From Gracilibacillus salitolerans (GTDB taxonomy: Bacteria > Bacillota > Bacilli > Bacillales > Amphibacillaceae), in contig NZ_CP045915.1 of NCBI RefSeq assembly GCF_009650095.1, positions 4,588,001 to 4,652,000 of the forward strand: a stretch of DNA of 64,000 bases. The letters are read 5' to 3'. The position numbers and the translations under genes are program-made. Of this stretch, positions 1 to 64,000 are shown one piece after another. The notes under the pieces are model-generated. The model searched no databases. It was given only the letters and a program-made list of their open reading frames with translations, and was not told where the DNA came from. Position 1 is the stretch's first letter, and the number at the start of each line of letters is the position of its first letter.

Positions 1-48
1 AACACAATGGCAAACTAGATTTTCCAGGAATAAATCCCATTTTCGTTA

Positions 49-3000
49 TCAGATTAATTTTCTTTTGCGAATCATCAGTAGTAACCCAAATGCGATTACT
101 GCAATTCCTGCTAGTAAGTAATTAAACATGGACGTAGCAGTATCTGGCAGTACATTGTTTTGGTTGGATGTGCTTTCTGATTTAGATTGATCTTTTGGTT
201 CATTAGCATTATCATCATTTTTTACTTCGCCGCCAGAGTTTCCGTCACTGTTATTGGTGGCATTTCCTTTTGTATTTCCATCGCTGTTATCTGTTCCGTC
301 TTCTCCATTGTTTTCACCATTATTATCTGATCCTTCTCCACCAGAGTTATCGCCATCATTATCTGGTTCATCTTCACTAGCTTCCAATACAGTAAAAGTC
401 GAGAAGTGAGAAGTTGTGGCCATTACAACACCATCTTGATATTCACCACCAATTTCTTCCCATTCACCAGTCTCTTCATTTAGATAGAAAATTTTTAGAA
501 TATCCGTATTGTCAGGATTTTCGTCATCGATATCAAAGGCTAATTGAACACCGTCTGTTTCAGAAAAATCACTTATTACATTTTCACCTTCAACCAGAGT
601 GAAATCATAAACAGCACTTTTTGCACCTTCTACATCTGCAAGCTTTTCGATGATGATAGTGACATCCTGTTCCCCACTAAATATTGCTGCTGGAAAATCT
701 AGTGCTACATCATTTTTTTTTACAGATAAAACGGCATTTTTAGCTTTTAATTTTGCTAATTGTGACTGTGTTACGGTAATTTCTAATGGTTGGCTTTCAT
801 CTATATCTTCTACTTCCGTAAAGTCGACCGTAGCTTTACCATTTGCAGCTACATGATCAAAAATAGCATCTTTTACTATTGCCTTATTCCCAGCAACATC
901 TGGCAATGTCACTTTCGGCACAGCAGAGATACGACCTTCTGTTCCATAAGCCAATGGGTTATCTTCCGTTGTCTCTAATGAAATAATATAATTTTCGAGT
1001 GCTTCTACATCAACCGGTCCTTCTTCTCGCTCAGAATCTATTGATCCAAATACGCCTCCGGAAGCTAAATAGCTATTTGTTGTTAATGTATAGGTATCTT
1101 TCTTTTTAACCTTCTTACCATTTGGAAGTGTTATGGATATCACCTTATTTGCAGCTTTATTATAGCGATATTGGAATCCAGACACACTATAATCCGAACC
1201 GTTATCAGAAAGCTGTGCATTTAATATCTCTTCTAATTCAGCACCTGTCACTTCCATTTTCACCAATGTATTGCCATGAGTGAGTATCTTTTCTAATGAC
1301 GATGTTGTGATCGGTCCTACTAATAATGAAGAACTAATTCCTCCACCATTTGTCACAGCAAAATCACTGTCCATTTCCATTCTCATACTATCCGTAATTA
1401 AATTACCTAGACCATGATCGATGCCATTCGTATAACTGCCGACTAAATCTTGGGCATTATAGCCGATCGCTTCGTCTTCATCATCCATGTCTGGAAGTTC
1501 ATCAGTTTGAGCAATACGTCCCTCTGATCCAATCACTAATGGGTTATCTTCAGACGTATCTAAATACTTGATGTAGTCTACTGCAGCATCGACATCGACT
1601 GGACCCATCACTGGATTGTTACCTAGGTTGCTAATAGGACCATCCTGTGTACCAATATAATTGTTCGTTGCTAATACATACGTCTCTTCTGGATCGATCG
1701 GTGATCCATCCGGGAAGGTAATATCTACTACATGCTGATAATCATAATTGTATGTGTAATGTAAACCGGACACACTATAGTCTGAACCATATCCTGATAA
1801 GTTATCGTTTAAGATTGGAATTAAGTCTTTTCCTTTGATTTCCAATGACATCACACTATTAGCAAAAGGTAAAATATTAAATACTTCACCCCAAGTAATT
1901 GGGCCGACGTTTAATGAGTCACGGATGCCACCACCATTATGCATAGCAAAGTCAGCATCCATTACCCATTTCATGCCATCTGCTATTAAATTACCTAAAC
2001 CGTGATCCCCATCATTCGTGTATTGACCTGTTAATTCCTGTGCATTATAACCGATTTCTTCATTCACGATCGATTCGATTTCTGACTCATATTTATGAAG
2101 AATACTTTCAACAGCTGGTTCAGGCTGATAATCGTCTTGTTTTACAAATACGACCTCTGATTCTACATCAATAATATCTTTTGTTTCACGATCAATTTGA
2201 ATATCGACATCAGCAAAAGCTTTTCCATATTCAGATGCTTGAATAATCCACTTTTCATCGACAACCGCATCCACTACCTGATGGTTATGGGCTGCAAAAA
2301 TAATGTCTACTGCATCATCGGTATTTTTAGCTAAATCTGCTGCCGCTCCTGTAGCAGATGAGCCGGATTGTGTTGCCGGCATATGCGCAAGAACAACAAT
2401 AGCCTCAACACCTTGTTCCTGTAATTCATCGACTGCATCATTAACCGCTTCTGTTTCATCCGTAAATGCCACATTTTCTAGGGAAGATGGCATAACCATG
2501 TTCATTGTTTCTTGTGTATTCACACCGATAAAACCAATTTCCACACCATCGATTTCTTGTATTGCATATGGTGGTAAATAGGTTTCCCCAGTATCTTCCT
2601 CAATACAGTTGGCACAAAGCACATCAAAGTTCATCCCTTCATACCCCTCTGTACCAAGTCCTTCTGGATGATCACCACCATCAACCATCCGCTTTAATTC
2701 TTCTAACCCCTCATCAAATTCATGGTTTCCTACTGTTCCTATATCAAAGCCCATTTCATTCATCATTTCAACGGTTGGCTCGTCTTGTAGTAAACCGGAA
2801 ATAGGTGAACTTCCACCAATCATATCACCGGAATGTACAAGTAAAGTGTTCTCATTTTCTTGTTCACGTTCTTTCATCGCTTGTGCTGTATAATCCATAC
2901 GACCATATACAGCATCTTCACCATCAACATCTAATACATATTCCTGGTCAATCTTACCGTGTAAGTCATTCATGCTTAAAAGTTGTACTTCCAATATGTC

Positions 3001-4686
3001 ATCAGATGGCTCTTCCCCTGCTGTTGCTGAAGAATAGCCTTGTGCTTCTGCTTCTTCAGCGCTTGCAAAGAAGATACGTTTTTCTACAGGAACATCTGCA
3101 AATTCCGTGGGTTCTACATATTCTTTAGTATCTGAGTTACCTACATAACGGTGGAAATCACCACCTTCTGTAATTGCACGATATTCAAAAGGTAACTCTG
3201 TCAATGGATTTGCAGGGTTCCAAATACCTCGTTCATTATCTATCGCTTCTTTTACCGTATCCTGATAAAGCTGATAATTATCTTCATCACCAATTGGCCA
3301 GATAAAGTAGGTTGCTGCATATCCTTCCTTTACCAGTTCCAGGTTAGTATTCACACCATCCTCATTAATGACTTCGGCTAGCAATCTACCATATTGATCA
3401 GTTGGTTCTTCACCAATTCTTAAGGTTACTTCTGAACCTTCTGGTAATAATTCCTTCAATCGATCTGTTGCATACTGACCATGTTCTTTTTGATTTTCCT
3501 CATCTGCACCATTTGCTCCAGATACACTTGTTTCGGGTGTGTCGATGTTAACAAACCGAACTCGATCCGCCCCTAAAACAGGTGTTGATAACCGAATCGT
3601 GTCACCATCTGAGACATATTCAACTGTTGACGTATATTCACCACCTGCATCCGGCGCTTCTGGCTGTTCCTCCGCTAATGATATATCACTAGCATTTCGT
3701 GGCAATAATTGATAGCTATCGTATTGACTTAAAACAGCTGTAATATCATACCATTTTCCTTCTTCTAATGACGGGACATCTAAAGTCCCTGCTATGACTC
3801 TTAAAGTAGTACTATTAAAATCACTATCTATTAATGAAATGTTGTAGCCACCGCCAGCAGGATCAGACGGAATGCTCTGAATGTAGCCTGAAACAGAAAC
3901 CAATTGGCCTTCTAAAGGTTCAGCTATTGCTTCATCATTTAAATCTACTAGTGTAATAGCTGTTGGTGATGGTAATGTTTCACCACTAGCCAGTATTTCT
4001 ATGTTTTGTGGTATTATCTCTGTTAATCCCCGATAAACATCTATTTCACCTGTAACCTTGATGCGATCCCCCTCGTTAAGTGTCGGGAAAGCTGATCCAT
4101 CAAAAGCAAAAAGATTTATACCTGCTGTATCATCTTGTATATAAGTGGATAATTGATCACTATTTGGATCCGCTAGATTACTAGATGTTACCACACCCTC
4201 AATGGTTACGACACTACCTGTTGTTTGTTGGCGCGCATCAGCAATCGTCCGTTCACTTGGATCTTCTTCCTCTATTACATCACCATCTGCAAATAAAATA
4301 CTTGATACATATTCAAGCGATTCCTGACCAGAATAGACATCCCTTGTTCCTGTTACGATAATTTTTTGTCCTAATGCTGCTTCATTTAACTCAGGACTAA
4401 ATTGATCTCGCTGATCTGGTTCCAATTTTACAATAATAGATGTTGCATCCTCATTATTCTCTTCCGCAACTCTAATTGCATACTGACTATTGAAAGGGGC
4501 TACAATATACCCTTCCATTGTTACCTCTGTATCATGACTTTCTGACAAAGCATCAGATACAGAAATGGTCTCTGTCTCTTGTGCATTCACTTCTATTAAA
4601 GGTACAAATGCACTGGATAGCTGAGTAAAAACAAGTAAAAATGCTAATAATAAACTCGTTAGTTGTACTCTTGAATGGTCATTCAT
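49..4686 (-). CDS. yhcR: Cell-wall-anchored YhcR-type nuclease/5'-nucleotidase
   Basis: Surface enzyme of 1545 aa expected to degrade extracellular nucleic acids and dephosphorylate nucleotides. Visible domains in order: signal peptide (about 1-35); three OB-fold-like repeats (about 40-345); a staphylococcal-nuclease-type domain (about 349-500) with VSDGDTIRL, RFVNIDTPE and YGRLLAE; a metallophosphatase domain from about 564 with MNDLHG, GNHEFDEG and AAHNHQ; then two tandem copies of the 5'-nucleotidase C-terminal domain (about 876-1060 and 1072-1250). The first copy has NGGGIRDSL, the second NGGGISSSL, so the second probably lost its substrate-binding Arg. A low-complexity Asn/Asp/Gly/Ser linker precedes LPDTA, a membrane segment and RKRK, a sortase signal. 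Longer than B. subtilis YhcR (about 1217 aa, from memory), partly through the duplication. The start has GAGGAGG seven bases upstream. A possible Pho box lies upstream. Confidence 0.9.
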   Translation of the reverse strand: MNDHSRVQLTSLLLAFLLVFTQLSSAFVPLIEVNAQETETISVSDALSESHDTEVTMEGYIVAPFNSQYAIRVAEENNEDATSIIVKLEPDQRDQFSPELNEAALGQKIIVTGTRDVYSGQESLEYVSSILFADGDVIEEEDPSERTIADARQQTTGSVVTIEGVVTSSNLADPNSDQLSTYIQDDTAGINLFAFDGSAFPTLNEGDRIKVTGEIDVYRGLTEIIPQNIEILASGETLPSPTAITLVDLNDEAIAEPLEGQLVSVSGYIQSIPSDPAGGGYNISLIDSDFNSTTLRVIAGTLDVPSLEEGKWYDITAVLSQYDSYQLLPRNASDISLAEEQPEAPDAGGEYTSTVEYVSDGDTIRLSTPVLGADRVRFVNIDTPETSVSGANGADEENQKEHGQYATDRLKELLPEGSEVTLRIGEEPTDQYGRLLAEVINEDGVNTNLELVKEGYAATYFIWPIGDEDNYQLYQDTVKEAIDNERGIWNPANPLTELPFEYRAITEGGDFHRYVGNSDTKEYVEPTEFADVPVEKRIFFASAEEAEAQGYSSATAGEEPSDDILEVQLLSMNDLHGKIDQEYVLDVDGEDAVYGRMDYTAQAMKEREQENENTLLVHSGDMIGGSSPISGLLQDEPTVEMMNEMGFDIGTVGNHEFDEGLEELKRMVDGGDHPEGLGTEGYEGMNFDVLCANCIEEDTGETYLPPYAIQEIDGVEIGFIGVNTQETMNMVMPSSLENVAFTDETEAVNDAVDELQEQGVEAIVVLAHMPATQSGSSATGAAADLAKNTDDAVDIIFAAHNHQVVDAVVDEKWIIQASEYGKAFADVDIQIDRETKDIIDVESEVVFVKQDDYQPEPAVESILHKYESEIESIVNEEIGYNAQELTGQYTNDGDHGLGNLIADGMKWVMDADFAMHNGGGIRDSLNVGPITWGEVFNILPFANSVMSLEIKGKDLIPILNDNLSGYGSDYSVSGLHYTYNYDYQHVVDITFPDGSPIDPEETYVLATNNYIGTQDGPISNLGNNPVMGPVDVDAAVDYIKYLDTSEDNPLVIGSEGRIAQTDELPDMDDEDEAIGYNAQDLVGSYTNGIDHGLGNLITDSMRMEMDSDFAVTNGGGISSSLLVGPITTSSLEKILTHGNTLVKMEVTGAELEEILNAQLSDNGSDYSVSGFQYRYNKAANKVISITLPNGKKVKKKDTYTLTTNSYLASGGVFGSIDSEREEGPVDVEALENYIISLETTEDNPLAYGTEGRISAVPKVTLPDVAGNKAIVKDAIFDHVAANGKATVDFTEVEDIDESQPLEITVTQSQLAKLKAKNAVLSVKKNDVALDFPAAIFSGEQDVTIIIEKLADVEGAKSAVYDFTLVEGENVISDFSETDGVQLAFDIDDENPDNTDILKIFYLNEETGEWEEIGGEYQDGVVMATTSHFSTFTVLEASEDEPDNDGDNSGGEGSDNNGENNGEDGTDNSDGNTKGNATNNSDGNSGGEVKNDDNANEPKDQSKSESTSNQNNVLPDTATSMFNYLLAGIAVIAFGLLLMIRKRKLI

Positions 4687-4764
4687 TCATTTTCCTCCTC
4701 TATTAGGTTATGTATCTTAACAACCTTATTCTAACAATAGAAATTGTGAATTAAATAAACCCTT

Positions 4765-4797
4765 CGTAAAGTGTTTGTTAACTTTTGTAACTGTACG
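4765..4797 (-). promoter_or_regulatory. Possible PhoP box upstream of yhcR
   Basis: Read on the minus strand, GTTACA, TTAACA and TTTACG follow one another at 10-11 bp intervals, with a weaker CGTACA before them. B. subtilis PhoP boxes are TT(A/T/C)ACA-like repeats about 11 bp apart. A phosphate-scavenging 5'-nucleotidase is a sensible target. A TAGAAT -10-like hexamer lies further downstream. Inference from motif spacing only. Confidence 0.4.
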
Positions 4798-4798
4798 A

Positions 4799-4946
4799 AT
4801 AAAGTGAGACTTCTATCAGTGTGGGTTTTCTTCTCCCTCACTGATGGTTATCAAATGGCTAGCGTCCGTTATCTCTCACTTACACCTCATTGATTTTTCT
4901 AAGTCCTGAAGTGTGATTTTACGGACGATTGTTCACCGAGATAAAT
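4799..4946. repeat. Dispersed intergenic repeat family R3, copy a
   Basis: About 148 bp beginning with AGTGAGACTT, containing an inner CACTGA inverted pair, a GTCCGTTA block, and ending in ACGGAC followed by CACCGAGATAAAT. The same order of blocks recurs at 29657-29786 and 56148-56289. This copy sits between the divergent yhcR and galK promoters, so it is not simply a terminator. Confidence 0.75.
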
Positions 4947-4963
4947 TATTTACATTTTTATTC

Positions 4964-5016
4964 TTGTAACTCATTATAAAATCACGTACAATATAGTTAA
5001 TAAATTAATTTAATTA
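4964..5016 (+). promoter_or_regulatory. galK promoter and candidate operator
   Basis: TTGTAA (4964-4969) and TACAAT (4987-4992) are separated by exactly 17 bp, a strong sigma-A promoter. Immediately downstream, 4997-5016 reads TTAATAAATTAATTTAATTA. The identical 20-mer occurs upstream of ganS (31136-31155). It is centred on the palindrome AAATTAATTT and lies where a repressor would block transcription. The regulator is unknown; the ROK protein at 34-35 kb is one candidate. Confidence 0.6.
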
Positions 5017-5050
5017 AGTCGACAAAATATTTCAAAGGGTGATAAATAAA

Positions 5051-6214
5051 ATGGATTTAGTTGCAAAATTCCAAGATGTTTTCCAGACAAATGAACAACC
5101 AAGAGCTTTTTTTGCGCCAGGGAGAATTAATTTGATAGGTGAACACACAGATTATAATGGCGGACATGTCTTCCCTGCCGCTATTTCCTTCGGTACGTAT
5201 GCATTAGCAGTACCGCGACAGGATAAAACGTTACGTCTCTATTCGGATAATTTTCCGGATAAAGGGATAATCGAAGTGTCACTTGATGACCTTTCTTACA
5301 AGAAAGAAGACGATTGGACGAATTTTCCTAAAGGGATGATGCTTTACTTCCAAGAAGAAGGATTCAACATTGATACAGGATTTGATGTGTTATTCTATGG
5401 AAATATTCCAAACGGTGCAGGTCTTTCCTCTTCTGCTTCGATTGAACTTGTAACCGGTGTTTTATTAGAAAATCTTTATCATATCGATATAGATCGTATT
5501 CAAATGGTTCGAATCGGACAAAAAGTTGAAAACGATTATATAGGTGTCAACAGTGGTATTATGGATCAATTTGCGATCGGAATGGGAAAAGAAGATCACG
5601 CCATGCTATTAGACTGCGATACATTAAACTATCAATATGCACCAATAAAATTAGAAAATCATGATATTATTATTATCAATACGAACAAAAGACGAGAACT
5701 GGCGGATTCAAAATATAATGAACGCCGCAGCCAATGTGAAGCAGCACTTGCCGACTTGCAAAAGGAGCTCCATATTAACAGCCTTGGAGAATTAACACCG
5801 GAACAATTCGAGGGAAACCGTTCATTAATCAGTGATGAAACAAACCAGAAACGTGCCAAACATGCCGTATATGAGAATGCTAGAACCATCGATGCATTGA
5901 AAAAATTAAACACTGGTGAGCTAAAAGCATTTGGAGAGCTAGTGAATCAATCCCATATTTCATTGCGTGATGACTATGAAGTAACAGGTGTGGAGCTTGA
6001 TACCATTGCCGAAACTGCCTGGCAACAAAAAGGAGTCCTTGGTGCCCGAATGACAGGCGCTGGATTTGGTGGATGTGCGATAGCGATCGTTGAAAAGACA
6101 GAAGTTGAAGCTGTCAAAGCGGCTATTGACAAAGCATATCAGGAAAAAGTAGGTTACGCACCAACCTTTTATGTAGCCGCAATCGGAGACGGCGCCAAGG
6201 AAGTTGCACTTTAA
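5051..6214 (+). CDS. galK: Galactokinase
   Basis: Phosphorylates alpha-D-galactose at C1 with ATP, the first committed Leloir step in the cytoplasm. The GHMP-kinase signatures are clear: GRINLIGEHTDYNGG near the N-terminus, PNGAGLSSSASIE in the ATP-binding loop, and GARMTGAGFGGCAIAIV near the C-terminus. I place the start at ATG 5051 (387 aa) because AAAGGGTGAT lies about 7-8 bases upstream; the in-frame GTG at 5039 overlaps that ribosome binding site. First gene of the Leloir block but separated from galE by about 560 bp of repeat DNA, so probably transcribed from its own 17-bp-spaced promoter. Confidence 0.97.
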   Translation: MDLVAKFQDVFQTNEQPRAFFAPGRINLIGEHTDYNGGHVFPAAISFGTYALAVPRQDKTLRLYSDNFPDKGIIEVSLDDLSYKKEDDWTNFPKGMMLYFQEEGFNIDTGFDVLFYGNIPNGAGLSSSASIELVTGVLLENLYHIDIDRIQMVRIGQKVENDYIGVNSGIMDQFAIGMGKEDHAMLLDCDTLNYQYAPIKLENHDIIIINTNKRRELADSKYNERRSQCEAALADLQKELHINSLGELTPEQFEGNRSLISDETNQKRAKHAVYENARTIDALKKLNTGELKAFGELVNQSHISLRDDYEVTGVELDTIAETAWQQKGVLGARMTGAGFGGCAIAIVEKTEVEAVKAAIDKAYQEKVGYAPTFYVAAIGDGAKEVAL

Positions 6215-6241
6215 AAAAAGCGGGCAAAACCCGACCATTTT

Positions 6242-6733
6242 ACTGATTCGCAGTTGATACAAACTGCGAAGTTGTGAAAATTTGACTTGGTGTAGCTTCC
6301 TCCCATTCTGATTTAAGGTAAGTGCTAGCATTCGCTACGGCAGAATACTGCGCTTTCCATGGGCACGGCCTCAGCCTCCTCAGAAAGCAAAGTGCGCCTT
6401 CCTGCGGAGTCTTCGGACGCGTGCTGTTCCCATAGGAGTCTCCGTATTCTGCCTCCGCTGGTTCTAATGTTCTGATTGTTGAAAGAAGAAAATCTTCGGA
6501 TATATAATCAAGGGACTTCTTCTCACTATTCCAAAACACTAGTCAAAGCTGCGGAAAAATGCGACACTCCTGGGGGAACAGCGCGAGCCGAAGATCCACT
6601 TTGCAAAGTGATTTTCTTTGCAAAGTTAGCTGAGGCCGTGCCCCCGGAAAGGGAGTATTTTCCGCAGCGACGGTCATGCACTCATCAACAAGAGAATGGA
6701 AGAAGGTTACTTCGCAGTTTATGGATTTTGTGA
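6242..6733. repeat. Compound hairpin repeat R1, copy a
   Basis: About 490 bp between galK and galE. The ends carry inverted copies of an ACAAACTGCGAAGT-like sequence. Inside are two long imperfect palindromes. Arm A (about 6330-6455) runs from GCAGAATACTGCGCTTTCC to GGAGTCTCCGTATTCTGC. Arm B (about 6549-6680) runs from GCTGCGGAAAAATGCGACA to AGGGAGTATTTTCCGCAGC. The second copy at 39180-39683 has the same ends but arms B and A in swapped order. The reading frames inside are by-products of the palindromes and show no protein-like features. Confidence 0.85.
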
Positions 6734-6748
6734 AAGTTTACTGTTTAA

Positions 6749-6765
6749 ATATTTATTAAAGTTAG
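6749..6765. promoter_or_regulatory. Possible operator before galE
   Basis: ATATTTATTAAAGTTAG, read on the other strand as CTAACTTTAATAAATAT, resembles the perfect palindrome in front of the ROK regulator gene (ACTTTAATAAGT core at 35215-35234). It lies just upstream of the galE ribosome binding site. Weak evidence from similarity alone. Confidence 0.25.
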
Positions 6766-6780
6766 AAAGGATGATGACAA

Positions 6781-7773
6781 TTGCGTATTTTAGTTTTAGG
6801 CGGAGCTGGTTATATTGGTTCTCACGCTGTATATCAATTAATCGATCAGGGATATGAGGTAGTCGTGATTGATAATTTATTAACAGGACACGAGGGAGCG
6901 GTTCATCCAGACGCTACTTTTTATAATGGAGATATTCGTGATATCAAATTCTTGCGCGAAGTATTTACACACGAAAAAATAGATGGGGCCCTTCACTTTT
7001 CAGCGAACTCTTTAGTCGGAGAATCCATGGAGGATCCACTAAAATATTTTGATAATAACGTTTACGGTACCCAGGTATTACTACAGGCAATGACAGAATT
7101 CGATATTAAACATATTGTCTTCTCTTCTACAGCAGCAACATATGGAGAGCCTGAGCAAGTACCAATTACAGAAACAATGGCAACAAACCCTACCAGTACG
7201 TATGGAGAAACAAAATTAACGATGGAAAAAATGATGAAATGGACTGAAGCTGCTCATGATATCCGTTTTGTATCCCTTCGTTACTTTAATGTCGCCGGTG
7301 CTCGCAGTACAGGGGAAATTGGGGAAGACCACCGTCCTGAAACACACTTGATCCCGATCGTATTGCAAGTAGCCTTAGGACAACGAGAGCACATCTCTAT
7401 CTTTGGTGAGGATTACAATACTCCAGACGGCACATGTATCCGTGACTACATTCATGTCGAAGATTTAATAGATGCTCATATACTGGCACTTCAGTATTTA
7501 AAAGATGGCGGAGAAAGTAATGTCTTTAACCTGGGAAGCAGTCAAGGCTTCTCTGTAAAAGAAATCATTGATGCTGCAAGAAAAGTAACCAATCATCCGA
7601 TTCCGGCAGAAGTCGCACCGAGAAGAGCAGGTGATCCTAGCACGTTAATTGCAGCATCAGATAAAGCAAAGCGTATGCTTGGCTGGAACCCGACAAGAAC
7701 AGATATTGATCGCATCATAACCGATGCGTGGAATTGGCATCAAGCGAACCCAACAGGCTACAAGGAGGACTAA
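6781..7773 (+). CDS. galE: UDP-glucose 4-epimerase
   Basis: Interconverts UDP-galactose and UDP-glucose in the Leloir pathway using bound NAD. It is 330 aa, the usual length. The Rossmann motif GGAGYIGSH is at the N-terminus; the catalytic Tyr and Lys are in STYGETKLTMEKMM; SSTAATYG supplies the conserved Ser/Thr. Starts at TTG with GAAAGGATG upstream. The stop is followed by only two bases before galT, so galE-galT-galM form one transcript. Being first after the R1 repeat, it likely has its own promoter. Confidence 0.97.
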   Translation: MRILVLGGAGYIGSHAVYQLIDQGYEVVVIDNLLTGHEGAVHPDATFYNGDIRDIKFLREVFTHEKIDGALHFSANSLVGESMEDPLKYFDNNVYGTQVLLQAMTEFDIKHIVFSSTAATYGEPEQVPITETMATNPTSTYGETKLTMEKMMKWTEAAHDIRFVSLRYFNVAGARSTGEIGEDHRPETHLIPIVLQVALGQREHISIFGEDYNTPDGTCIRDYIHVEDLIDAHILALQYLKDGGESNVFNLGSSQGFSVKEIIDAARKVTNHPIPAEVAPRRAGDPSTLIAASDKAKRMLGWNPTRTDIDRIITDAWNWHQANPTGYKED

Positions 7774-7775
7774 TC

Positions 7776-9269
7776 ATGGCGAACATCTCAAGCTTAGTGA
7801 ACACATTAGTCGACAAAGCCATTGAGAAAGGTTTAATTCAGACTAGTGACCGAATTTATGCACGTAACCAAGTGTTAGGACTTCTCAATGAAGCAAGCTA
7901 TCAAGAAGATGCAGAACTGCTTAACTTGGCTATCCCGGATACTTTGGAAGAATTGGCGGAACAAGCAGTGAAAAAAGGATTAATCGAAGGCTTACTTGAT
8001 GAAAGCGAACAATTAACAGCCAAAATAATGGATGTTTTTATGTCAAAGCCTTCGGAAGTAAACCAAACCTTTTATCTAAAATATCAGGAGTCACCAGAAC
8101 AAGCGACCGATTATTTCTATCAATTGAGTAAAGACAGTAATTATATTCAAACCAAACGCATTGCAAATAACATTCAATTCAAAACAGCATCTGATTATGG
8201 AGATTTGGATATTACGATTAATTTGTCAAAACCTGAAAAAGATCCGGAACAAATTAAGCGCGAAAAAGAAATGAAACAGGATATCGCTTATCCGAAATGT
8301 TTATTATGTGCGGAAAATGAAGGATATGTAGGACGTATCGGTCACCCGGCTCGTTCTAATCACCGGATTATTAAGGTTCCATTAGAAGGGGAAGATTGGT
8401 TTTTACAATACTCCCCATATGTTTATTACAACGAACACAGTATTCTGTTCGCGAGAGAACACCGTCCAATGAAAATTAACCGGAATTCATTTGCCCGTCT
8501 CACAGCATTTGTTGAGAAATTCCCGCATTATTTCATTGGTTCAAACGCTGACCTACCGATTGTCGGCGGAAGTATTTTATCACATGATCACTATCAAGGC
8601 GGTCGTTACACATTTGCCATGACAAATGCAGAAGAAGAATTTAGCTTTCAACTGAATACTTTTTCTGATGTGGAAGCTGTTGTGGTCAAATGGCCATTAT
8701 CGGTGATTCGCATACGCCACGCTGATCGTAGCAAACTGGTAGATGTTTCTGACTACATTTTGCAAAAATGGCGAGAATACAGTGACACTGATGCAGATAT
8801 TCTTGCATATACAGATGAGACGCCACATAATACCATTACACCAATCGCACGTAGACGTGGCGAATTATTCGAAATCGACCTTGTATTACGTAACAATCGT
8901 ACAACAGATGAACATCCGATGGGTCTCTTCCATCCACACGAGGATGTACACCATATAAAGAAAGAAAATATTGGGCTTATTGAAGTAATGGGGCTTGCAG
9001 TACTTCCTCCCCGCTTAAAAGATGAACTGGAAACTATCAAAAAATATCTTCTTGATGAAAAGGTAACGGTTGCAGAATATCATCAGGGTTGGGTACAATC
9101 TATTCAGGATAAACATTCAAATATTACACAAGACAACGTAAACAAAATTGTAGAAGATGCATTAGGACAAAAATTTGCTCGCGTCTTGGAAGATGCTGGT
9201 GTGTATAAAACAGACCAGACAGGAAGAGATGCTTTTAAACGATTTTTGTCACACTTAAATGAAGGATAA
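7776..9269 (+). CDS. galT: UTP--hexose-1-phosphate uridylyltransferase, class 2
   Basis: Transfers UMP between UDP-glucose and galactose-1-phosphate. At 497 aa it belongs to the Firmicute type-2 GalT family rather than the shorter type-1 enzymes. The active-site block GGSILSHDHYQGGRY holds the catalytic histidines. ATG 7776 is chosen because AAGGAGGAC lies five bases upstream; an in-frame ATG at 7728 would lie inside galE. Two bases separate it from galE and 17 from galM. Confidence 0.97.
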   Translation: MANISSLVNTLVDKAIEKGLIQTSDRIYARNQVLGLLNEASYQEDAELLNLAIPDTLEELAEQAVKKGLIEGLLDESEQLTAKIMDVFMSKPSEVNQTFYLKYQESPEQATDYFYQLSKDSNYIQTKRIANNIQFKTASDYGDLDITINLSKPEKDPEQIKREKEMKQDIAYPKCLLCAENEGYVGRIGHPARSNHRIIKVPLEGEDWFLQYSPYVYYNEHSILFAREHRPMKINRNSFARLTAFVEKFPHYFIGSNADLPIVGGSILSHDHYQGGRYTFAMTNAEEEFSFQLNTFSDVEAVVVKWPLSVIRIRHADRSKLVDVSDYILQKWREYSDTDADILAYTDETPHNTITPIARRRGELFEIDLVLRNNRTTDEHPMGLFHPHEDVHHIKKENIGLIEVMGLAVLPPRLKDELETIKKYLLDEKVTVAEYHQGWVQSIQDKHSNITQDNVNKIVEDALGQKFARVLEDAGVYKTDQTGRDAFKRFLSHLNEG

Positions 9270-9286
9270 GTAGGAGGATACGGGGT

Positions 9287-10333
9287 ATGGAAGTAAAAAC
9301 AGATGTAGTCAAAGTACAAGACCAGCAATGGAAAGAGTTTACTTTAATCAATGATAATGGAATGGCTGTTTCCATTCTTGATTTTGGTGGTATCATTACC
9401 AAGATCCTTGCACCAGATCGTGATGGAAAGTTGGAAAATGTCGTCATTGGTTTTGAAAACTATGAAGATTACCTTGAAAATCCTGGGTTTTTTGGCGCAT
9501 TGGTCGGTCGTGTAGCTGGGCGTATTGAAAAGGCACAGTTTGAAGTGGATGGTAAGACTTATACACTACCAAAAAATGAAGGAGAACATCACTTGCACGG
9601 TGGTGAGCCAGGATTTCATAAATCGATCTGGAAGGTTGTTCCTTTTGAAAATAATGATGAAGTAGGATTAACATTGACACTGCAAAGTGAAGATAGTGAG
9701 AATGGTTATCCTGGAAACCTTCGCATGACGGTAACGTATACCTTGAATAATGACAATGCATTTACTATTACCTATGAAGGTGTATCTGATCAAAAAACCG
9801 TTTTAACAAGTACCAACCATTCTTATTTTAACCTTAGCGGTAATTTGCAATCAGATATTACAGATCACGAGATTACTTTAGACAGCAGTAAATTCGTCGA
9901 GTTAGATGAAGAATTAATTCCAACTGGTAATATTTTAGATGTAGATGATACGGTTTATGATTTCCGTAACGGCCGGTTAATGAAAGACGGCGTTACATCA
10001 GATTATAAGCAGAATCTTGTGGCGAATCATGGCTATGATCATTATTTTATCTTTGATCACTCCAAACAGGAAAGTGCTACAGTGCGAGAGAAAGAAAGTG
10101 GTCGCCAATTAACGGTTATTACCGACCAGCCTGGTGTTGTCATGTATACATCTAATAACCTGCCTGAGGGATTAGCGTTACGTGAACGAGAATCGGTAAG
10201 ATATTTAGGCCTATGTCTCGAAACACAAGGTTCACCTGCATCGATTCATCATGAAGGCTTTCCGTCTGTCTGGTTAGATAAAGATGAAAAATATTTTGCC
10301 AAAACTACTTTTATTTTTGATATAATAGAATAA
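9287..10333 (+). CDS. galM: Aldose 1-epimerase (galactose mutarotase)
   Basis: Converts beta-D-galactose to the alpha anomer used by GalK. It is 348 aa, the family length. Family motifs: HLHGGEPGFHKSIW (His catalytic region), TSTNHSYFNLSG (second His), and LCLETQGSPASIHHEGFPS, which contains the catalytic Glu. Last gene of the galE-galT-galM operon and followed by a clear intrinsic terminator. Confidence 0.96.
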   Translation: MEVKTDVVKVQDQQWKEFTLINDNGMAVSILDFGGIITKILAPDRDGKLENVVIGFENYEDYLENPGFFGALVGRVAGRIEKAQFEVDGKTYTLPKNEGEHHLHGGEPGFHKSIWKVVPFENNDEVGLTLTLQSEDSENGYPGNLRMTVTYTLNNDNAFTITYEGVSDQKTVLTSTNHSYFNLSGNLQSDITDHEITLDSSKFVELDEELIPTGNILDVDDTVYDFRNGRLMKDGVTSDYKQNLVANHGYDHYFIFDHSKQESATVREKESGRQLTVITDQPGVVMYTSNNLPEGLALRERESVRYLGLCLETQGSPASIHHEGFPSVWLDKDEKYFAKTTFIFDIIE

Positions 10334-10335
10334 GG

Positions 10336-10373
10336 AAAAAGACACTCTTTTACCTAGGAGAGTGTCTTTTTTA
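10336..10373 (+). terminator. Intrinsic terminator of the gal operon
   Basis: Perfect hairpin AAAAAGACACTCT / AGAGTGTCTTTTT with a 10-base loop and a following T-run, immediately after galM. Confidence 0.9.
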
Positions 10374-10380
10374 CGCTTTT

Positions 10381-10426
10381 TTCAATATATAGTATAATAT
10401 ATTTCCACAAACACTATATATTGATA
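10381..10426. promoter_or_regulatory. Tandem NrdR boxes upstream of nrdJ
   Basis: TTCAATATATAGTATA (10381-10396) and ACACTATATATTGATA (10411-10426) resemble the NrdR consensus ACACWATATATWGTGT in opposite orientations. Their start-to-start spacing is 30 bp, about three helical turns, as expected for cooperative NrdR binding. A TATAAT hexamer (10449-10454) lies downstream. Repression of nrdJ by NrdR when dNTPs are plentiful is the likely meaning. Confidence 0.75.
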
Positions 10427-10509
10427 ATATGTACCCATTCTGATACGATATAATAGATTTAATTAGCTATTATTTTTTCACCTATATAGATAAAGGAGGC
10501 TACTACCCA

Positions 10510-11304
10510 ATGCAATCAGCGAAAGACCGGTCATTGGCAATTAATGTCGAACAGCTGAATGAGGATATTAAAGACTTCCCACAAGTTCACCCAATTACAC
10601 CTGACATGAATACAACACATAAAGGTGTATCACGACTTGTTATGCTGGACCGATATGCATTCAAAGACACAGAAAAAAAGACATTAAAAAAAGGGGACTT
10701 TGTCGTCTTAACGATTAAAGAGGACCCAAAATTCCCTGCAAGAGGTACTGGTTTTATTTTAGAAATTGATGATACAAACCGCAAAGCTCGTATTCAAGTA
10801 GATAATGATTATGTTCATGTATTAGAAAAAGATGAAGAACGTGAAACTGGTGTGATTAAACGTTCTTTGAGCATTATCGATAAACCGTTAGAAGTATATT
10901 ACGAACAAATTGCAAAACGTAATGCAACAGGTCTTGCGGAAGTAGAAACAACAAAAGAGAAACAAAATGAATCGTTTGAACAGTTCTATCAGGAACTGTC
11001 CAGCTTAAACTTTGTTCCAGCAGGTCGTGTCCTTTACGGAGCAGGGTCTCACACAGATGTAACGTATTTCAATTGCTATGTAATGCCTTTTGTAAGAGAT
11101 TCTCGAGAAGGTATCAGTGATCATCGTAAACAAGTAATGGAGATCATGTCCCGCGGTGGTGGTGTTGGTACCAACGGATCAACCCTTCGTCCTCGAAACG
11201 CGTTAGCAAGGGGTGTTAATGGTAAATCATCTGGCTCTGTCTCTTGGCTGGACGATATCGCCAAATTAACACACCTTGTTGAGCAAGGAGGATCAAGACG
11301 TGGT
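10510..11304 (+). CDS. nrdJ: Class II (B12-dependent) ribonucleotide reductase, exon 1
   Basis: N-terminal 265 codons of adenosylcobalamin-dependent ribonucleotide reductase, which reduces ribonucleotides to deoxyribonucleotides. This exon contains YFNCYVMP with a conserved catalytic-region Cys, and SRGGGVGTNGSTLRPR. It ends in GGSRRG at 11304. The uninterrupted reading frame continues into the intron and stops at 11338-11340, giving an aberrant tail if unspliced. Joining to exon 2 restores the family motif GGSRRGAQMIML without loss of frame and gives 852 aa in total, the normal length. GGAGG lies upstream of the ATG. Confidence 0.93.
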
Positions 11305-11620
11305 ATATTTGAGTGCCTCGTCTATAAAAAAACCTCGTGAATTGCTGGGAACTCTTTAAAACTTGTTGGCTACAACGTAATCGGAAACGGTAAACGTGAA
11401 AGCTCAAAAACAACAAGTCGATAAAGACAATCAGCAGCCAAGCTCCTGTGAAATGGAGAAGGTTCAACGACCATCAAAACCACACGTTTTTCGTGGAAGG
11501 GAGTAGAGTAGGAAGCAAGTGCTTCCGAAGTGCGAGGGTATCTATAGATACAAGATATGGTCTGAACTCTAGGGTGACCTAGAGAGTTGATGTAACGAAT
11601 CAACGCAACATTATTATATG
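11305..11620 (+). ncRNA. Group I self-splicing intron in nrdJ
   Basis: 316 nt without an internal protein gene. P1: exon 3' end AGACGUGGU pairs with the guide sequence GCCUCGUCU (11315-11323), with the diagnostic U.G wobble at the 5' splice site (11304/11315) and one U/U mismatch. P10: the 3' exon start GCUCAAAU pairs with AUUUGAGU (11307-11314), directly beside the guide. Conserved core: P (AATTGCTGGGAACT, about 11340-11353), Q (AATCAGCAGCCAAGC, 11429-11443), R (GGTTCAACGACCA, 11461-11473) and S (AAGATATGGTCT, 11552-11563). The intron ends with the required G at 11620. The Q sequence resembles that of the phage T4 td intron as I remember it, suggesting an IA-like subgroup. Confidence 0.94.
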
Positions 11621-13384
11621 GCTCAAATGATTATGTTAAACGATTGGCATCCTGATGTGCTTGAATTCATCATCTCGAAGATGCAAAACCCAAGAATATT
11701 ACGTTATTTGATTGAAAATACCGAAGATGAAACGATTCAGCAATTAGCTAGTGACAAATTGAACTTCACACCACTCTCTACTGACGATGTACAACTATAC
11801 CAAGGTGTTGTCAATTTTAAAAATATGCCTGGTCAAGGTGGCTTCACCGATGCCAATATTGAAAAAGCAGAAGCAGAATTACGTGATGGTGGTTCCTATT
11901 CTGTTCACAACCCTGACTTTTTAACAGGTGCGAATATTTCTGTTTGTATTACCGATGAATTTATGGAAGCTGTAGAGCAAGACCTTGATTACGAATTACG
12001 CTTCCCTGATGTCGAGAATTATACTGCAGAAGAAATGGAACACTACAACAAGCATTGGCACGAAGTTGGCGATGTTAGAGAGTGGGAAAAATTGGGTTTC
12101 GGTGTGAAAGTATATAAACACATCAAAGCAAAAGAATTATGGGACTTGATTAACGTCTGTGCCACTTATTCTGCTGAACCAGGTATTTTCTTCATTGATA
12201 ATGCCAATAAGAAAACAAACGCAACTGCTTATGGACAAAAAGTAGTAGCGACAAACCCATGTGGGGAACAACCTCTCGCTCCGTTTTCTGTCTGCAATTT
12301 AGCAGCCGTTAACTTAGCAAATGTAGCTGATAAAGAGAAAAAAGCACCCGACTTTGATAAATTAAAACAAACGGTCGAAATTGGTGTGCGCATGCAAGAT
12401 AATGTCATTGATTCAACCCCTTATTTCCTAGAAGAAAATCGTGTACAAGCTCTAGGTGAACGCCGTGTAGGTTTAGGTGTCATGGGTCTTCATGACTTAC
12501 TGATTTATTGTGAATCAGAGTACGGCTCAAAAGAAGGTAATGAATTAGTAGATCAAATTTTCGAAACGATTGCGACAACCGCTTATCGTACATCGATTGA
12601 ATTAGCAAAAGAAAAAGGTAGCTTCCCATTCTTAATTGGTGAGACAGAAGAAGAAACACGAAGCTTACGTGAAAACTTTATCTCAACTGGTTATATGCAA
12701 GATATGCCGGAAGATATTCGTGAAGGTGTTCTAAAGTACGGTATTCGCAACTCACACTTATTAACCGTGGCGCCAACAGGTTCAACAGGTACGATGGTTG
12801 GTGTTTCTACTGGACTTGAACCTTACTTCTCTTTCACCTACTATCGAAGCGGAAGATTAGGTAAATTCATCGAAGTAAAAGCAGATATTGTTCAAGAATA
12901 TTTAGACAACAATCCAGATCAAGATTCTGATCATTTACCTAAATGGTTTGTAACAGCAATGAGTTTAGCACCAGAGGCACACGCCGATACACAATGTGTG
13001 ATTCAGCGTTGGGTAGACAGCTCTATTTCCAAGACTGTTAATGCACCGAAAGGATATAAAGTCGAACAAGTAGAGCAAGTTTATCGTCGTTTATATCGTG
13101 GTGGCGCAAAAGGTGGTACAGTTTATGTTGACGGAAGCCGTGATTCCCAAGTCTTAACACTAAAAGCAGAGGAAAATAACTTCTCAGAACAAACCGAACT
13201 ATTTGAAGATGAAGAAAAGAAAGTTGTTATCGTTGATACAGTAAACGAATTAGACAAAACAGACATGTCAGTCGGCTCGGAAGTTGGCGATACATGCCCT
13301 GTCTGCCGTAAAGGTAGCGTCGAAGATATCGGTGGCTGTAACACATGTACAAACTGTGGTGCACAACTTAAATGTGGATTGTAA
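11621..13384 (+). CDS. nrdJ: Class II ribonucleotide reductase, exon 2
   Basis: C-terminal 587 residues of the split nrdJ product, starting with AQMIML. Family motifs: NPCGEQPLAPFSVCNL with an active-site Cys, RRVGLGVMGLHDLL, and the phosphate-binding APTGSTGTMVGVSTGLEP. The C-terminus is a Cys-rich zinc-ribbon-like region (CPVC, CNTCTNCG, CGL) expected to hold the dithiol that re-reduces the active site. There is no convincing ribosome binding site just before 11618, and the true upstream exon lies in the same frame, so this is not an independent gene. A strong hairpin follows the stop. Confidence 0.93.
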   Translation, partial: AQMIMLNDWHPDVLEFIISKMQNPRILRYLIENTEDETIQQLASDKLNFTPLSTDDVQLYQGVVNFKNMPGQGGFTDANIEKAEAELRDGGSYSVHNPDFLTGANISVCITDEFMEAVEQDLDYELRFPDVENYTAEEMEHYNKHWHEVGDVREWEKLGFGVKVYKHIKAKELWDLINVCATYSAEPGIFFIDNANKKTNATAYGQKVVATNPCGEQPLAPFSVCNLAAVNLANVADKEKKAPDFDKLKQTVEIGVRMQDNVIDSTPYFLEENRVQALGERRVGLGVMGLHDLLIYCESEYGSKEGNELVDQIFETIATTAYRTSIELAKEKGSFPFLIGETEEETRSLRENFISTGYMQDMPEDIREGVLKYGIRNSHLLTVAPTGSTGTMVGVSTGLEPYFSFTYYRSGRLGKFIEVKADIVQEYLDNNPDQDSDHLPKWFVTAMSLAPEAHADTQCVIQRWVDSSISKTVNAPKGYKVEQVEQVYRRLYRGGAKGGTVYVDGSRDSQVLTLKAEENNFSEQTELFEDEEKKVVIVDTVNELDKTDMSVGSEVGDTCPVCRKGSVEDIGGCNTCTNCGAQLKCGL

Positions 13385-13389
13385 ATATG

Positions 13390-13418
13390 AAACCCGCTTC
13401 GATCTGAAGCGGGTTTTT
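13390..13418. terminator. Terminator between convergent nrdJ and lacZ
   Basis: AAACCCGCTTC / GAAGCGGGTTTTT, a GC-rich 11-bp stem with loop GATCT and a T-run on the plus strand. It terminates nrdJ and may also serve lacZ in the other direction. Confidence 0.9.
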
Positions 13419-13422
13419 GTGT

Positions 13423-13479
13423 AAGTGTCCAATAAACTTTAAAAAGTGTCCAATAAATCTCTAAAAGTGTCCAGCAAAT
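13423..13479. repeat. Three-copy tandem repeat at the lacZ 3' end
   Basis: Three imperfect copies of AAGTGTCCAATAAAnnTTAAA, each about 20 bp, run from the nrdJ terminator to the lacZ stop codon. The copies differ at one to several positions. No coding role is visible. Confidence 0.75.
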
Positions 13480-16620
<3,141 letters not shown>

Positions 16621-17244
16621 CTAAACTCTTGCTACAAATTGTTCTGCTCTTTGTTTTAACGCTTGTAAATCCTCTTTAGAGTAAGTCTGTTGTTTCTTTA
16701 CCAAGGAACTGCCCAGTCCTGCTGCCACGGCTCCTACCTGAAAATAATCAGATATATTATCAAGATTTACTCCACCTGTCGGCATTAATGGAATATGTGG
16801 TAAAGGCCCTTTTATATCCTTGATATAGGTTGGTCCTAATATAGTAGCTGGAAAGACTTTGATGAGATCAGCACCATTCTCATAGGCTGTTAAAATCTCT
16901 GTTGGAGTCATCGCTCCGGGAATGCTGACAACGCCATACCTTTTGGTTAGCTTAATCGTGTCTATGTCAACGGTCGGAGAAAAGATGAATTGGGAACCGG
17001 CCATTATTGCCGCCCGAGCTGTCTCCGCATCCAATACGGTTCCGGCACCAACTATCATTTCTCCTTCAAATTCTTTTCTTACCTGCTCTATCGCTCTCCA
17101 TACATTAGGCGTATCAACCGTAATCTCTAAAGTTCGTATCCCCCCCTGATGTAGCGCATCTGCCACATCAAGAATATGCTCCGGTGGTACACCGCGAATA
17201 ATCGCAACTAATTTATGCTGATAAATGTTTTGCAATATCTCCAT
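16621..17244 (-). CDS. dgoA: 2-dehydro-3-deoxy-6-phosphogalactonate/gluconate aldolase
   Basis: Class I aldolase of the KDPG/KDPGal family (207 aa), expected to split KDPGal into pyruvate and glyceraldehyde-3-phosphate. Family features: an E in the RTLEITVD strand, the schiff-base Lys in ADLIKVFPA, and LMPTGGVNLDN at the phosphate site. Neighbouring dgoD and kdgK favour the galacto substrate, though the family is often promiscuous between galacto and gluco forms. Starts at ATG with GGGAG upstream. Confidence 0.9.
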   Translation of the reverse strand: MEILQNIYQHKLVAIIRGVPPEHILDVADALHQGGIRTLEITVDTPNVWRAIEQVRKEFEGEMIVGAGTVLDAETARAAIMAGSQFIFSPTVDIDTIKLTKRYGVVSIPGAMTPTEILTAYENGADLIKVFPATILGPTYIKDIKGPLPHIPLMPTGGVNLDNISDYFQVGAVAAGLGSSLVKKQQTYSKEDLQALKQRAEQFVARV

Positions 17245-17265
17245 AGAAAGTGAACTCCCTTCGTA

Positions 17266-18219
17266 TTACCTACTGACATCTTCTTTTGTATCCTGAACAA
17301 ATCGTTCCATTTCTTCGATTTCCGGCAATCCTTCCACATCACCATTCACCATGGTAACCATGGCACCTACAGCATTCGCTCTTGCTATCGCTTTTTCGAG
17401 TGAAAGTTCTTCGAGTAATCCGGAAATCACCCCTGCAGCAAATCCATCCCCCGCACCAATTGGATCAACGACTCGATCGATCTGATAGCTAGGTACAAAT
17501 CCATGCTCCTCTTTTGTAAAATAGGATGCCCCTTTACTGCCTTCTTTAAGGATGACGACTTCGGCACCATTTCCGATAAAAAGACTTGCGTAGCGATCAC
17601 GTTCATGCTCACCAAACAAATATTTTGCTTCACTTACTCCAGGCAAAACAATATCCGCTTCCGCCGCAATTTCTAATAACACTCGTTTCGCCTTTTCTTT
17701 AGATTCCCATAATTTTTCGCGAATATTTGGATCAAATATAATGGTTACATTATGTTTTTTGGCGTATTCTATCGCTTGCTTAACTGCTTGGTAGCAGCTT
17801 TCGCTTAGAGCAGGCGTAATACCGGTTACATGAAGATATTTAGCACCCGCAATATAGTCTTCCTCTATATCCATCGGGCCTAATTTACTGGCCGCAGATC
17901 CCGCTCGATAGTAATAGACACGCACGTCTTGCTCACTTCGTAATTCTTTGAAATAGAGGCCTGTCTGTGCTTGCGAATCTGTTTTCACCTGAGAAATGTC
18001 TACTCCTTCACCACGGACAAATGAGACTAGCGCTTTTCCTAATTCATCATCACCAACTCGACTTATCCATCCAGCCTTAAAACCAAAACGCGTGACACCA
18101 ATTGCTACATTTGTTTCTGCACCAGCAAATTTTCTGGAAAACTGGGATGCATATCTCATTTTTCCCGTAGTATCAGGTGTAAATAACGCCATCGTTTCTC
18201 CAATTGTTACGACATCCAT
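17266..18219 (-). CDS. kdgK: 2-keto-3-deoxy-galactonate/gluconate kinase, PfkB family
   Basis: Phosphorylates 2-keto-3-deoxy sugar acids with ATP. A 317-aa ribokinase-fold protein with N-terminal GETMALFTPD, an Ala-Gly-rich AGAETNVAIG substrate loop, and the PfkB C-terminal signature DPIGAGDGFAAGVISGLL containing the catalytic Asp. Preceded by AAGGAGGG. In this operon the substrate is probably 2-keto-3-deoxygalactonate. By sequence it is KdgK-like rather than the ASKHA-fold DgoK of E. coli. Confidence 0.9.
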   Translation of the reverse strand: MDVVTIGETMALFTPDTTGKMRYASQFSRKFAGAETNVAIGVTRFGFKAGWISRVGDDELGKALVSFVRGEGVDISQVKTDSQAQTGLYFKELRSEQDVRVYYYRAGSAASKLGPMDIEEDYIAGAKYLHVTGITPALSESCYQAVKQAIEYAKKHNVTIIFDPNIREKLWESKEKAKRVLLEIAAEADIVLPGVSEAKYLFGEHERDRYASLFIGNGAEVVILKEGSKGASYFTKEEHGFVPSYQIDRVVDPIGAGDGFAAGVISGLLEELSLEKAIARANAVGAMVTMVNGDVEGLPEIEEMERFVQDTKEDVSR

Positions 18220-18231
18220 CGGAATCCCTCC

Positions 18232-19380
18232 TTACCATTCTGCAACGGTTCCATCTTGGTGGCGCCAGACAGGATTTCGCCATCTGTGTCCTTCTTTTGC
18301 CATCTCTTTTACTTTATCTTCATTGATATCAATACCTAAACCTGGACCTTGAGGAATTTTGACATGACCATCTTTGTATTCAAATACTGATTTATCTGTA
18401 ATATAGTCTAATAAGTCATTTCCTTTATTATAGTGAATCCCTAAGCTTTGCTCTTGAATAAATGCGTTATGAGCGGTTGCGTCCATTTGTAAACAAGCAG
18501 CTAAAGCGATCGGACCTAATGGACAGTGTGGGGCAACAGCAATATCATACGCTTCTGCCATCGAAGCAATTTTTTTCACTTCGGTAATCCCACCTGCATG
18601 GGATAGATCCGGTTGAATAATATCGGCATAGCCAGATTCGAATAATGGCTTGAAATCCCAACGAGAATACATCCGTTCACCAGTCGCAATCGGAATACTT
18701 GTATGCTTCGTTATTTCCGCTAAAGCTTCATTATTTTCAGGTAAAACTGGCTCTTCGATAAACATCGGACGGAATGGTTCCAATTCTTTTGCTAATATTT
18801 TAGCCATGGGTTTGTGAACCCTTCCATGAAAATCAATTCCAATACCGATATAATCACCAACTGCTTCACGTACAGATGCAATTCGTTCGACAACATTATC
18901 AATTTTTTCATAGCTATCAACATATTGCAGTTCTTCTGTTCCATTCATTTTTACCGCGGTAAAACCGGCCTCTACTACTTTTTTGGCAGCTGCTCCAACA
19001 TCACTAGGCCGATCGCCGCCAATCCAGGAATACACTCGAATCGATTCGCGACAAGCCCCGCCTAGCAGTTGATAAACAGGGGCATCAAAGTACTTCCCTT
19101 TAATATCCCAAAGTGCTTGATCAAGACCAGCAATTGCACTCATTAAAATCGGACCTCCACGGTAAAAACCAGCACGATACATCACATTCCAGTGATCCTC
19201 AATTTTTAGAGGGTCCTGCCCTATTAAAAAATCAGCCAGTTCATGAACTGCTGCTTCAACAGTGGCTGCTTTTCCTTCTACAACTGGCTCTCCCCAACCC
19301 GTAATACCTTGATCCGTTTCTATTTTCACAAAACACCATCTTGGCGCTACAACAAATGTTTCGATATTGATTACTTTCAT
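18232..19380 (-). CDS. dgoD: D-galactonate dehydratase
   Basis: Enolase-superfamily enzyme converting D-galactonate to 2-keto-3-deoxygalactonate. The chosen start (MKVINIE) gives 382 aa, the length I recall for E. coli DgoD, and the N-terminus [33 protein letters not shown]... follows that family closely (positions 12 onward). Metal ligands are visible in IGIDFHGR (Asp), MFIEEPV (Glu) and ATGERMY (Glu), with the catalytic His region at [14 protein letters not shown]. An in-frame GTG at 19392 is possible, but AAAGGTG about ten bases before ATG 19380 fits better. Second gene after iclR. Confidence 0.95.
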
Positions 19381-19399
19381 CCTCCAACACACCTTTCCA

Positions 19400-20164
19400 T
19401 TATTTTTTGATATAACCTAATTTTGCAGATATATGTTTACTTTGATCTAAAATTGCTCGTGCTAAATCCCCTTTTACCCTTTCGTTTGTCACTCGATCAG
19501 CAGGTCCTGCAATACTAATGGCAGCAATCACATTACCATCATGATCATAAAGCGGTGCTGCAATACAGCGAATACCCTTTTCATGCTCCTGTTCATCAAT
19601 CACATAGCCTCTTTCTTTTATTGCCTTTAACTCTTTTTGCAGGTTAGCTTTATCGGTAATAGTGGTCTCGGTAAATTTAGGTAGTCCTTTTTCTTCAATT
19701 AAATGATCTAATTGCTCTTGTGTGAAGCCTAGGAGCAAGGCTTTTCCAACCCCTGTACAATGCATTAAAGCTCTTCTTCCAATTTGCGAATACATCCTTA
19801 ATGTTTGATCGCTTTCCACCTTATCGATGTAAACGACTTCATTACTGTCATGAATACACAGGTGTACCACCTCACCCGAGCTTTTCGCTAAAGTATGTAA
19901 CGCTTCTTTAGCAACTGTTCTTATATCTAATTGATTTAATAAGGAACTGGCTAATACGAGGCATTGGATACCAAGCCGATAATGACCACTTTGCTCGTCT
20001 TGCTGCACATATCCTTTTGCACTTAATGTGCTTAAAAGGCGATGTACGGTGCTTTTTGCCAATTCTAAATCCTTCGATAACTTAGCTATACTCAAACCTT
20101 CTGGATATGCTGCTAATATTTCTAATATAGAAAGGGTTCGTTCTACAGATTGAACTTGGGACAT
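19400..20164 (-). CDS. IclR-family regulator of the galactonate operon
   Basis: 254-aa transcription factor. Residues about 1-65 form a winged helix ([30 protein letters not shown]); the remainder is the IclR effector-binding domain ([38 protein letters not shown]). It is the first gene of the transcript that continues into dgoD-kdgK-dgoA-lacZ and is followed by about 20 bp. The E. coli dgo regulator is GntR-type, so a different family has taken this role. The effector is probably galactonate or its keto-deoxy product, but this is inference. Confidence 0.92.
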
Positions 20165-20188
20165 AACTATTTCTCCTCACTCTTTTTG

Positions 20189-20273
20189 TTCCATAATACG
20201 GAATGTTATTCTTCTTTGTGGAATACCTTTATTTTACCTGTTTATTTATAGTTTAGTCAAGTGGTTATTCCAC
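20189..20273 (-). promoter_or_regulatory. dgo operon promoter with IclR-type operators
   Basis: On the minus strand TTGACT (20260-20255) and TAAAAT (20236-20231) form a promoter with an 18-bp spacer. Downstream, 20189-20203 is TTCCATAATACGGAA, a near-palindrome of the TTCC...GGAA type common among IclR targets. Further TTCC-bearing arms flank the promoter: GTGGAATA at 20218-20225 and GTGGTTATTCCAC at 20261-20273. Autoregulation by the IclR protein is the simplest reading. Confidence 0.6.
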
Positions 20274-20533
20274 CTGAGGTGAGATGCTGTTTATGGGATA
20301 TATCAGTTTTTTCCTTAGTGCGCGTTATGTTTAAGTGACATAGGAAAAACCATCGAGCCGGAGGAATTTGATAAAAGCAGAATCTGATGATTATATGCTA
20401 TACTAAAAAGTAAGCGGATTCATTTTCTGATCACATTAACAGCAGATGAATATTGCTTTACCAACCACGCCTTAATTTTTGAAGAGAAAGATGAAATGAA
20501 TGATTATCAATTTACTAAAAGAGTTGGTGGAAA

Positions 20534-21385
20534 ATGTACAACAGAAAAGTTAGATATGAGTACATTACGATGGAAGAATCTTTCCCTTTATTCGTGGAGA
20601 GTGTCGGCTATAACCCATATGAACAAGATTTTAATAGACCTGAGGGATATCCATACTATCACTGGCTGCAAACAGTTGAGGGCAATGGACAGTTTTCATT
20701 TCAAGGTCAAGATTATATCTTATCTAAAGGCAAGGGAATATTATTAAAGCCATATACACCTCATGTGTATTATTCATTAGGAAAAAAGTGGTCTACAATT
20801 TATATTACATTCGGAGGAAAATCGGCTGCATCTATTTTGGAAGCTTTAAATATGAAGCATTCTAGTATATATACAGAATTAGAAGATTTACAAGTAGAAA
20901 TAATGATGCAAGATATGCTACAGAAAATGGAGTCGGATTCCGAGTTTTCAAAGATCGATTTATCAATCTACCTGTATAATTTTCTACTAAAATTGAAAAA
21001 GTACGGAAAGATGAATAGCCAACCATCCTTATCCTATCTTTATGATAAAGTACGGAAAATTGTGGAGTGGCTTGAAGTTCATTATGCTGAGGATATTACC
21101 TTAGATGAAATGGCAAAGAAATTAAGTGTAAGCTCCCAATATTTAAACAAATTGTTTCAAAAAACGTTTCAAGTAAGTCCCTATACATTTTTAATCCAAC
21201 TGAGAATTAGAAAAGCAAAGGAAATATTGCTACAGACCCCTGAAGTACCAGTAAAAAATGTTGCTATCCTTGTTGGGTTTAATAATCTTAGTTACTTTAT
21301 TTCTACCTTTAAAAAGAGAGAAGGTATCACCCCTAAGAAATACAGAGATATGTACGGAAAAGAAAACAAGGTGACCGTGAAATAA
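20534..21385 (+). CDS. AraC-family regulator, paralogue 1
   Basis: 283-aa one-component regulator. The N-terminal half is a cupin-like sugar-sensing domain (GKGILLKPYTPHVYY); the C-terminal 100 residues hold two helix-turn-helix motifs (ITLDEMAKKLSVSSQYLNKLF, then NVAILVGFNNLSYFISTFKK). Closely related along its whole length to the protein at 33071-33910, with shared blocks such as GYNPYE.DFNRPEGYPYYHW. It lies upstream of the secreted galactanase on the same strand and is a likely activator of galactan genes. Confidence 0.9.
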   Translation: MYNRKVRYEYITMEESFPLFVESVGYNPYEQDFNRPEGYPYYHWLQTVEGNGQFSFQGQDYILSKGKGILLKPYTPHVYYSLGKKWSTIYITFGGKSAASILEALNMKHSSIYTELEDLQVEIMMQDMLQKMESDSEFSKIDLSIYLYNFLLKLKKYGKMNSQPSLSYLYDKVRKIVEWLEVHYAEDITLDEMAKKLSVSSQYLNKLFQKTFQVSPYTFLIQLRIRKAKEILLQTPEVPVKNVAILVGFNNLSYFISTFKKREGITPKKYRDMYGKENKVTVK

Positions 21386-22023
21386 TCCGATGGCAGTTTT
21401 TTTATTTATCTTGTAATCATTATATAAAAATAAGGTTTAATAGGATTTTATCGCTCGTAAAATGCTTACAGAAGGTCAAGTGGATGCTTTACTGAAGAAT
21501 AAAACAATAAAGGAGTGGACCGTACGACCATATAGAAGGCCAACTTTTGTGAATGGAAAGTTGGTCTTTTTGTTGTTTTTGCGAAAGTTTTATTAGTACA
21601 GCAGCAATTGAGTAGTTTCGTAAGTTTCATATATTTATATTTTGTGTAGAACATCGTTGTACACCTTATTGAAAAAATAATATAGATTAATAACAACTTC
21701 TTCTAGTTTTCTACTTAGAATCTAGGAAAATTCTGCCCTACAAGAAAAAATACACTACATCTACCAACTTTCATTACTCAATGTTAATCTTCATCTTTTA
21801 CTACCGAGGAACTAGCAAAAAAACAATTGATATTACTGCTAGATAAAGGAATCTAGCTTTAATATACCCTAAGCGAAGGGGGAATATCCAAGCCGGAAAG
21901 GAGGCTGTATGAAACATTTTTTATGAAAGGGTATGCATAAAGGGTGTCCATAACATAGCAGATGTTCTCATTTTTGTAGTATAGCTTGTTTGATTCCTTG
22001 ATAAAAATAGGAGGTAACATTTT
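21386..22023 (+). promoter_or_regulatory. Long leader region before the secreted galactanase
   Basis: 638 bp without a convincing gene. A hairpin CCAACTTT / AAAGTTGG followed by TCTTTTTG (about 21540-21570) looks like a terminator. A short frame before it (about 21461-21560) has no recognisable product. The last 15 bases contain AGGAGG, the ribosome binding site of the next gene. I could not fix a promoter. Confidence 0.5.
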
Positions 22024-24156
22024 ATGAAAAAACACTCGATTGTAAAGAAGTCAACGATACTCTCCATAACAGTATTGCTAGTTGGGGCAATTTTTTTTAG
22101 TATGCCAACAGCTGCGTATTATGGAAATGCAGATATTTCACCAGCATACACAAACTTACCAACGAAGAGTTGGGTATCTGCTGAAGCGGGAATAGGAGAT
22201 GCTAGTTTCGCTGTTGATCAGGAGGAAACTACTTATTGGGATGCTGGCTCTGTGTCCGAAGATAGCTGGATACAGATCGACCTAGGCGGAACTTATCCTG
22301 GGATGAAAAAAGTGGAGGTTGTTTTTCCAACACTAGATGGTGAATACAACTATAAGCTTGAAGCTTCTAGTAATGGAGAGCAGTGGGCTACTCTTTCCGA
22401 TCATTCTGAAGAGCCAATAACTGGAGGAGAAGATGTTCTTATCCAAAATACTTCAGAAGTTAGGTATTTGAAAGCAACGCTATTAAATGTTTCAGATGGT
22501 GCCATTGCAGGGATTTCAGAGATTCGTGCAAACAATTATCTACTAAAGGACAATCTTACGGTTGGAGCAGATTTATCTTGGGATACAGCATTTTTAAATA
22601 ATACGTATACTACACATAGTAATACAGATGTACCATCATCTGATGGTCGCATGATTGGTACGATGCAGGAAACAGGCATGACATCTGCAAGGTTCCGAGT
22701 TTGGAATGAACCAAGATCGGAAAACACAGGGGAACCAGTGACACAAGTTGATGGAAGTATGAACCCAGAGGATACACTAAACAAGTCATTATACGCAGAT
22801 GAACTTGGTATGAATGTAGGAATTGACTTTCACTATTCCGACAGCTGGGCAGACCCAGGAAAACAGATAAAGCCAAAACACTGGAAAGACCTTCCATTTG
22901 ATGAGCTTGTGGAAGCAGTGTATGATTTCTCCTATAAAGTGACAGCGGATCATGTAGCTGCAGGAGTAACTCCGTATTATATCCAGGTTGGAAATGAAAT
23001 AATTAATGGAACACTTTGGGGTGCGGAAAAGGTTCCAACAGGACATGAACCAAGGTATGCAAGAGAAGACCCATCCTATACTGCCCAACCAGGTGGTGAA
23101 CTGTTATGGGAGTATTGGGAATCAGAGGATCCAGAAGAACAAGCTGCCTATGATGCAGCATGGGATCGATTTACCGCAATCGTAGATGCTGGCCTACGTG
23201 CTGCTCAAGATGCGTCACCTGAATCAAAGACTAAAATCCATGTAATCGTTGATAGAAATCGATTAGCGAAAACACAGGAGTTTTGGCGTCAGCTAACGAC
23301 AAGACTGAAAGAAGATTATCAGAATGATTTTGATATCATGTCCATTTCTTATTATCCTGAATGGCATGGTACAATGGCAGATTTAAGTAATAACTTACAT
23401 GCGTTTGCAACAGAGTTTCCTTCGTATGAATTAGCAGTATCAGAAACTTCCCATAGAGCTTCTGGAGGTCCTTCTGATTCTGGATATCCTAACACGATAC
23501 AAGGTCAAGCAGACTTCATGATCGATGTCATGCGTACTACCAATGATACTATTAATAATGCCGTGTCCACTATATTAGTGTGGGAACCAGCGATTTGGCA
23601 ATCAATGTTTACTTCAAGAGGCGGCGGTTGGTACGAAGCAAATGACTCTACACGAGTGTTTCATGCAGCATTCAGTAACTTTATAGCGAAAACGAATGAA
23701 TATCTCTTGACCCCACTATACGAGGTACCAGCATTGCCAGACTCTATCGATGTATTAGATATTGAAAATGACACCATCGTGCGTACAGAAGTGACATGGG
23801 ATGTAACGGAAGAGGAAGACTATTCCACTATTGGATCTTTCACTGTACACGGAACAACAGAACATGGGGATGTTACTGCACATGTTGCTGTAGTGATGAC
23901 GGTCGATATATTGGAGCGCTTAACGGAAGAAAAGGTGGAATCTGGTGACCTATCTGGTCCAGTAGTACCCCAATTAGTAAATGCATTAAATCAAGTGACA
24001 CATCACTTGGAAAAAGGATCAAAGCAAGATGCTAGTAAGTTTTTAGAAAACTATTTATCTCATCTAAACCGTAAGGCAAATGACAGAAATATTTCTCATG
24101 AGGCAAAGGTAATTCTTACGGAACATGCGGAGTTGATGGTAGAAAACCTGAAATAA
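22024..24156 (+). CDS. Secreted multidomain endo-beta-1,4-galactanase, GH53
   Basis: 710-aa extracellular enzyme cutting beta-1,4-galactan of type I arabinogalactan. Signal peptide about 1-31. Residues about 32-175 are a discoidin/F5-8C-like carbohydrate-binding domain (SWIQIDLGGTYPGMKKVEVVF region). About 178-560 is GH53: acid/base Glu in YIQVGNEIINGTLW and nucleophile Glu in LAVSETSHR. About 570-625 is a bacterial Ig-like domain (VTWDVTEEEDYSTIGSFTVHG). About 635-710 is a helical FIMAH-like domain. B. subtilis GanB is essentially only the GH53 domain, so the added binding modules suggest action on insoluble galactan. There is no sortase signal. Confidence 0.93.
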   Translation: MKKHSIVKKSTILSITVLLVGAIFFSMPTAAYYGNADISPAYTNLPTKSWVSAEAGIGDASFAVDQEETTYWDAGSVSEDSWIQIDLGGTYPGMKKVEVVFPTLDGEYNYKLEASSNGEQWATLSDHSEEPITGGEDVLIQNTSEVRYLKATLLNVSDGAIAGISEIRANNYLLKDNLTVGADLSWDTAFLNNTYTTHSNTDVPSSDGRMIGTMQETGMTSARFRVWNEPRSENTGEPVTQVDGSMNPEDTLNKSLYADELGMNVGIDFHYSDSWADPGKQIKPKHWKDLPFDELVEAVYDFSYKVTADHVAAGVTPYYIQVGNEIINGTLWGAEKVPTGHEPRYAREDPSYTAQPGGELLWEYWESEDPEEQAAYDAAWDRFTAIVDAGLRAAQDASPESKTKIHVIVDRNRLAKTQEFWRQLTTRLKEDYQNDFDIMSISYYPEWHGTMADLSNNLHAFATEFPSYELAVSETSHRASGGPSDSGYPNTIQGQADFMIDVMRTTNDTINNAVSTILVWEPAIWQSMFTSRGGGWYEANDSTRVFHAAFSNFIAKTNEYLLTPLYEVPALPDSIDVLDIENDTIVRTEVTWDVTEEEDYSTIGSFTVHGTTEHGDVTAHVAVVMTVDILERLTEEKVESGDLSGPVVPQLVNALNQVTHHLEKGSKQDASKFLENYLSHLNRKANDRNISHEAKVILTEHAELMVENLK

Positions 24157-24228
24157 CAGTACGTAATATTTGTTATAAAAGTCGTCTCTAATATTTGGCG
24201 TAGTATGTTGGTCTCCATAAAACAACAA

Positions 24229-24254
24229 TACCACAGTTCAAAACACTGTGGTAG
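24229..24254. terminator. Hairpin after the GH53 gene
   Basis: TACCACAGT / ACTGTGGTA with loop TCAAAACA. The plus-strand tail (GAGCCTAATTTTATAC) is only moderately U-rich, so it may be a weak terminator for the GH53 gene. Confidence 0.55.
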
Positions 24255-24284
24255 AGCCTAATTTTATACTTTCTTATCTTTTCA

Positions 24285-24316
24285 AAAAAGGCATTCCTAA
24301 TACAGGAATGCCTTTA
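24285..24316. terminator. Terminator downstream of the GH42 gene
   Basis: AAAGGCATTCCT / AGGAATGCCTTT, a 12-bp perfect stem with loop AATAC. On the minus strand it is followed by a T-run, ending the gan transcript; it could also act on the convergent GH53 transcript. Confidence 0.9.
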
Positions 24317-24323
24317 AACACGT

Positions 24324-26375
24324 TTATTTTTTCAACACTTTAACATCGAATCCTGATAATGAAACGATACCTGATACTTCGTTGTCTGTTATTAAATCTT
24401 GATAAGTCTGACCGTTTAAGTTAATGTCTTTCGTCTCGTTTGAAAAATTCATTAAGAAAAGAAACTCGTTTTCTCCGTCTGTACGGATCTGAGCACTGAC
24501 GTCTTTTGGTAATAATTCGCCTGTTGCTCGTTTTAATGATAACTGATCTGCTATCTTTTCAAAAAAGGATTGATGGAATGCATGATCATTTCTTGAAGCG
24601 ATATAGTAAGCTTTTCCATCGCCATATTGATTAACGGTTAAAGCAGGTCTCCCCGCATAAAAATCACTGCCGTATTGCGCTAAAGCTTGCGCACCTTCTA
24701 AATGAATCAGGTCACATAATTCTTTTGCTACAAATTCACCACGTAATCCTAATTCGTTGTTGCCTACTACTTGAATACGATTTGTTTCCTCATCATATAG
24801 ACCATCGATTTCTTCAGACCAGATTCCTAATGTTTTACGTAATGGCCCCGGGAATCCACCGAGGAAACAAAGGTCATTTTCATCAACAATGCCGGACCAA
24901 TACGTTGTGACAAATGTCCCGCCATTTTGGACAAACTTTTCAATATTTTCACCAACTCCAGATCTTACCATATAAAGCATCGGTGCAACCACTAATTTAT
25001 ATTTGGATAGATCTTTTTCCGAATCAATGACATCGACTGCGATACCTTGCTCCCAAAATGCTTGGTAATGTTCTGTTACCGTACGCTCATAATGAACACC
25101 TGCATTACGTGGTCCTTGGGCATCTTTAACTGCCCAGCGATTTTCGGTATCAAAGATGATCGCCACTTCTGCGTCAACCGTTGAGCCTACTACTTCGTCT
25201 AATTCAGCTAAACCTTCGCCAAGCTCTTTGACCTCTTGAAAGACACGTGTATGCTCATGTCCTGCATGGTCAACTACCGCACCATGGAACTTCTCACTAG
25301 AACCGCGGCTTTTACGCCATTGGAAATATTGTACTGAGTCAGAGCCATGTGCTACCGCTTGTAGAGATGATAAAACATGCATACCCGGTTTTTTCAGCTT
25401 ACTGATCGGCTGCCAATTCGTTAAACTTGGTGTACTTTCCATTAATAAAAATGGCTTGCCATCTTTTAAGGAACGAAACCAGTCATGATTCATCGCTGTA
25501 TAAGCAGCCAGATACGACTCATCCTGTTGATCGTGCCATGTTGGATAAGAATCCCATGAAATTACATCGATATCATCAGCAAATTTCGCATAGTTTAACC
25601 CTTCAAACGTTTCCATGAAGTTGGCTGTTGCTGGCATCTCAGGCTTAACTGCTTTTAGCGGTTTCACTTCATGACGATAAAAATCTAATGTTTGATCAGT
25701 TACAAAACGTTTCCAATCAAGGTTTTGTCCGTGAACCATTGTTTCTCCGTGCGGTGCAGGAGATTCAACCTGAGACCAGCTCGAATACGTATGACTCCAA
25801 AACGTTGTCCACCAAGCATCATTAAGTGCATCTAATGATTGATATTTTTCCTTTAACCATTCGCGGAATGCATCTTGGCAGTAATCACAATGGCATTCAC
25901 CACCATATTCGTTGGATACATGCCAGCCGATAACTGCTGGGTGATCAGCATAGCGTTCTGCTAATTTGCTATTCATTATCTCTACTTTTTCTCGATATAC
26001 AGGTGATGTAAAACAGTGATTATGACGCATCCCGTGCAGATTACGTACACGGTTAGCCCCTACTCGTAATACTTCTGGATACTTTTCCGACATCCATGCC
26101 GGTCTTGCACCACTCGGGGTTGCCAAAAATGCATAAATGCCGTTCTCATGAAAAGTATCAAGCAATTTATCCATCCACTCAAATGTAAATGTTCCTTCTT
26201 CCGGCTCTAACTTCGCCCAAGAAAAGATTCCTACTGACATCACATTACAATGAGCAAGCTTCATTAAGCGAATATCTTCTGCTAATACTTCCGGATATTT
26301 CTCCCATTGCTCTGGATTATAATCTGCACCATGTAACATTTTTGGTATTTTGTTGCTTACCGGGTTAAATTTCAT
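24324..26375 (-). CDS. ganA: Beta-galactosidase, GH42 (GanA type)
   Basis: 683-aa cytoplasmic enzyme releasing galactose from galacto-oligosaccharides. GH42 hallmarks: N-terminal GADYNPEQW; acid/base Glu in IGWHVSNEYGGECHC; zinc-cluster cysteines in CHCDYC; nucleophile Glu in LLMESTPS. Corresponds to GanA/LacA of B. subtilis. No signal peptide. Twenty-six bp downstream of the cytoplasmic GH53 gene with AAGGAG before the ATG, so the last gene of the gan operon. Confidence 0.96.
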   Translation of the reverse strand: MKFNPVSNKIPKMLHGADYNPEQWEKYPEVLAEDIRLMKLAHCNVMSVGIFSWAKLEPEEGTFTFEWMDKLLDTFHENGIYAFLATPSGARPAWMSEKYPEVLRVGANRVRNLHGMRHNHCFTSPVYREKVEIMNSKLAERYADHPAVIGWHVSNEYGGECHCDYCQDAFREWLKEKYQSLDALNDAWWTTFWSHTYSSWSQVESPAPHGETMVHGQNLDWKRFVTDQTLDFYRHEVKPLKAVKPEMPATANFMETFEGLNYAKFADDIDVISWDSYPTWHDQQDESYLAAYTAMNHDWFRSLKDGKPFLLMESTPSLTNWQPISKLKKPGMHVLSSLQAVAHGSDSVQYFQWRKSRGSSEKFHGAVVDHAGHEHTRVFQEVKELGEGLAELDEVVGSTVDAEVAIIFDTENRWAVKDAQGPRNAGVHYERTVTEHYQAFWEQGIAVDVIDSEKDLSKYKLVVAPMLYMVRSGVGENIEKFVQNGGTFVTTYWSGIVDENDLCFLGGFPGPLRKTLGIWSEEIDGLYDEETNRIQVVGNNELGLRGEFVAKELCDLIHLEGAQALAQYGSDFYAGRPALTVNQYGDGKAYYIASRNDHAFHQSFFEKIADQLSLKRATGELLPKDVSAQIRTDGENEFLFLMNFSNETKDINLNGQTYQDLITDNEVSGIVSLSGFDVKVLKK

Positions 26376-26401
26376 CCTATCACCTAACTCCTTCTTGTTG
26401 A

Positions 26402-27463
26402 TTATTCTTTAGCGAATGCATCAAGTCCCATTAATTTGTTTCCTTCATAATCAAACAAAGTTAAATGAGACCAGTTATTGTCATGACCGACTGACCATTC
26501 CTGTTTGGAAGGGATCCAACAAGGCTCCCAATAGTAAATGCCTTTACCTAAATTGTATGGTGTTTGTTTTACCGTTTCGATTAATTTTTCCAAATAAGCC
26601 TTTTGCCCCTCAACTGTTGCCGGATATCCTGGTACAAGATGTTCACGGAAATCCGGTGCATCATCAACTTCTGGAATCTCATCCGGCACAATCCATGGAT
26701 AAGCAACTTCCACCACTATTATTTCTTTCTGATAACGAGTAGCGATATCTTCCATATTTGCTTCGAAGTCCTGATATGGACCATGCCACCAAGGATAATA
26801 GGAAAGACCAATTACATCATAATCAAGCTGAAATTTTTCCATTTGATCATAGAATTTACGAGAGCCTGGATTATCCCCTCCTCGATCAATATGGATCATT
26901 GTTTTTATTTGATTATTTTCTGTTATCGCAGCTTGCACACCTTCAAGTCCTGCTTTAATAAGCGGAATAATACCGTCCCAATTTTCAACTTTCTCTGCAT
27001 TCTTTTCTTTATATATCTTTCCTTCTTCCCACAACATACCATTCGTGATTTCATTACCAATTTGGACCATGTCTGGTATTACATCTTCTTTTTTAAAGGC
27101 TTCGATGACCTCTTTGGTATAACTATATACAGCTGCCACAAGTTCGTCAAAACTTAGATTCTCCCATACTTTTGGTTTTGCCTGCTTGCCCGGATCTGCC
27201 CAATAGTCGGAATAATGAAAATCTAACAGAAAATCCATGTTGTAGGCTTTGATTCTTTTTGCCATGCTTAACGTTCTATCTATATTACAATATCCCCCAG
27301 TAGGTGTATGCCATAGTCGTAAACGGACAGCATTAACACCGGCGCGATGCAATATCTCCAGCACATCAGTCGCTTTCCCATCTTCATAATACTGACCGCC
27401 TTCTGTCTCTACTTCATCGACAAATGATAAATCGACACCCTTGATAAAATCTTTCTGTGTCAT
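26402..27463 (-). CDS. ganB: Cytoplasmic endo-beta-1,4-galactanase, GH53
   Basis: 353-aa GH53 enzyme without a signal peptide. Acid/base Glu in MVQIGNEITNGMLW; nucleophile Glu in IIVVEVAYPW; DFHYSDYWADPGKQ is the family's conserved block. I place the start at ATG 27463 (MTQKDF), seven bases after GGGGGA; the in-frame ATG at 27487 overlaps the ganQ stop with a poor ribosome binding site. In B. subtilis the galactanase GanB is secreted, so this one more likely trims imported oligosaccharides. Gene order ganS-ganP-ganQ-ganB-ganA. Confidence 0.92.
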   Translation of the reverse strand: MTQKDFIKGVDLSFVDEVETEGGQYYEDGKATDVLEILHRAGVNAVRLRLWHTPTGGYCNIDRTLSMAKRIKAYNMDFLLDFHYSDYWADPGKQAKPKVWENLSFDELVAAVYSYTKEVIEAFKKEDVIPDMVQIGNEITNGMLWEEGKIYKEKNAEKVENWDGIIPLIKAGLEGVQAAITENNQIKTMIHIDRGGDNPGSRKFYDQMEKFQLDYDVIGLSYYPWWHGPYQDFEANMEDIATRYQKEIIVVEVAYPWIVPDEIPEVDDAPDFREHLVPGYPATVEGQKAYLEKLIETVKQTPYNLGKGIYYWEPCWIPSKQEWSVGHDNNWSHLTLFDYEGNKLMGLDAFAKE

Positions 27464-27486
27464 ATATAAATCCCCCAAATCAATCA

Positions 27487-28329
27487 TTATCCTTTTGTTC
27501 CACCTGCTGTTAAGCCTGATATCAAGTAACGTTGTAAGAATAAATACACAATCGCTACCGGTATCGCAATTAAAATGGCACCAGCTGTAAATCTTGTAAA
27601 GTTATTGGAGAATTGATCATTAATAAAGTTAAATAACCCTAATGCAATCGTGTAATTCTCCGGACTATTTAATACGATTGACGGTAAGATAAAATCAAAT
27701 AGTGGCGTCATAAAATTGAATAACGCAACAACAGCAAGAATCGGTTTCGCCAGTGGTAACACAATCCGCCAAAAAACAGTAAAGTGACCAGCTCCGTCAA
27801 TTCGAGCCGCTTCATCTAATTCTCTTGGAATCGTGTCTAAATAACCTTTTACAAGCCAAGCATTAAAAGGTATCTGACTTCCGACATAAATCAAGATTAA
27901 TCCTGTTAATGAATCTAGTAATCCTACTAAGTGCAGGAAAATATATAAAGCTACCATCGCCATCATTACAGGGAACATTTGCAAAATCAAAAATGTATAT
28001 AAGGTAGATGTTCTCCCAACGAATTTATACCTAGAAAAGGAAAAGGCAACAACCGATGTGATGATGACAGAGAACAAGGCGGCGCAGCCTGAAACAATCA
28101 TACTGTTCTTATACCATGTTAGATAATTACTTCTTGGGTCTGTAAATAACCATTTATAATGCTCTAACGACCAATTTTCCGGAATAATGGAGGAGGAGTA
28201 GAGACTTTGTCCAGGGTTTAATGACATTCCAATAGCCCAAACAATCGGGTAAAGGATGATAATTGTCATAAACGCAAATATCGCATAAATACCTGTTAAC
28301 TCCAGTGCTGACTTTAATTTTGGACTCAT
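27487..28329 (-). CDS. ganQ: Galacto-oligosaccharide ABC transporter permease GanQ
   Basis: 280-aa MalG-type inner membrane subunit with about six hydrophobic segments. The EAA loop, DEAARIDGAGHFTVFWRIVLPLAKP, is the contact site for the ATPase. Its ATG overlaps the ganP stop as TAATG, indicating translational coupling. The ATPase gene is not in the window; MsmX elsewhere is the usual partner. Confidence 0.93.
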   Translation of the reverse strand: MSPKLKSALELTGIYAIFAFMTIIILYPIVWAIGMSLNPGQSLYSSSIIPENWSLEHYKWLFTDPRSNYLTWYKNSMIVSGCAALFSVIITSVVAFSFSRYKFVGRTSTLYTFLILQMFPVMMAMVALYIFLHLVGLLDSLTGLILIYVGSQIPFNAWLVKGYLDTIPRELDEAARIDGAGHFTVFWRIVLPLAKPILAVVALFNFMTPLFDFILPSIVLNSPENYTIALGLFNFINDQFSNNFTRFTAGAILIAIPVAIVYLFLQRYLISGLTAGGTKG

Positions 28330-29636
28330 TAGATGTTCCCCTCCTCTTTAAATGAATTTGTACGCCTGAATTGGAAAAAGGCAAATATCGAAACCATTAA
28401 ACCGATGATTAAGGAAATCGCTGCAGCCATGCTGTAATTATTCGTATCAAAGGTTAACTTATACACCCATGAAATTAGAATATCTGTACCGCCTGCATTT
28501 TGCCCTTGGACAGCTGGTCCACCTTCATTAAAGAGGTAAATAATATTAAAGTTATTAAAATTCGTCGTATATTGAATAATTAACAATGGCGCCGTTGCAA
28601 ATAGTACATGTGGCAACGTAATATTTCTGAATTTTTGCCAACGAGTTGCTCCATCTACTTCAGCTGCTTCATACCACTCAGATGAAATACTTTGAAGTAC
28701 CCCTGAAAACAGCGCGAAAACGAAGGGATGTCCTAACCACGTTTGAATCATAATCAATACGATTTTAGTATAGGTTGGATCTGTTAACCACGGCAGTCCG
28801 TCTCCACCAAGTAATGGTATAATAATATCGCGGTTGATAGCACCAAATTCATCATTAAACATAGCAGCAAAAATTAAAATAGATACAAATCCTGGTACTG
28901 CCCACGGTAAAATTAGGATCGTACGTATAGTCTTTTTAAATTTTACACGCTTGTCATTAACTAAAACAGCTAAAATCAAGCCGACAACAATCTGGAAGGA
29001 AGTAGCTACAACAGTCCAGATAACCGTCCAGCTAAATACACTAATAAAGGTATCCTGCCATATTGGTATTGTGGCTAAATCTTTAAAATTATTAAGCCCA
29101 ATCCACTCTACTAAATTTCGTGGTGGCGAATTATAAAGATCATAATTTGTAAAAGCTAAAGCTATTGCAAATAAAAGCGGAAAAACAACTGTAAAAATCA
29201 ACAACACCAAACCAGGTGCTGTCATAATATATGGAAATGCTTTATCATACCCATTTTTGAGAGCTTGTTTAAATGATGGCGGCTGCCATCCATTGTTTAA
29301 TAATCTCGCTTGTTTTCTCGCATCCCGCACATTAAACACATACAACATTACTGCGAAAGCAATTAAAATTAATGAAACAATTCCGTATACGAGTAAATAA
29401 ATTGAATGATCGACACCAGGTATAGTTCCTAATGTAATAATCCCCCATAGTCCTAACCAAAGAAAATCAAAAGTCGCTAGAATAAAGGCAATTTCCAATA
29501 TAATAAAAGCAATTCCCTTCATATAGCGCTTGTTATAGATTTGCCCTAAACCTGCAAGTAAAATGGAAAGCACCATCGCTACATTTGGATTAAACTTTTT
29601 CTGATTGTTGGTTAGTTGTTCTTGATGTTGGGGCAT
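28329..29636 (-). CDS. ganP: Galacto-oligosaccharide ABC transporter permease GanP
   Basis: 435-aa MalF-type permease. The first 110 residues form extra hydrophobic segments (LLAGLGQIYNKRYMKG is TM2-domain-like), followed by the transporter core with EAAEVDGATRWQKFRNITLPH as the EAA loop. I use ATG 29636 (MPQHQ) because AGAGGTGG lies five bases upstream; the in-frame GTG at 29645 is inside that site. Separated from ganS by a strong hairpin and an R3 repeat copy. Confidence 0.93.
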   Translation of the reverse strand: MPQHQEQLTNNQKKFNPNVAMVLSILLAGLGQIYNKRYMKGIAFIILEIAFILATFDFLWLGLWGIITLGTIPGVDHSIYLLVYGIVSLILIAFAVMLYVFNVRDARKQARLLNNGWQPPSFKQALKNGYDKAFPYIMTAPGLVLLIFTVVFPLLFAIALAFTNYDLYNSPPRNLVEWIGLNNFKDLATIPIWQDTFISVFSWTVIWTVVATSFQIVVGLILAVLVNDKRVKFKKTIRTILILPWAVPGFVSILIFAAMFNDEFGAINRDIIIPLLGGDGLPWLTDPTYTKIVLIMIQTWLGHPFVFALFSGVLQSISSEWYEAAEVDGATRWQKFRNITLPHVLFATAPLLIIQYTTNFNNFNIIYLFNEGGPAVQGQNAGGTDILISWVYKLTFDTNNYSMAAAISLIIGLMVSIFAFFQFRRTNSFKEEGNI

Positions 29637-29656
29637 GGATACCACCTCTTTCTAAA

Positions 29657-29786
29657 ATAAAGTGAAACTTCCATAAGTTGGGTTTTTGTCCCCACTGATG
29701 GTTGACGAAACTTATCAGGGTGTTAGCTCACCTGATCCCACACTTAGCTTCTTTTTTTTTACGGACGTTTAGCACCGTGATAAATA
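29657..29786. repeat. Dispersed repeat R3, copy b, between ganS and ganP
   Basis: About 130 bp starting AAAGTGAAACTT, with CCCACTGATGGTT, CGAAACTTATCAGGGTGTTAG, ACGGACGTTTAGCACCGTGA in the same order as copies a and c. It lies inside the gan transcription unit, so it is transcribed. Confidence 0.75.
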
Positions 29787-29794
29787 CAAAATGG

Positions 29795-29824
29795 GGAGTG
29801 GAAAAGCTGTAACTTTTCCACTCC
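29795..29824 (-). terminator. Hairpin between ganS and ganP (partial terminator)
   Basis: GGAGTGGAAAAG / CTTTTCCACTCC, a perfect 12-bp stem eight bases after the ganS stop. The following CCCCATTTTGTATT is only weakly U-rich, so it probably lets some transcripts through and stabilises the ganS message. Confidence 0.7.
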
Positions 29825-29831
29825 AAGTAGT

Positions 29832-31127
29832 TTATTCACCTGCTGTTGACCCAGAAACTGCGATATTATCTTTAATATTTTGAACCGTGTCTGTTACTGC
29901 TTCTTCCACATCTGCACCGTTATTAATTAACTCAATAGCAACATCCATATCCCAAACCTGTGCCATTTCAGGGATGTTAGGCATTGGAGTACCATTTGGT
30001 ACTTGTTCTGTATATCCTGCATACATTGGATCATCTACCGCATCCAAAATTTCTGGTCTTGGTGGTAATTCACCAGTTACATCATAATAAAGCTGAGAAT
30101 TTTCATCATTGGTCATAAATTTAGCTAAATCTTCCGTCCATTCAGGGTAATCACTATAGTAAGAAACTAACCATGATTTTACCCCGATAAAGGATGGAGC
30201 AGTTTCACCATTCATAGATGGAAGTGGTGCTGTTGCAACACTGTCACCAAGTGCTTCTTTATAAATTGGCATGTTCCAAGGTCCACTAAATACCATACCA
30301 ACTTTACCTTCAGCGAAAAGACCATCTAATACATCAACTGTTAGCGTTTTTGGAATTAAACCTTCATTAATAAATTCTTGATATTTTGTTAAACCTTCAA
30401 TAGTTCCTTCATTATCTAATCCAATGTCACTTGGATCATATACACCGTCTTCTTCACCAAATACATACCCACCATAAGCATTCATAAATGAGTACAAATA
30501 ATAAAATTCCGGTGATACCAAGAAACCATATTGATCATTACTAGCGTCCGTTACTTCTTTAGACATTTCTAATACTTCCTCAATAGTTTCAGGTGGACTA
30601 TCGATAATGTCTTTGTTATAAAATGCGAAATACGTTTCTACTGCTACTGGAGCACCATAAATCTCTCCATCATAAGTAAATGCATCAATTGCAACGTCTG
30701 TAAATCCATTCATTTCTTCTTCCGTATAATTGATTGGTAATGCTAAACCTTGTGCAATAACATCACCTAAGCGATCTTGTGGTTGGAAGAATAAATCCGG
30801 ACCGTCTCCAGTAGGACCAGCTAATGCTAATTCCTCTACCTGGTCAGGCATTGCAACTCTTCGGTAAGAAATTTCAATTCCTGTTTCTTCGGTATATTTA
30901 TCAAACATTTCCACTGAAATATCTTCAGCAATATCTTCGTCATTAATCCAGACAACTAGTTCTTTTGGCTTATCTGATTCTTCTGTTTCTTCTGTTCCAC
31001 CTGACTCTTCATCATTACCGGTAGCTTCTTCTGCCCCTTCACGCTCTGGAGCACATGCTGCCAGTAAAAGTACAAATGCTACCATCAATAATAAACCCCA
31101 TAAAGTTTTCTTTTTAAACAACTTCAT
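29832..31127 (-). CDS. ganS: Galacto-oligosaccharide-binding lipoprotein GanS
   Basis: 431-aa extracellular solute-binding protein of the maltose/galacto-oligosaccharide (CycB/GanS) family. The lipobox LLAAC places the lipidated Cys at residue 25, followed by a Glu-rich linker. The mature part shows the family blocks FFQPQDRLGDVIAQGLALP and GMVFSGPWNMPIY. First gene of the gan operon; the ribosome binding site GGGAGGTC is just upstream. Confidence 0.94.
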   Translation of the reverse strand: MKLFKKKTLWGLLLMVAFVLLLAACAPEREGAEEATGNDEESGGTEETEESDKPKELVVWINDEDIAEDISVEMFDKYTEETGIEISYRRVAMPDQVEELALAGPTGDGPDLFFQPQDRLGDVIAQGLALPINYTEEEMNGFTDVAIDAFTYDGEIYGAPVAVETYFAFYNKDIIDSPPETIEEVLEMSKEVTDASNDQYGFLVSPEFYYLYSFMNAYGGYVFGEEDGVYDPSDIGLDNEGTIEGLTKYQEFINEGLIPKTLTVDVLDGLFAEGKVGMVFSGPWNMPIYKEALGDSVATAPLPSMNGETAPSFIGVKSWLVSYYSDYPEWTEDLAKFMTNDENSQLYYDVTGELPPRPEILDAVDDPMYAGYTEQVPNGTPMPNIPEMAQVWDMDVAIELINNGADVEEAVTDTVQNIKDNIAVSGSTAGE

Positions 31128-31135
31128 GACCTCCC

Positions 31136-31186
31136 TTAATAAATTAATTTAATTATCTCTACAAGGTTTATTATAAAGCGATTTCA
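31136..31186 (-). promoter_or_regulatory. ganS promoter region: shared operator and cre-like site
   Basis: 31136-31155 (plus strand TTAATAAATTAATTTAATTA) is identical to a 20-mer downstream of the galK promoter. TATAAT (minus strand, 31175-31170) is a probable -10. Overlapping it, 31173-31186 reads on the minus strand TGAAATCGCTTTAT, one or two mismatches from the CcpA cre consensus TGWAANCGNTNWCA. Together this suggests repression by a sugar-responsive factor plus catabolite control. Confidence 0.55.
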
Positions 31187-31475
31187 TCATGATTTATATA
31201 TCAAATTATTCTATATTACTTTCAAATAATGAAACAGCCACTCTAAAAGGAAAAGATTACCTGTTAGTTATTTGTCGGATATTATCATAGGTAAAAATAC
31301 ATAATACTTAATTAGGTCTATATACATTTTAATTACAGCCTTGGTTATTCCCATTTTCCCCTGAACAACGAATATTTAATAAAAATAGAATATCGATTCG
31401 TAACATGATGTGGACAGCAGTGAAATTTGTGGTATTCCATCTGCTATCCATGTTTCTATTAATTATCCTAGTAGC
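31187..31475. other. AT-rich gap between ganS promoter and alkC
   Basis: No gene seen. An imperfect palindrome GGACAGCAG...CTGCTATCC (about 31411-31450) follows the alkC-like gene on its strand and may be a weak terminator. Confidence 0.4.
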
Positions 31476-32558
31476 TCATGTTTGCAATACAAACTCCCTA
31501 CTAGCCTTTTCTTCTCCATTTACTAAAATCGTTACAATGTGTACTCCGCTATAATGTTTTCTTGTCGTTAGATCTTCCCATGTATGTCTCCGTACGATGC
31601 TTGCGGATTCATTAGAATAACGTTTGTCAGAGAGTTTAAATATTTTTCTGCTTTGTTTTCCGTTTGCTTTTACAAAATCGATAGCATATTCAATTCTTAA
31701 TTGGATGGATTGAGCCGATTGATTTCTCATCTGAAAACTAAATTCCATCGTATCACCGAGCGAAAATTGCTTTTGTGACAACATTAAATCTTCGACAGTA
31801 ATATCCTTAGCTGATGCGTATCCGAAAAGGCGAAGTGCTTCTACATCTCCTTTCTTTAGTAAGCTACGACTCCCATGTTTCAGAATCCAGTCTGTGACGG
31901 GATCTTTACTGCTCCATTTATGTATGATTTGCTTCACTAATAGAGGATGATCTTTGGAAATATCATTCAAGTTATTCGCAACGCTTTTTTGTACATACTT
32001 GGAAGGATCTTGTTTCAATTCTTCTAATATTGGAAGAATCTCACTCGGATCATTTTTGAATCTCTTCAAAGGTGCTGCCCAAGGAAGTCTCGGTCGACAA
32101 CCTTCACTTGCTAATCTCCGAACATGCTCATCTTCATGCATCGACCAATCTAGCATCTGCTCGATCATTTTCGGTGGATTTTTAATAATAAAAGGTCTTA
32201 CCGCAAATTCGGAACTTGAATACTTGGTAAATTCCTCTAGAGCAGTCATCGAAGTATCCCAATGATCAATACCATACCTTTCAACGAAATCAGGGAAAAA
32301 TAAATACTCAAATCCACGACACTGAGGTGCAATGTCCATTAATAGTTGTAGTGTTTCTTCATAGGATGCAGGAAAAGTCTCCCGAATAGCCAATGAAACG
32401 TGGCGAATTCTTTGCTTTAACTCCAGTTGGTTCCAGCTTTCATCGAAGATAGTTTCCATAAATTTTGTTTTGTCAAATACTGGGTAATGTGAGCCCACGA
32501 TACCAGTAAATCTTTCAAAAAACGCTGAGCTATACATATCTTTTAAAGGTTTGGACAT
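31476..32558 (-). CDS. alkC: AlkC-type DNA alkylation repair glycosylase with Ig-like tail
   Basis: 360-aa HEAT-like-repeat protein expected to excise N3-alkylated adenine from DNA. The N-terminus MSKPLKDMYSSAFFERF and the repeat EHVRRLASEGCRPRLPWA are typical of the AlkC/AlkD superfamily. The last 100 residues (from about 265) are beta-rich (GDTMEFSFQMRNQS, VHIVTILVNGEEKASREF), matching the Ig-like domain of the AlkC-alpha subclass. ATG 32558 is preceded by GAAAGGAAAG at eight bases; an in-frame ATG at 32621 lacks a site. Neighbours are unrelated sugar genes. Confidence 0.8.
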   Translation of the reverse strand: MSKPLKDMYSSAFFERFTGIVGSHYPVFDKTKFMETIFDESWNQLELKQRIRHVSLAIRETFPASYEETLQLLMDIAPQCRGFEYLFFPDFVERYGIDHWDTSMTALEEFTKYSSSEFAVRPFIIKNPPKMIEQMLDWSMHEDEHVRRLASEGCRPRLPWAAPLKRFKNDPSEILPILEELKQDPSKYVQKSVANNLNDISKDHPLLVKQIIHKWSSKDPVTDWILKHGSRSLLKKGDVEALRLFGYASAKDITVEDLMLSQKQFSLGDTMEFSFQMRNQSAQSIQLRIEYAIDFVKANGKQSRKIFKLSDKRYSNESASIVRRHTWEDLTTRKHYSGVHIVTILVNGEEKASREFVLQT

Positions 32559-32639
32559 GGTTACAGCTTTCCTTTCGTTATTTGGTGTATGTTGGCAACC
32601 AGTAATACTACCGATTGCCATTTATTACATTGCTAATCT

Positions 32640-32777
32640 TCGAGAATCAATGAAATTTCACTTTATCATAAAGCCGGTGTGTGATTTGACACTCCCACGA
32701 CCGCTGAAATTCAGAGGTGTTTTCTAAACTTTTGATTGCATTTAATGCATCGTTCATATTTCCCCACTGAATCATAT
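32640..32777 (-). pseudogene. Unidentified short coding remnant
   Basis: Minus-strand frame reading EEQWIDMIQWGNMNDALNA then IKSLENT...LYDKVKFH, overlapping the end of the TnpB remnant in another frame. It looks like the C-terminal tail of a small protein but I do not recognise it and it has no start of its own. Confidence 0.25.
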
Positions 32778-32858
32778 CTATCCATTGCTCTTCCTCTTAG
32801 CGATAAGCACTTCCTGTTCTTTGTTGGGGTATATGCGAAATTTGTAAGCTTTTTTCAC
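32778..32858 (-). pseudogene. TnpB (IS200/IS605 OrfB) N-terminal remnant
   Basis: A GTG-started 26-codon frame, VKKAYKFRIYPNKEQEVLIA, is the characteristic N-terminus of IS605 OrfB/TnpB proteins, preceded by GAGGAGG. It stops at TAG after KRKSNG, and the rest of the roughly 370-400 aa protein is absent. A deletion scar of a former insertion. Confidence 0.65.
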
Positions 32859-33070
32859 TAATATGATTTCCTCCTCTATTCAATCGGAACGTTTGTTCTT
32901 ATTTTATCCTGTTTATGGAAATAAGTCTATCTATATGATGGATGGTCGGACAACCAATATGGCAATGAAGCCATCTCTTGTCCGAAGGCGATTCATCTCC
33001 CACTTACTCTGAAGCTCCTTGAAGCAGGATTCTTCTCACCTAAAACCGATCCAAAACAAAACCTGCACCA

Positions 33071-33910
33071 TTATTGATGCAGGTTCCGATAAGTGGAAGG
33101 TGTAAGACCTTCGCGTTTTTTAAATGTTGTAACAAAGTGACTGACACCATTAAACCCAACTTGTTTGGCAATTTCTTTCAAGGATAAATCTGGTGTAGTA
33201 ATCAGAATGCGTTTTGCTTCCCGAATACGTAATTGTACAAGAAAAGAATATGGACTTATCCCAAAAGTATCATGAAACATCGTATTTAAATGTTGAGAAC
33301 TTACTTGTGCTTTTTCAGACATTTCCAATAAACCAATATCTTGTGGGTATACTTGCTCCAACCATTCGACAATGCCTCTTATCTTTTCAAAAGATTGCAA
33401 GATAGACAGTTTATTATTCATTTGACCATATTTTTTTAAGCGCATTAAAAATTGATAGAGATCGGCTGAAATTTCATGGGCTAAATGATGTGGATCTTGA
33501 AATTCTTCCAGTTTTCCGATAATTTTCTCCATATGTCTGCTAAAGGAAATGTTTTCATTCTCTTCATAAAAAGCAGAATAGTTCATATCTAATGCATTTA
33601 AAATCGGGTCTATCGCCGCTCCAGTAAAGGTAATATAATATGTTTCCCAATGTACGTTTGCATCGTGATCGGAATAATATTTATGAGGTGTGTATGGCGT
33701 TAACAAAATACCTTTGCCTGGTGGTAATGAAAAGGATTGATTTGCTAATTCAATGATTCCCTCTCCCTTCACCGTTTGTAACCAGTGGTAATAAGGGTAT
33801 CCTTCCGGTCGATTAAAATCCAATTCATATGGATTATAGCCGATACTTTCAATATATACGGGTAGAGGGTTTTCAGAAACGGAAAAAGTAAATCGTTTTT
33901 TCTCAGCCAC
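33071..33910 (-). CDS. AraC-family regulator, paralogue 2
   Basis: 279 aa with a cupin-like N-terminal sensor (PPGKGILLTPYTPHKYYSD) and a C-terminal double helix-turn-helix (IGLLEMSEKAQVSSQHLNTMF; EIAKQVGFNGVSHFVTTFKKREG). Paralogue of the protein at 20534-21385; the two genes point in opposite directions and bracket the galactan region. GTG start with only a weak ribosome binding site (GAAAG). Confidence 0.88.
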   Translation of the reverse strand: MAEKKRFTFSVSENPLPVYIESIGYNPYELDFNRPEGYPYYHWLQTVKGEGIIELANQSFSLPPGKGILLTPYTPHKYYSDHDANVHWETYYITFTGAAIDPILNALDMNYSAFYEENENISFSRHMEKIIGKLEEFQDPHHLAHEISADLYQFLMRLKKYGQMNNKLSILQSFEKIRGIVEWLEQVYPQDIGLLEMSEKAQVSSQHLNTMFHDTFGISPYSFLVQLRIREAKRILITTPDLSLKEIAKQVGFNGVSHFVTTFKKREGLTPSTYRNLHQ

Positions 33911-33959
33911 TTTATCACAACTTTCTTCATATAATTCTTTTATCTACCATTTACTTTCT

Positions 33960-33988
33960 GTATCCTCACTGATGGATAGTGAGGATAC
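33960..33988. terminator. Palindrome between rok and araC genes
   Basis: GTATCCTCACT / AGTGAGGATAC, perfect 11-bp arms with a 7-base loop, just after the ROK stop. No T-run on the minus strand, so it may be an RNA stability hairpin rather than a true terminator. Confidence 0.5.
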
Positions 33989-34003
33989 CTATAGCGCAGT
34001 CTC

Positions 34004-35194
34004 CTATTTTATTACCGGCTCGAACAATTCACTCAAAATCAATGCTACTGCCCCAAGCGAGGAGCCATATTCTCCTAGTTTTGATAGATATACCGGTGTT
34101 TCCTGTGCCCGCTCCGAGATTGTTCTTGTCCGGATCGTATCGATAATCGGATCAAGAATAAAGGCATCCGCTTTTGAAACACCACCACCGATAATTATTA
34201 TACTAGGATTACAAACATGAATTAAATTGGTTAGTGCAATTCCTAAATAAGTTCCAGCTTCTTTTAATACATCTTGGGCTAATGAGTCTCCTTCCATTGC
34301 CACTTGGTGTACTACCTCTGCTGTTATCGTTTCATGATGCGCAGATAAGCTACTAGCATTTCCTTGCTCTAATAACTCCTGTGCTCTCTCTGCAATGGCA
34401 GGACCTGAAGCGACAGTCTGTAAACAGCCTTCATTCCCGCATGTACACTTTTTGCCATATAAGTCAACTGTCATATGGCCAATTTCACCAGCAATGCCAT
34501 GCTCTCCACTATATAGTTTGCCATCAATCACAAGACCAGCACCGATGCCTCGTCCCACATTCACCGCAATCATACTCTTATTTGACATTTGATTTTCAAA
34601 CCACGCTTCTCCCAAAGCTAATGATTTCGCATCATTCTCTACTTTTACATCCATATCAAATGTTGCTTCTAAATGTTCTTTAATAGGTATATTTCGTAAG
34701 TTCAAGTTAGGTGCAAATATCGAAATACCTTGCTTAGAATCTACTACACCATGCATGGCTACACCAATTCCGATGAATTGCAAGGATGAATGCTTCGTTT
34801 TTAATTGCTCTACTCCGGTTGTTAGCATGTTTAAAAAACTGTCTTTATGTAGTTCCTGTGCTATCCCTTGATCCATTTCATCAACAATTTCCCCTGAAAG
34901 GTCTGAAATAATAAAACGAATATCACTTGGACCTACGTCAATACCGATAATATGGAAACCTTTCGTATTGAGCACTAACATCGTTGGTTTTCTTCCACCC
35001 TGTGATACACCGAGCTGACTTTCTTTAATTAATCCTTGTTCTAATAGTTCTTTCACAATACTTCCGACAGTTGGTGGTGTTAACTGTGTTTCCTTGGCAA
35101 TTTGCGCACGCGAAATAGAACGTGCTGTGCGAATTTTATTTAAAATAATCGATTTATTTATTGATTTCATCCATTGAAAGCTTCCACGTTGCAT
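34004..35194 (-). CDS. ROK-family transcriptional regulator (NagC/XylR type)
   Basis: 396 aa. N-terminal winged helix (NKSIILNKIRTARSISRAQI then LTPPTVGSIVKELLEQG), followed by a ROK sugar-kinase-like domain with IGIDVGPSDIRFII, GEIGHMTV and the zinc motif CTCGNEGCLQ. ATG 35194 is chosen (MQRGSFQWMKS) because GGGG lies seven bases upstream and the family begins this way; an upstream TTG at 35206 overlaps that site. A perfect palindrome precedes it, suggesting autoregulation. Ligand unknown; a sugar of the galactan pathway is plausible from context. Confidence 0.88.
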   Translation of the reverse strand: MQRGSFQWMKSINKSIILNKIRTARSISRAQIAKETQLTPPTVGSIVKELLEQGLIKESQLGVSQGGRKPTMLVLNTKGFHIIGIDVGPSDIRFIISDLSGEIVDEMDQGIAQELHKDSFLNMLTTGVEQLKTKHSSLQFIGIGVAMHGVVDSKQGISIFAPNLNLRNIPIKEHLEATFDMDVKVENDAKSLALGEAWFENQMSNKSMIAVNVGRGIGAGLVIDGKLYSGEHGIAGEIGHMTVDLYGKKCTCGNEGCLQTVASGPAIAERAQELLEQGNASSLSAHHETITAEVVHQVAMEGDSLAQDVLKEAGTYLGIALTNLIHVCNPSIIIIGGGVSKADAFILDPIIDTIRTRTISERAQETPVYLSKLGEYGSSLGAVALILSELFEPVIK

Positions 35195-35214
35195 CTTTTT
35201 CCCCAACTTTCTTA

Positions 35215-35234
35215 ATATACTTTAATAAGTATAT
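35215..35234. promoter_or_regulatory. Palindromic operator/promoter of the ROK gene
   Basis: ATATACTTTAATAAGTATAT is a perfect palindrome (8-bp arms, TAAT centre) between the yerD-like stop and the ROK start. It contains TATACT and TATATT -10-like hexamers on the minus strand, as expected for an autorepressed promoter. Confidence 0.55.
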
Positions 35235-35238
35235 CACA

Positions 35239-36807
35239 TTATTTATTTGTCATTAAGTGATTCTCGTAGACTACATCATACAGATCTTTGTAAGCAACAT
35301 GCTTCTCTCTTAACTGTGTTGGGGATTCTAATCCAGCAGCTGCCGTTATATTAAAGAGCCCTTCTCTAATGGATATCACATAATTGGTCACTCGATAAGA
35401 TTTCTCTTCAATATCCAGTCCTCTCTGCAGTTTAGGATCTGTTGTTGCAACACCAACTGGGCAATGATTAGTATGACATACTTGTGCCATAATACATCCC
35501 GTTGTGATCATGAATGCTCGAGATACCTGTACCAAATCCGCCCCCAGTGCTAAAGCGAAAGCAATTCGATCTGGTGTAAATAGTTTACCTGATGCAATAA
35601 TTCTTACTTGATCACGGATACCTGCCTGAAGCAACGCTTGATGTAAGATTGGAATAGCAGACTTAATTGGAAGCCCTACACTATCTGTCAACTCTTGAAA
35701 AGTTGCACCTGTTCCACCTTCTCCACCATCTACGGAAATAAAATCCGGTTTCTTCCCTGTTTCTTTGATCGCTTCAGCTAATTGCTGTACATCACTTTCT
35801 TGCCCGACAACTATTTTAATACCGACAGGTTTTTCTGTTACATCGCGAATTTGTTCAACAAAATCTAGCAAGCCATGAACATCTGAAAATTGATGGAATC
35901 GATTCGGACTATCATTCGATTGAAATGGCACAATACCTCGGTCACGGGCAATTTCTTCTGTTACTTTTTCTGCTTCAAGATGGCCACCACGTGTTTTCGC
36001 GCCTTGTGCCAGTTTTAGTTCAAAGGCTTTAATTTGATCAATGGCTGCCTTCTTTTTTAATTCTTCCCATGACATGTCACCCTTTGGTGTACGTACCCCA
36101 TATAGACCGGGGCCAATTTGCATGACTAGATCAACATCACCTTTTAAATGATAAGAAGATAAGCCACCTTCACCCGTATTCATCCATGTACCACCAGCAC
36201 GGCCCAATCCGATTGAGAGTGCCGTTATCGCTCTTTCACCAAGTGCGCCAAAACTCATCCCGGACATACCAATTAATCCCCTTACATGAAAAGGATTTTT
36301 CGTTTTCGGTCCAATGACTATTTCATGCTTTTGTCCCAATAAATAAGGAGATACTTGCTGTTTCTCACGGTGTTCTTTTCTAGAAAAAAGGTTTTCCTTA
36401 TCAATGTGATATACTCTTGTATCCACCTTTGGTTCATGATCAATTGATAATTCCTCTGTTAATCTCGGAAACATTGTGTTCTTAATATAATATCCTGGCT
36501 GGTCAAAATCTCGTTTGGAACCAAACCCTTCTAATCTCTTTTTATACTTTGCCGGCATGACAACATTCAGATAGTCTTTTCTCGAGAATGGCTTCCCTGT
36601 GTCGTCATCTGTGAACAGGTACTGTCTTAATTCAGGTCCAATACTTTCCAGAAAATAACGAACCCTCCCAATTAGAGGATAATTACGTAAGACCGCGTGT
36701 CTTTTTTGGCTTCGGTCCACCAAAAAACCGAGAAACATGAGTATCCCGGGAATAATCAAAATAACCAATACAATTGTCAATAAAATAACTGCAGCAATAT
36801 CCGCCAT
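35239..36807 (-). CDS. FMN-binding glutamate-synthase-family protein (YerD-like)
   Basis: 522 aa with one N-terminal membrane helix (about 5-28) followed by a glutamate synthase central/FMN domain. Blocks seen: GLIGMSGMSFGALGERAITALS, GEGGLSSYH, SVDGGEGGTGATFQEL (FMN phosphate region) and CHTNHCPVGVATTDP (Fe-S-like cysteines). There is no glutaminase domain, so it is not a complete glutamate synthase. Resembles B. subtilis YerD; function unsettled. Monocistronic or upstream of the ROK gene. Confidence 0.85.
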   Translation of the reverse strand: MADIAAVILLTIVLVILIIPGILMFLGFLVDRSQKRHAVLRNYPLIGRVRYFLESIGPELRQYLFTDDDTGKPFSRKDYLNVVMPAKYKKRLEGFGSKRDFDQPGYYIKNTMFPRLTEELSIDHEPKVDTRVYHIDKENLFSRKEHREKQQVSPYLLGQKHEIVIGPKTKNPFHVRGLIGMSGMSFGALGERAITALSIGLGRAGGTWMNTGEGGLSSYHLKGDVDLVMQIGPGLYGVRTPKGDMSWEELKKKAAIDQIKAFELKLAQGAKTRGGHLEAEKVTEEIARDRGIVPFQSNDSPNRFHQFSDVHGLLDFVEQIRDVTEKPVGIKIVVGQESDVQQLAEAIKETGKKPDFISVDGGEGGTGATFQELTDSVGLPIKSAIPILHQALLQAGIRDQVRIIASGKLFTPDRIAFALALGADLVQVSRAFMITTGCIMAQVCHTNHCPVGVATTDPKLQRGLDIEEKSYRVTNYVISIREGLFNITAAAGLESPTQLREKHVAYKDLYDVVYENHLMTNK

Positions 36808-37186
36808 ATTTCCACTCCATCCTATTAATTTCTTTATGAATATGTATGATAAAGTATAGAAAACTACTTCTGTTTATCTATTTCATAATCGATACAAACT
36901 ATGAACTAGTGTACTTGCACTCTCTTTATAACTCATTTTTTTCGACAAGTTTTCACTCAAGCTCGATAGATTTTGTCGATTATCTTGATTTATTCAACAA
37001 TTCTTTACTCTTCTTTGATAGATTTGTCAGTAATCTTCGTCTTTTACAAGCTGGGGGCCTTCATGTATGGGTTTTTGCCGATGAAGGAAGCAATGCTTCA
37101 CAAGAGCTTTGCACTAACACCTCTCCCCATAAGAGTGAAAAAAGTCATGCCAAAGTTACTGCTCAATTTTTCGGTGCGCAAATGAA
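36808..37186. other. Gene-poor stretch, possibly decayed
   Basis: About 380 bp with two overlapping plus-strand frames (36846-37277 and 36973-37185) that I do not recognise and that lack ribosome binding sites; one runs into the aldo/keto reductase gene antisense. A short inverted pair CGACAA / TTTTGTCG (about 36950-36980) is present. Could be a degraded gene or another intergenic repeat. Confidence 0.4.
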
Positions 37187-37217
37187 AAGGTATGGAAAAA
37201 TTCCTTTTCCATACCTC
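37187..37217 (-). terminator. Terminator of the aldo/keto reductase operon
   Basis: AAGGTATGGAAAA / TTTTCCATACCT with a short loop, followed on the minus strand by TTTTCATTT, just after the stop codon. Confidence 0.88.
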
Positions 37218-37223
37218 ATTGTA

Positions 37224-38207
37224 TTAATATGCTCCACGAATATGATCGTGCACTTCATTTTTATAAAAGCTTCTTAGTTTATCTAACTCTTGTTCTGAGA
37301 ATTCAGGGACATCAACTGCTGCCAGGTTATCTTCCACTTGTTTTACCGTTTTAAAACCTGGAATCACGGAAGAAATAGCTTCATGGCTTAAGATCCATTT
37401 CAATGCTGCTCTTGTCATATTGCCTCTTCCATCTGCAATCCATTCTAATTGTTTGCTCAATTCTACCCCTTTGTCAAAAGGTAAACCAGCAAAGGTCTCC
37501 CCTACATTAAATGCTTCACCATTTTGATTAAACTTACGATGATCATCATCCTCAAACTGATGAGCAGTGGAGAATTTACCTGTTAACAATCCACTGGCTA
37601 ATGGTACTCTTGCTAAAATGCCAACATTCTTCTCTTGTGCAACCGGGAATAACTCTGTGATTGGTTTTTGACGGAACATGTTAAAAATCACTTGTAAAGC
37701 CGCTACATTTGGATTTTCCATAGCAAGTAATCCTTCTTCAACTGTCTCTACACTAACACCATAGTGACGAATTTTTCCTTGTTGCTGTAATTTATCTAAT
37801 ACTTCAAACACTGCTCCATCACGAATGATTTCAATTGGCGGACAATGAATTTGTATTAAATCTAATTGTTCACGTTGTAACCTTCTTAAACTGTTCTCGA
37901 CATAATTTGTTACCGATTCTTCTGAATATGTCGCCGGATCATGAATATCTCCGGCACGACAAAATTTCGTTGCAATATAAATCTTATCTTCTTTTCCCTT
38001 TGTTGCTTTAGCAAGTAACTCCTCACTATGACCATCACCATAAACATCAGCAGTATCAAAGAAGTTTACCCCAGCATCCATTGCACGCGCGAGTCCGTTT
38101 AATGCCTCTTGGTCATTTGTCTGACCCCATGCACCACCTATTGCCCAGGTACCAAAGCTTAACTCACTTATTTTCATATCTGTTTTTCCAAATTGACGAT
38201 ATTTCAT
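37224..38207 (-). CDS. Aldo/keto reductase
   Basis: 327-aa NADP-dependent TIM-barrel oxidoreductase. The catalytic tetrad region is visible: FFDTADVYGDGHSEELL (Asp, Tyr), YIATKF (Lys) and LIQIHCPP (His). The C-terminal SSVIPGFKTVKQVEDNLAA binds the cofactor. Fifteen bp downstream of the epimerase-like gene, so co-transcribed. The substrate is unknown; either partner might oxidise galactose or another sugar, but nothing in the sequence proves it. Confidence 0.88.
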   Translation of the reverse strand: MKYRQFGKTDMKISELSFGTWAIGGAWGQTNDQEALNGLARAMDAGVNFFDTADVYGDGHSEELLAKATKGKEDKIYIATKFCRAGDIHDPATYSEESVTNYVENSLRRLQREQLDLIQIHCPPIEIIRDGAVFEVLDKLQQQGKIRHYGVSVETVEEGLLAMENPNVAALQVIFNMFRQKPITELFPVAQEKNVGILARVPLASGLLTGKFSTAHQFEDDDHRKFNQNGEAFNVGETFAGLPFDKGVELSKQLEWIADGRGNMTRAALKWILSHEAISSVIPGFKTVKQVEDNLAAVDVPEFSEQELDKLRSFYKNEVHDHIRGAY

Positions 38208-38222
38208 TATATACCTCTCCTC

Positions 38223-39080
38223 TTATTCATCGTTTGTTTTTACATAGTCACGCCAGTCATGTACAGGCTGCCAACCTAACACTTCTTTCGCCTTTTTATT
38301 ACTTAGTAATGTTTCAAATCCTTCTACCGGCTCTCGAAAATCGGCTACATTGGGAAAGCATGTCTCCATCAACTCTTTGCTTGTGATATCCATACTGGTG
38401 TTGTCAGCAGCAAGGTTTAATGCTACTGTCCCCAATCCATCTTTTTCGACTGCCAATCGATAGGCTGCACCGGCATCACGTGCATCAATATAACTCCATA
38501 ATATCGGCTTGCGTAACTCCGGTTTATGTATAAACTCAGGGAAGTTTTCATACATATGCGGTGCGATGACATTACCAACCCGCATCGATACGACTTGCAT
38601 ACCTGTACGCTGATGAATCATTTCAGCCGTTTTTTCGTTTACTATTTTAGATAGACCATAACTATCTTCTGGCATTTGTGGATGTTCTTCATCGATTGGT
38701 ACATATAAAGGTTGTAAGTCTTGCTTACTGAACACAAACCCATAAGATGATTCACTAGATGTAATCACTGCCTTTTTGATACCTAATGTGCCTGCTGCTT
38801 CTAAGATATTATAGGTAGACATCGCATTATTTTGAAATGTTACTTCGTTTGGGTGTGAATATGCTACCGGTATCGCTGCTAAGTGAACGACAGCATCTGC
38901 GCCTTCCAAAACACCATACACTTCACCAAGGTTGGTTAAATCTGTAATAATCGTTCTGCATTTAGGTTCTGCCGGGTACTTCTGATCCACATTTACGACT
39001 TCATAATCATGATCCAAGAATTCCTGAATAACAGAAGGACCTAATAAACCACTTCCACCTGTAATAACAACTTTTGCCAT
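38223..39080 (-). CDS. NAD(P)-dependent sugar epimerase/dehydratase-like protein
   Basis: 285-aa extended short-chain dehydrogenase. Rossmann motif TGGSGLLGPSV; Asp in VNVDQKYP favours NAD; the catalytic Tyr and Lys are in EDSYGLSKIVNEK; SSESSYG gives the Ser. First gene of a two-gene operon with the aldo/keto reductase. Similar proteins include uronate and sugar dehydrogenases, so a role in sugar oxidation is possible. Precise activity unknown. Confidence 0.82.
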   Translation of the reverse strand: MAKVVITGGSGLLGPSVIQEFLDHDYEVVNVDQKYPAEPKCRTIITDLTNLGEVYGVLEGADAVVHLAAIPVAYSHPNEVTFQNNAMSTYNILEAAGTLGIKKAVITSSESSYGFVFSKQDLQPLYVPIDEEHPQMPEDSYGLSKIVNEKTAEMIHQRTGMQVVSMRVGNVIAPHMYENFPEFIHKPELRKPILWSYIDARDAGAAYRLAVEKDGLGTVALNLAADNTSMDITSKELMETCFPNVADFREPVEGFETLLSNKKAKEVLGWQPVHDWRDYVKTNDE

Positions 39081-39179
39081 ATTGACGCCACCTTCCCTAC
39101 TTTGTTTGCGTTTTCACATATTATTATACGTACTTTTAATAAAGAATAAAAAGAATCCGCTCACCCCTGCCCTTTTCTC

Positions 39180-39683
39180 CTGATTCGTAGTAGATACAAA
39201 CTGCGAACCAATGAAAATTTACTTTGGGTAGGATATTCTCCCATCCTCTGGAGGTGATGGCTAGCTCGTCGCTGCGGAAAAATACTCCCTTTCCGGGGGC
39301 ACGGCTTCAGCTAACTTGGTGATGAAAACCGCATCACCAAGTGGATCTTCAGCTCGCGCTGGTCCCCCAGGAGTGTCGCATTTTTCCGCAGCTTAGAATG
39401 GCTTTCTGAAAAATCGACAGAAAAGCCAATGGATATAGTTCCATAAGTTCTGCTCTCTCAATAATCAGAACACTAAAATAGCGTAGGCAGAATACGGAGA
39501 CTCCTGTGGGACAGTGAGAGCTGAAGATCCACTTTGCAAAGCGGTTTTCTTTGCAAAGTTAGCTGAAGCCGAGCCCACGGAAAGCGCAGTATTCTGCCGA
39601 AGCGTATCACAGCACTCAACATAAATCAAAATGGAAGAAAGCAAATCCACATGACAATTACTTCGCAGTTTATGGACTTTGTA
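39180..39683. repeat. Compound hairpin repeat R1, copy b
   Basis: About 504 bp. Starts TGATTCGTAGTAGATACAAA and ends CTTCGCAGTTTATGGACTTT, like copy a, but the internal palindromes occur as B (about 39270-39395) then A (about 39480-39605), the reverse of 6242-6733. Arm B here contains a TTGGTGATG...CATCACCAA stem tip absent from copy a. No coding content. Confidence 0.85.
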
Positions 39684-39847
39684 CACCATTTTATCTTTCT
39701 TTCCTTTGAACGAGGGAGGTGAATATCTCTTCTTCCTATTTTCGATCATCGAACAATACCTTGCTGTCTGATATGATAGAAAATATAATAGTTAATCAAA
39801 TGGGTAAAATATATTCAAATCGTTACAAAGAGAGGACTCTGTCATTA

Positions 39848-41377
39848 ATGAAAGAATTTTATAAAGTGCTGATTGTCGATGATGAAATGCTAATAAGACA
39901 AGGAATTATAAATTATATTGAATGGGAAAGTGAAGGATACAAAATTGTTGGTGAAGCCTCAAATGGCGAGGAAGCAATAAAATTACTGGAATCATACCGC
40001 CCTCACATCATTATTACCGATATTGTGATGCCAGGGATGGATGGTATTGAATTAGTAAAACACGTAAAAGAAAACTATCCTGATACAGAAGTTATTGTAT
40101 TAAGCAGTTTCGAAGATTTTGATTACGTAAGACAAACGTTTCAAAGTGGAGTAGCCGATTATATCCTTAAACCAAAATTAAATACAGAGGAATTATTACA
40201 AACATTAAATCGTGTTACCCAAAAGCAAATAAAGGCAACAAATGTAAACGATAGTCAGTCGTCGATGGGAGATATATGTAAAAAAATAATAGAAGGCTAT
40301 CAATCCATACGTGAAATGGATCTCGCACGCACGCACTTTCCATATGATACGTTTGTTTTAGTAGAGGCATTTTGGAATAAAAGAGAAAGCAGTAAATTAT
40401 CAAAAACATCTATAAAAAATCAACTGCAACAGCATCTTACAAATGTAAAATCTCATGACATCCCATTAAACGAACATAGCATATTGTTTTTAACTAATTT
40501 CGCTTCCAATGAACTACCAAAATTAAAAGAAGCTGTTCATGCAATTGATAAAGAAACAGGTTCATCTAACCTTAAATGGATTATCAGTACACCTTTTCAA
40601 GCTATTGATGAACTTAAAACCATGTATGAAACAAATCATCTCATCATACAACAATACCATTTCTATTTGTCAGATCGTACGTTCCTTTTTTATGATGACT
40701 TGCCAGAAGCAGCAGAAAAAAAGGCAGCGTTTGACTTGAATCATCTGATTTATTTGTTTAAACATAAACAATTCCAAGAAGCTTTTATCTACTTGAATGA
40801 ACATATAGGCTTACTTTCCAATCAATATGAAACAGACGTTTTTGAATTTAAATCATGGTTGGAAAATATTATGTTTAATATCATTGTTCTACTCGGCAAC
40901 ATGAAGTATGATATCCAGGAACTCGAGGCAGAAAAATATCATTATTTCTCAGGAATCAACGAAGCTTTTCATGTACGAGAGGCCATTTCGATATTTGATA
41001 CCTTTTTAGCCAAAGTAGAAAAAAAGGTCCTGCCTGCTAATGCAGAGACAACTTCTAACATCCAACTGTTATTGGATTATATTGAGGAGAATTATGATAG
41101 TCATTTAACTTTAAGTACATTAGCAGATCATTTCCATTTTAACCCTTCTTATTTATCCAGTTATTTTAGCAAACATCACCAGGAGGGCTTCAGTGAATAT
41201 TTAAATCATGTTCGCATCAAGAATGCAAGGAAAATGTTGGTGGAAACCGATAAGCCTATATCTGCAATTAGTGAAGCTGTTGGTTATTCCGATCCAAGTT
41301 ATTTTACTAAAGTATTTAGAAAGTTGACGGCTAAATCGCCAAGCACTTACCGCAAAGAAAACAAACCGACGAATTGA
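39848..41377 (+). CDS. YesN-type response regulator, copy 1
   Basis: 509-aa activator. CheY-like receiver at residues 1-120 with phospho-acceptor Asp in IIITDIVMPGMDG and conserved Lys in DYILKPK; a roughly 270-residue middle region; AraC-type double helix-turn-helix in the last 100 residues (LTLSTLADHFHFNPSYLSSYF; AISEAVGYSDPSYFTKVFRK). I use ATG 39848 (MKEFYKVLIVDDE) because receivers begin this way; an in-frame GTG at 39719 would add 43 unrelated residues. Ten bp upstream of its kinase, with a sugar importer downstream. Confidence 0.9.
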   Translation: MKEFYKVLIVDDEMLIRQGIINYIEWESEGYKIVGEASNGEEAIKLLESYRPHIIITDIVMPGMDGIELVKHVKENYPDTEVIVLSSFEDFDYVRQTFQSGVADYILKPKLNTEELLQTLNRVTQKQIKATNVNDSQSSMGDICKKIIEGYQSIREMDLARTHFPYDTFVLVEAFWNKRESSKLSKTSIKNQLQQHLTNVKSHDIPLNEHSILFLTNFASNELPKLKEAVHAIDKETGSSNLKWIISTPFQAIDELKTMYETNHLIIQQYHFYLSDRTFLFYDDLPEAAEKKAAFDLNHLIYLFKHKQFQEAFIYLNEHIGLLSNQYETDVFEFKSWLENIMFNIIVLLGNMKYDIQELEAEKYHYFSGINEAFHVREAISIFDTFLAKVEKKVLPANAETTSNIQLLLDYIEENYDSHLTLSTLADHFHFNPSYLSSYFSKHHQEGFSEYLNHVRIKNARKMLVETDKPISAISEAVGYSDPSYFTKVFRKLTAKSPSTYRKENKPTN

Positions 41378-41387
41378 GGCTATTCTT

Positions 41388-43151
41388 ATGAAGAAGTTAA
41401 TCCGTATTATTCAAGCAAATAATCTATTTATAAAGATTTTCCTGGTCATGGTAATCAGTATCATTGCGGTATCGCTATCCATTACCTATAGCAGTATTCG
41501 TATGTCGAGCAATTTATTTATGGATACCTTCAGCATCACCAATTCAAAAATCATGAATCAAATCACAGAAAGGTTTAACTCGTTTACCGATTCGATTGTA
41601 TCAGCTTCACTGGAGGTAGATACGAATGGTACGATAAAACAGTTGCTTCAGGAAGAGCAAGAAAACAATATTGATCAATCGACTTTTTATTATCATATGA
41701 CCATTGAAATGGATCGGATTTATGCGGAAGTAGATCCTAATGATGCCAATATGGTCATCATGAGCAACAATCAGGATATCTTTAATATGAATTATGTAAA
41801 ATGGCCAGTAGACGGAGAAAAACTAGCCAATCATGAGATGATACAACGTGTCGAAGAAAGCCCCAATGACATTGTGTATCAATTTGAAGATTCAGAGGTT
41901 ACCAATGGTGTACCAATGATCATTGCTTCTAAGGCATTAAAGTTAAGATCGGACTATATATACGGTTATTTATTTTTTTCACTGACGGAAAGAGATTTAA
42001 AAAAATTCTATGAAAGTTACACAGGTGCTGGAAATAACGTACTGTTAGTAACACCAAACGGTCAAATTATCTCTAGTAATCAGGAAGAAATGATCGGAGA
42101 ATCCTCTCCTAAATTGTTGGATTATGCGGAGAGTTTCGAAAATGAAAATTCAGAATACCGAAATGTGGACATATTTGGTCAAAACTACATCCTCCTTTCC
42201 GAATATATTCCCAGTCTCGATATCTATCTTGTTAATTTAATTGATCGGGAAATAATTGCTGATAATGTCATTGATACCAGTGAAATAGTCTTGATTAGTA
42301 TTGCTATTGTCAGTTCAGCCGTTCTTGTTGCCTTTTTAATATTACGTAAAATGACTGTTTCCATTAGTAAACTTGTTAATCAAATTTCAGATATGGCCAG
42401 GTATCAATTTAATAAACCGTTAAAAGAAACAGGAGGATATGAAACAAGAAAAATTGCAAAAGCCTTCAATTATATGTTGAATGAACTGCAGGATTATGTT
42501 CAAATTTTGATGAACACACAAGAGAAGCAAAGAAAAGCAGAATTAGAAACCTTGCAACACCAAATCAATCCGCATTTCATCTATAATACATTAGCTTCGA
42601 TTAAATTTATGATTCGTCAGGAGAAAAAGGAGAAAGCATCTGACACAATTGATTCCTTTATTTCATTGATTCAAAATTCATTAAGTAATATCGAGGAAAC
42701 GATAACCGTTGAACAAGAATTAGAAAACCTCAAAAATTATGTACAGATTAATCAAGCGAGATATGGCGACCGAATTCAGGTAAATTATTTAATTTCACCT
42801 GACTGTCTGCATCTTTATTTACCTAAGCTAGTTATTCAACCTTTTATTGAGAATGCTTTTTTCCATGCATTTACAAAGAAAAAAACTGGTTTCATCCAAA
42901 TATTAATTGCACAAAAGGACCATTCACTTATCTGTGAAATTATTGATAATGGCGATGGCATGATACCAGAGCGATTAGATAACAAAACAATCAAAGCAAA
43001 AGAAAAAAGACAATTGTTCAGTGGTATTGGTGTTAAAAATGTCCATGAGAGAATTCAATTATTGTACGGGAAAAATTACGGTGTAGAAATAGACAGTAAA
43101 CCAGCACAAGGAACAAAAGTAAAAATTAAGCTACCCGTTAAAGAATCATAG
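41388..43151 (+). CDS. YesM-type sensor histidine kinase, copy 1
   Basis: 587-aa membrane kinase. Transmembrane helix near 15-35, an extracellular sensor of about 260 residues, a second helix near 300-322 (VLISIAIVSSAVLVAFLIL), a HAMP linker, then HisKA_7TM-type phospho-acceptor in LQHQINPHFIYNTLASI and an ATPase domain with IENAFFHAF and IIDNGDGM. Expected to sense an extracellular sugar, or a loaded binding protein, and phosphorylate the preceding regulator. Confidence 0.92.
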   Translation: MKKLIRIIQANNLFIKIFLVMVISIIAVSLSITYSSIRMSSNLFMDTFSITNSKIMNQITERFNSFTDSIVSASLEVDTNGTIKQLLQEEQENNIDQSTFYYHMTIEMDRIYAEVDPNDANMVIMSNNQDIFNMNYVKWPVDGEKLANHEMIQRVEESPNDIVYQFEDSEVTNGVPMIIASKALKLRSDYIYGYLFFSLTERDLKKFYESYTGAGNNVLLVTPNGQIISSNQEEMIGESSPKLLDYAESFENENSEYRNVDIFGQNYILLSEYIPSLDIYLVNLIDREIIADNVIDTSEIVLISIAIVSSAVLVAFLILRKMTVSISKLVNQISDMARYQFNKPLKETGGYETRKIAKAFNYMLNELQDYVQILMNTQEKQRKAELETLQHQINPHFIYNTLASIKFMIRQEKKEKASDTIDSFISLIQNSLSNIEETITVEQELENLKNYVQINQARYGDRIQVNYLISPDCLHLYLPKLVIQPFIENAFFHAFTKKKTGFIQILIAQKDHSLICEIIDNGDGMIPERLDNKTIKAKEKRQLFSGIGVKNVHERIQLLYGKNYGVEIDSKPAQGTKVKIKLPVKES

Positions 43152-43152
43152 G

Positions 43153-43240
43153 CTAAAAAAGATAACGATCTAAAAAAAGTACAAAATCTAAAAAAAGTTA
43201 TAATAAAAATCAAACAAATGGTTTATTCTAAAAATAGTTT
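43153..43240 (+). promoter_or_regulatory. Direct repeats and promoter ahead of the binding-protein gene
   Basis: ATCTAAAAAAAGT occurs at 43168-43180 and again at 43186-43198 (18-bp period); related CTAAAAAAGAT (43153) and TTCTAAAAATAGTT (43226) flank them. TATAAT (43199-43204) follows directly. This is the layout of a promoter activated by a regulator binding direct repeats, plausibly the adjacent YesN-type protein. Confidence 0.5.
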
Positions 43241-43249
43241 CATTTTTTA

Positions 43250-43283
43250 CTAAAGATCGTCCAAGAGGTCTTTAGTCTTTTTT
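43250..43283 (+). terminator. Terminator or attenuator between the kinase and importer genes
   Basis: CTAAAGA...TCTTTAG hairpin followed by TCTTTTTTG. If the promoter near 43200 is real, this hairpin lies in its leader and would act as an attenuator. Confidence 0.7.
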
Positions 43284-43304
43284 GTTACACTAATATCACA
43301 GTGT

Positions 43305-43318
43305 TGAAAACGATTTCA
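43305..43318 (+). promoter_or_regulatory. CcpA cre site
   Basis: TGAAAACGATTTCA matches the cre consensus TGWAANCGNTNWCA at every position. It lies 32 bp before the start codon of the sugar-binding protein, indicating glucose repression of this importer. Confidence 0.85.
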
Positions 43319-43349
43319 CGCTTACAACAATTCTGAGGGGGTTTTTATA

Positions 43350-44651
43350 GTGAGAGAAAAATTATCTAAAAAGTTTGGGCTGTTAATGGTAGCTCTTGTC
43401 ACAGCTATGGTATTAGCAGCATGCTCTGGTGGTGCTGATGAAGATGGCGGTGATGATACATCTGAAGGAGATGATGCAGGAATTACCGCATGGGCATGGG
43501 ATCCAAATTTTAACATCGCAGCATTAGAACTTGCTTTAGAGCATTATGATAACGAGGAATTCGATATGGAAATTAGAGAAAATGCTCAAGACGATATAGT
43601 ACAACGACTTAATACTGGTTTAAGTTCAGGAACAATGAACGGTATGCCAAACATTGTATTAATTGAAGATCAACGGGCACAAAGCTTTTTGCAATCTTAT
43701 CCAGATGCTTTCTATCCAATAGGTGACTATTTTAATACAGAAGATTTTGCAGAATACAAGATAGCGCCAACAAGCTTTGATGGAGAACAATACGGGCTTC
43801 CATTCGATACTGGTGTAACAGGTTTCTTCTATCGTACGGATTACCTTGAAGAAGCAGGGTACACGCATGATGATTTAGTAGATATTACTTGGAGTGAATA
43901 TGTTGAAATTGCGAAAGACGTAAAAGAACAAACAGGACAAGCCATGCTTTCTCTAGATCCAAATGATTTAGGTATTCTTCGTGTCATGATGCAAACAACA
44001 GGTACATGGTACACAACGGAAGATGGTACGATTCAACTTGAAGGTAACGAACCATTACAAATGGCTTTAGAGAACTATAAAGAATTATTGGAAAATGACC
44101 TTGTTAAGTTAAGCTCTGACTGGAGTCAGTATTTAGCAGCATTTAACAGTGGCAATGTTGCATCTGTTCCTGCTGGTAACTGGATTGCTCCTAGTGTAGA
44201 AGCAGAAGAATCTCAAGCAGGTCTTTGGAGAGTAGCTCCTATACCTCGTTTAGACATGGAAGGTGCAGTAAATGCATCGAACCAGGGTGGTAGTTCATTC
44301 TACGTATTAAATATCGATGGAAAAGAAAAAGCAGCTGAATTCTTAGGTGAAACTTTTGGTTCTAATGTAGAATTTTATCAAGACTTGGTTCAGGAAGTTG
44401 GAGCACTTGGTACTTACATTCCAGCCTCTGAAGGAGATGCATACCAATTCGAAAATGAATTCTTTAATAATCAACAAGTAATACATGATTTCTCTCAATG
44501 GATGGAGGAAATTCCACAAGTTGATTACGGTATGAACACTTACGGTATTGAAGATATCTTATCGGCAGAAATTCAACAATACTTGGATGGCAAAAGTCTA
44601 GAAGACGTACTATCAGATGCACAAGCACAAGCTGAAAACCAGTTTAAATAA
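43350..44651 (+). CDS. Sugar-binding lipoprotein of ABC importer 2
   Basis: 433-aa extracellular solute-binding protein, family 1. Lipobox VLAAC with Cys at residue 25, then an Asp/Gly-rich linker. GTG start preceded by GAGGGGG. Mature blocks include YGLPFDTGVTGFFYRTDYLEEAGY and VPAGNWIAPSVEAE. Similar proteins serve lactose or arabinose-type sugars; the substrate cannot be read from sequence. Controlled by a cre site and probably by the upstream YesNM pair. Confidence 0.9.
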   Translation: MREKLSKKFGLLMVALVTAMVLAACSGGADEDGGDDTSEGDDAGITAWAWDPNFNIAALELALEHYDNEEFDMEIRENAQDDIVQRLNTGLSSGTMNGMPNIVLIEDQRAQSFLQSYPDAFYPIGDYFNTEDFAEYKIAPTSFDGEQYGLPFDTGVTGFFYRTDYLEEAGYTHDDLVDITWSEYVEIAKDVKEQTGQAMLSLDPNDLGILRVMMQTTGTWYTTEDGTIQLEGNEPLQMALENYKELLENDLVKLSSDWSQYLAAFNSGNVASVPAGNWIAPSVEAEESQAGLWRVAPIPRLDMEGAVNASNQGGSSFYVLNIDGKEKAAEFLGETFGSNVEFYQDLVQEVGALGTYIPASEGDAYQFENEFFNNQQVIHDFSQWMEEIPQVDYGMNTYGIEDILSAEIQQYLDGKSLEDVLSDAQAQAENQFK

Positions 44652-44658
44652 GTAGAAT

Positions 44659-44720
44659 AAAGCCCTTGGGAAGAAGCTCATCTATTCTTGAGTGAACCCT
44701 TAGCCCAGGGCTTTCTTTTC
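44659..44720 (+). terminator. Hairpin between binding-protein and permease genes, importer 2
   Basis: AAAGCCCTTGG / CCCAGGGCTTT with a long loop and CTTTTCCTTT following. Placed so that the binding-protein message is favoured over the permease message. Confidence 0.8.
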
Positions 44721-44770
44721 CTTTATGAAATAGTTAGTATAAAAAGTCTCTTATGAGGAGGGGGATAATC

Positions 44771-45679
44771 ATGAGTCAAGCTTCTAATCCAACGCAGCAA
44801 AGAACATTTGCACAGCAAATCAGAAAGAATTATATTGGTTGGCTTTTTATCATTTTATCCGTATTGGGAATTTCTCTTTTCTATTTTTACCCAATGGTTC
44901 AGGCGTTGTTATTATCATTACAATCAGGTATGGGCTCAACCCTGGAATATGTTGGTCTTGACAACTATGTAAGATTATTTAATGACCCGACTTTTATTAC
45001 AGCTTTAACCAATACGATATTATATCTGTTGATACAAGTCCCAGTAATGATTGTTTTAGCTCTAATATTTTCCGTGTTATTAAATGATCCTACATTGAAA
45101 TTTAAAGGTTTTTTCCGTACTGCAATTTTTTTACCGGCTGTTACTTCCCTTGTAGCATATGCGGTAATTTTTAAGTATTTATTCGGTAATGATGGTTTGG
45201 TTAATGACTTTCTGCTAAGTATGAATCTAATTTCTCAACCACTCAATTGGCTTTCTGATCCGTTCTTAGCCAAAATAACTATCATTATAGCCATCACTTG
45301 GAGATGGACCGGTTACAATATGATTTTCTATTTATCTGCTCTACAGAATGTCGATAAATCTATGTATGAAGCAGCCAAAATTGATGGTGCTTCTGCAGTA
45401 CAACAGTTTTTCTTTATTACGATACCTTTATTAAAACCAATCATTCTATTTACTTCCATTGTATCAACGATTGGTACCTTACAATTGTTTGATGAAGTAA
45501 TGAATATTACCAGTGGTGGACCTGGTAACGCCACAATGACGATTTCTATGTATATTTATAACTTATCGTTTGAATATACACCAGACTTTGGATATGCAGC
45601 TACAGTATCTTATGTTATTTTGATCTTAGTTGTCATCCTATCCTTTATTCAATTTAAAGTGGCAGGTGATCGAGATTGA
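44771..45679 (+). CDS. Sugar ABC transporter permease (MalF type), importer 2
   Basis: 302-aa permease with about six membrane helices and an EAA loop EAAKIDGASAVQQFFFITIPLLKP. ATG 44771 is chosen because GAGGAGGGGG lies six bases before it; an upstream in-frame ATG at 44753 falls in front of that site. Its TGA overlaps the start of the next permease. Confidence 0.92.
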   Translation: MSQASNPTQQRTFAQQIRKNYIGWLFIILSVLGISLFYFYPMVQALLLSLQSGMGSTLEYVGLDNYVRLFNDPTFITALTNTILYLLIQVPVMIVLALIFSVLLNDPTLKFKGFFRTAIFLPAVTSLVAYAVIFKYLFGNDGLVNDFLLSMNLISQPLNWLSDPFLAKITIIIAITWRWTGYNMIFYLSALQNVDKSMYEAAKIDGASAVQQFFFITIPLLKPIILFTSIVSTIGTLQLFDEVMNITSGGPGNATMTISMYIYNLSFEYTPDFGYAATVSYVILILVVILSFIQFKVAGDRD

Positions 45680-46503
45680 AACAGTTAAAACGAGTTTTCA
45701 CTTATCTATTTTTAAGTGTTGCAGCAATTGTGTCTATCTTCCCTTTCTTATGGATGTTAGTAAGTATGACGAACAAATCCGTTGATGTAACGGCTGGTCG
45801 ATTGATTCCTGGTACTCATTTTATCGAGAACTTGAACAATCTTCTTGATCAGACACAAATTGGTACAGCATTATGGAATTCATTTCTGATTGCAGTCATC
45901 ACAACAGTTTTAACACTATTAATCGGTTCATTAGCTGGTTATGGCTTTGAAATTTACCGATCAAAAGGTAAAGATATAGTATTTAATATTTTGATTTTAT
46001 CGATGATGATTCCTTTTGCAGCGATTATGATTCCGTTGTACCGCTTATTCGGACAGATATCTGCCGATGCTCCGCTCATCGGTTTAGATACGTTAGCAGC
46101 AGCCTTCTTACCGACTATTATTACAGCCTTTTTCATTTTCTTCTTCAGACAGAATACGAAAATGTTTGCAAGAGAGTTAGTAGAGGCAGGTAGAATTGAT
46201 GGTTTAAGTGAATGGGGCATCTTTTTCCGAATTTATATGCCTACGATGAAAACAACATATGCTGCGGCTGCCATTATTGCATTTATGAACAGCTGGAATA
46301 ACTATCTTTGGCCATTAGTTGTTCTTCAATCTCCAAATAAACAAACCATACCGTTGTTGATTTCCAACTTAGGTGCAGGCTACACGCCTGACTATGGAGT
46401 GATTATGACAGCTATCGTCATTGCCACGCTCCCTACCGCACTTGTGTTCTTCTTAATGCAGAGACACTTTGTTGCTGGTATGATGGGGTCTGTGAAAGGA
46501 TAA
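45676..46503 (+). CDS. Sugar ABC transporter permease (MalG type), importer 2
   Basis: 275-aa permease. TTG start overlaps the previous stop by four bases (ATTGA), typical translational coupling. EAA loop: ELVEAGRIDGLSEWGIFFRIYMPTMK region. No ATPase gene follows; a terminator does. Confidence 0.92.
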   Translation: MKQLKRVFTYLFLSVAAIVSIFPFLWMLVSMTNKSVDVTAGRLIPGTHFIENLNNLLDQTQIGTALWNSFLIAVITTVLTLLIGSLAGYGFEIYRSKGKDIVFNILILSMMIPFAAIMIPLYRLFGQISADAPLIGLDTLAAAFLPTIITAFFIFFFRQNTKMFARELVEAGRIDGLSEWGIFFRIYMPTMKTTYAAAAIIAFMNSWNNYLWPLVVLQSPNKQTIPLLISNLGAGYTPDYGVIMTAIVIATLPTALVFFLMQRHFVAGMMGSVKG

Positions 46504-46524
46504 TTAGAAATGTACAAAGCGCTC

Positions 46525-46563
46525 AAAACAGGCTATCTCTATTAAGCAGAGATAGCCTGTTTT
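46525..46563. terminator. Bidirectional terminator between importer 2 and ade
   Basis: AAAACAGGCTATCTCT / AGAGATAGCCTGTTTT, a perfect 16-bp stem with loop ATTAAGC, A-rich on one side and T-rich on the other, between convergent genes. Confidence 0.95.
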
Positions 46564-46593
46564 ATTGCAAATTTTTGTATGATTATTGCGAAA

Positions 46594-48366
46594 CTAACGT
46601 CTATTATTTCGATTCACGACATCTATTAATTCAAATTTCCTTACATCAACTAGTCCACGGTTGGAGATGCGTATTTCCGGGATAACTGGTAAGGCGATAA
46701 GTGAAAAGGTCATGAATGGGGCATGGATGGTACAGCCTAATTGTTGCCATGCTTTTTCTAGTGCTTTCACTTGTTCCACTACTGTTTCTATTGGTTGATC
46801 AGACATTAAGCCTGCAATTGGCATTGGAACATGTGCCAGTACTTCTCCATCTTCTACCACAATCATACCACCACCAGATTCGGCGAGTTTATTGGCAGCA
46901 AAAGCCATATCTTCCTGATTGACACCCATTACCAATAAATTATGACTGTCATGTGCTACTGTTGACGCAACAGCACCTGACTTCAAACCAAAACCTTGGG
47001 CAAATCCTAATGAAATTTGACCAGTACCTTTATGACGCTCTATGCATGCGAGCTGTATAATATCTTGTTCAAGGTCCATTTTGATCACATTATCTGTTAC
47101 AGGTAAAGTCGCTGTCATTTTTGCTGTTCTTGCGTTATTTTCAATGATCCGGATACCGTTAATCTCAACTTGCTCTTTTTGCTCTGTAAACATTTTAAAA
47201 TCATCAGGTTGTAATGCTCTTTGTAACTTCACTGTATCTCTGGCATGATCAGGATATTTATATGCTGGTATTTCTTTTACAAGCTCTTGATCGGAAACAA
47301 TTACTTCACCATTCGTTATTACAGTAGATGCCTCGACATCAGCTAAATCATCCAGTAAAATAATATCAGCTATTTTACCTGGGGAAATGCTTCCATACTG
47401 CTTATCAATTTGAAAATAACGTGCTACATTGATCGTAGCCATTTGAATCGCTACCACAGGATCAACACCTTCTTCCATTGCACGGCGCACAACATGATTC
47501 AGCTGTCCTTTTTCTACTAACGTTTGCGGATAAATATCATCGGTAACTAGCGAGATATTTGAAGAATCGATTCCCTCTTCTGTAATGATTTTAATTACCT
47601 CTTTGACATCCTGCCAGGCAGAGCCTTCGCGGATCATAATATGCATGCCTAAACGCGCTTTTTCCAATGCTTGTTCTTTCGCAATGGTTTCATGGCAGGA
47701 ATCCACACCAGAGGCAACATAAGCTTGCAACATGCCGTTAGCCCCATCCGGAAAGTGGCCAGTTACAACCTTATTAGCTTCCATCGTTGCTTCTATTTCA
47801 TTGATCATCTTAGGATCATTATAGACAACACCAGGAAAGTTCATTACTTCACCTAAACCAATAACACCATCCCATTTTAACCCATCTTCAATATCTTTCT
47901 CATTTAAATTAGCACCGGCATCTTCGAGGTCATTAGTGGCAGGAACACAGGAAGGAAATGTAGTAAATACCTTTAATGGCAGCCTTTGCCCTTCTTCGTG
48001 CATCAGTCTTACACCTTCCGTACCAAGCACATTAGCAATTTCATGTGGGTCCATAAATATCGCGGTGGTCCCTTTCTTCAAGGCTGCTTTAGCAAATTCA
48101 GTAACAGATAGCATCGTACTTTCCACGTGCATATGCCCATCCATCAATCCTGGTGCTACGTATTTTCCTGTAGCGTCCACTACATGTGTTTCAGGTCCGA
48201 TTACACGGTCCATCTTTCCTATCGATGCAATCCGTTCTCCTTTTATTGCAATATCTACATTTGCTTGTAATTCTCTTGTCATTACATTAACTAATGTTCC
48301 ATTTTGTATTACAAGGTCTGCAGGGGTTTCTCCCAACGCTACCTTTCTCAGTAATTCTCTACTCAA
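46594..48366 (-). CDS. ade: Adenine deaminase
   Basis: 590-aa metal-dependent amidohydrolase converting adenine to hypoxanthine and ammonia. Metal-binding DGHMHVEST follows the amidohydrolase start; further His in MDPHEIANVLG and VTGHFPDGANG; Asp in LVTDDIYP. The C-terminal domain ends with the family block IHAPFMTFSLIALPVIPEIRI (split here: IHAPFMTFSLIAL, then PVIPEIRISNRGLVD). Starts at TTG with GAGAGGAG nine bases upstream; that site can pair with a CCUCC downstream of a purine riboswitch. Confidence 0.96.
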   Translation of the reverse strand: MSRELLRKVALGETPADLVIQNGTLVNVMTRELQANVDIAIKGERIASIGKMDRVIGPETHVVDATGKYVAPGLMDGHMHVESTMLSVTEFAKAALKKGTTAIFMDPHEIANVLGTEGVRLMHEEGQRLPLKVFTTFPSCVPATNDLEDAGANLNEKDIEDGLKWDGVIGLGEVMNFPGVVYNDPKMINEIEATMEANKVVTGHFPDGANGMLQAYVASGVDSCHETIAKEQALEKARLGMHIMIREGSAWQDVKEVIKIITEEGIDSSNISLVTDDIYPQTLVEKGQLNHVVRRAMEEGVDPVVAIQMATINVARYFQIDKQYGSISPGKIADIILLDDLADVEASTVITNGEVIVSDQELVKEIPAYKYPDHARDTVKLQRALQPDDFKMFTEQKEQVEINGIRIIENNARTAKMTATLPVTDNVIKMDLEQDIIQLACIERHKGTGQISLGFAQGFGLKSGAVASTVAHDSHNLLVMGVNQEDMAFAANKLAESGGGMIVVEDGEVLAHVPMPIAGLMSDQPIETVVEQVKALEKAWQQLGCTIHAPFMTFSLIALPVIPEIRISNRGLVDVRKFELIDVVNRNNRR

Positions 48367-48374
48367 GATCTATT

Positions 48375-48407
48375 CTCCTCTCTATATTTTAAAATGCTAT
48401 ATGGAGG
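48375..48407 (-). promoter_or_regulatory. Possible ribosome-binding-site sequestering hairpin of ade
   Basis: CCUCCAUAUA (from 48407) can pair with UAUAGAGAGG (to about 48377), covering the ade ribosome binding site. It begins nine bases after the riboswitch P1 3' strand, so ligand binding may act on translation. The alternative pairing is not resolved. Confidence 0.45.
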
Positions 48408-48415
48408 ATTTACCT

Positions 48416-48484
48416 ACACATAGTTTAGCGATTTACGGTCGCTAAGTAGAAACGCCTACGCCCTATTCCTAAGCTTATACATGT
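48416..48484 (-). ncRNA. Purine riboswitch, guanine class (C74)
   Basis: About 69 nt upstream of ade. P1 pairs ACAUGUA with UAUGUGU; then UAUAA; P2 GCUUA / UAGGC around a loop with GG; J2/3 GUUUCUAC; P3 UUAGCG / CGCUAA, a perfect 6-bp stem with loop ACCGUAAAU; J3/1 ACUA. The C in ACUA corresponds to C74 of the xpt guanine aptamer; adenine sensors have U (AUUA). All conserved core segments are in order and at the right spacing. The L2 loop is a few bases longer than usual. Confidence 0.9.
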
Positions 48485-48491
48485 TTTAACC

Positions 48492-48521
48492 ATATTACGA
48501 CTGAAACCGTTTCACAGTCAA
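48492..48521 (-). promoter_or_regulatory. ade promoter with operator-like palindrome
   Basis: TTGACT (48521-48516) and TAATAT (48497-48492) with an 18-bp spacer, placing the transcript start just before the riboswitch. The spacer holds TGAAACGGTTTCA (48502-48514 on the minus strand), a palindrome of 13 bp, one base short of a cre. It could bind a LacI-family protein. Confidence 0.65.
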
Positions 48522-48591
48522 TGTTTTTCTTTTTTGAACAGTGTGGCAGTATGGTAAAATGTAAATATATTATGATGCTAGGGGAGAAAGT

Positions 48592-49230
48592 ATGCGTAAC
48601 TCATTATTTGGAGTAACAGAATGGATCACCAGGTTCGCTTATGTCAACATTTTATGGATGGCTTTTACGCTAGTCGGGCTCGTTATTTTTGGTTTTTTTC
48701 CCGCAACTGTTGCGATGTTTACCTTGATAAGGCAATGGATTATGGGAAATACGGAGGATCCTGTATTTTCGACATTTTGGAATACATATAAAAAAGAATT
48801 TTTAAGAAGTAACCTTTTTGGATTGTGTTTTTATTTTATTAGTCTGTTATTTTATATTAATCTTCAATTCATGGACATGACTCAAGGTGGTTTTTATGAC
48901 ATTGTAAAAATTCCATTATATATTTTTATGTTAGCGATTTCCTTAACATTGATTTTTGTTATCCCAACTTATGTTCACTTTGAATTACGATTTATCGATG
49001 TTTGGAAAAATGCGTTTCTAGTAATGCTGATTCATCCATTTCATAATATATCCATGGTAATAGGATCGGCAGCTGTTATATATGTAATGTGGCTGTTTCC
49101 GGGTTCTTTGTTCTTCTTTGGTGGAAGCCTAGTCGGATATATTATTATGGGTACGTGCTATCATGCCTTTAGAAAGGTTGAAGCCAAAAAAGAACAAATA
49201 GCCGAAAACGAGGTTGGGGCAAAAGAGTAA
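48592..49230 (+). CDS. DUF624 (YesL-like) membrane protein
   Basis: 212-aa integral membrane protein with about five hydrophobic segments and the family start WITRFAYVNILWMAFTLVGL. DUF624 proteins usually accompany YesMN two-component systems and sugar importers, as here, but their function is not established. The last six codons (EVGAKE and stop) come from repeat R2a, so the original C-terminus was probably shorter or different. Confidence 0.85.
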   Translation: MRNSLFGVTEWITRFAYVNILWMAFTLVGLVIFGFFPATVAMFTLIRQWIMGNTEDPVFSTFWNTYKKEFLRSNLFGLCFYFISLLFYINLQFMDMTQGGFYDIVKIPLYIFMLAISLTLIFVIPTYVHFELRFIDVWKNAFLVMLIHPFHNISMVIGSAAVIYVMWLFPGSLFFFGGSLVGYIIMGTCYHAFRKVEAKKEQIAENEVGAKE

Positions 49231-49386
49231 TTAAACAGGAAAAATCCGAACATTAATGCCTGAGCAAATTTATCGCTTCGGCAAAATACTTCGCTTTCCG
49301 TGAGCACAGGAGTCTGCGTATTTTGCCTGCGCTAAGTTCAGATTGTTCGGATTCTCGTTCATCCTATTTAGTTATGTCCCAGCCTC
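49210..49386. repeat. Dispersed repeat R2, copy a, overlapping the DUF624 gene end
   Basis: 177 bp bounded by GAGGTTGGGGCA and its inverted partner TGTCCCAGCCTC. Inner inverted pair AATCCGAAC / GTTCGGATT; hairpin CGGCAAAATACTTCGC... / ...TCTGCGTATTTTGCC. Nearly identical to 62350-62554 but lacking about 28 bp around the hairpin tip. Confidence 0.88.
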
Positions 49387-49411
49387 GTTTATTAATAGGA
49401 ATGTCTATAAT

Positions 49412-49534
49412 TGTGTAGATAAAACACTATGAAAGCGAGTATTTTTTCCACAGCGGCGAATTAGCACTAACAATAATCAGACTGGAAGAGAGTAAATTTA
49501 AGTTTTCACTATGTCGCAGTTTTTATCTAGTGCA
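49412..49534. repeat. Degenerate short R1-type element, copy c
   Basis: About 123 bp with TGTGTAGATAAAACACTATG at one end and ATGTCGCAGTTTTTATCTAG at the other. The reverse complement (AAAACTGCGACATAGTGAAAA) resembles the first 30 bp of R1 copies a and b, and a short GAAAGCGAGTATTTTTTCCAC / GCGG arm recalls arm B. Confidence 0.5.
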
Positions 49535-49566
49535 AATAAAGACCGGGCGATTGCCCGATCTTTATT
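49535..49566 (-). terminator. Terminator of the CBS-domain gene
   Basis: AATAAAGACCGGGC / GCCCGATCTTTATT stem with loop GATT, right after the stop codon on the minus strand; followed by T-rich sequence. Confidence 0.85.
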
Positions 49567-49569
49567 AAC

Positions 49570-49998
49570 CTATTGTAATTCTGTTTGCTCTGAAATGTCT
49601 TCCAGTGCTTGTCCTGCTGCTTCATCTGACATTTCATCCAATGATAAGTCTCCCAGTGATATAATACCTGTTAATTGCCCATTCGTTACGACAGGAAGAC
49701 GGCGAATTTGATGCTCAGCCATTGTTTGACTTGCTTCCTGAAGGCTAATATCTGGAGATACATGATATAGGTGATCACTCATTACTTCCTGTACTTTTGC
49801 TGATCCATCTTTGTTATCAGCATAGCCTCTAATAACTAAGTCACGGTCAGTTACCATTCCTAATAATTCTTTATTATCACCGCAAACGGGAATGGCTCCT
49901 ACATTTCTTTGTTTCATTAATTCTGCTGCATCTCTTAATGAATCATCCGCTTTACAGAATGATACATTCTGCTCCATAATGTCTCTTACTGTTTTCAA
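49570..49998 (-). CDS. CBS-domain pair protein
   Basis: 142-aa stand-alone protein of two CBS motifs (VRDIMEQNVSFCKADDSLRDA; VQEVMSDHLYHVSPDISLQEA) that bind adenine nucleotides or similar ligands. Resembles the general-stress CBS proteins YhcV/YkuL of bacilli. TTG start with AAGGAGG ten bases upstream. No partner is evident among its neighbours. Confidence 0.88.
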   Translation of the reverse strand: MKTVRDIMEQNVSFCKADDSLRDAAELMKQRNVGAIPVCGDNKELLGMVTDRDLVIRGYADNKDGSAKVQEVMSDHLYHVSPDISLQEASQTMAEHQIRRLPVVTNGQLTGIISLGDLSLDEMSDEAAGQALEDISEQTELQ

Positions 49999-50111
49999 TT
50001 TTAGAAAACCTCCTTGTATAAGTCATCATGGAGTAGTATGACCAACTTTTTAAAATTATTGCACAAAAAGTGTAGTAAATACTACAATTTTTGACAACTC
50101 CGTTAGAGATT

Positions 50112-50978
50112 TTACCCTTTTACAGAACCTGCAGCTATACCTTCCACAATACGATTACTCAGGATTAAGAAAGCAATCAATATTGGAATAATACTAATCA
50201 TTAATGTCGCACCAATCGCACCCCAGTCTGTCAGGTATTGACCGATGAAGTTCTGGATACCGACTGTTAATGTTTTAAATTTGTCGGAACTGATAAATGT
50301 GTTCACAAAAATAAATTCATTCCAGTTGTAAATCATGTTAATAATGGCTGTTGTCGCCAGAACTGGTGTCGTCATCGGTAACGTAATCTGGAAAAAGATA
50401 CGATGGATCGAACAACCGTCCACTACTGCCGCTTCTTCAATCTCTCGTGGTAACGTGTAGTAGAAACCTAATAAGATCATGATCGTTAACGGTAAGTTAA
50501 ATGCCGTATAAGATAATATAATCGATAACGGATTATCAATTAAGTTTAAATCTAAGAAAAAGGCGAACAACGGTATGATGGCAGAGTGGATTGGAACCAT
50601 TAGCCCTACCATAAAGAGTCCTAATACTAATTTATTCAATTTCCATCTCATTCTTGTGATCGCAAATGTTACAAAGCTTGCTAACAAGATAGTTAGTAAA
50701 ACCGATGTAACAGTTATCCATACACTGTTAAAGAAGTACAAGTTGATATTACCATCTGTCCACACTCTCACATAGTTTTCCCATCTTGGGTCCTGCGGTA
50801 ATGCGAACGGAGACAAGCCGAAAACTTCTGCATTACTTTTCAGTGAAAACTGAAATAACCAAACGAGTGGATATATTTGAAAAACAGCGACAATGATTAA
50901 AAAGATATAAAGTACGGACATACCTACTTTGGTTAGTATGCTATTATCTTTGCCTGCTGTGTTTTGAGTCTGAGCCAT
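50112..50978 (-). CDS. Sugar ABC transporter permease (MalG type), importer 3
   Basis: 288-aa permease with six predicted helices and EAA loop EEAAVVDGCSIHRIFFQITLP. Eighteen bp after the partner permease with GGAGGGAAGG before the ATG. Last gene of an operon headed by a YesMN pair. Confidence 0.92.
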   Translation of the reverse strand: MAQTQNTAGKDNSILTKVGMSVLYIFLIIVAVFQIYPLVWLFQFSLKSNAEVFGLSPFALPQDPRWENYVRVWTDGNINLYFFNSVWITVTSVLLTILLASFVTFAITRMRWKLNKLVLGLFMVGLMVPIHSAIIPLFAFFLDLNLIDNPLSIILSYTAFNLPLTIMILLGFYYTLPREIEEAAVVDGCSIHRIFFQITLPMTTPVLATTAIINMIYNWNEFIFVNTFISSDKFKTLTVGIQNFIGQYLTDWGAIGATLMISIIPILIAFLILSNRIVEGIAAGSVKG

Positions 50979-50996
50979 CTCTCTTCCTTCCCTCCG

Positions 50997-51875
50997 TTAA
51001 TATTGAATTTCGTCTTCAGATGCTGTTAATTTACGTGTTATCCATGTAACAACAAGCGTGATTAATAGTAAGAAAAAGGCAATTGCACTACCATAGCCAA
51101 AGTCAAACGTATCGAACGCTTTTTTGTACATGTATGATGCGATAACTTCACTGGCACCGTTCGGACCTCCGCCAGTCATTACATAAATAAGGTCAAAGTA
51201 TTTCAATGAACCGACAATCGCTAAAACGACCGTTACCTTAATGACACCTGAAATAAGTGGCACCTTAATTTTATAAGCAATTTGTACAGGATTCGCTCCA
51301 TCAATTTTGGCTGCTTCGACTAATGATTCTGGAATTCCTTTAAGAGCAGCATAGTAAATAATGATATAAAAACCTGCATACTGCCAAAGAATTGCTACAA
51401 AAATTGCATATAAAACTAAATTGGTGTCTGCTAGCCATGCAGGTGGATTTTCAACCCCCACCATGGTTAGAAAGCTATTTAGCATCCCATTATTCGGATC
51501 GTAAATCTTCACCCATAATTGCGCAATCGCAACGGAAGATAAAAGCATCGGAATTAAATAAATTTTTCTTAACAAGTCAGAGCCTTTTATTTTCCCTGCT
51601 AATATCAATGAAATAGCTAAATATGGCACTAAACTTAATGTAGAGAAAAATGCTAATAAAAATGAATGGTACGCACTTTGCCAAAATTGCGCATCTTTAA
51701 TTAATTGCGTATAATTTTCTAAACCGACAAAAGTCATTGCACCGATACCATTCCAGTCCATCAACCCATAGTAACCAGTTATGAGAATCGGGCCATAGAT
51801 TAATGCCACGATTAATATGAACGCTGGTAGTACATATAAAGCAATGACTGCTTTGTTGGACATCACTTTGTTCAT
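50997..51875 (-). CDS. Sugar ABC transporter permease (MalF type), importer 3
   Basis: 292-aa permease; EAA loop VEAAKIDGANPVQIAYKIKVP. Similar to raffinose/multiple-sugar transporters (MsmF/RafF type). Preceded by AAAGGAG. A hairpin separates it from the binding-protein gene. Confidence 0.92.
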   Translation of the reverse strand: MNKVMSNKAVIALYVLPAFILIVALIYGPILITGYYGLMDWNGIGAMTFVGLENYTQLIKDAQFWQSAYHSFLLAFFSTLSLVPYLAISLILAGKIKGSDLLRKIYLIPMLLSSVAIAQLWVKIYDPNNGMLNSFLTMVGVENPPAWLADTNLVLYAIFVAILWQYAGFYIIIYYAALKGIPESLVEAAKIDGANPVQIAYKIKVPLISGVIKVTVVLAIVGSLKYFDLIYVMTGGGPNGASEVIASYMYKKAFDTFDFGYGSAIAFFLLLITLVVTWITRKLTASEDEIQY

Positions 51876-51980
51876 GGTTATTGCTCCTTTATGTCTAAGA
51901 TAAAATCATGTAAGAATAGAAGTCTATCCATGTTTCTTTCGTTATTTGATATGATTAGTTCAAACTTTATTTAAAGTTCG

Positions 51981-52018
51981 AAAAAGGACATATTTCAACT
52001 TTAAATATGCCCTTTTCC
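51981..52018 (-). terminator. Hairpin between binding-protein and permease genes, importer 3
   Basis: GGACATATTT / AAATATGCCC with flanking A and T runs (one mismatch in the stem), eleven bases after the binding-protein stop. Probably partial termination. Confidence 0.8.
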
Positions 52019-52029
52019 TGATTTGTTGT

Positions 52030-53358
52030 TTATTCTTCAGCAGCTAACGCGTCTTCTTGTTGTTTAGCAAAATCTTCTGGTGTGATGGCATCACCGAATA
52101 ATGCCTGGATACTGTCTAAGTGTACATCAGCTACACCAGCACTCATTTGAACGTCAGCATAAAGTGTTAAATTAGACGCTTCATTTAAATCGTTTAAGAT
52201 ATCAATATACATTTGAGGTAAATCAATACCTTCTGTGTCTACTTTTGTAGCAGGAATAACACCAGCGTCAGTAACAGAGCGTTCACCCCATTTTTCTACA
52301 AAGAAGGTAACAAATTCTTTGGCTTCCTCTTTTACATCAGAATTTTCCGCTACGAATAATCCAACACCAGGGCCACCTACAAAGCTATTGATATCTCCTT
52401 CTCCACCTTCAACAGTTGGGAATTTTGTATATTCAACAGAATCTCTAAATTCTTGTGGATTGTCTTCATTTGTTGTCCATTCTGGAAGATCCCAAGTTGC
52501 CATTAAATACATTGCTGCTTGTTCATTGATGAAATAACCTTTTGCTTCATCATTGCCTAATCCGTTAAAGCCGTTGATAAATGCTCCCATATCAACAAGC
52601 TCCTGCACTTCTTCTGCTGCTTTAATTAGAGCTGGATCTTCAAAGCTTCCCGTTCTGTCAATGGCATTGTTTAAAACTTCAGGTCCACCGATACGATCAG
52701 CTAAATACATATACCACATAGAACCTGTCCAACGGTCTTTATTACCTAATGCAATCGGAGTTACACCAGCGTCAGCTAATGTTTGGATTGCAACTTTTAA
52801 TTCTTCAAAGGTACTTGGTACTTCTACACCATGTTCTTCAAAAATGGCTGAATTGTAATAAAGTGGTGTAATGTTTAACTCTAATGGTAAGCCATAAGTT
52901 GTGTCATCGATTGCATAAGCTTCTGCTGTACCAGGTACAAACTTATCTTGAAGTTGTCCTTCTAAAATGTCGTCAAGCGGCGCAAACATATTACCGCTTA
53001 CATAAGGATCCAAGAAGCCTGCTGCCCAAGTCATCCCTACGTCAGGTAATTCATTAGAAGTAGATAATACTTTTAATTTTTCTTTGTATTGCTCATTACC
53101 TAAAATTTCAACGTCTACTGTTACATCTGGATGATCTGTCTCGAACTCGTCGATTATGCTATTAACAATTTCGTGGTGTTGTTTAGAACTTCCTTCAGGC
53201 CATAAGTGCATAAACTCAATTGTTTTACTTGAATCGCTTTCATTTTCGCCAGAAGTTGAGTTATCTTCTGATCCTTCTTCATTTCCGCCACATGCTGCAA
53301 GCGCAAACATTGAAACTATAGCAAATGAAAATATTACTTTATGCCATCCTTTTTTCAT
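52030..53358 (-). CDS. Sugar-binding lipoprotein of ABC importer 3
   Basis: 442-aa extracellular solute-binding protein. Lipobox ALAAC, lipidated Cys at residue 23, followed by a Ser/Asn/Glu linker. Mature blocks: FMHLWPEGSSKQHH, PDVGMTWAAGFLDPY, YLMATWDLPEW. Related to multiple-sugar or raffinose binding proteins; ligand unknown. GGGGG precedes the ATG. Transcribed after the second YesN-type regulator. Confidence 0.92.
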   Translation of the reverse strand: MKKGWHKVIFSFAIVSMFALAACGGNEEGSEDNSTSGENESDSSKTIEFMHLWPEGSSKQHHEIVNSIIDEFETDHPDVTVDVEILGNEQYKEKLKVLSTSNELPDVGMTWAAGFLDPYVSGNMFAPLDDILEGQLQDKFVPGTAEAYAIDDTTYGLPLELNITPLYYNSAIFEEHGVEVPSTFEELKVAIQTLADAGVTPIALGNKDRWTGSMWYMYLADRIGGPEVLNNAIDRTGSFEDPALIKAAEEVQELVDMGAFINGFNGLGNDEAKGYFINEQAAMYLMATWDLPEWTTNEDNPQEFRDSVEYTKFPTVEGGEGDINSFVGGPGVGLFVAENSDVKEEAKEFVTFFVEKWGERSVTDAGVIPATKVDTEGIDLPQMYIDILNDLNEASNLTLYADVQMSAGVADVHLDSIQALFGDAITPEDFAKQQEDALAAEE

Positions 53359-53463
53359 TTGTGTAAACCCCCTGATATCAATAAGTTTTTAGTACAGTTA
53401 TAAGTGTAGCACCACGGGGCTTCATCCGTAAGGTAACAACGATTAGATAAAATACCACTTATT

Positions 53464-54243
53464 TTAGGAATCGTTTTCATTTTGTTTTCTGAATCCATTT
53501 GGAGTCGTCTCTTCAAATTGCTTAAAAATCTTGATAAAATACTTAGAAGTCTGGTAGCCACTTTTTTCGGCTATTTCGGCAATCGTTAAATCAGTAGATA
53601 AGAGTAGCTTTTTAGCTTCTTCCATGCGCTTTCTTGTTACATATTCACTAAATGTAACTTGTAATTCCTCCTTAAATAATGCGCTTAAATAGCTAGAATT
53701 TAAATGGACTTGGTTCGCTACTTCCTTTAGTGTCAATTCCTCATCATAATGCTGATCGATATAATCCATTGCTTCTTTTACCGCTCGGTTATACTTGCTT
53801 AACTGCTGCATCTCTATTAATTTATCATCTACTATTTTATTGAACATACCTGTTTTTTCTCGTTGTTTTTCAATTTCAATTGCCTTTTCGATTGCTTCCA
53901 TTAATTTTTCTTTGGCAATAGGTTTTAACAAGTAATTAACGACACCTAACTCAAGGGCTTCATGGGCGTATTCAAACTCTGAATATGCTGAAATAACTAT
54001 TACAACCGGATCTTTTGCTTTTTCCTTCAGCTTTTTTAGTAACTCTAAGCCAGTAACCTCGGGCATTCTTATATCAGTAATTAAGACATGAACTTTTTCG
54101 TGACTGATACGTTCGATAGCTTCCGCTGCATTTGCTGCGGTAATCACTTCATATTGATCTGAAGATGTTCGCTCAATTGTTTTTTTAATCCCTTTGCGGC
54201 TCCTCGGTTCATCATCGACAACAAGAATCACCTTTTTATCCAT
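53464..54243 (-). CDS. YesN-type response regulator, copy 2
   Basis: 259-aa regulator: receiver (about 1-120) with Asp in VLITDIRMPEVTG and Lys in YLLKPIAKEKL, then an AraC-type double helix-turn-helix (LTLKEVANQVHLNSSYLSALF; EIAEKSGYQTSKYFIKIFK). It lacks the long middle region of copy 1. ATG 54243 (MDKKVILVVDDE) follows GGAGGG; the longer in-frame start would overlap the kinase gene. Likely activates the adjacent importer. Confidence 0.92.
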   Translation of the reverse strand: MDKKVILVVDDEPRSRKGIKKTIERTSSDQYEVITAANAAEAIERISHEKVHVLITDIRMPEVTGLELLKKLKEKAKDPVVIVISAYSEFEYAHEALELGVVNYLLKPIAKEKLMEAIEKAIEIEKQREKTGMFNKIVDDKLIEMQQLSKYNRAVKEAMDYIDQHYDEELTLKEVANQVHLNSSYLSALFKEELQVTFSEYVTRKRMEEAKKLLLSTDLTIAEIAEKSGYQTSKYFIKIFKQFEETTPNGFRKQNENDS

Positions 54244-54256
54244 CTTACCAACCCTC

Positions 54257-55987
54257 CTATACTGGAATTTCAAAGCTAACCATGGTTCCTTTACCTTCTT
54301 CACTTAAAATAATAATGTCCCGACTCTCTTCTGTTTCATAAAACAAACGCAAACGTTGTTGTACATTTTGCAATGCCAAACCTTGCTGCTTTTGTTGTCT
54401 GATACTACCTTCCATATGTTTCTTTACTTGAGCTATTTTTTCTCCACTCATACCTGGACCATTATCACTTACCGCAATTCGTATCCGTTGTTTATCTGGT
54501 ACTTTTTCTATACTAACGGTAATATGACTGTTACCCATGACATTTCCCGCACCATGCAAAATCGCATTCTCGACTATGGGTTGTATCATTAACTTCGGTA
54601 TTTTGACATGTAACCAGTCAAAGTCTACATCTTTCTCCCAGTTCAAACGGTCACCAAATCGCATCCGCATTATCTTCATATAACGTTCAATATGATCTAA
54701 TTCTTCCTTAACGGTCACCCATTCATCCTCATTTTCCTTCGTAATCGTATAGCGGAATAACTCTGACATCGCCAGCACAACATTCGCTAATCCCTCTTCT
54801 TCCTTATCATCCAATGACCAGTATAATGCATCCAATGTGTTAAAAAGAAAGTGTGGATGTATTTGGGCCTGTATTGCTTTTAGTTCTGTTCTGTTTTTAA
54901 TAATTTCTTTTTCATATACCATCTGAACTAAATAATTGGTCTCTTCTGCCAGTTGGTTATACGTTTGATTCAATTCATTAATTTCATTAGTAGAGTTTAT
55001 TACAGGGTTTTGGGCTAACACTCCCTCACCAGCTTGTCTCATAGTCTTTGTAAGCCTCGTAATAGGTCTGGTAATAAAGGTCGATAGAAAGAATGAAAAA
55101 ATAAAAAAGATCAATAATCCAATTAATCCAGCAATGAGAATACCCGCTTGCACAGTAGAAATACCAGATGTCAATTGATTGACAGGTGTCAAAATATGCA
55201 TCGTCCAGCCTGTTAAGTCTGATGTATTTCTCACCAGCATGTATTCTTGATCATCAATGATAATCGTTTCATTATCTGTGTCTAGAATTTCCTCTAAAGC
55301 GCCTCCATTATAATTCGTGACAATAGGGTTATTCTGTTTATCGACTAATATAGAATAATCATTTGATTCTGTTTCTTGCTGATTTGGATTTAATTGAAAA
55401 TAGTTTCGGTTAATCCTTGCGACGATGTATCCACCATAGTTAAAATCGGCATCCATCAAATTAATTTTTCTGCCTACCAAGAAATAATTATAATCTAACG
55501 GATCTTCACCAAACCATATTAACTTGCCGCCAGCTTCATTTGCCCGGATAATCCAATGTGGATCGATACGATCTAGCAATAAAGTGGTATCGATAGGAAT
55601 TATACGTTGAAAGTTTTTATTATAGATTTCAATCGAATAAATACCATCTGCATTGGCTTGAATTAAATTCGTCGTACTCATTAAAGATTGCCTGTCATTA
55701 AAAGAAGTAATCTCTCCTTTAGATTCCTGTAATAGAACATCCTGCAGTTCTTCATTGGTTAACACTTGTTTCGTTACCATATTTAATTGTTCAAACAATG
55801 AATCGTATCTGCCAGATGACTCCATTGCTGTTTGCCTTATTTGTTCCTCCGCATTATTTTGTAATAAATTTTCAACTAAAATATACGTAATCGCACTCAC
55901 AATAAATAACACAATAAACATCACAAACAAATAAACAACCAATAATTGATTGCGTAATGTATTCCATCTTTTTAAATATCTGAGCAC
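54257..55987 (-). CDS. YesM-type sensor histidine kinase, copy 2
   Basis: 576-aa membrane kinase. Helix near 15-40, extracellular sensor, second helix near 275-300, HAMP, phospho-acceptor in IQAQIHPHFLFNTLDALYW, ATPase with VENAILHGAG and VSDNGPGM. GTG 55987 is preferred: GGAGTG lies six bases before it, whereas a GTG at 56005 has no site. Thirteen bp separate it from its regulator. An R3 repeat lies upstream. Confidence 0.9.
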   Translation of the reverse strand: MLRYLKRWNTLRNQLLVVYLFVMFIVLFIVSAITYILVENLLQNNAEEQIRQTAMESSGRYDSLFEQLNMVTKQVLTNEELQDVLLQESKGEITSFNDRQSLMSTTNLIQANADGIYSIEIYNKNFQRIIPIDTTLLLDRIDPHWIIRANEAGGKLIWFGEDPLDYNYFLVGRKINLMDADFNYGGYIVARINRNYFQLNPNQQETESNDYSILVDKQNNPIVTNYNGGALEEILDTDNETIIIDDQEYMLVRNTSDLTGWTMHILTPVNQLTSGISTVQAGILIAGLIGLLIFFIFSFFLSTFITRPITRLTKTMRQAGEGVLAQNPVINSTNEINELNQTYNQLAEETNYLVQMVYEKEIIKNRTELKAIQAQIHPHFLFNTLDALYWSLDDKEEEGLANVVLAMSELFRYTITKENEDEWVTVKEELDHIERYMKIMRMRFGDRLNWEKDVDFDWLHVKIPKLMIQPIVENAILHGAGNVMGNSHITVSIEKVPDKQRIRIAVSDNGPGMSGEKIAQVKKHMEGSIRQQKQQGLALQNVQQRLRLFYETEESRDIIILSEEGKGTMVSFEIPV

Positions 55988-56147
55988 TTCGCTCACTCCA
56001 AACACTAATAACTTTGTTTATTCGATAATCTAAGTCGTAGTACCATTATACTATGAAAGTCAAAATCATGAAACTTTCTTTTATTACCAGAAATGTATCC
56101 TTTGTAATAGGGATTCTATATACAACTGATTTGTTACGTTTGATGAT

Positions 56148-56289
56148 TAAGTGAGACTTTCCTCAGTGGGGGTCCCCCCACTGAGGGTTAGCGAAACTTA
56201 TCAGGGTGTTAGTGTCCGTTACCCCCACTTAACTTCTTTGATATACTTGAACCTTGAAGTGAGATTTTACGGACTATTAGCACCGTGAA
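56148..56289. repeat. Dispersed repeat R3, copy c
   Basis: About 142 bp: AAGTGAGACTTTCC, the strong hairpin CCTCAGTGGGGG / CCCCCACTGAGG, CGAAACTTATCAGGGTGTTAG, GTCCGTTACCCCCACTTAA, and AGTGAGATTTTACGGACTATT then AGCACCGTGA. Best preserved copy; lies upstream of the kinase gene and next to the IS3 element. Confidence 0.8.
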
Positions 56290-56346
56290 AAAAACACTAA
56301 ATAAGCATATTGAACTGACCCAGTAAAACGGGACAAGAAAAAACAC

Positions 56347-57204
56347 CTATGCTACCATAGTCCTGAATTCAACAGGACTGTGGCAGTTTAGTTTTGTAAA
56401 CGGTCGTATATAGTTGTAATAATACATGTAAGATTCCACTTTTTCTAGTACAATAGAGTTTGTAAGGTGCACTCTATTTTGAGTGTTGAATTCTTCCGAC
56501 TTTAGCGAGGAGTGGAAGGATTCGATTACGGCATTATCAAAGCAGTTTCCTTTTCGGGACATGCTTGTGGTAATGCCTTTTTCTTTAGCCAGCTCTTGAA
56601 AGTCGTAAGAGGTGTATTGAGCTCCTTGATCACTGTGTAAGATAACTTCATACGTCTCTCTGTCTTTACATGCAGCTTCTAGTGTATCTAAAACAAGCTT
56701 AACCTCTTGTGTGTCACTAACTTTATAGGCTATGATTTCGTTATTATATAAGTCCATAATGGTTGATAAATAAAGCATTTTCTCTCCATATGGTAAGTAA
56801 GTAATATCAGTAACCCACTTTTGATTAGGGCGATCAGCCTTGAAATCCTGTTTAAGAAGGTTTGGGACGACAAACTTGCTTTCCCCAGCAATATAAACCC
56901 TTCTTTTCACTTTGACTTGACACTGAAGGTTATATTTTTGCATGATCTTTTGTACGGTCTTTCGATTTACTTTTATCTTATGGTCATTTTGGAGAATCCC
57001 TCTTACGTTTCGATGTCCTACTCTAAATGAAAGGCTTTGACAAATATCTATAACCAACTGATGTAGAAGAGGCAATTCAGCTGAAACTCTCTTTTTCCAG
57101 CGATAATAAGTTGACTTTGGAATCTCGAAACATTCACAAATAGTAGTAATTGTGTATTGTTCTTTATAAGCTTCTACAACTTCGACGAATACTTCTGGAA
57201 CCAC
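56347..57204 (-). CDS. IS3-family transposase OrfB (DDE catalytic part)
   Basis: 285-aa integrase-core protein. DDE triad: Asp in WVTDITYLPYGEK, Asp in LHSDQGAQYTS, Glu in AVIESFHSSLKSEEF; an N-terminal HTH_21-like region (RNVRGILQND...VNRKTVQKIMQKYNL). It overlaps orfA by 31 bp; expression is expected either by programmed -1 frameshifting from orfA or from the GTG at 57204. No disruption seen. Confidence 0.93.
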   Translation of the reverse strand: MVPEVFVEVVEAYKEQYTITTICECFEIPKSTYYRWKKRVSAELPLLHQLVIDICQSLSFRVGHRNVRGILQNDHKIKVNRKTVQKIMQKYNLQCQVKVKRRVYIAGESKFVVPNLLKQDFKADRPNQKWVTDITYLPYGEKMLYLSTIMDLYNNEIIAYKVSDTQEVKLVLDTLEAACKDRETYEVILHSDQGAQYTSYDFQELAKEKGITTSMSRKGNCFDNAVIESFHSSLKSEEFNTQNRVHLTNSIVLEKVESYMYYYNYIRPFTKLNCHSPVEFRTMVA

Positions 57205-57509
57205 TTCCTTTCGATTTCTTGGTACTTTCCCGACAATTCATCTCGCATTTCATAATACTTCACTTTTTTTCTTAACTGACTTATTTCACTATCATCATCA
57301 GGTCCTTTACCGAATGCATATTGTTTTCCAATTGGTTGAGCTAACCTGTGCTCCTCGCCATTCCTATACCATCTCATCCAAGTATTGATTTGTGTCTTAT
57401 TTTTAATACCAAACTTCTCCATAATCTCTTTATTCGTTAGTTCCCCAGATAGTTTTAAGCGTATTACTTCTCTTTTGATTTCTTCAGGATAAACCACCTT
57501 CTTCCCCAT
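57174..57509 (-). CDS. IS3-family transposase OrfA (helix-turn-helix part)
   Basis: 111-aa DNA-binding protein with a helix-turn-helix (LSGELTNKEIMEKFGIKNKTQINTW) followed by a coiled-coil-like C-terminus (EISQLRKKVKYYEMRDE). Start at ATG 57509 (MGKKVV) rather than the in-frame start at 57527; GGAGGTG lies further upstream. Partner of orfB. Confidence 0.88.
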   Translation of the reverse strand: MGKKVVYPEEIKREVIRLKLSGELTNKEIMEKFGIKNKTQINTWMRWYRNGEEHRLAQPIGKQYAFGKGPDDDSEISQLRKKVKYYEMRDELSGKYQEIERKWFQKYSSKL

Positions 57510-57695
57510 AACAAAAAACACCTCCAAATGTCGATAAATAATTTATACGACTCTGGGGGTGTTTTTTCCTGTCTCATATTATTGGGTCACTCTATATACC
57601 TATTCAGTGTTTTTTCTACCTATTTAATTTAATTTGATTCAATTTTATTTATTGTTTCTTTTGACGTTGTTTTATCGCATGCGACATAAGTTTAT

Positions 57696-59246
57696 TTATT
57701 TTACTTTACGCTTGGGACGGGGAATAACATCTGTTCTTTGTGCCCATTCCTTCCATGCCAATTTTAATTCTTCTACTATTTCTGGATATAGATCAGCTAA
57801 ATTTACCATTTCACTTCTATCATTATCCAAATTATATAATTCCCAGTCTCTTTCTTTAATCTTCGACAACTTCCACTTACCATGGCGAACGCCACAATGT
57901 TGCTCGTGTTCAAAGCAAAGGGTTCTTTCTTGAGGTGATTCATCTAATAACGCAGGTACCAAGCTTTCCCCCTCCATCGGAAGAATTTCACGCCCTTTAT
58001 ATTCCTCTGGATAATCTGCCCCTGTAATATCAACAAACGTTGTCATAAAATCGATAAAATGCCCTGGTCTGTGATCAATTTCTCCTTTACGTTCTATTAC
58101 CTCTGGCCAATGGGCAATTAAAGGAGTACTAATTCCACCCTCATGACCATAATGTTTGTATAAACGAAGGGGAGTACTGCAGGCATTCGCCCAACCAGAA
58201 CCATAGCTATGATAACTATCAGGACCACCCATTTTCTTTAAATCTTCTTTTCGATGTAATATATTTGATGTAGTTATCCAATTATCAAATCCCCAAGGAT
58301 CCCATTCAGCACACGCCCCATTATCAGAACAGAATAAAATCAATGTGTTGTCTAATTCCTGCTTCTCTTCTAAATCACTTATCACTCTTCCAATATTTTG
58401 ATCCATTCTATCAACCATCGCAGCATAAATAGCCATTCTCTTCGCTAAATCTTTTTTTCGATCCAGATCGAGAGAATCCCATGCAGGATTAACACCTTGT
58501 ATGTCTCTATCCCGGTTCCAATATTCAGCTCTAGGGGTTAACGGTGTATCTTGAGCTATAATCTCCAATTCTTTCATTCGATGCAAACGTTCCTCACGGA
58601 TTTTATCCCACCCCTTTTCGTATACTCCTTCATATTTTACAATCTCTTCTTCTGGTGCTTGTAAAGGGAAGTGCGGGGCATTATAAGATAAATATAGAAA
58701 GTATGGATGATCATCCCTTCTAGATTCTTCGATAAAGTCTAAGGCATGATCAGTGATGGCATCCGTTGCGTAAAATTCACCATCTTTATACGTACGTTCA
58801 GGTCGACCTTCAGGCAAGCGTACGTAATCTTTTTTATCCCAAAAGCTTGTGAAACCACCCAATAGTCCATAAAAATCATCGAAACCTTTTTTAATTGGGC
58901 CCTGCTTACCTACATGCCATTTCCCAGACAGGTAGGTGTGGTATCCTTCTTCCTTTAGTACCTCAGCCAGAGTGACACACTGTTCTGTTAAGAAACCACG
59001 GTATCCTGGTGTTTCTAGTTCCTCAGTCATTTCGCCAACGCCTGCTTGGTGTGGATAAAGACCAGTTAATAATGATGCACGACTCGGACAACAGCGAGCA
59101 GAATTATAAAATTGCGTAAATCGCAGGCCACCTGAAGCAAGTCGATCTATGTTCGGTGTATCTATCTCACTACCAAAGCAACCTAAGTCTGAATACCCCA
59201 GATCATCTGCAAGTATTAAAATGATATTTGGCTTCTGTTCTTTCAT
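57696..59246 (-). CDS. Type I sulfatase (formylglycine-dependent)
   Basis: 516-aa sulfatase, expected to remove sulfate esters from a carbohydrate. Sulfatase signature CCPSRASLLTG at about 52-62; Cys52 would be converted to formylglycine. Metal-binding Asp14-Asp15 in LADDLG, SGKWHVGK, and LFCSDNG follow the family. No signal peptide, so a cytoplasmic enzyme acting on imported sulfated oligosaccharides. ATG 59246 follows GGAGGGG; an in-frame ATG upstream lies before that site. Directly downstream of a decayed GH2 gene. No maturation enzyme gene is in the window. Confidence 0.92.
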   Translation of the reverse strand: MKEQKPNIILILADDLGYSDLGCFGSEIDTPNIDRLASGGLRFTQFYNSARCCPSRASLLTGLYPHQAGVGEMTEELETPGYRGFLTEQCVTLAEVLKEEGYHTYLSGKWHVGKQGPIKKGFDDFYGLLGGFTSFWDKKDYVRLPEGRPERTYKDGEFYATDAITDHALDFIEESRRDDHPYFLYLSYNAPHFPLQAPEEEIVKYEGVYEKGWDKIREERLHRMKELEIIAQDTPLTPRAEYWNRDRDIQGVNPAWDSLDLDRKKDLAKRMAIYAAMVDRMDQNIGRVISDLEEKQELDNTLILFCSDNGACAEWDPWGFDNWITTSNILHRKEDLKKMGGPDSYHSYGSGWANACSTPLRLYKHYGHEGGISTPLIAHWPEVIERKGEIDHRPGHFIDFMTTFVDITGADYPEEYKGREILPMEGESLVPALLDESPQERTLCFEHEQHCGVRHGKWKLSKIKERDWELYNLDNDRSEMVNLADLYPEIVEELKLAWKEWAQRTDVIPRPKRKVK

Positions 59247-59271
59247 CAATACCCCTCCATTTTTCCATTTA

Positions 59272-59570
59272 TTACTTTGCTTCATTCACCGCTCTGATTT
59301 TATCTAATGAGATTTTTGGTGTTCTAACTTCTTTCAATAATTCACATTTATCTCTTGTTGGACATCTGTTGTTTGGGTATAACAATATCCACAAATATAT
59401 GGAGTAGCTTTAATGGCATCTGTAATGTCCTGATAACGTTTTAGAATTTCTTCTTCGGTTTCTACTTGATTACCATAGCCCCAGCCGCTGTCGTCATAAA
59501 AAGCACCCCCCATACTCTGTTAAAATTATCGGCTGACCTCTATACTCATATCCTTGGCAAATGCATACTT
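59272..59570 (-). pseudogene. C-terminal remnant of a GH2 glycosidase
   Basis: Minus-strand pieces read GYEYRGQPIILTEYGG, then, after a one-base shift in a G-run, AFYDDSGWGYGNQVETEEE...YICGYCYTQTTDVQQEINVN, then after another shift EVRTPKISLDKIRAVNEAK and a stop. These match in order the end of GH2 beta-galactosidase/beta-glucuronidase catalytic domains (GQPIILSEFGG... GFCYTQLTDVEQEING). At least two frameshifts and loss of everything upstream. It sat just before the sulfatase gene. Confidence 0.8.
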
Positions 59571-59754
59571 ATGTTTGTTGTGTGGAATTTTATTTTGGTA
59601 ATTATTACAATCACGCCTGGCATTAGTTACACATTATATGTATTTATACTTATTTTTTGTTTATTTTGTAATAGAATACGTTTTCATACAACGAAAGTCA
59701 ACCATTATTTACAATGTTTTTACTTTTATTCATTTTTATTGTTTTTTAAACAAA

Positions 59755-59785
59755 AATAAAACCCTCCTTTAAAGAGGAGAGGGAA
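59755..59785 (-). terminator. Terminator of the ArsR-type regulator gene
   Basis: On the minus strand CTCCT / AGGAG (with further CCC/GGG pairs) around CTTTAA, followed by GTTTTATTTTTG. Confidence 0.7.
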
Positions 59786-59797
59786 TTATCACTAAAA

Positions 59798-60724
59798 TTA
59801 TTCAAATTTTATATTCAATTTTATATCTTGCTGGAAGTCTCCGAATTCTTTACCGAAGATGTTCATTCCACCCTTATGAACAGCGTCTTCTTTTATTCCT
59901 ATTTTAAATGTTACATAATCTTTTTTCAGTACATTTACATCATTCAATGTTACATTTGAAAGCTGAAAATCATCTATCATTGTATTTTCATTTGATATTT
60001 TCCAAACCTTTAATGTACCATATTGAGTACTTGTCGTTTCTGCCCAATACTTCGGATTTAATTTACCTGGACGATCTCCATAATCTCCGGGGCTCGTCCA
60101 AGTTCCTATATCAACATCATTGACCCAAACAGTGATATCAGATGGCCAATTGTGATCATGGTTAGGTGCTTCTGAACAAATTTCTAATGAGAACTTCATT
60201 TCTTTTATTGTTGCATCAGGAGCAATGACAATAGGAAATTTATACTCAAGAAATCCTTTTCTTGTCCAAATAAGTTGTGCTTGTATTCGTTCAGGGCTAT
60301 AAAAATACACGGGTTCATCCTCAGGAATTAAGAATTTCTCCTGATTTGCCATGCCACATGTAGGAGCAACCTGAAAGTCAACATATTGTCCAATAGGCAT
60401 TTCCAATTCATAATTCTTTAAGTCATTTTCAGAAGATTTATGGGGACTATTTAAAAGAATATGAATGTCATCAAAATTTCTAGTGCACACCTTCATAGCC
60501 CCTCTACTTGCTGGTCTCAGCTCTGTTTGTATTAGATTGGCTTCTTCTAAAACTCGCACATGAGAGGCAGTAGTTGAAACAGGAATTTGCAACGCATCCG
60601 ATAGTTGATGCACATTCATATTTCCTTTATTTAGTAAATTAATCATTTTCAAGCGCACTTTTGATGATAATGCATGAGTTACTTTACTTAATTTTTCAGG
60701 ATCGCTAATGGATAGTTCTAACAA
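59798..60724 (-). CDS. ArsR-type winged-helix regulator with beta-rich sensor domain
   Basis: 308-aa protein. Residues 1-95 are an ArsR-like winged helix (LSSKVRLKMINLLNKGNMNVHQLSDAL...STTASHVRVLEEANLIQ). The remaining 210 residues are beta-rich, with PTCGMANQEKFLIPEDEPVYF, WPSDITVWVNDVDIGTWTSPGDYG and a C-terminal KGGMNIFGKEFGDFQQDI, resembling a carbohydrate-binding sandwich. No ArsR metal motif. TTG 60724 is the start because GGAGGG lies seven bases upstream (an ATG between them is out of frame). Similar fusions accompany glycoside hydrolase genes in bacilli; a sugar-sensing repressor of the sulfatase locus is inferred. Confidence 0.75.
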   Translation of the reverse strand: MLELSISDPEKLSKVTHALSSKVRLKMINLLNKGNMNVHQLSDALQIPVSTTASHVRVLEEANLIQTELRPASRGAMKVCTRNFDDIHILLNSPHKSSENDLKNYELEMPIGQYVDFQVAPTCGMANQEKFLIPEDEPVYFYSPERIQAQLIWTRKGFLEYKFPIVIAPDATIKEMKFSLEICSEAPNHDHNWPSDITVWVNDVDIGTWTSPGDYGDRPGKLNPKYWAETTSTQYGTLKVWKISNENTMIDDFQLSNVTLNDVNVLKKDYVTFKIGIKEDAVHKGGMNIFGKEFGDFQQDIKLNIKFE

Positions 60725-60961
60725 AATTCATCCCTCCGTGAACGTTTATATTTTAAAAAAGTTTGTTAGTTTAAAGGTAAACGAAAAAACAGTATTTATC
60801 TAGTTTTTCAGCTTAATTAATTAGAATTATACAATTTTTATAAATTATATGCTTTGCCAGTCCATTTATATAATCATTTCACTACTAGTCTTTGGAGGAA
60901 AAAAGCACAAATTATGATAACACCTGGTAGCTATCTTAGTTTGGTTCTACAAGCCTGATAG
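60725..60961. other. AT-rich gap upstream of the ArsR-type gene
   Basis: No gene seen. AATTAATTAGAATTATAC-type AT-rich sequence (about 60815-60840) presumably carries the promoter of the regulator. Confidence 0.4.
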
Positions 60962-61001
60962 AAAAAACACTTCGCTAATCATATCATTAACGAAGTGCTT
61001 T
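60962..61001 (-). terminator. Terminator overlapping the deoR-type gene end
   Basis: AAGCACTTCGTTAAT / ATTAGCGAAGTGTTTTTTC on the minus strand, about 14 bp with two imperfect pairs. The 5' arm includes the last codons and stop of the gene. Confidence 0.9.
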
Positions 61002-61757
61002 TATAACCTCTAAGCCGATTTCTTGTAGACTGTCCACATCCTGATCCGATGCATTACTATCCGTAATGATCCGTTCTACCTTTGTTAAAGGCGCAACATG
61101 AGCAAACGCCTGAAAATGAAATTTATGATGATCAGCCAAAATATAGGTGGTGTCCGCTATTTCAATCATTTTTTGTCTCACTCGAGCTTGTTGTTCATTT
61201 GACTCGCTAATCCCTCTTTCAAAGTGAATTCCTTTGCAAGACAGAAATGCTTTATTTACATGATATAAATCTAGAGAACGTTCCGCTAAAGGTCCAACAT
61301 AGGATAGGGACTTTGCTAGCAACGTACCCCCAGTTGAAATCACAGTAATTTGATTTTTTTTACTTAATTCCAACACAACATTAACAGAATTCGTCAAAAC
61401 GGTAACAGGTATATTTGGTACGTCCTTTGCCACATACCAAGCTGTTGTACTGGCATCCAGTAAGATTTTATCCGTTTCCACAATATGTTTTACGACTTCC
61501 TGGGCAATTTCTTTTTTCTCGTCTACATACATTACTTCTCGTTCTTGAAAAGGTATTTCCGGCCCATCCTGAGACGAAGCTATACTGACTGCACCCCCGT
61601 GACTGCGGGCTAATTTCTTTTCCTTTTCTAATTTTTCTAAATCTCGCCGAATCGTTTCATCCGTCACAGAAAAGAGGTTTGCAAGCTCGGAAACTCTGAT
61701 ACTTTTCTTCTGATTGACTACTTCTACGATTCGCTGATGTCTTTCTGCAACTAACAT
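60987..61757 (-). CDS. DeoR-family sugar-phosphate-responsive regulator
   Basis: 256 aa. N-terminal helix-turn-helix with the DeoR signature (RIVEVVNQKKSIRVSELANLF...TDETIRRDLEKLEK) and a C-terminal sugar-phosphate isomerase-like sensor (DASTTAWYVAK, VLTNSVNVVLELSK, GGTLL). Seventy-six bp downstream of rhaM on the same strand, so probably a RhaR-type rhamnose regulator. Other rhamnose genes are not in the window. Confidence 0.9.
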   Translation of the reverse strand: MLVAERHQRIVEVVNQKKSIRVSELANLFSVTDETIRRDLEKLEKEKKLARSHGGAVSIASSQDGPEIPFQEREVMYVDEKKEIAQEVVKHIVETDKILLDASTTAWYVAKDVPNIPVTVLTNSVNVVLELSKKNQITVISTGGTLLAKSLSYVGPLAERSLDLYHVNKAFLSCKGIHFERGISESNEQQARVRQKMIEIADTTYILADHHKFHFQAFAHVAPLTKVERIITDSNASDQDVDSLQEIGLEVIKALR

Positions 61758-61833
61758 CTAATTCTCCTACCTTCTCGTTCTTCAAACCTTTCTATTACTG
61801 ACTATAGGGAAATCTTGACTAAAATTCAACTGT

Positions 61834-62148
61834 TTAGTCAAGATGAAAGACTTCTTGATCAATTAAATACATTTTCGGGTCACCTTTTTCATCCATTGCT
61901 AAAATATCACTCATAAATGCCTGCCATTTACGATTAGCTGGATTGTTTTCCAGTTCTTTCATTGCACGATGGTAATCATCCACTTCCATGTATGCGTATA
62001 GCTTGGTATCATCCATGAAAATACTGTAATTGCTAATGCCTACTTCTTTTAATGCTTCCAATAATTCCGGGTGTACAGCCTGATGTCTTTTCTTATATTC
62101 CTCTTGTGAACCTTCCTTACACTCCATAATAAACATATAACGCGCCAT
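61834..62148 (-). CDS. rhaM: L-rhamnose mutarotase
   Basis: 104-aa dimeric ferredoxin-like protein interconverting rhamnose anomers. The family start MARYMFIMECKEGSQEEYKKRH contains the catalytic His (given here in pieces: MARYMFIMECKEG, KKRHQAVHPELLEAL); ISNYSIFMDDTKLYAYMEVDD and WQAFMSDI are also typical. ATG 62148 follows GGGGAGG; an in-frame ATG upstream would add eleven unrelated residues. Forms a short operon with the deoR-type gene. Confidence 0.93.
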   Translation of the reverse strand: MARYMFIMECKEGSQEEYKKRHQAVHPELLEALKEVGISNYSIFMDDTKLYAYMEVDDYHRAMKELENNPANRKWQAFMSDILAMDEKGDPKMYLIDQEVFHLD

Positions 62149-62187
62149 GAATATCCTCCCCATCCTTGTAAACGTATTCATTATATC

Positions 62188-62250
62188 GTTTTGTTTTTAC
62201 TTATGTTGGTTTCCATTTTATCACAGAACAAAACAAATATAAACAAAAAT
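62188..62250 (-). promoter_or_regulatory. Possible DeoR operator in the rhaM promoter
   Basis: GTTTTGTTTTTAC (62188-62200) and GAACAAAACAAATATAAAC (from 62226), followed by AAAAAT, form loosely inverted AAACAAAA-type arms, a sequence style common at DeoR-family operators. Confidence 0.35.
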
Positions 62251-62349
62251 TAGGGAGAAAGACTTTTTGCAAATTAAATAATACTACGCCTCAAAGAAAA
62301 AGATTATAAAATTTAGTAAGAACACTTTTTAACGAATGAGAATGAAAAA

Positions 62350-62554
62350 GAGGTTGGGACAAAAGAGTAATTAAACAGGAAAAATCCGAACATTAATGCC
62401 TGAGCAAATGTACGGCTTCGGCAAAATACTTCGCTTTCCGTGGGCACGGCTTCAGCTAACTGTGTGAGTTCCCACAGGAGTCTGCGTATTTTGCCTACGC
62501 TAAGTTCAGATTGTTCGGATTCTCGTTCTCCCTATTTAGTTCTGTCCCAGCCTC
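62350..62554. repeat. Dispersed repeat R2, copy b, overlapping the HAD gene end
   Basis: 205 bp bounded by GAGGTTGGGACA and TGTCCCAGCCTC. Same inner pairs as 49210-49386, plus the hairpin-tip segment GGGCACGGCTTCAGCTAAC...GTTCCCAC. The segment CTTTCCGTGGGCACGGCTT is shared in near-identical form with the arms of R1 copies, so R1 and R2 are related families. Confidence 0.88.
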
Positions 62555-63402
62555 TTAAAGTAGTTCTCTAAATAATGATAGACGCCTTCTTTGTCATTTG
62601 TATACTCTGTGATTTCCTTTACTAACGCTTTAATTTGATCCGTAGCATTAAACATAGCCACCGGATAACCTACATATTTCATCATCGGTATATCGTTGTT
62701 ACTGTCCCCAATTGCCATGGTATCTTGTGGATTAATTTGATAATGCTTCAGTAACGTTTCAATTCCTGTTGCTTTATTTACTCCTTCTACCATCACTTCC
62801 ACATTATGATGTGAGGACGATGAAGTGGTAAAATTGGTTTCCTTTTTCATTTTTTCCAGTTCTTCTATCCATGCTTTCATTTTTTTATGATCTTTAGAAA
62901 AACAGAATATTTTTGCATATTTTTGGTCGGGTAAAGAGTCATGCCAGCGAATTTCACGCTCGATCGCAGCTTGTCTTTCCAACCATTCATTAATCCCTAC
63001 TTCATCTGGCTTCTCCCCACTGATCATTGACTCGATATACACTTGATCCTCTTTGAGAGAGAGTCTTTCCCCATCATTGGGATGCACTTCATAATAAATC
63101 TGATTTGATCTAGCTGATTGTACCACTTTATCCACAAGTTCTGTGGATAAGCTATGCTCTAATAACTTTTCTCCATTAACATATGTAATCATTCCATTTG
63201 CGGTAACAAATCCATCCAATTCTAAGCCATCTGGTGCTGAATCAAACACTTCGTTATAGGAACGGCCTGTCACGATAAAAACTCGAATCCCTTTTTTTCT
63301 GATATGTTGAATGGTGTCGAGTGTGTTTTTCGTTAATTGATTGTGGTTATTTAGTAGTGTGCCATCCATATCTAAACAAACTGCTTTTGGTGAAAATGTC
63401 AT
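62536..63402 (-). CDS. HAD-superfamily Cof-type phosphatase
   Basis: 288-aa sugar-phosphate or FMN-type phosphatase. Motif I CLDMDGTLLNNH (catalytic Asp), motif II FIVTGRSY, motif III/IV KATGIETLLKHY...MAIGDSNNDIPMMKY; type IIB cap between. AAGGGGG upstream of the ATG. The last five codons (RLGQN) and the stop lie within repeat R2b; the family consensus would end near YLENYFK. Substrate not predictable. Confidence 0.9.
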   Translation of the reverse strand: MTFSPKAVCLDMDGTLLNNHNQLTKNTLDTIQHIRKKGIRVFIVTGRSYNEVFDSAPDGLELDGFVTANGMITYVNGEKLLEHSLSTELVDKVVQSARSNQIYYEVHPNDGERLSLKEDQVYIESMISGEKPDEVGINEWLERQAAIEREIRWHDSLPDQKYAKIFCFSKDHKKMKAWIEELEKMKKETNFTTSSSSHHNVEVMVEGVNKATGIETLLKHYQINPQDTMAIGDSNNDIPMMKYVGYPVAMFNATDQIKALVKEITEYTNDKEGVYHYLENYFKRLGQN

Positions 63403-63457
63403 TGTTACGGTCCCCCTTCTAAACTAGCCGTTAACTAGTATAGCATAAGAAATATAA

Positions 63458-63492
63458 GCTCACCATTGAATCATATCGATGAGTGAGCTTGG
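63458..63492 (-). terminator. Hairpin after the VOC gene
   Basis: AAGCTCAC / GTGAGCTT arms around about 19 bases, followed on the minus strand by ATATTTCTTAT. Weak to moderate terminator. Confidence 0.55.
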
Positions 63493-63505
63493 AATACAAA
63501 GTAGT

Positions 63506-64000
63506 TTATCTATCTTTTTGAGCTGTTTCTAAAGGATGGAGGTTGGCTTCTATTTCGTTTCGTTTTTCTTCTAGGAATGGTGGGAGGGCGATGTTCTCTC
63601 CCAGATGTTCGATTTTTTCATCTGTGTCAAAGCCTGGTCCATCTGTGGCTAGTTCAAATAGAATACCATTAGGCTCACGAAAGTATAGCGATTGAAAATA
63701 ATAACGATCGACAAGTCCGGAGTTAGGCAACCTTTCTCTGGTAATTCTCTCTTGCCACTTTTCGAGCTCTTGATAATCTGCTACACGAAAAGCAACGTGG
63801 TGTACACTACCTCTTCCGGGGCGCTCCTTTTGCAATTCCGGACGAACTTCAAGATGTACCTCTGCACCTGTACCGCCTTCACCCGTTTCAAACACTTGCA
63901 TATCAGTTTCTCCTTCCGGGTTAGAATAAGTACCGGCATGATGAAACCCGAGTACGTCTGTTAAAACTCTTTCGGTGGTGGCTAATTCCGGAACAGTTAA
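63506..64000 (-). CDS. Ring-cleaving VOC-fold dioxygenase, 5' end outside the window
   Basis: C-terminal 164 codons; the frame is open to the window edge. Vicinal-oxygen-chelate fold with a metal-ligand His in GRGSVHHVAFRVADYQE, a metal-ligand Glu in GILFELATDGPGF, and an earlier segment PELATTERVLTDVLGF. Similar to MhqO/MhqA-type extradiol or glyoxalase-like dioxygenases of bacilli, which are usually about 310-330 aa and respond to quinones. Family certain, substrate not. Confidence 0.82.
   Translation of the reverse strand, partial: LTVPELATTERVLTDVLGFHHAGTYSNPEGETDMQVFETGEGGTGAEVHLEVRPELQKERPGRGSVHHVAFRVADYQELEKWQERITRERLPNSGLVDRYYFQSLYFREPNGILFELATDGPGFDTDEKIEHLGENIALPPFLEEKRNEIEANLHPLETAQKDR

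Follow-up and report, generated by a model that had tools for sequence, protein, structure and literature searches.

The class II ribonucleotide reductase gene (nrdJ) of Gracilibacillus salitolerans is split by a 316-nt group I intron without an open reading frame, which, judging by the comparative sequence evidence laid out below, is very probably spliced, descended from a mobile intron that once carried a Vsr-like homing endonuclease gene, deprived of that gene and retained as a nearly harmless insertion. Group I introns as such are an already known type, and the interest of this one lies in the hot spot that nrdJ forms around it. The window, to which all positions refer unless another locus is named, is the whole stretch of 64,000 nucleotides that was analysed.

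Intron Boundaries and the Host Gene

The nrdJ reading frame, opening with an ATG at 10510, breaks after GGSRRG and resumes at 11621 with AQMIML, and the 316 nt in between (11305-11620) are preceded by U and end in G. The two exons align to positions 6-265 and 266-858 of the NCBIfam model NF005991 (vitamin B12-dependent ribonucleotide reductase), that is, they adjoin at 265|266 with no residue missing or repeated, and the intron junction is therefore exact, just where an earlier sequence-only reading of this DNA had put it. That reading had also named the host gene as a class II ribonucleotide reductase (NrdJ), and the family models agree, exon 2 alone scoring 1140.9 bits with NF005991 (cut-off 854) and 460.1 bits with TIGR02504 (cut-off 399.95). 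The four best full-length matches among named NrdJ proteins are all from Gracilibacillus (96, 95, 93 and 93% identity), in a search from which records very close to the window were possibly left out. The features referred to in the text are as follows:

10510..11304, + strand: nrdJ exon 1, 265 codons from the ATG at 10510 (ORF reading; NF005991 model positions 6-265)
11296..11304, + strand: P1 exon strand, ending in the splice-site U of the U.G pair (window pairing)
11305..11620, + strand: ORF-less group I intron, 316 nt (RF00028, 78.5 bits; junctions; covariation)
11307..11314, + strand: P10 intron strand, partner 11621-11628 (8 bp), adjoining the 5' end of the guide (window pairing)
11315..11323, + strand: internal guide sequence, the P1 intron strand (window pairing)
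11333..11339, + strand: P3 5' strand, partner 11531-11537 (100% of cells paired in 24 sequences)
11338..11340, + strand: first in-frame stop (TGA) when reading from exon 1 into the intron, codon index 11
11342..11347, + strand: P4 5' strand, partner 11432-11437 (invariant across the 24-sequence alignment)
11353..11427, + strand: P5 and its extension, with an 8-bp stem 11361-11368/11411-11418 (pairing, alignment)
11443..11458, + strand: P6 (window pairing, alignment)
11469..11474, + strand: P7 5' strand, partner 11557-11562, forming a pseudoknot with P3 (pairing, alignment)
11483..11526, + strand: P7.1 and P7.2 hairpins (both-side changes in 4/4 and 5/6 pairs)
11538..11551, + strand: P8 (window pairing, alignment)
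11567..11604, + strand: P9 and P9.1 (window pairing, alignment)
11621..13384, + strand: nrdJ exon 2, 587 codons and the stop at 13384 (ORF reading; NF005991 model positions 266-858)
Locus L235, 1598-5671: genes for the alpha and beta subunits of the class I reductase, beside a flavodoxin-like gene (NCBIfam; the last just below cut-off)

Both exons are under purifying selection, since dN/dS between the window and another Gracilibacillus locus, L064, is 0.024/0.286 and 0.032/0.385, i.e., ~0.08 on either side of the intron. The alpha and beta subunits of a class I reductase are also encoded in the genome, each above its NCBIfam cut-off, and NrdJ is therefore not its sole reductase. Elsewhere in the window, a purine riboswitch is matched by Rfam on the minus strand (48401-48502, 70.8 bits).

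Structure of the Intron and Its Conservation among Relatives

The Rfam group I model RF00028 matches positions 11295-11584 with 78.5 bits (gathering threshold 50, E 3e-18), and this is its only match at E ≤ 0.001 across the 5.09-Mb genome, whose single, chromosome-sized contig agrees with the chromosomal location proposed earlier. In the window, P1 has eight standard pairs and one U.U mismatch, with U.G at the 5' splice site, and P3 (7 pairs), P4 (6), P6 (4), P7 (6), P8 (5) and P9 (7) all form, including the P3/P7 pseudoknot core; the 75 pairs of P1, P3-P6, the P5 extension, P7.1, P7.2, P8, P9 and P9.1, together with six in P7 and eight in P10, are all standard. The group I assignment proposed from the letters alone, with its P1 U.G pair, terminal G and core elements, is thus upheld on each point, neither a sub-threshold covariance score nor a failure to form P3/P7 having been found. 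Two hairpins, P7.1 and P7.2, stand between the P7 5' strand and the P3 3' strand, which we take to be the rule for subgroup IA. The possibility of a new class of intron was dropped, because the anatomy is that of a standard group I intron.

The same structure was examined in an alignment of 24 ORF-less introns inserted at the same site (89 pairs, 2120 cells). Of these cells, 95.6% are paired, vs. 34.7-42.1% after sliding the 3' partners by one to three columns, a control in which the structure, having been drawn on the window itself, is favoured; changes on both sides are seen in 45 of the 89 pairs, with a mean of 20.9 after shuffling and none of 500 shuffles reaching as high. P3, P4 and P6 are paired in 100% of cells, P8 in 98.3% and P7 in 97.2%, and a C-G pair of P7 is replaced by U-A in two sequences, which are the lineage-2 introns of the alignment. 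RNAalifold, run on 22 of these introns without a preset structure, gave both-side changes in 37 of 88 pairs. Within these alignments, then, pairing of the group I core is far above chance.

U at position -1 is shared by all 43 same-site introns and the terminal G by 41 of them, the window's included (the exceptions are L080 and L091). The weakest helix is P10, the outer part of which is paired in 59.8% of cells of the 24-sequence alignment. The 8-bp P10 directly adjoining the guide, which the earlier reading had singled out, is present in the window, but it does not hold as a family hallmark: over the 43 introns, the contiguous P10 has a median length of 3 bp and stays at or below 6 bp except in the window (9 by a greedy count), L064 and L005 (8 each), so that the long form is local to a few Gracilibacillus.

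Splicing in the cell, to which this anatomy points, would begin with attack by an external G on the U|A bond, held in place by the U.G pair of P1; the exon-1 end thus released would then attack after the terminal G, with P10 aligning exon 2, and GGSRRGAQMIML would be restored.

Full, Remnant and Absent Endonuclease Genes

No homing endonuclease gene is found within the 316 nt, either in the ORF list or by search with a Vsr-like protein, as had been claimed, and it is the relatives that seem to tell where such a gene used to be. By length, the 43 introns at this site (A1 hereafter) form three groups: 24 short (309-357 nt), 6 intermediate (462-682 nt) and 13 long (1183-1953 nt). With the intact Vsr-like protein of L157 as a tblastn query, one or both ends of the protein were matched in all six intermediate introns, and most or all of it in 10 of 13 long introns, that of L157 included; at E 1, none of the 24 short introns gave a match. 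The query protein matches DUF559 at 1e-7 (above cut-off) and Vsr at 7.7e-6 (26.1 bits, just below the cut-off of 27), and the gene is inserted in the P5 extension, near window positions 11357-11361. The remaining three long introns (L079, L111 and L171) encode LAGLIDADG-type proteins, as identified by Pfam for L079, whose protein in turn matches the genomes of L111 (G190, 1e-102) and L171 (G386, 1e-118). One of the Vsr-like introns, in L080, is 1953 nt long, with a second ORF of 230 codons following the Vsr-like one, and ends in A rather than G. Within the window's genus, the states are:

G001: A1 intron of 1244 nt, Vsr-like endonuclease in two frames
G006: A1 intron of 640 nt, Vsr-like remnants
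G014: A1 intron of 639 nt, Vsr-like remnants
G016: A1 intron of 462 nt, small Vsr-like remnants
G011: A1 intron of 321 nt, no endonuclease trace
G000 (the window's genome): A1 intron of 316 nt, no endonuclease trace
G012: no intron, empty site, nrdJ open

This series suggests that the ancestor was a mobile intron with a Vsr-like homing endonuclease gene in its P5 extension, and that the gene was cleanly deleted in the window's lineage, leaving a ribozyme that probably no longer moves by itself; the presumed direction is from gene-bearing to gene-less, and the trees are silent on endonuclease loss versus gain. The intron would have been retained because its removal must be exact and because splicing renders it nearly harmless. 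Homing by the endonuclease in the past and immobility at present would be in line with the earlier suggestion that the intron may be immobile, now that the gene its relatives carry is seen to be missing from the window's copy.

The same reading had offered, as an alternative, dependence on an endonuclease encoded elsewhere, and collaborative homing, in which the intron would still be mobile via an enzyme supplied in trans, is indeed described for ORF-less introns of phages (in the accessible part of PMC3984707); an endonuclease-bearing relative of the intron also exists within the genus (G001), though in two frames. The search of the window's genome speaks against it: the Vsr-like enzyme has no match there at E ≤ 0.1, whereas the same search found the enzyme or its remnants in six of nine genomes, positive controls among them (none in G000, G011 and G012), and a LAGLIDADG-type query yielded one weak 61-residue match (E 0.01, 16.4 bits), as compared with 1e-102 to 1e-204 in three of three positive controls. 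The introns of the genus, moreover, form a single clade (97/93), and we consider such trans-mobilization unlikely. The weak LAGLIDADG match itself (G000:C1:247168-247359) falls within a frame of 119 codons, well away from the window.

Intron Sites in nrdJ across the Order

The order was sampled with 397 genomes, 347 of which gave an NrdJ match at 1e-40; from this list, 123 genomes with at least two NrdJ matches were, together with G001, searched again (64 + 60), and 118 gene regions were retrieved. An intron at the exact GGSRRG|A site is present in at least 40 of the 347 genomes, which does not bear out the earlier view that an intron such as the window's is less usual, and the site is occupied in 18 family-level groups. 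Across these regions and loci retrieved before them, inserts were found at seven sites, those at A1 to A4 and at C being group I introns:

A1, GGSRRG|A: 45 loci in 43 genomes, 40 of them within the order sample
A2, GGSR|RG, 6 nt upstream of A1: 26
A3, GGSRR|G, 3 nt upstream of A1: 6
A4, 24 nt downstream of A1: 18
B1, NPCG|E: 47 loci
B2, NPCGEQ|: long inserts in 3 loci, all of which also have group II matches
C, APTG|S: at least 15 loci

NPCGE and PTGST are motifs that we take to be catalytic. A2 and A4 introns co-occur in eight loci, with ~30 nt of exon between them, and five genes (L081, L102, L141, L156 and L177) show two distinct RF00028 matches each, at A2 and A4. At A1, RF00028 scores above gathering in all 24 ORF-less introns and in two of the six intermediate ones, while none of its rows could be assigned with certainty to the 13 long introns (one L070 row being ambiguous).

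The B1 inserts are probably also of the group I type, missed by the general model. More than half of them (28 of 47) are 183-303 nt long, with U before and G at the end in the rows examined, and they resemble a conserved structured RNA (L067, L112 and L176 being among the carriers; 19 inserts were aligned); Rfam gave zero matches on five B1-insert loci even at E 0.01, and one insert shows similarity to 38 phage records, including 9 from Bacillus phages. The ~2.6-kb inserts after NPCGEQ belong to L062, L087 and L102, the loci with group II intron matches. The nrdJ of L070 (G056), which has many in-frame stops, shows matches to both group I and group II introns over 10.9 kb. Among 41 relatives of the window's genome, at least 15 have RF00028 matches above cut-off, several outside nrdJ, in a count with stricter filters that missed some endonuclease-bearing introns.

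In-frame stops are absent from the codons examined in 41 of the 43 same-site host genes, with several in each of the other two, L062 and L070. As two of the 43 introns have no terminal G and two of the 43 hosts are broken, presence alone is no proof of function.

Probable Movement of the Introns and the Question of Regulation

The presence of A1 introns requires 29 changes on the exon tree, at least 17 of which are forced by its starred branches, the tree having been built by a quick method from 166 rows, two long broken ones included. Strong overall conflict is seen between the intron and exon trees: with 34 common rows, each topology is rejected by the other data set (delta lnL 188.8, p-AU 1.3e-53; delta lnL 581.3, p-AU 1.2e-48). 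The exon data further reject a clade of the genus with L158 and L153, the hosts of the nearest introns outside it (delta 155.8), as well as a clade of the second-lineage A1 hosts (delta 133.9), both groups having been chosen after the intron tree had been seen; in the short intron alignment, four single-clade AU tests did not reject the host groupings (p 0.135, 0.075, 0.088 and 0.436), and the intron tree leaves 18 of its 40 inner branches open. The A1 site houses two intron lineages separated by a long, fully supported branch. These trees suggest that mobile-element ancestors entered nrdJ repeatedly in related bacteria, whereas within Gracilibacillus, with its single intron clade, mostly vertical descent with a loss in G012 would fit.

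The nrdJ on the Priestia megaterium megaplasmid pFDU301A (L233 1723-4826) is split at the window's residue and again near residue 481, so a plasmid copy of such a gene does exist, and its similarity to the window's intron reaches 75.8% identity over 75% of the intron's length.

The same distribution bears on whether splicing gates dNTP synthesis, as had been proposed, or, more specifically, whether the intron switches between class II and class I nucleotide reduction in response to, e.g., GTP, B12 or salt. The insertion point within a highly conserved motif, the unusually long P10 of three Gracilibacillus introns and a second reductase available as an alternative would suit such a role. A device of this kind sits poorly with an intron so patchily distributed, however, and with a close relative (G012) that has an open, intronless nrdJ; the intron stretch yields no Rfam family besides RF00028 at gathering, and no sequence feature demanding regulation was found. 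The genome also encodes the class I reductase, evidence for gating was nowhere seen, and we regard regulated splicing as very improbable.

Codons Paired with the Guide

In an A1-bearing gene, the last exon-1 codons are also one strand of P1, and, as far as the sequences compared here go, these codons are nearly fixed. With the broken genes L062 and L070 excluded, AGA CGT GGT is found in 38 of 41 A1-bearing genes, in 11 of the 79 distinct rows that have no intron in zone A, and in none of 26 A2-bearing genes, and the last codon is GGT in 41/41 vs. 26/79, those 79 rows being a nonrandom set of best-scoring intact loci and of genes split only elsewhere. In tree-independent pairs (14 on starred branches, sign test), the P1 9-mer is supported, with an average of 9.2 pairs going the same way and 0.5 the opposite way (p from 0.002 to 0.07, median 0.012), and so is GGT, at 7.6 vs. 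0.0 (p from 0.002 to 0.06, median 0.008). AGA and CGT taken singly give a median p of 0.125 each, and 14 other codons around the site give 0.375 to 1. A2-bearing genes have their own preference before the A2 site, namely CGT in 26/26 and mostly TCC. One A1 exception, L097, reads CGC AGA GGT and has an altered guide pairing with these codons, as judged by eye. Part of this codon lock could stem from endonuclease target choice or co-conversion instead of P1.

A more far-reaching proposal would make nrdJ a standing hub for several intron lineages that pass from one bacterial genome to another, in part on plasmid-borne copies of the gene, each fixing the synonymous codons it pairs with, and some of whose endonuclease-less members, such as the window's with its 8-9 bp P10, were co-opted for control of class II versus class I reduction; taken as a whole, it seems to us a long shot. 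That the intron is a dead, unspliced insertion in a decaying nrdJ, with the class I reductase encoded in the same genome doing the work, could draw on the relative L062, whose nrdJ has several stops and still has its introns, but is hardly credible given the intact exons with their low dN/dS, the strong covariation of the ribozyme and the locked P1 codons. A spliced intron, derived from a mobile Vsr-bearing ancestor, thus remains by far the preferred reading.

Comparison with Known Systems

The closest known company is that of the group I introns in nrdE, nrdF and recA of Bacillus and SPbeta-like phages, which likewise interrupt ribonucleotide reductase or recA genes, in some cases close to conserved residues, and some of which carry homing endonucleases (as described in the accessible parts of PMC3984707 and PMC3653736). 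The window's intron differs from them in its host, a bacterial class II nrdJ split at GGSRRG|A, and in relatives that carry a Vsr-like or LAGLIDADG endonuclease. Similarity at the sequence level extends to an intron in a capsid gene of Bacillus phage SP-15 (71% nucleotide identity over 67% of the window's intron) and to one in a recA-like gene of Staphylococcus phage Romulus (85.7% over 47%); in both, the host gene, different from nrdJ, is interrupted and an endonuclease gene lies downstream of the match. None of the 214 phage records with matches spans 80% of the window's intron at a single location.

The cyanobacterial reductase known as RIR is presumably of the B12-dependent class, judging by a reference title. 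A group I intron in its gene was reported by Meng et al. in 2007 (via PMC12702839, and among the references of PMC3984707, both as far as accessible); it belongs to another phylum and, according to the title of that paper, is linked to an insertion sequence. As to the endonucleases, the accessible text of PMC3984707 names an EDxHD family of Vsr-type homing endonucleases, and that of PMC11878797 a VSR-superfamily group of intron endonucleases in Bastillevirinae; the intact L157 protein appears alike by its DUF559 and Vsr matches, and the Vsr-like proteins of A1 introns may well belong to the EDxHD family, while the window's copy is without such a gene.

The available part of the RNRdb paper mentions more than 100 group I introns curated among its ribonucleotide reductase entries, which makes prior curation of some nrdJ introns likely. 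A literature search by titles and the beginnings of abstracts, with subscription journals mostly outside its coverage, returned no paper on nrdJ introns in Bacillaceae. Little evidence for horizontal intron movement among bacterial species is noted in the accessible part of the review (PMC3984707), and nrdJ introns offer a testable case of exactly that, with a hot spot that records presence, endonuclease decay and absence among related bacteria. They might also serve as a natural in-cell ribozyme test, because the exon bases of P1 are choices among synonymous codons.
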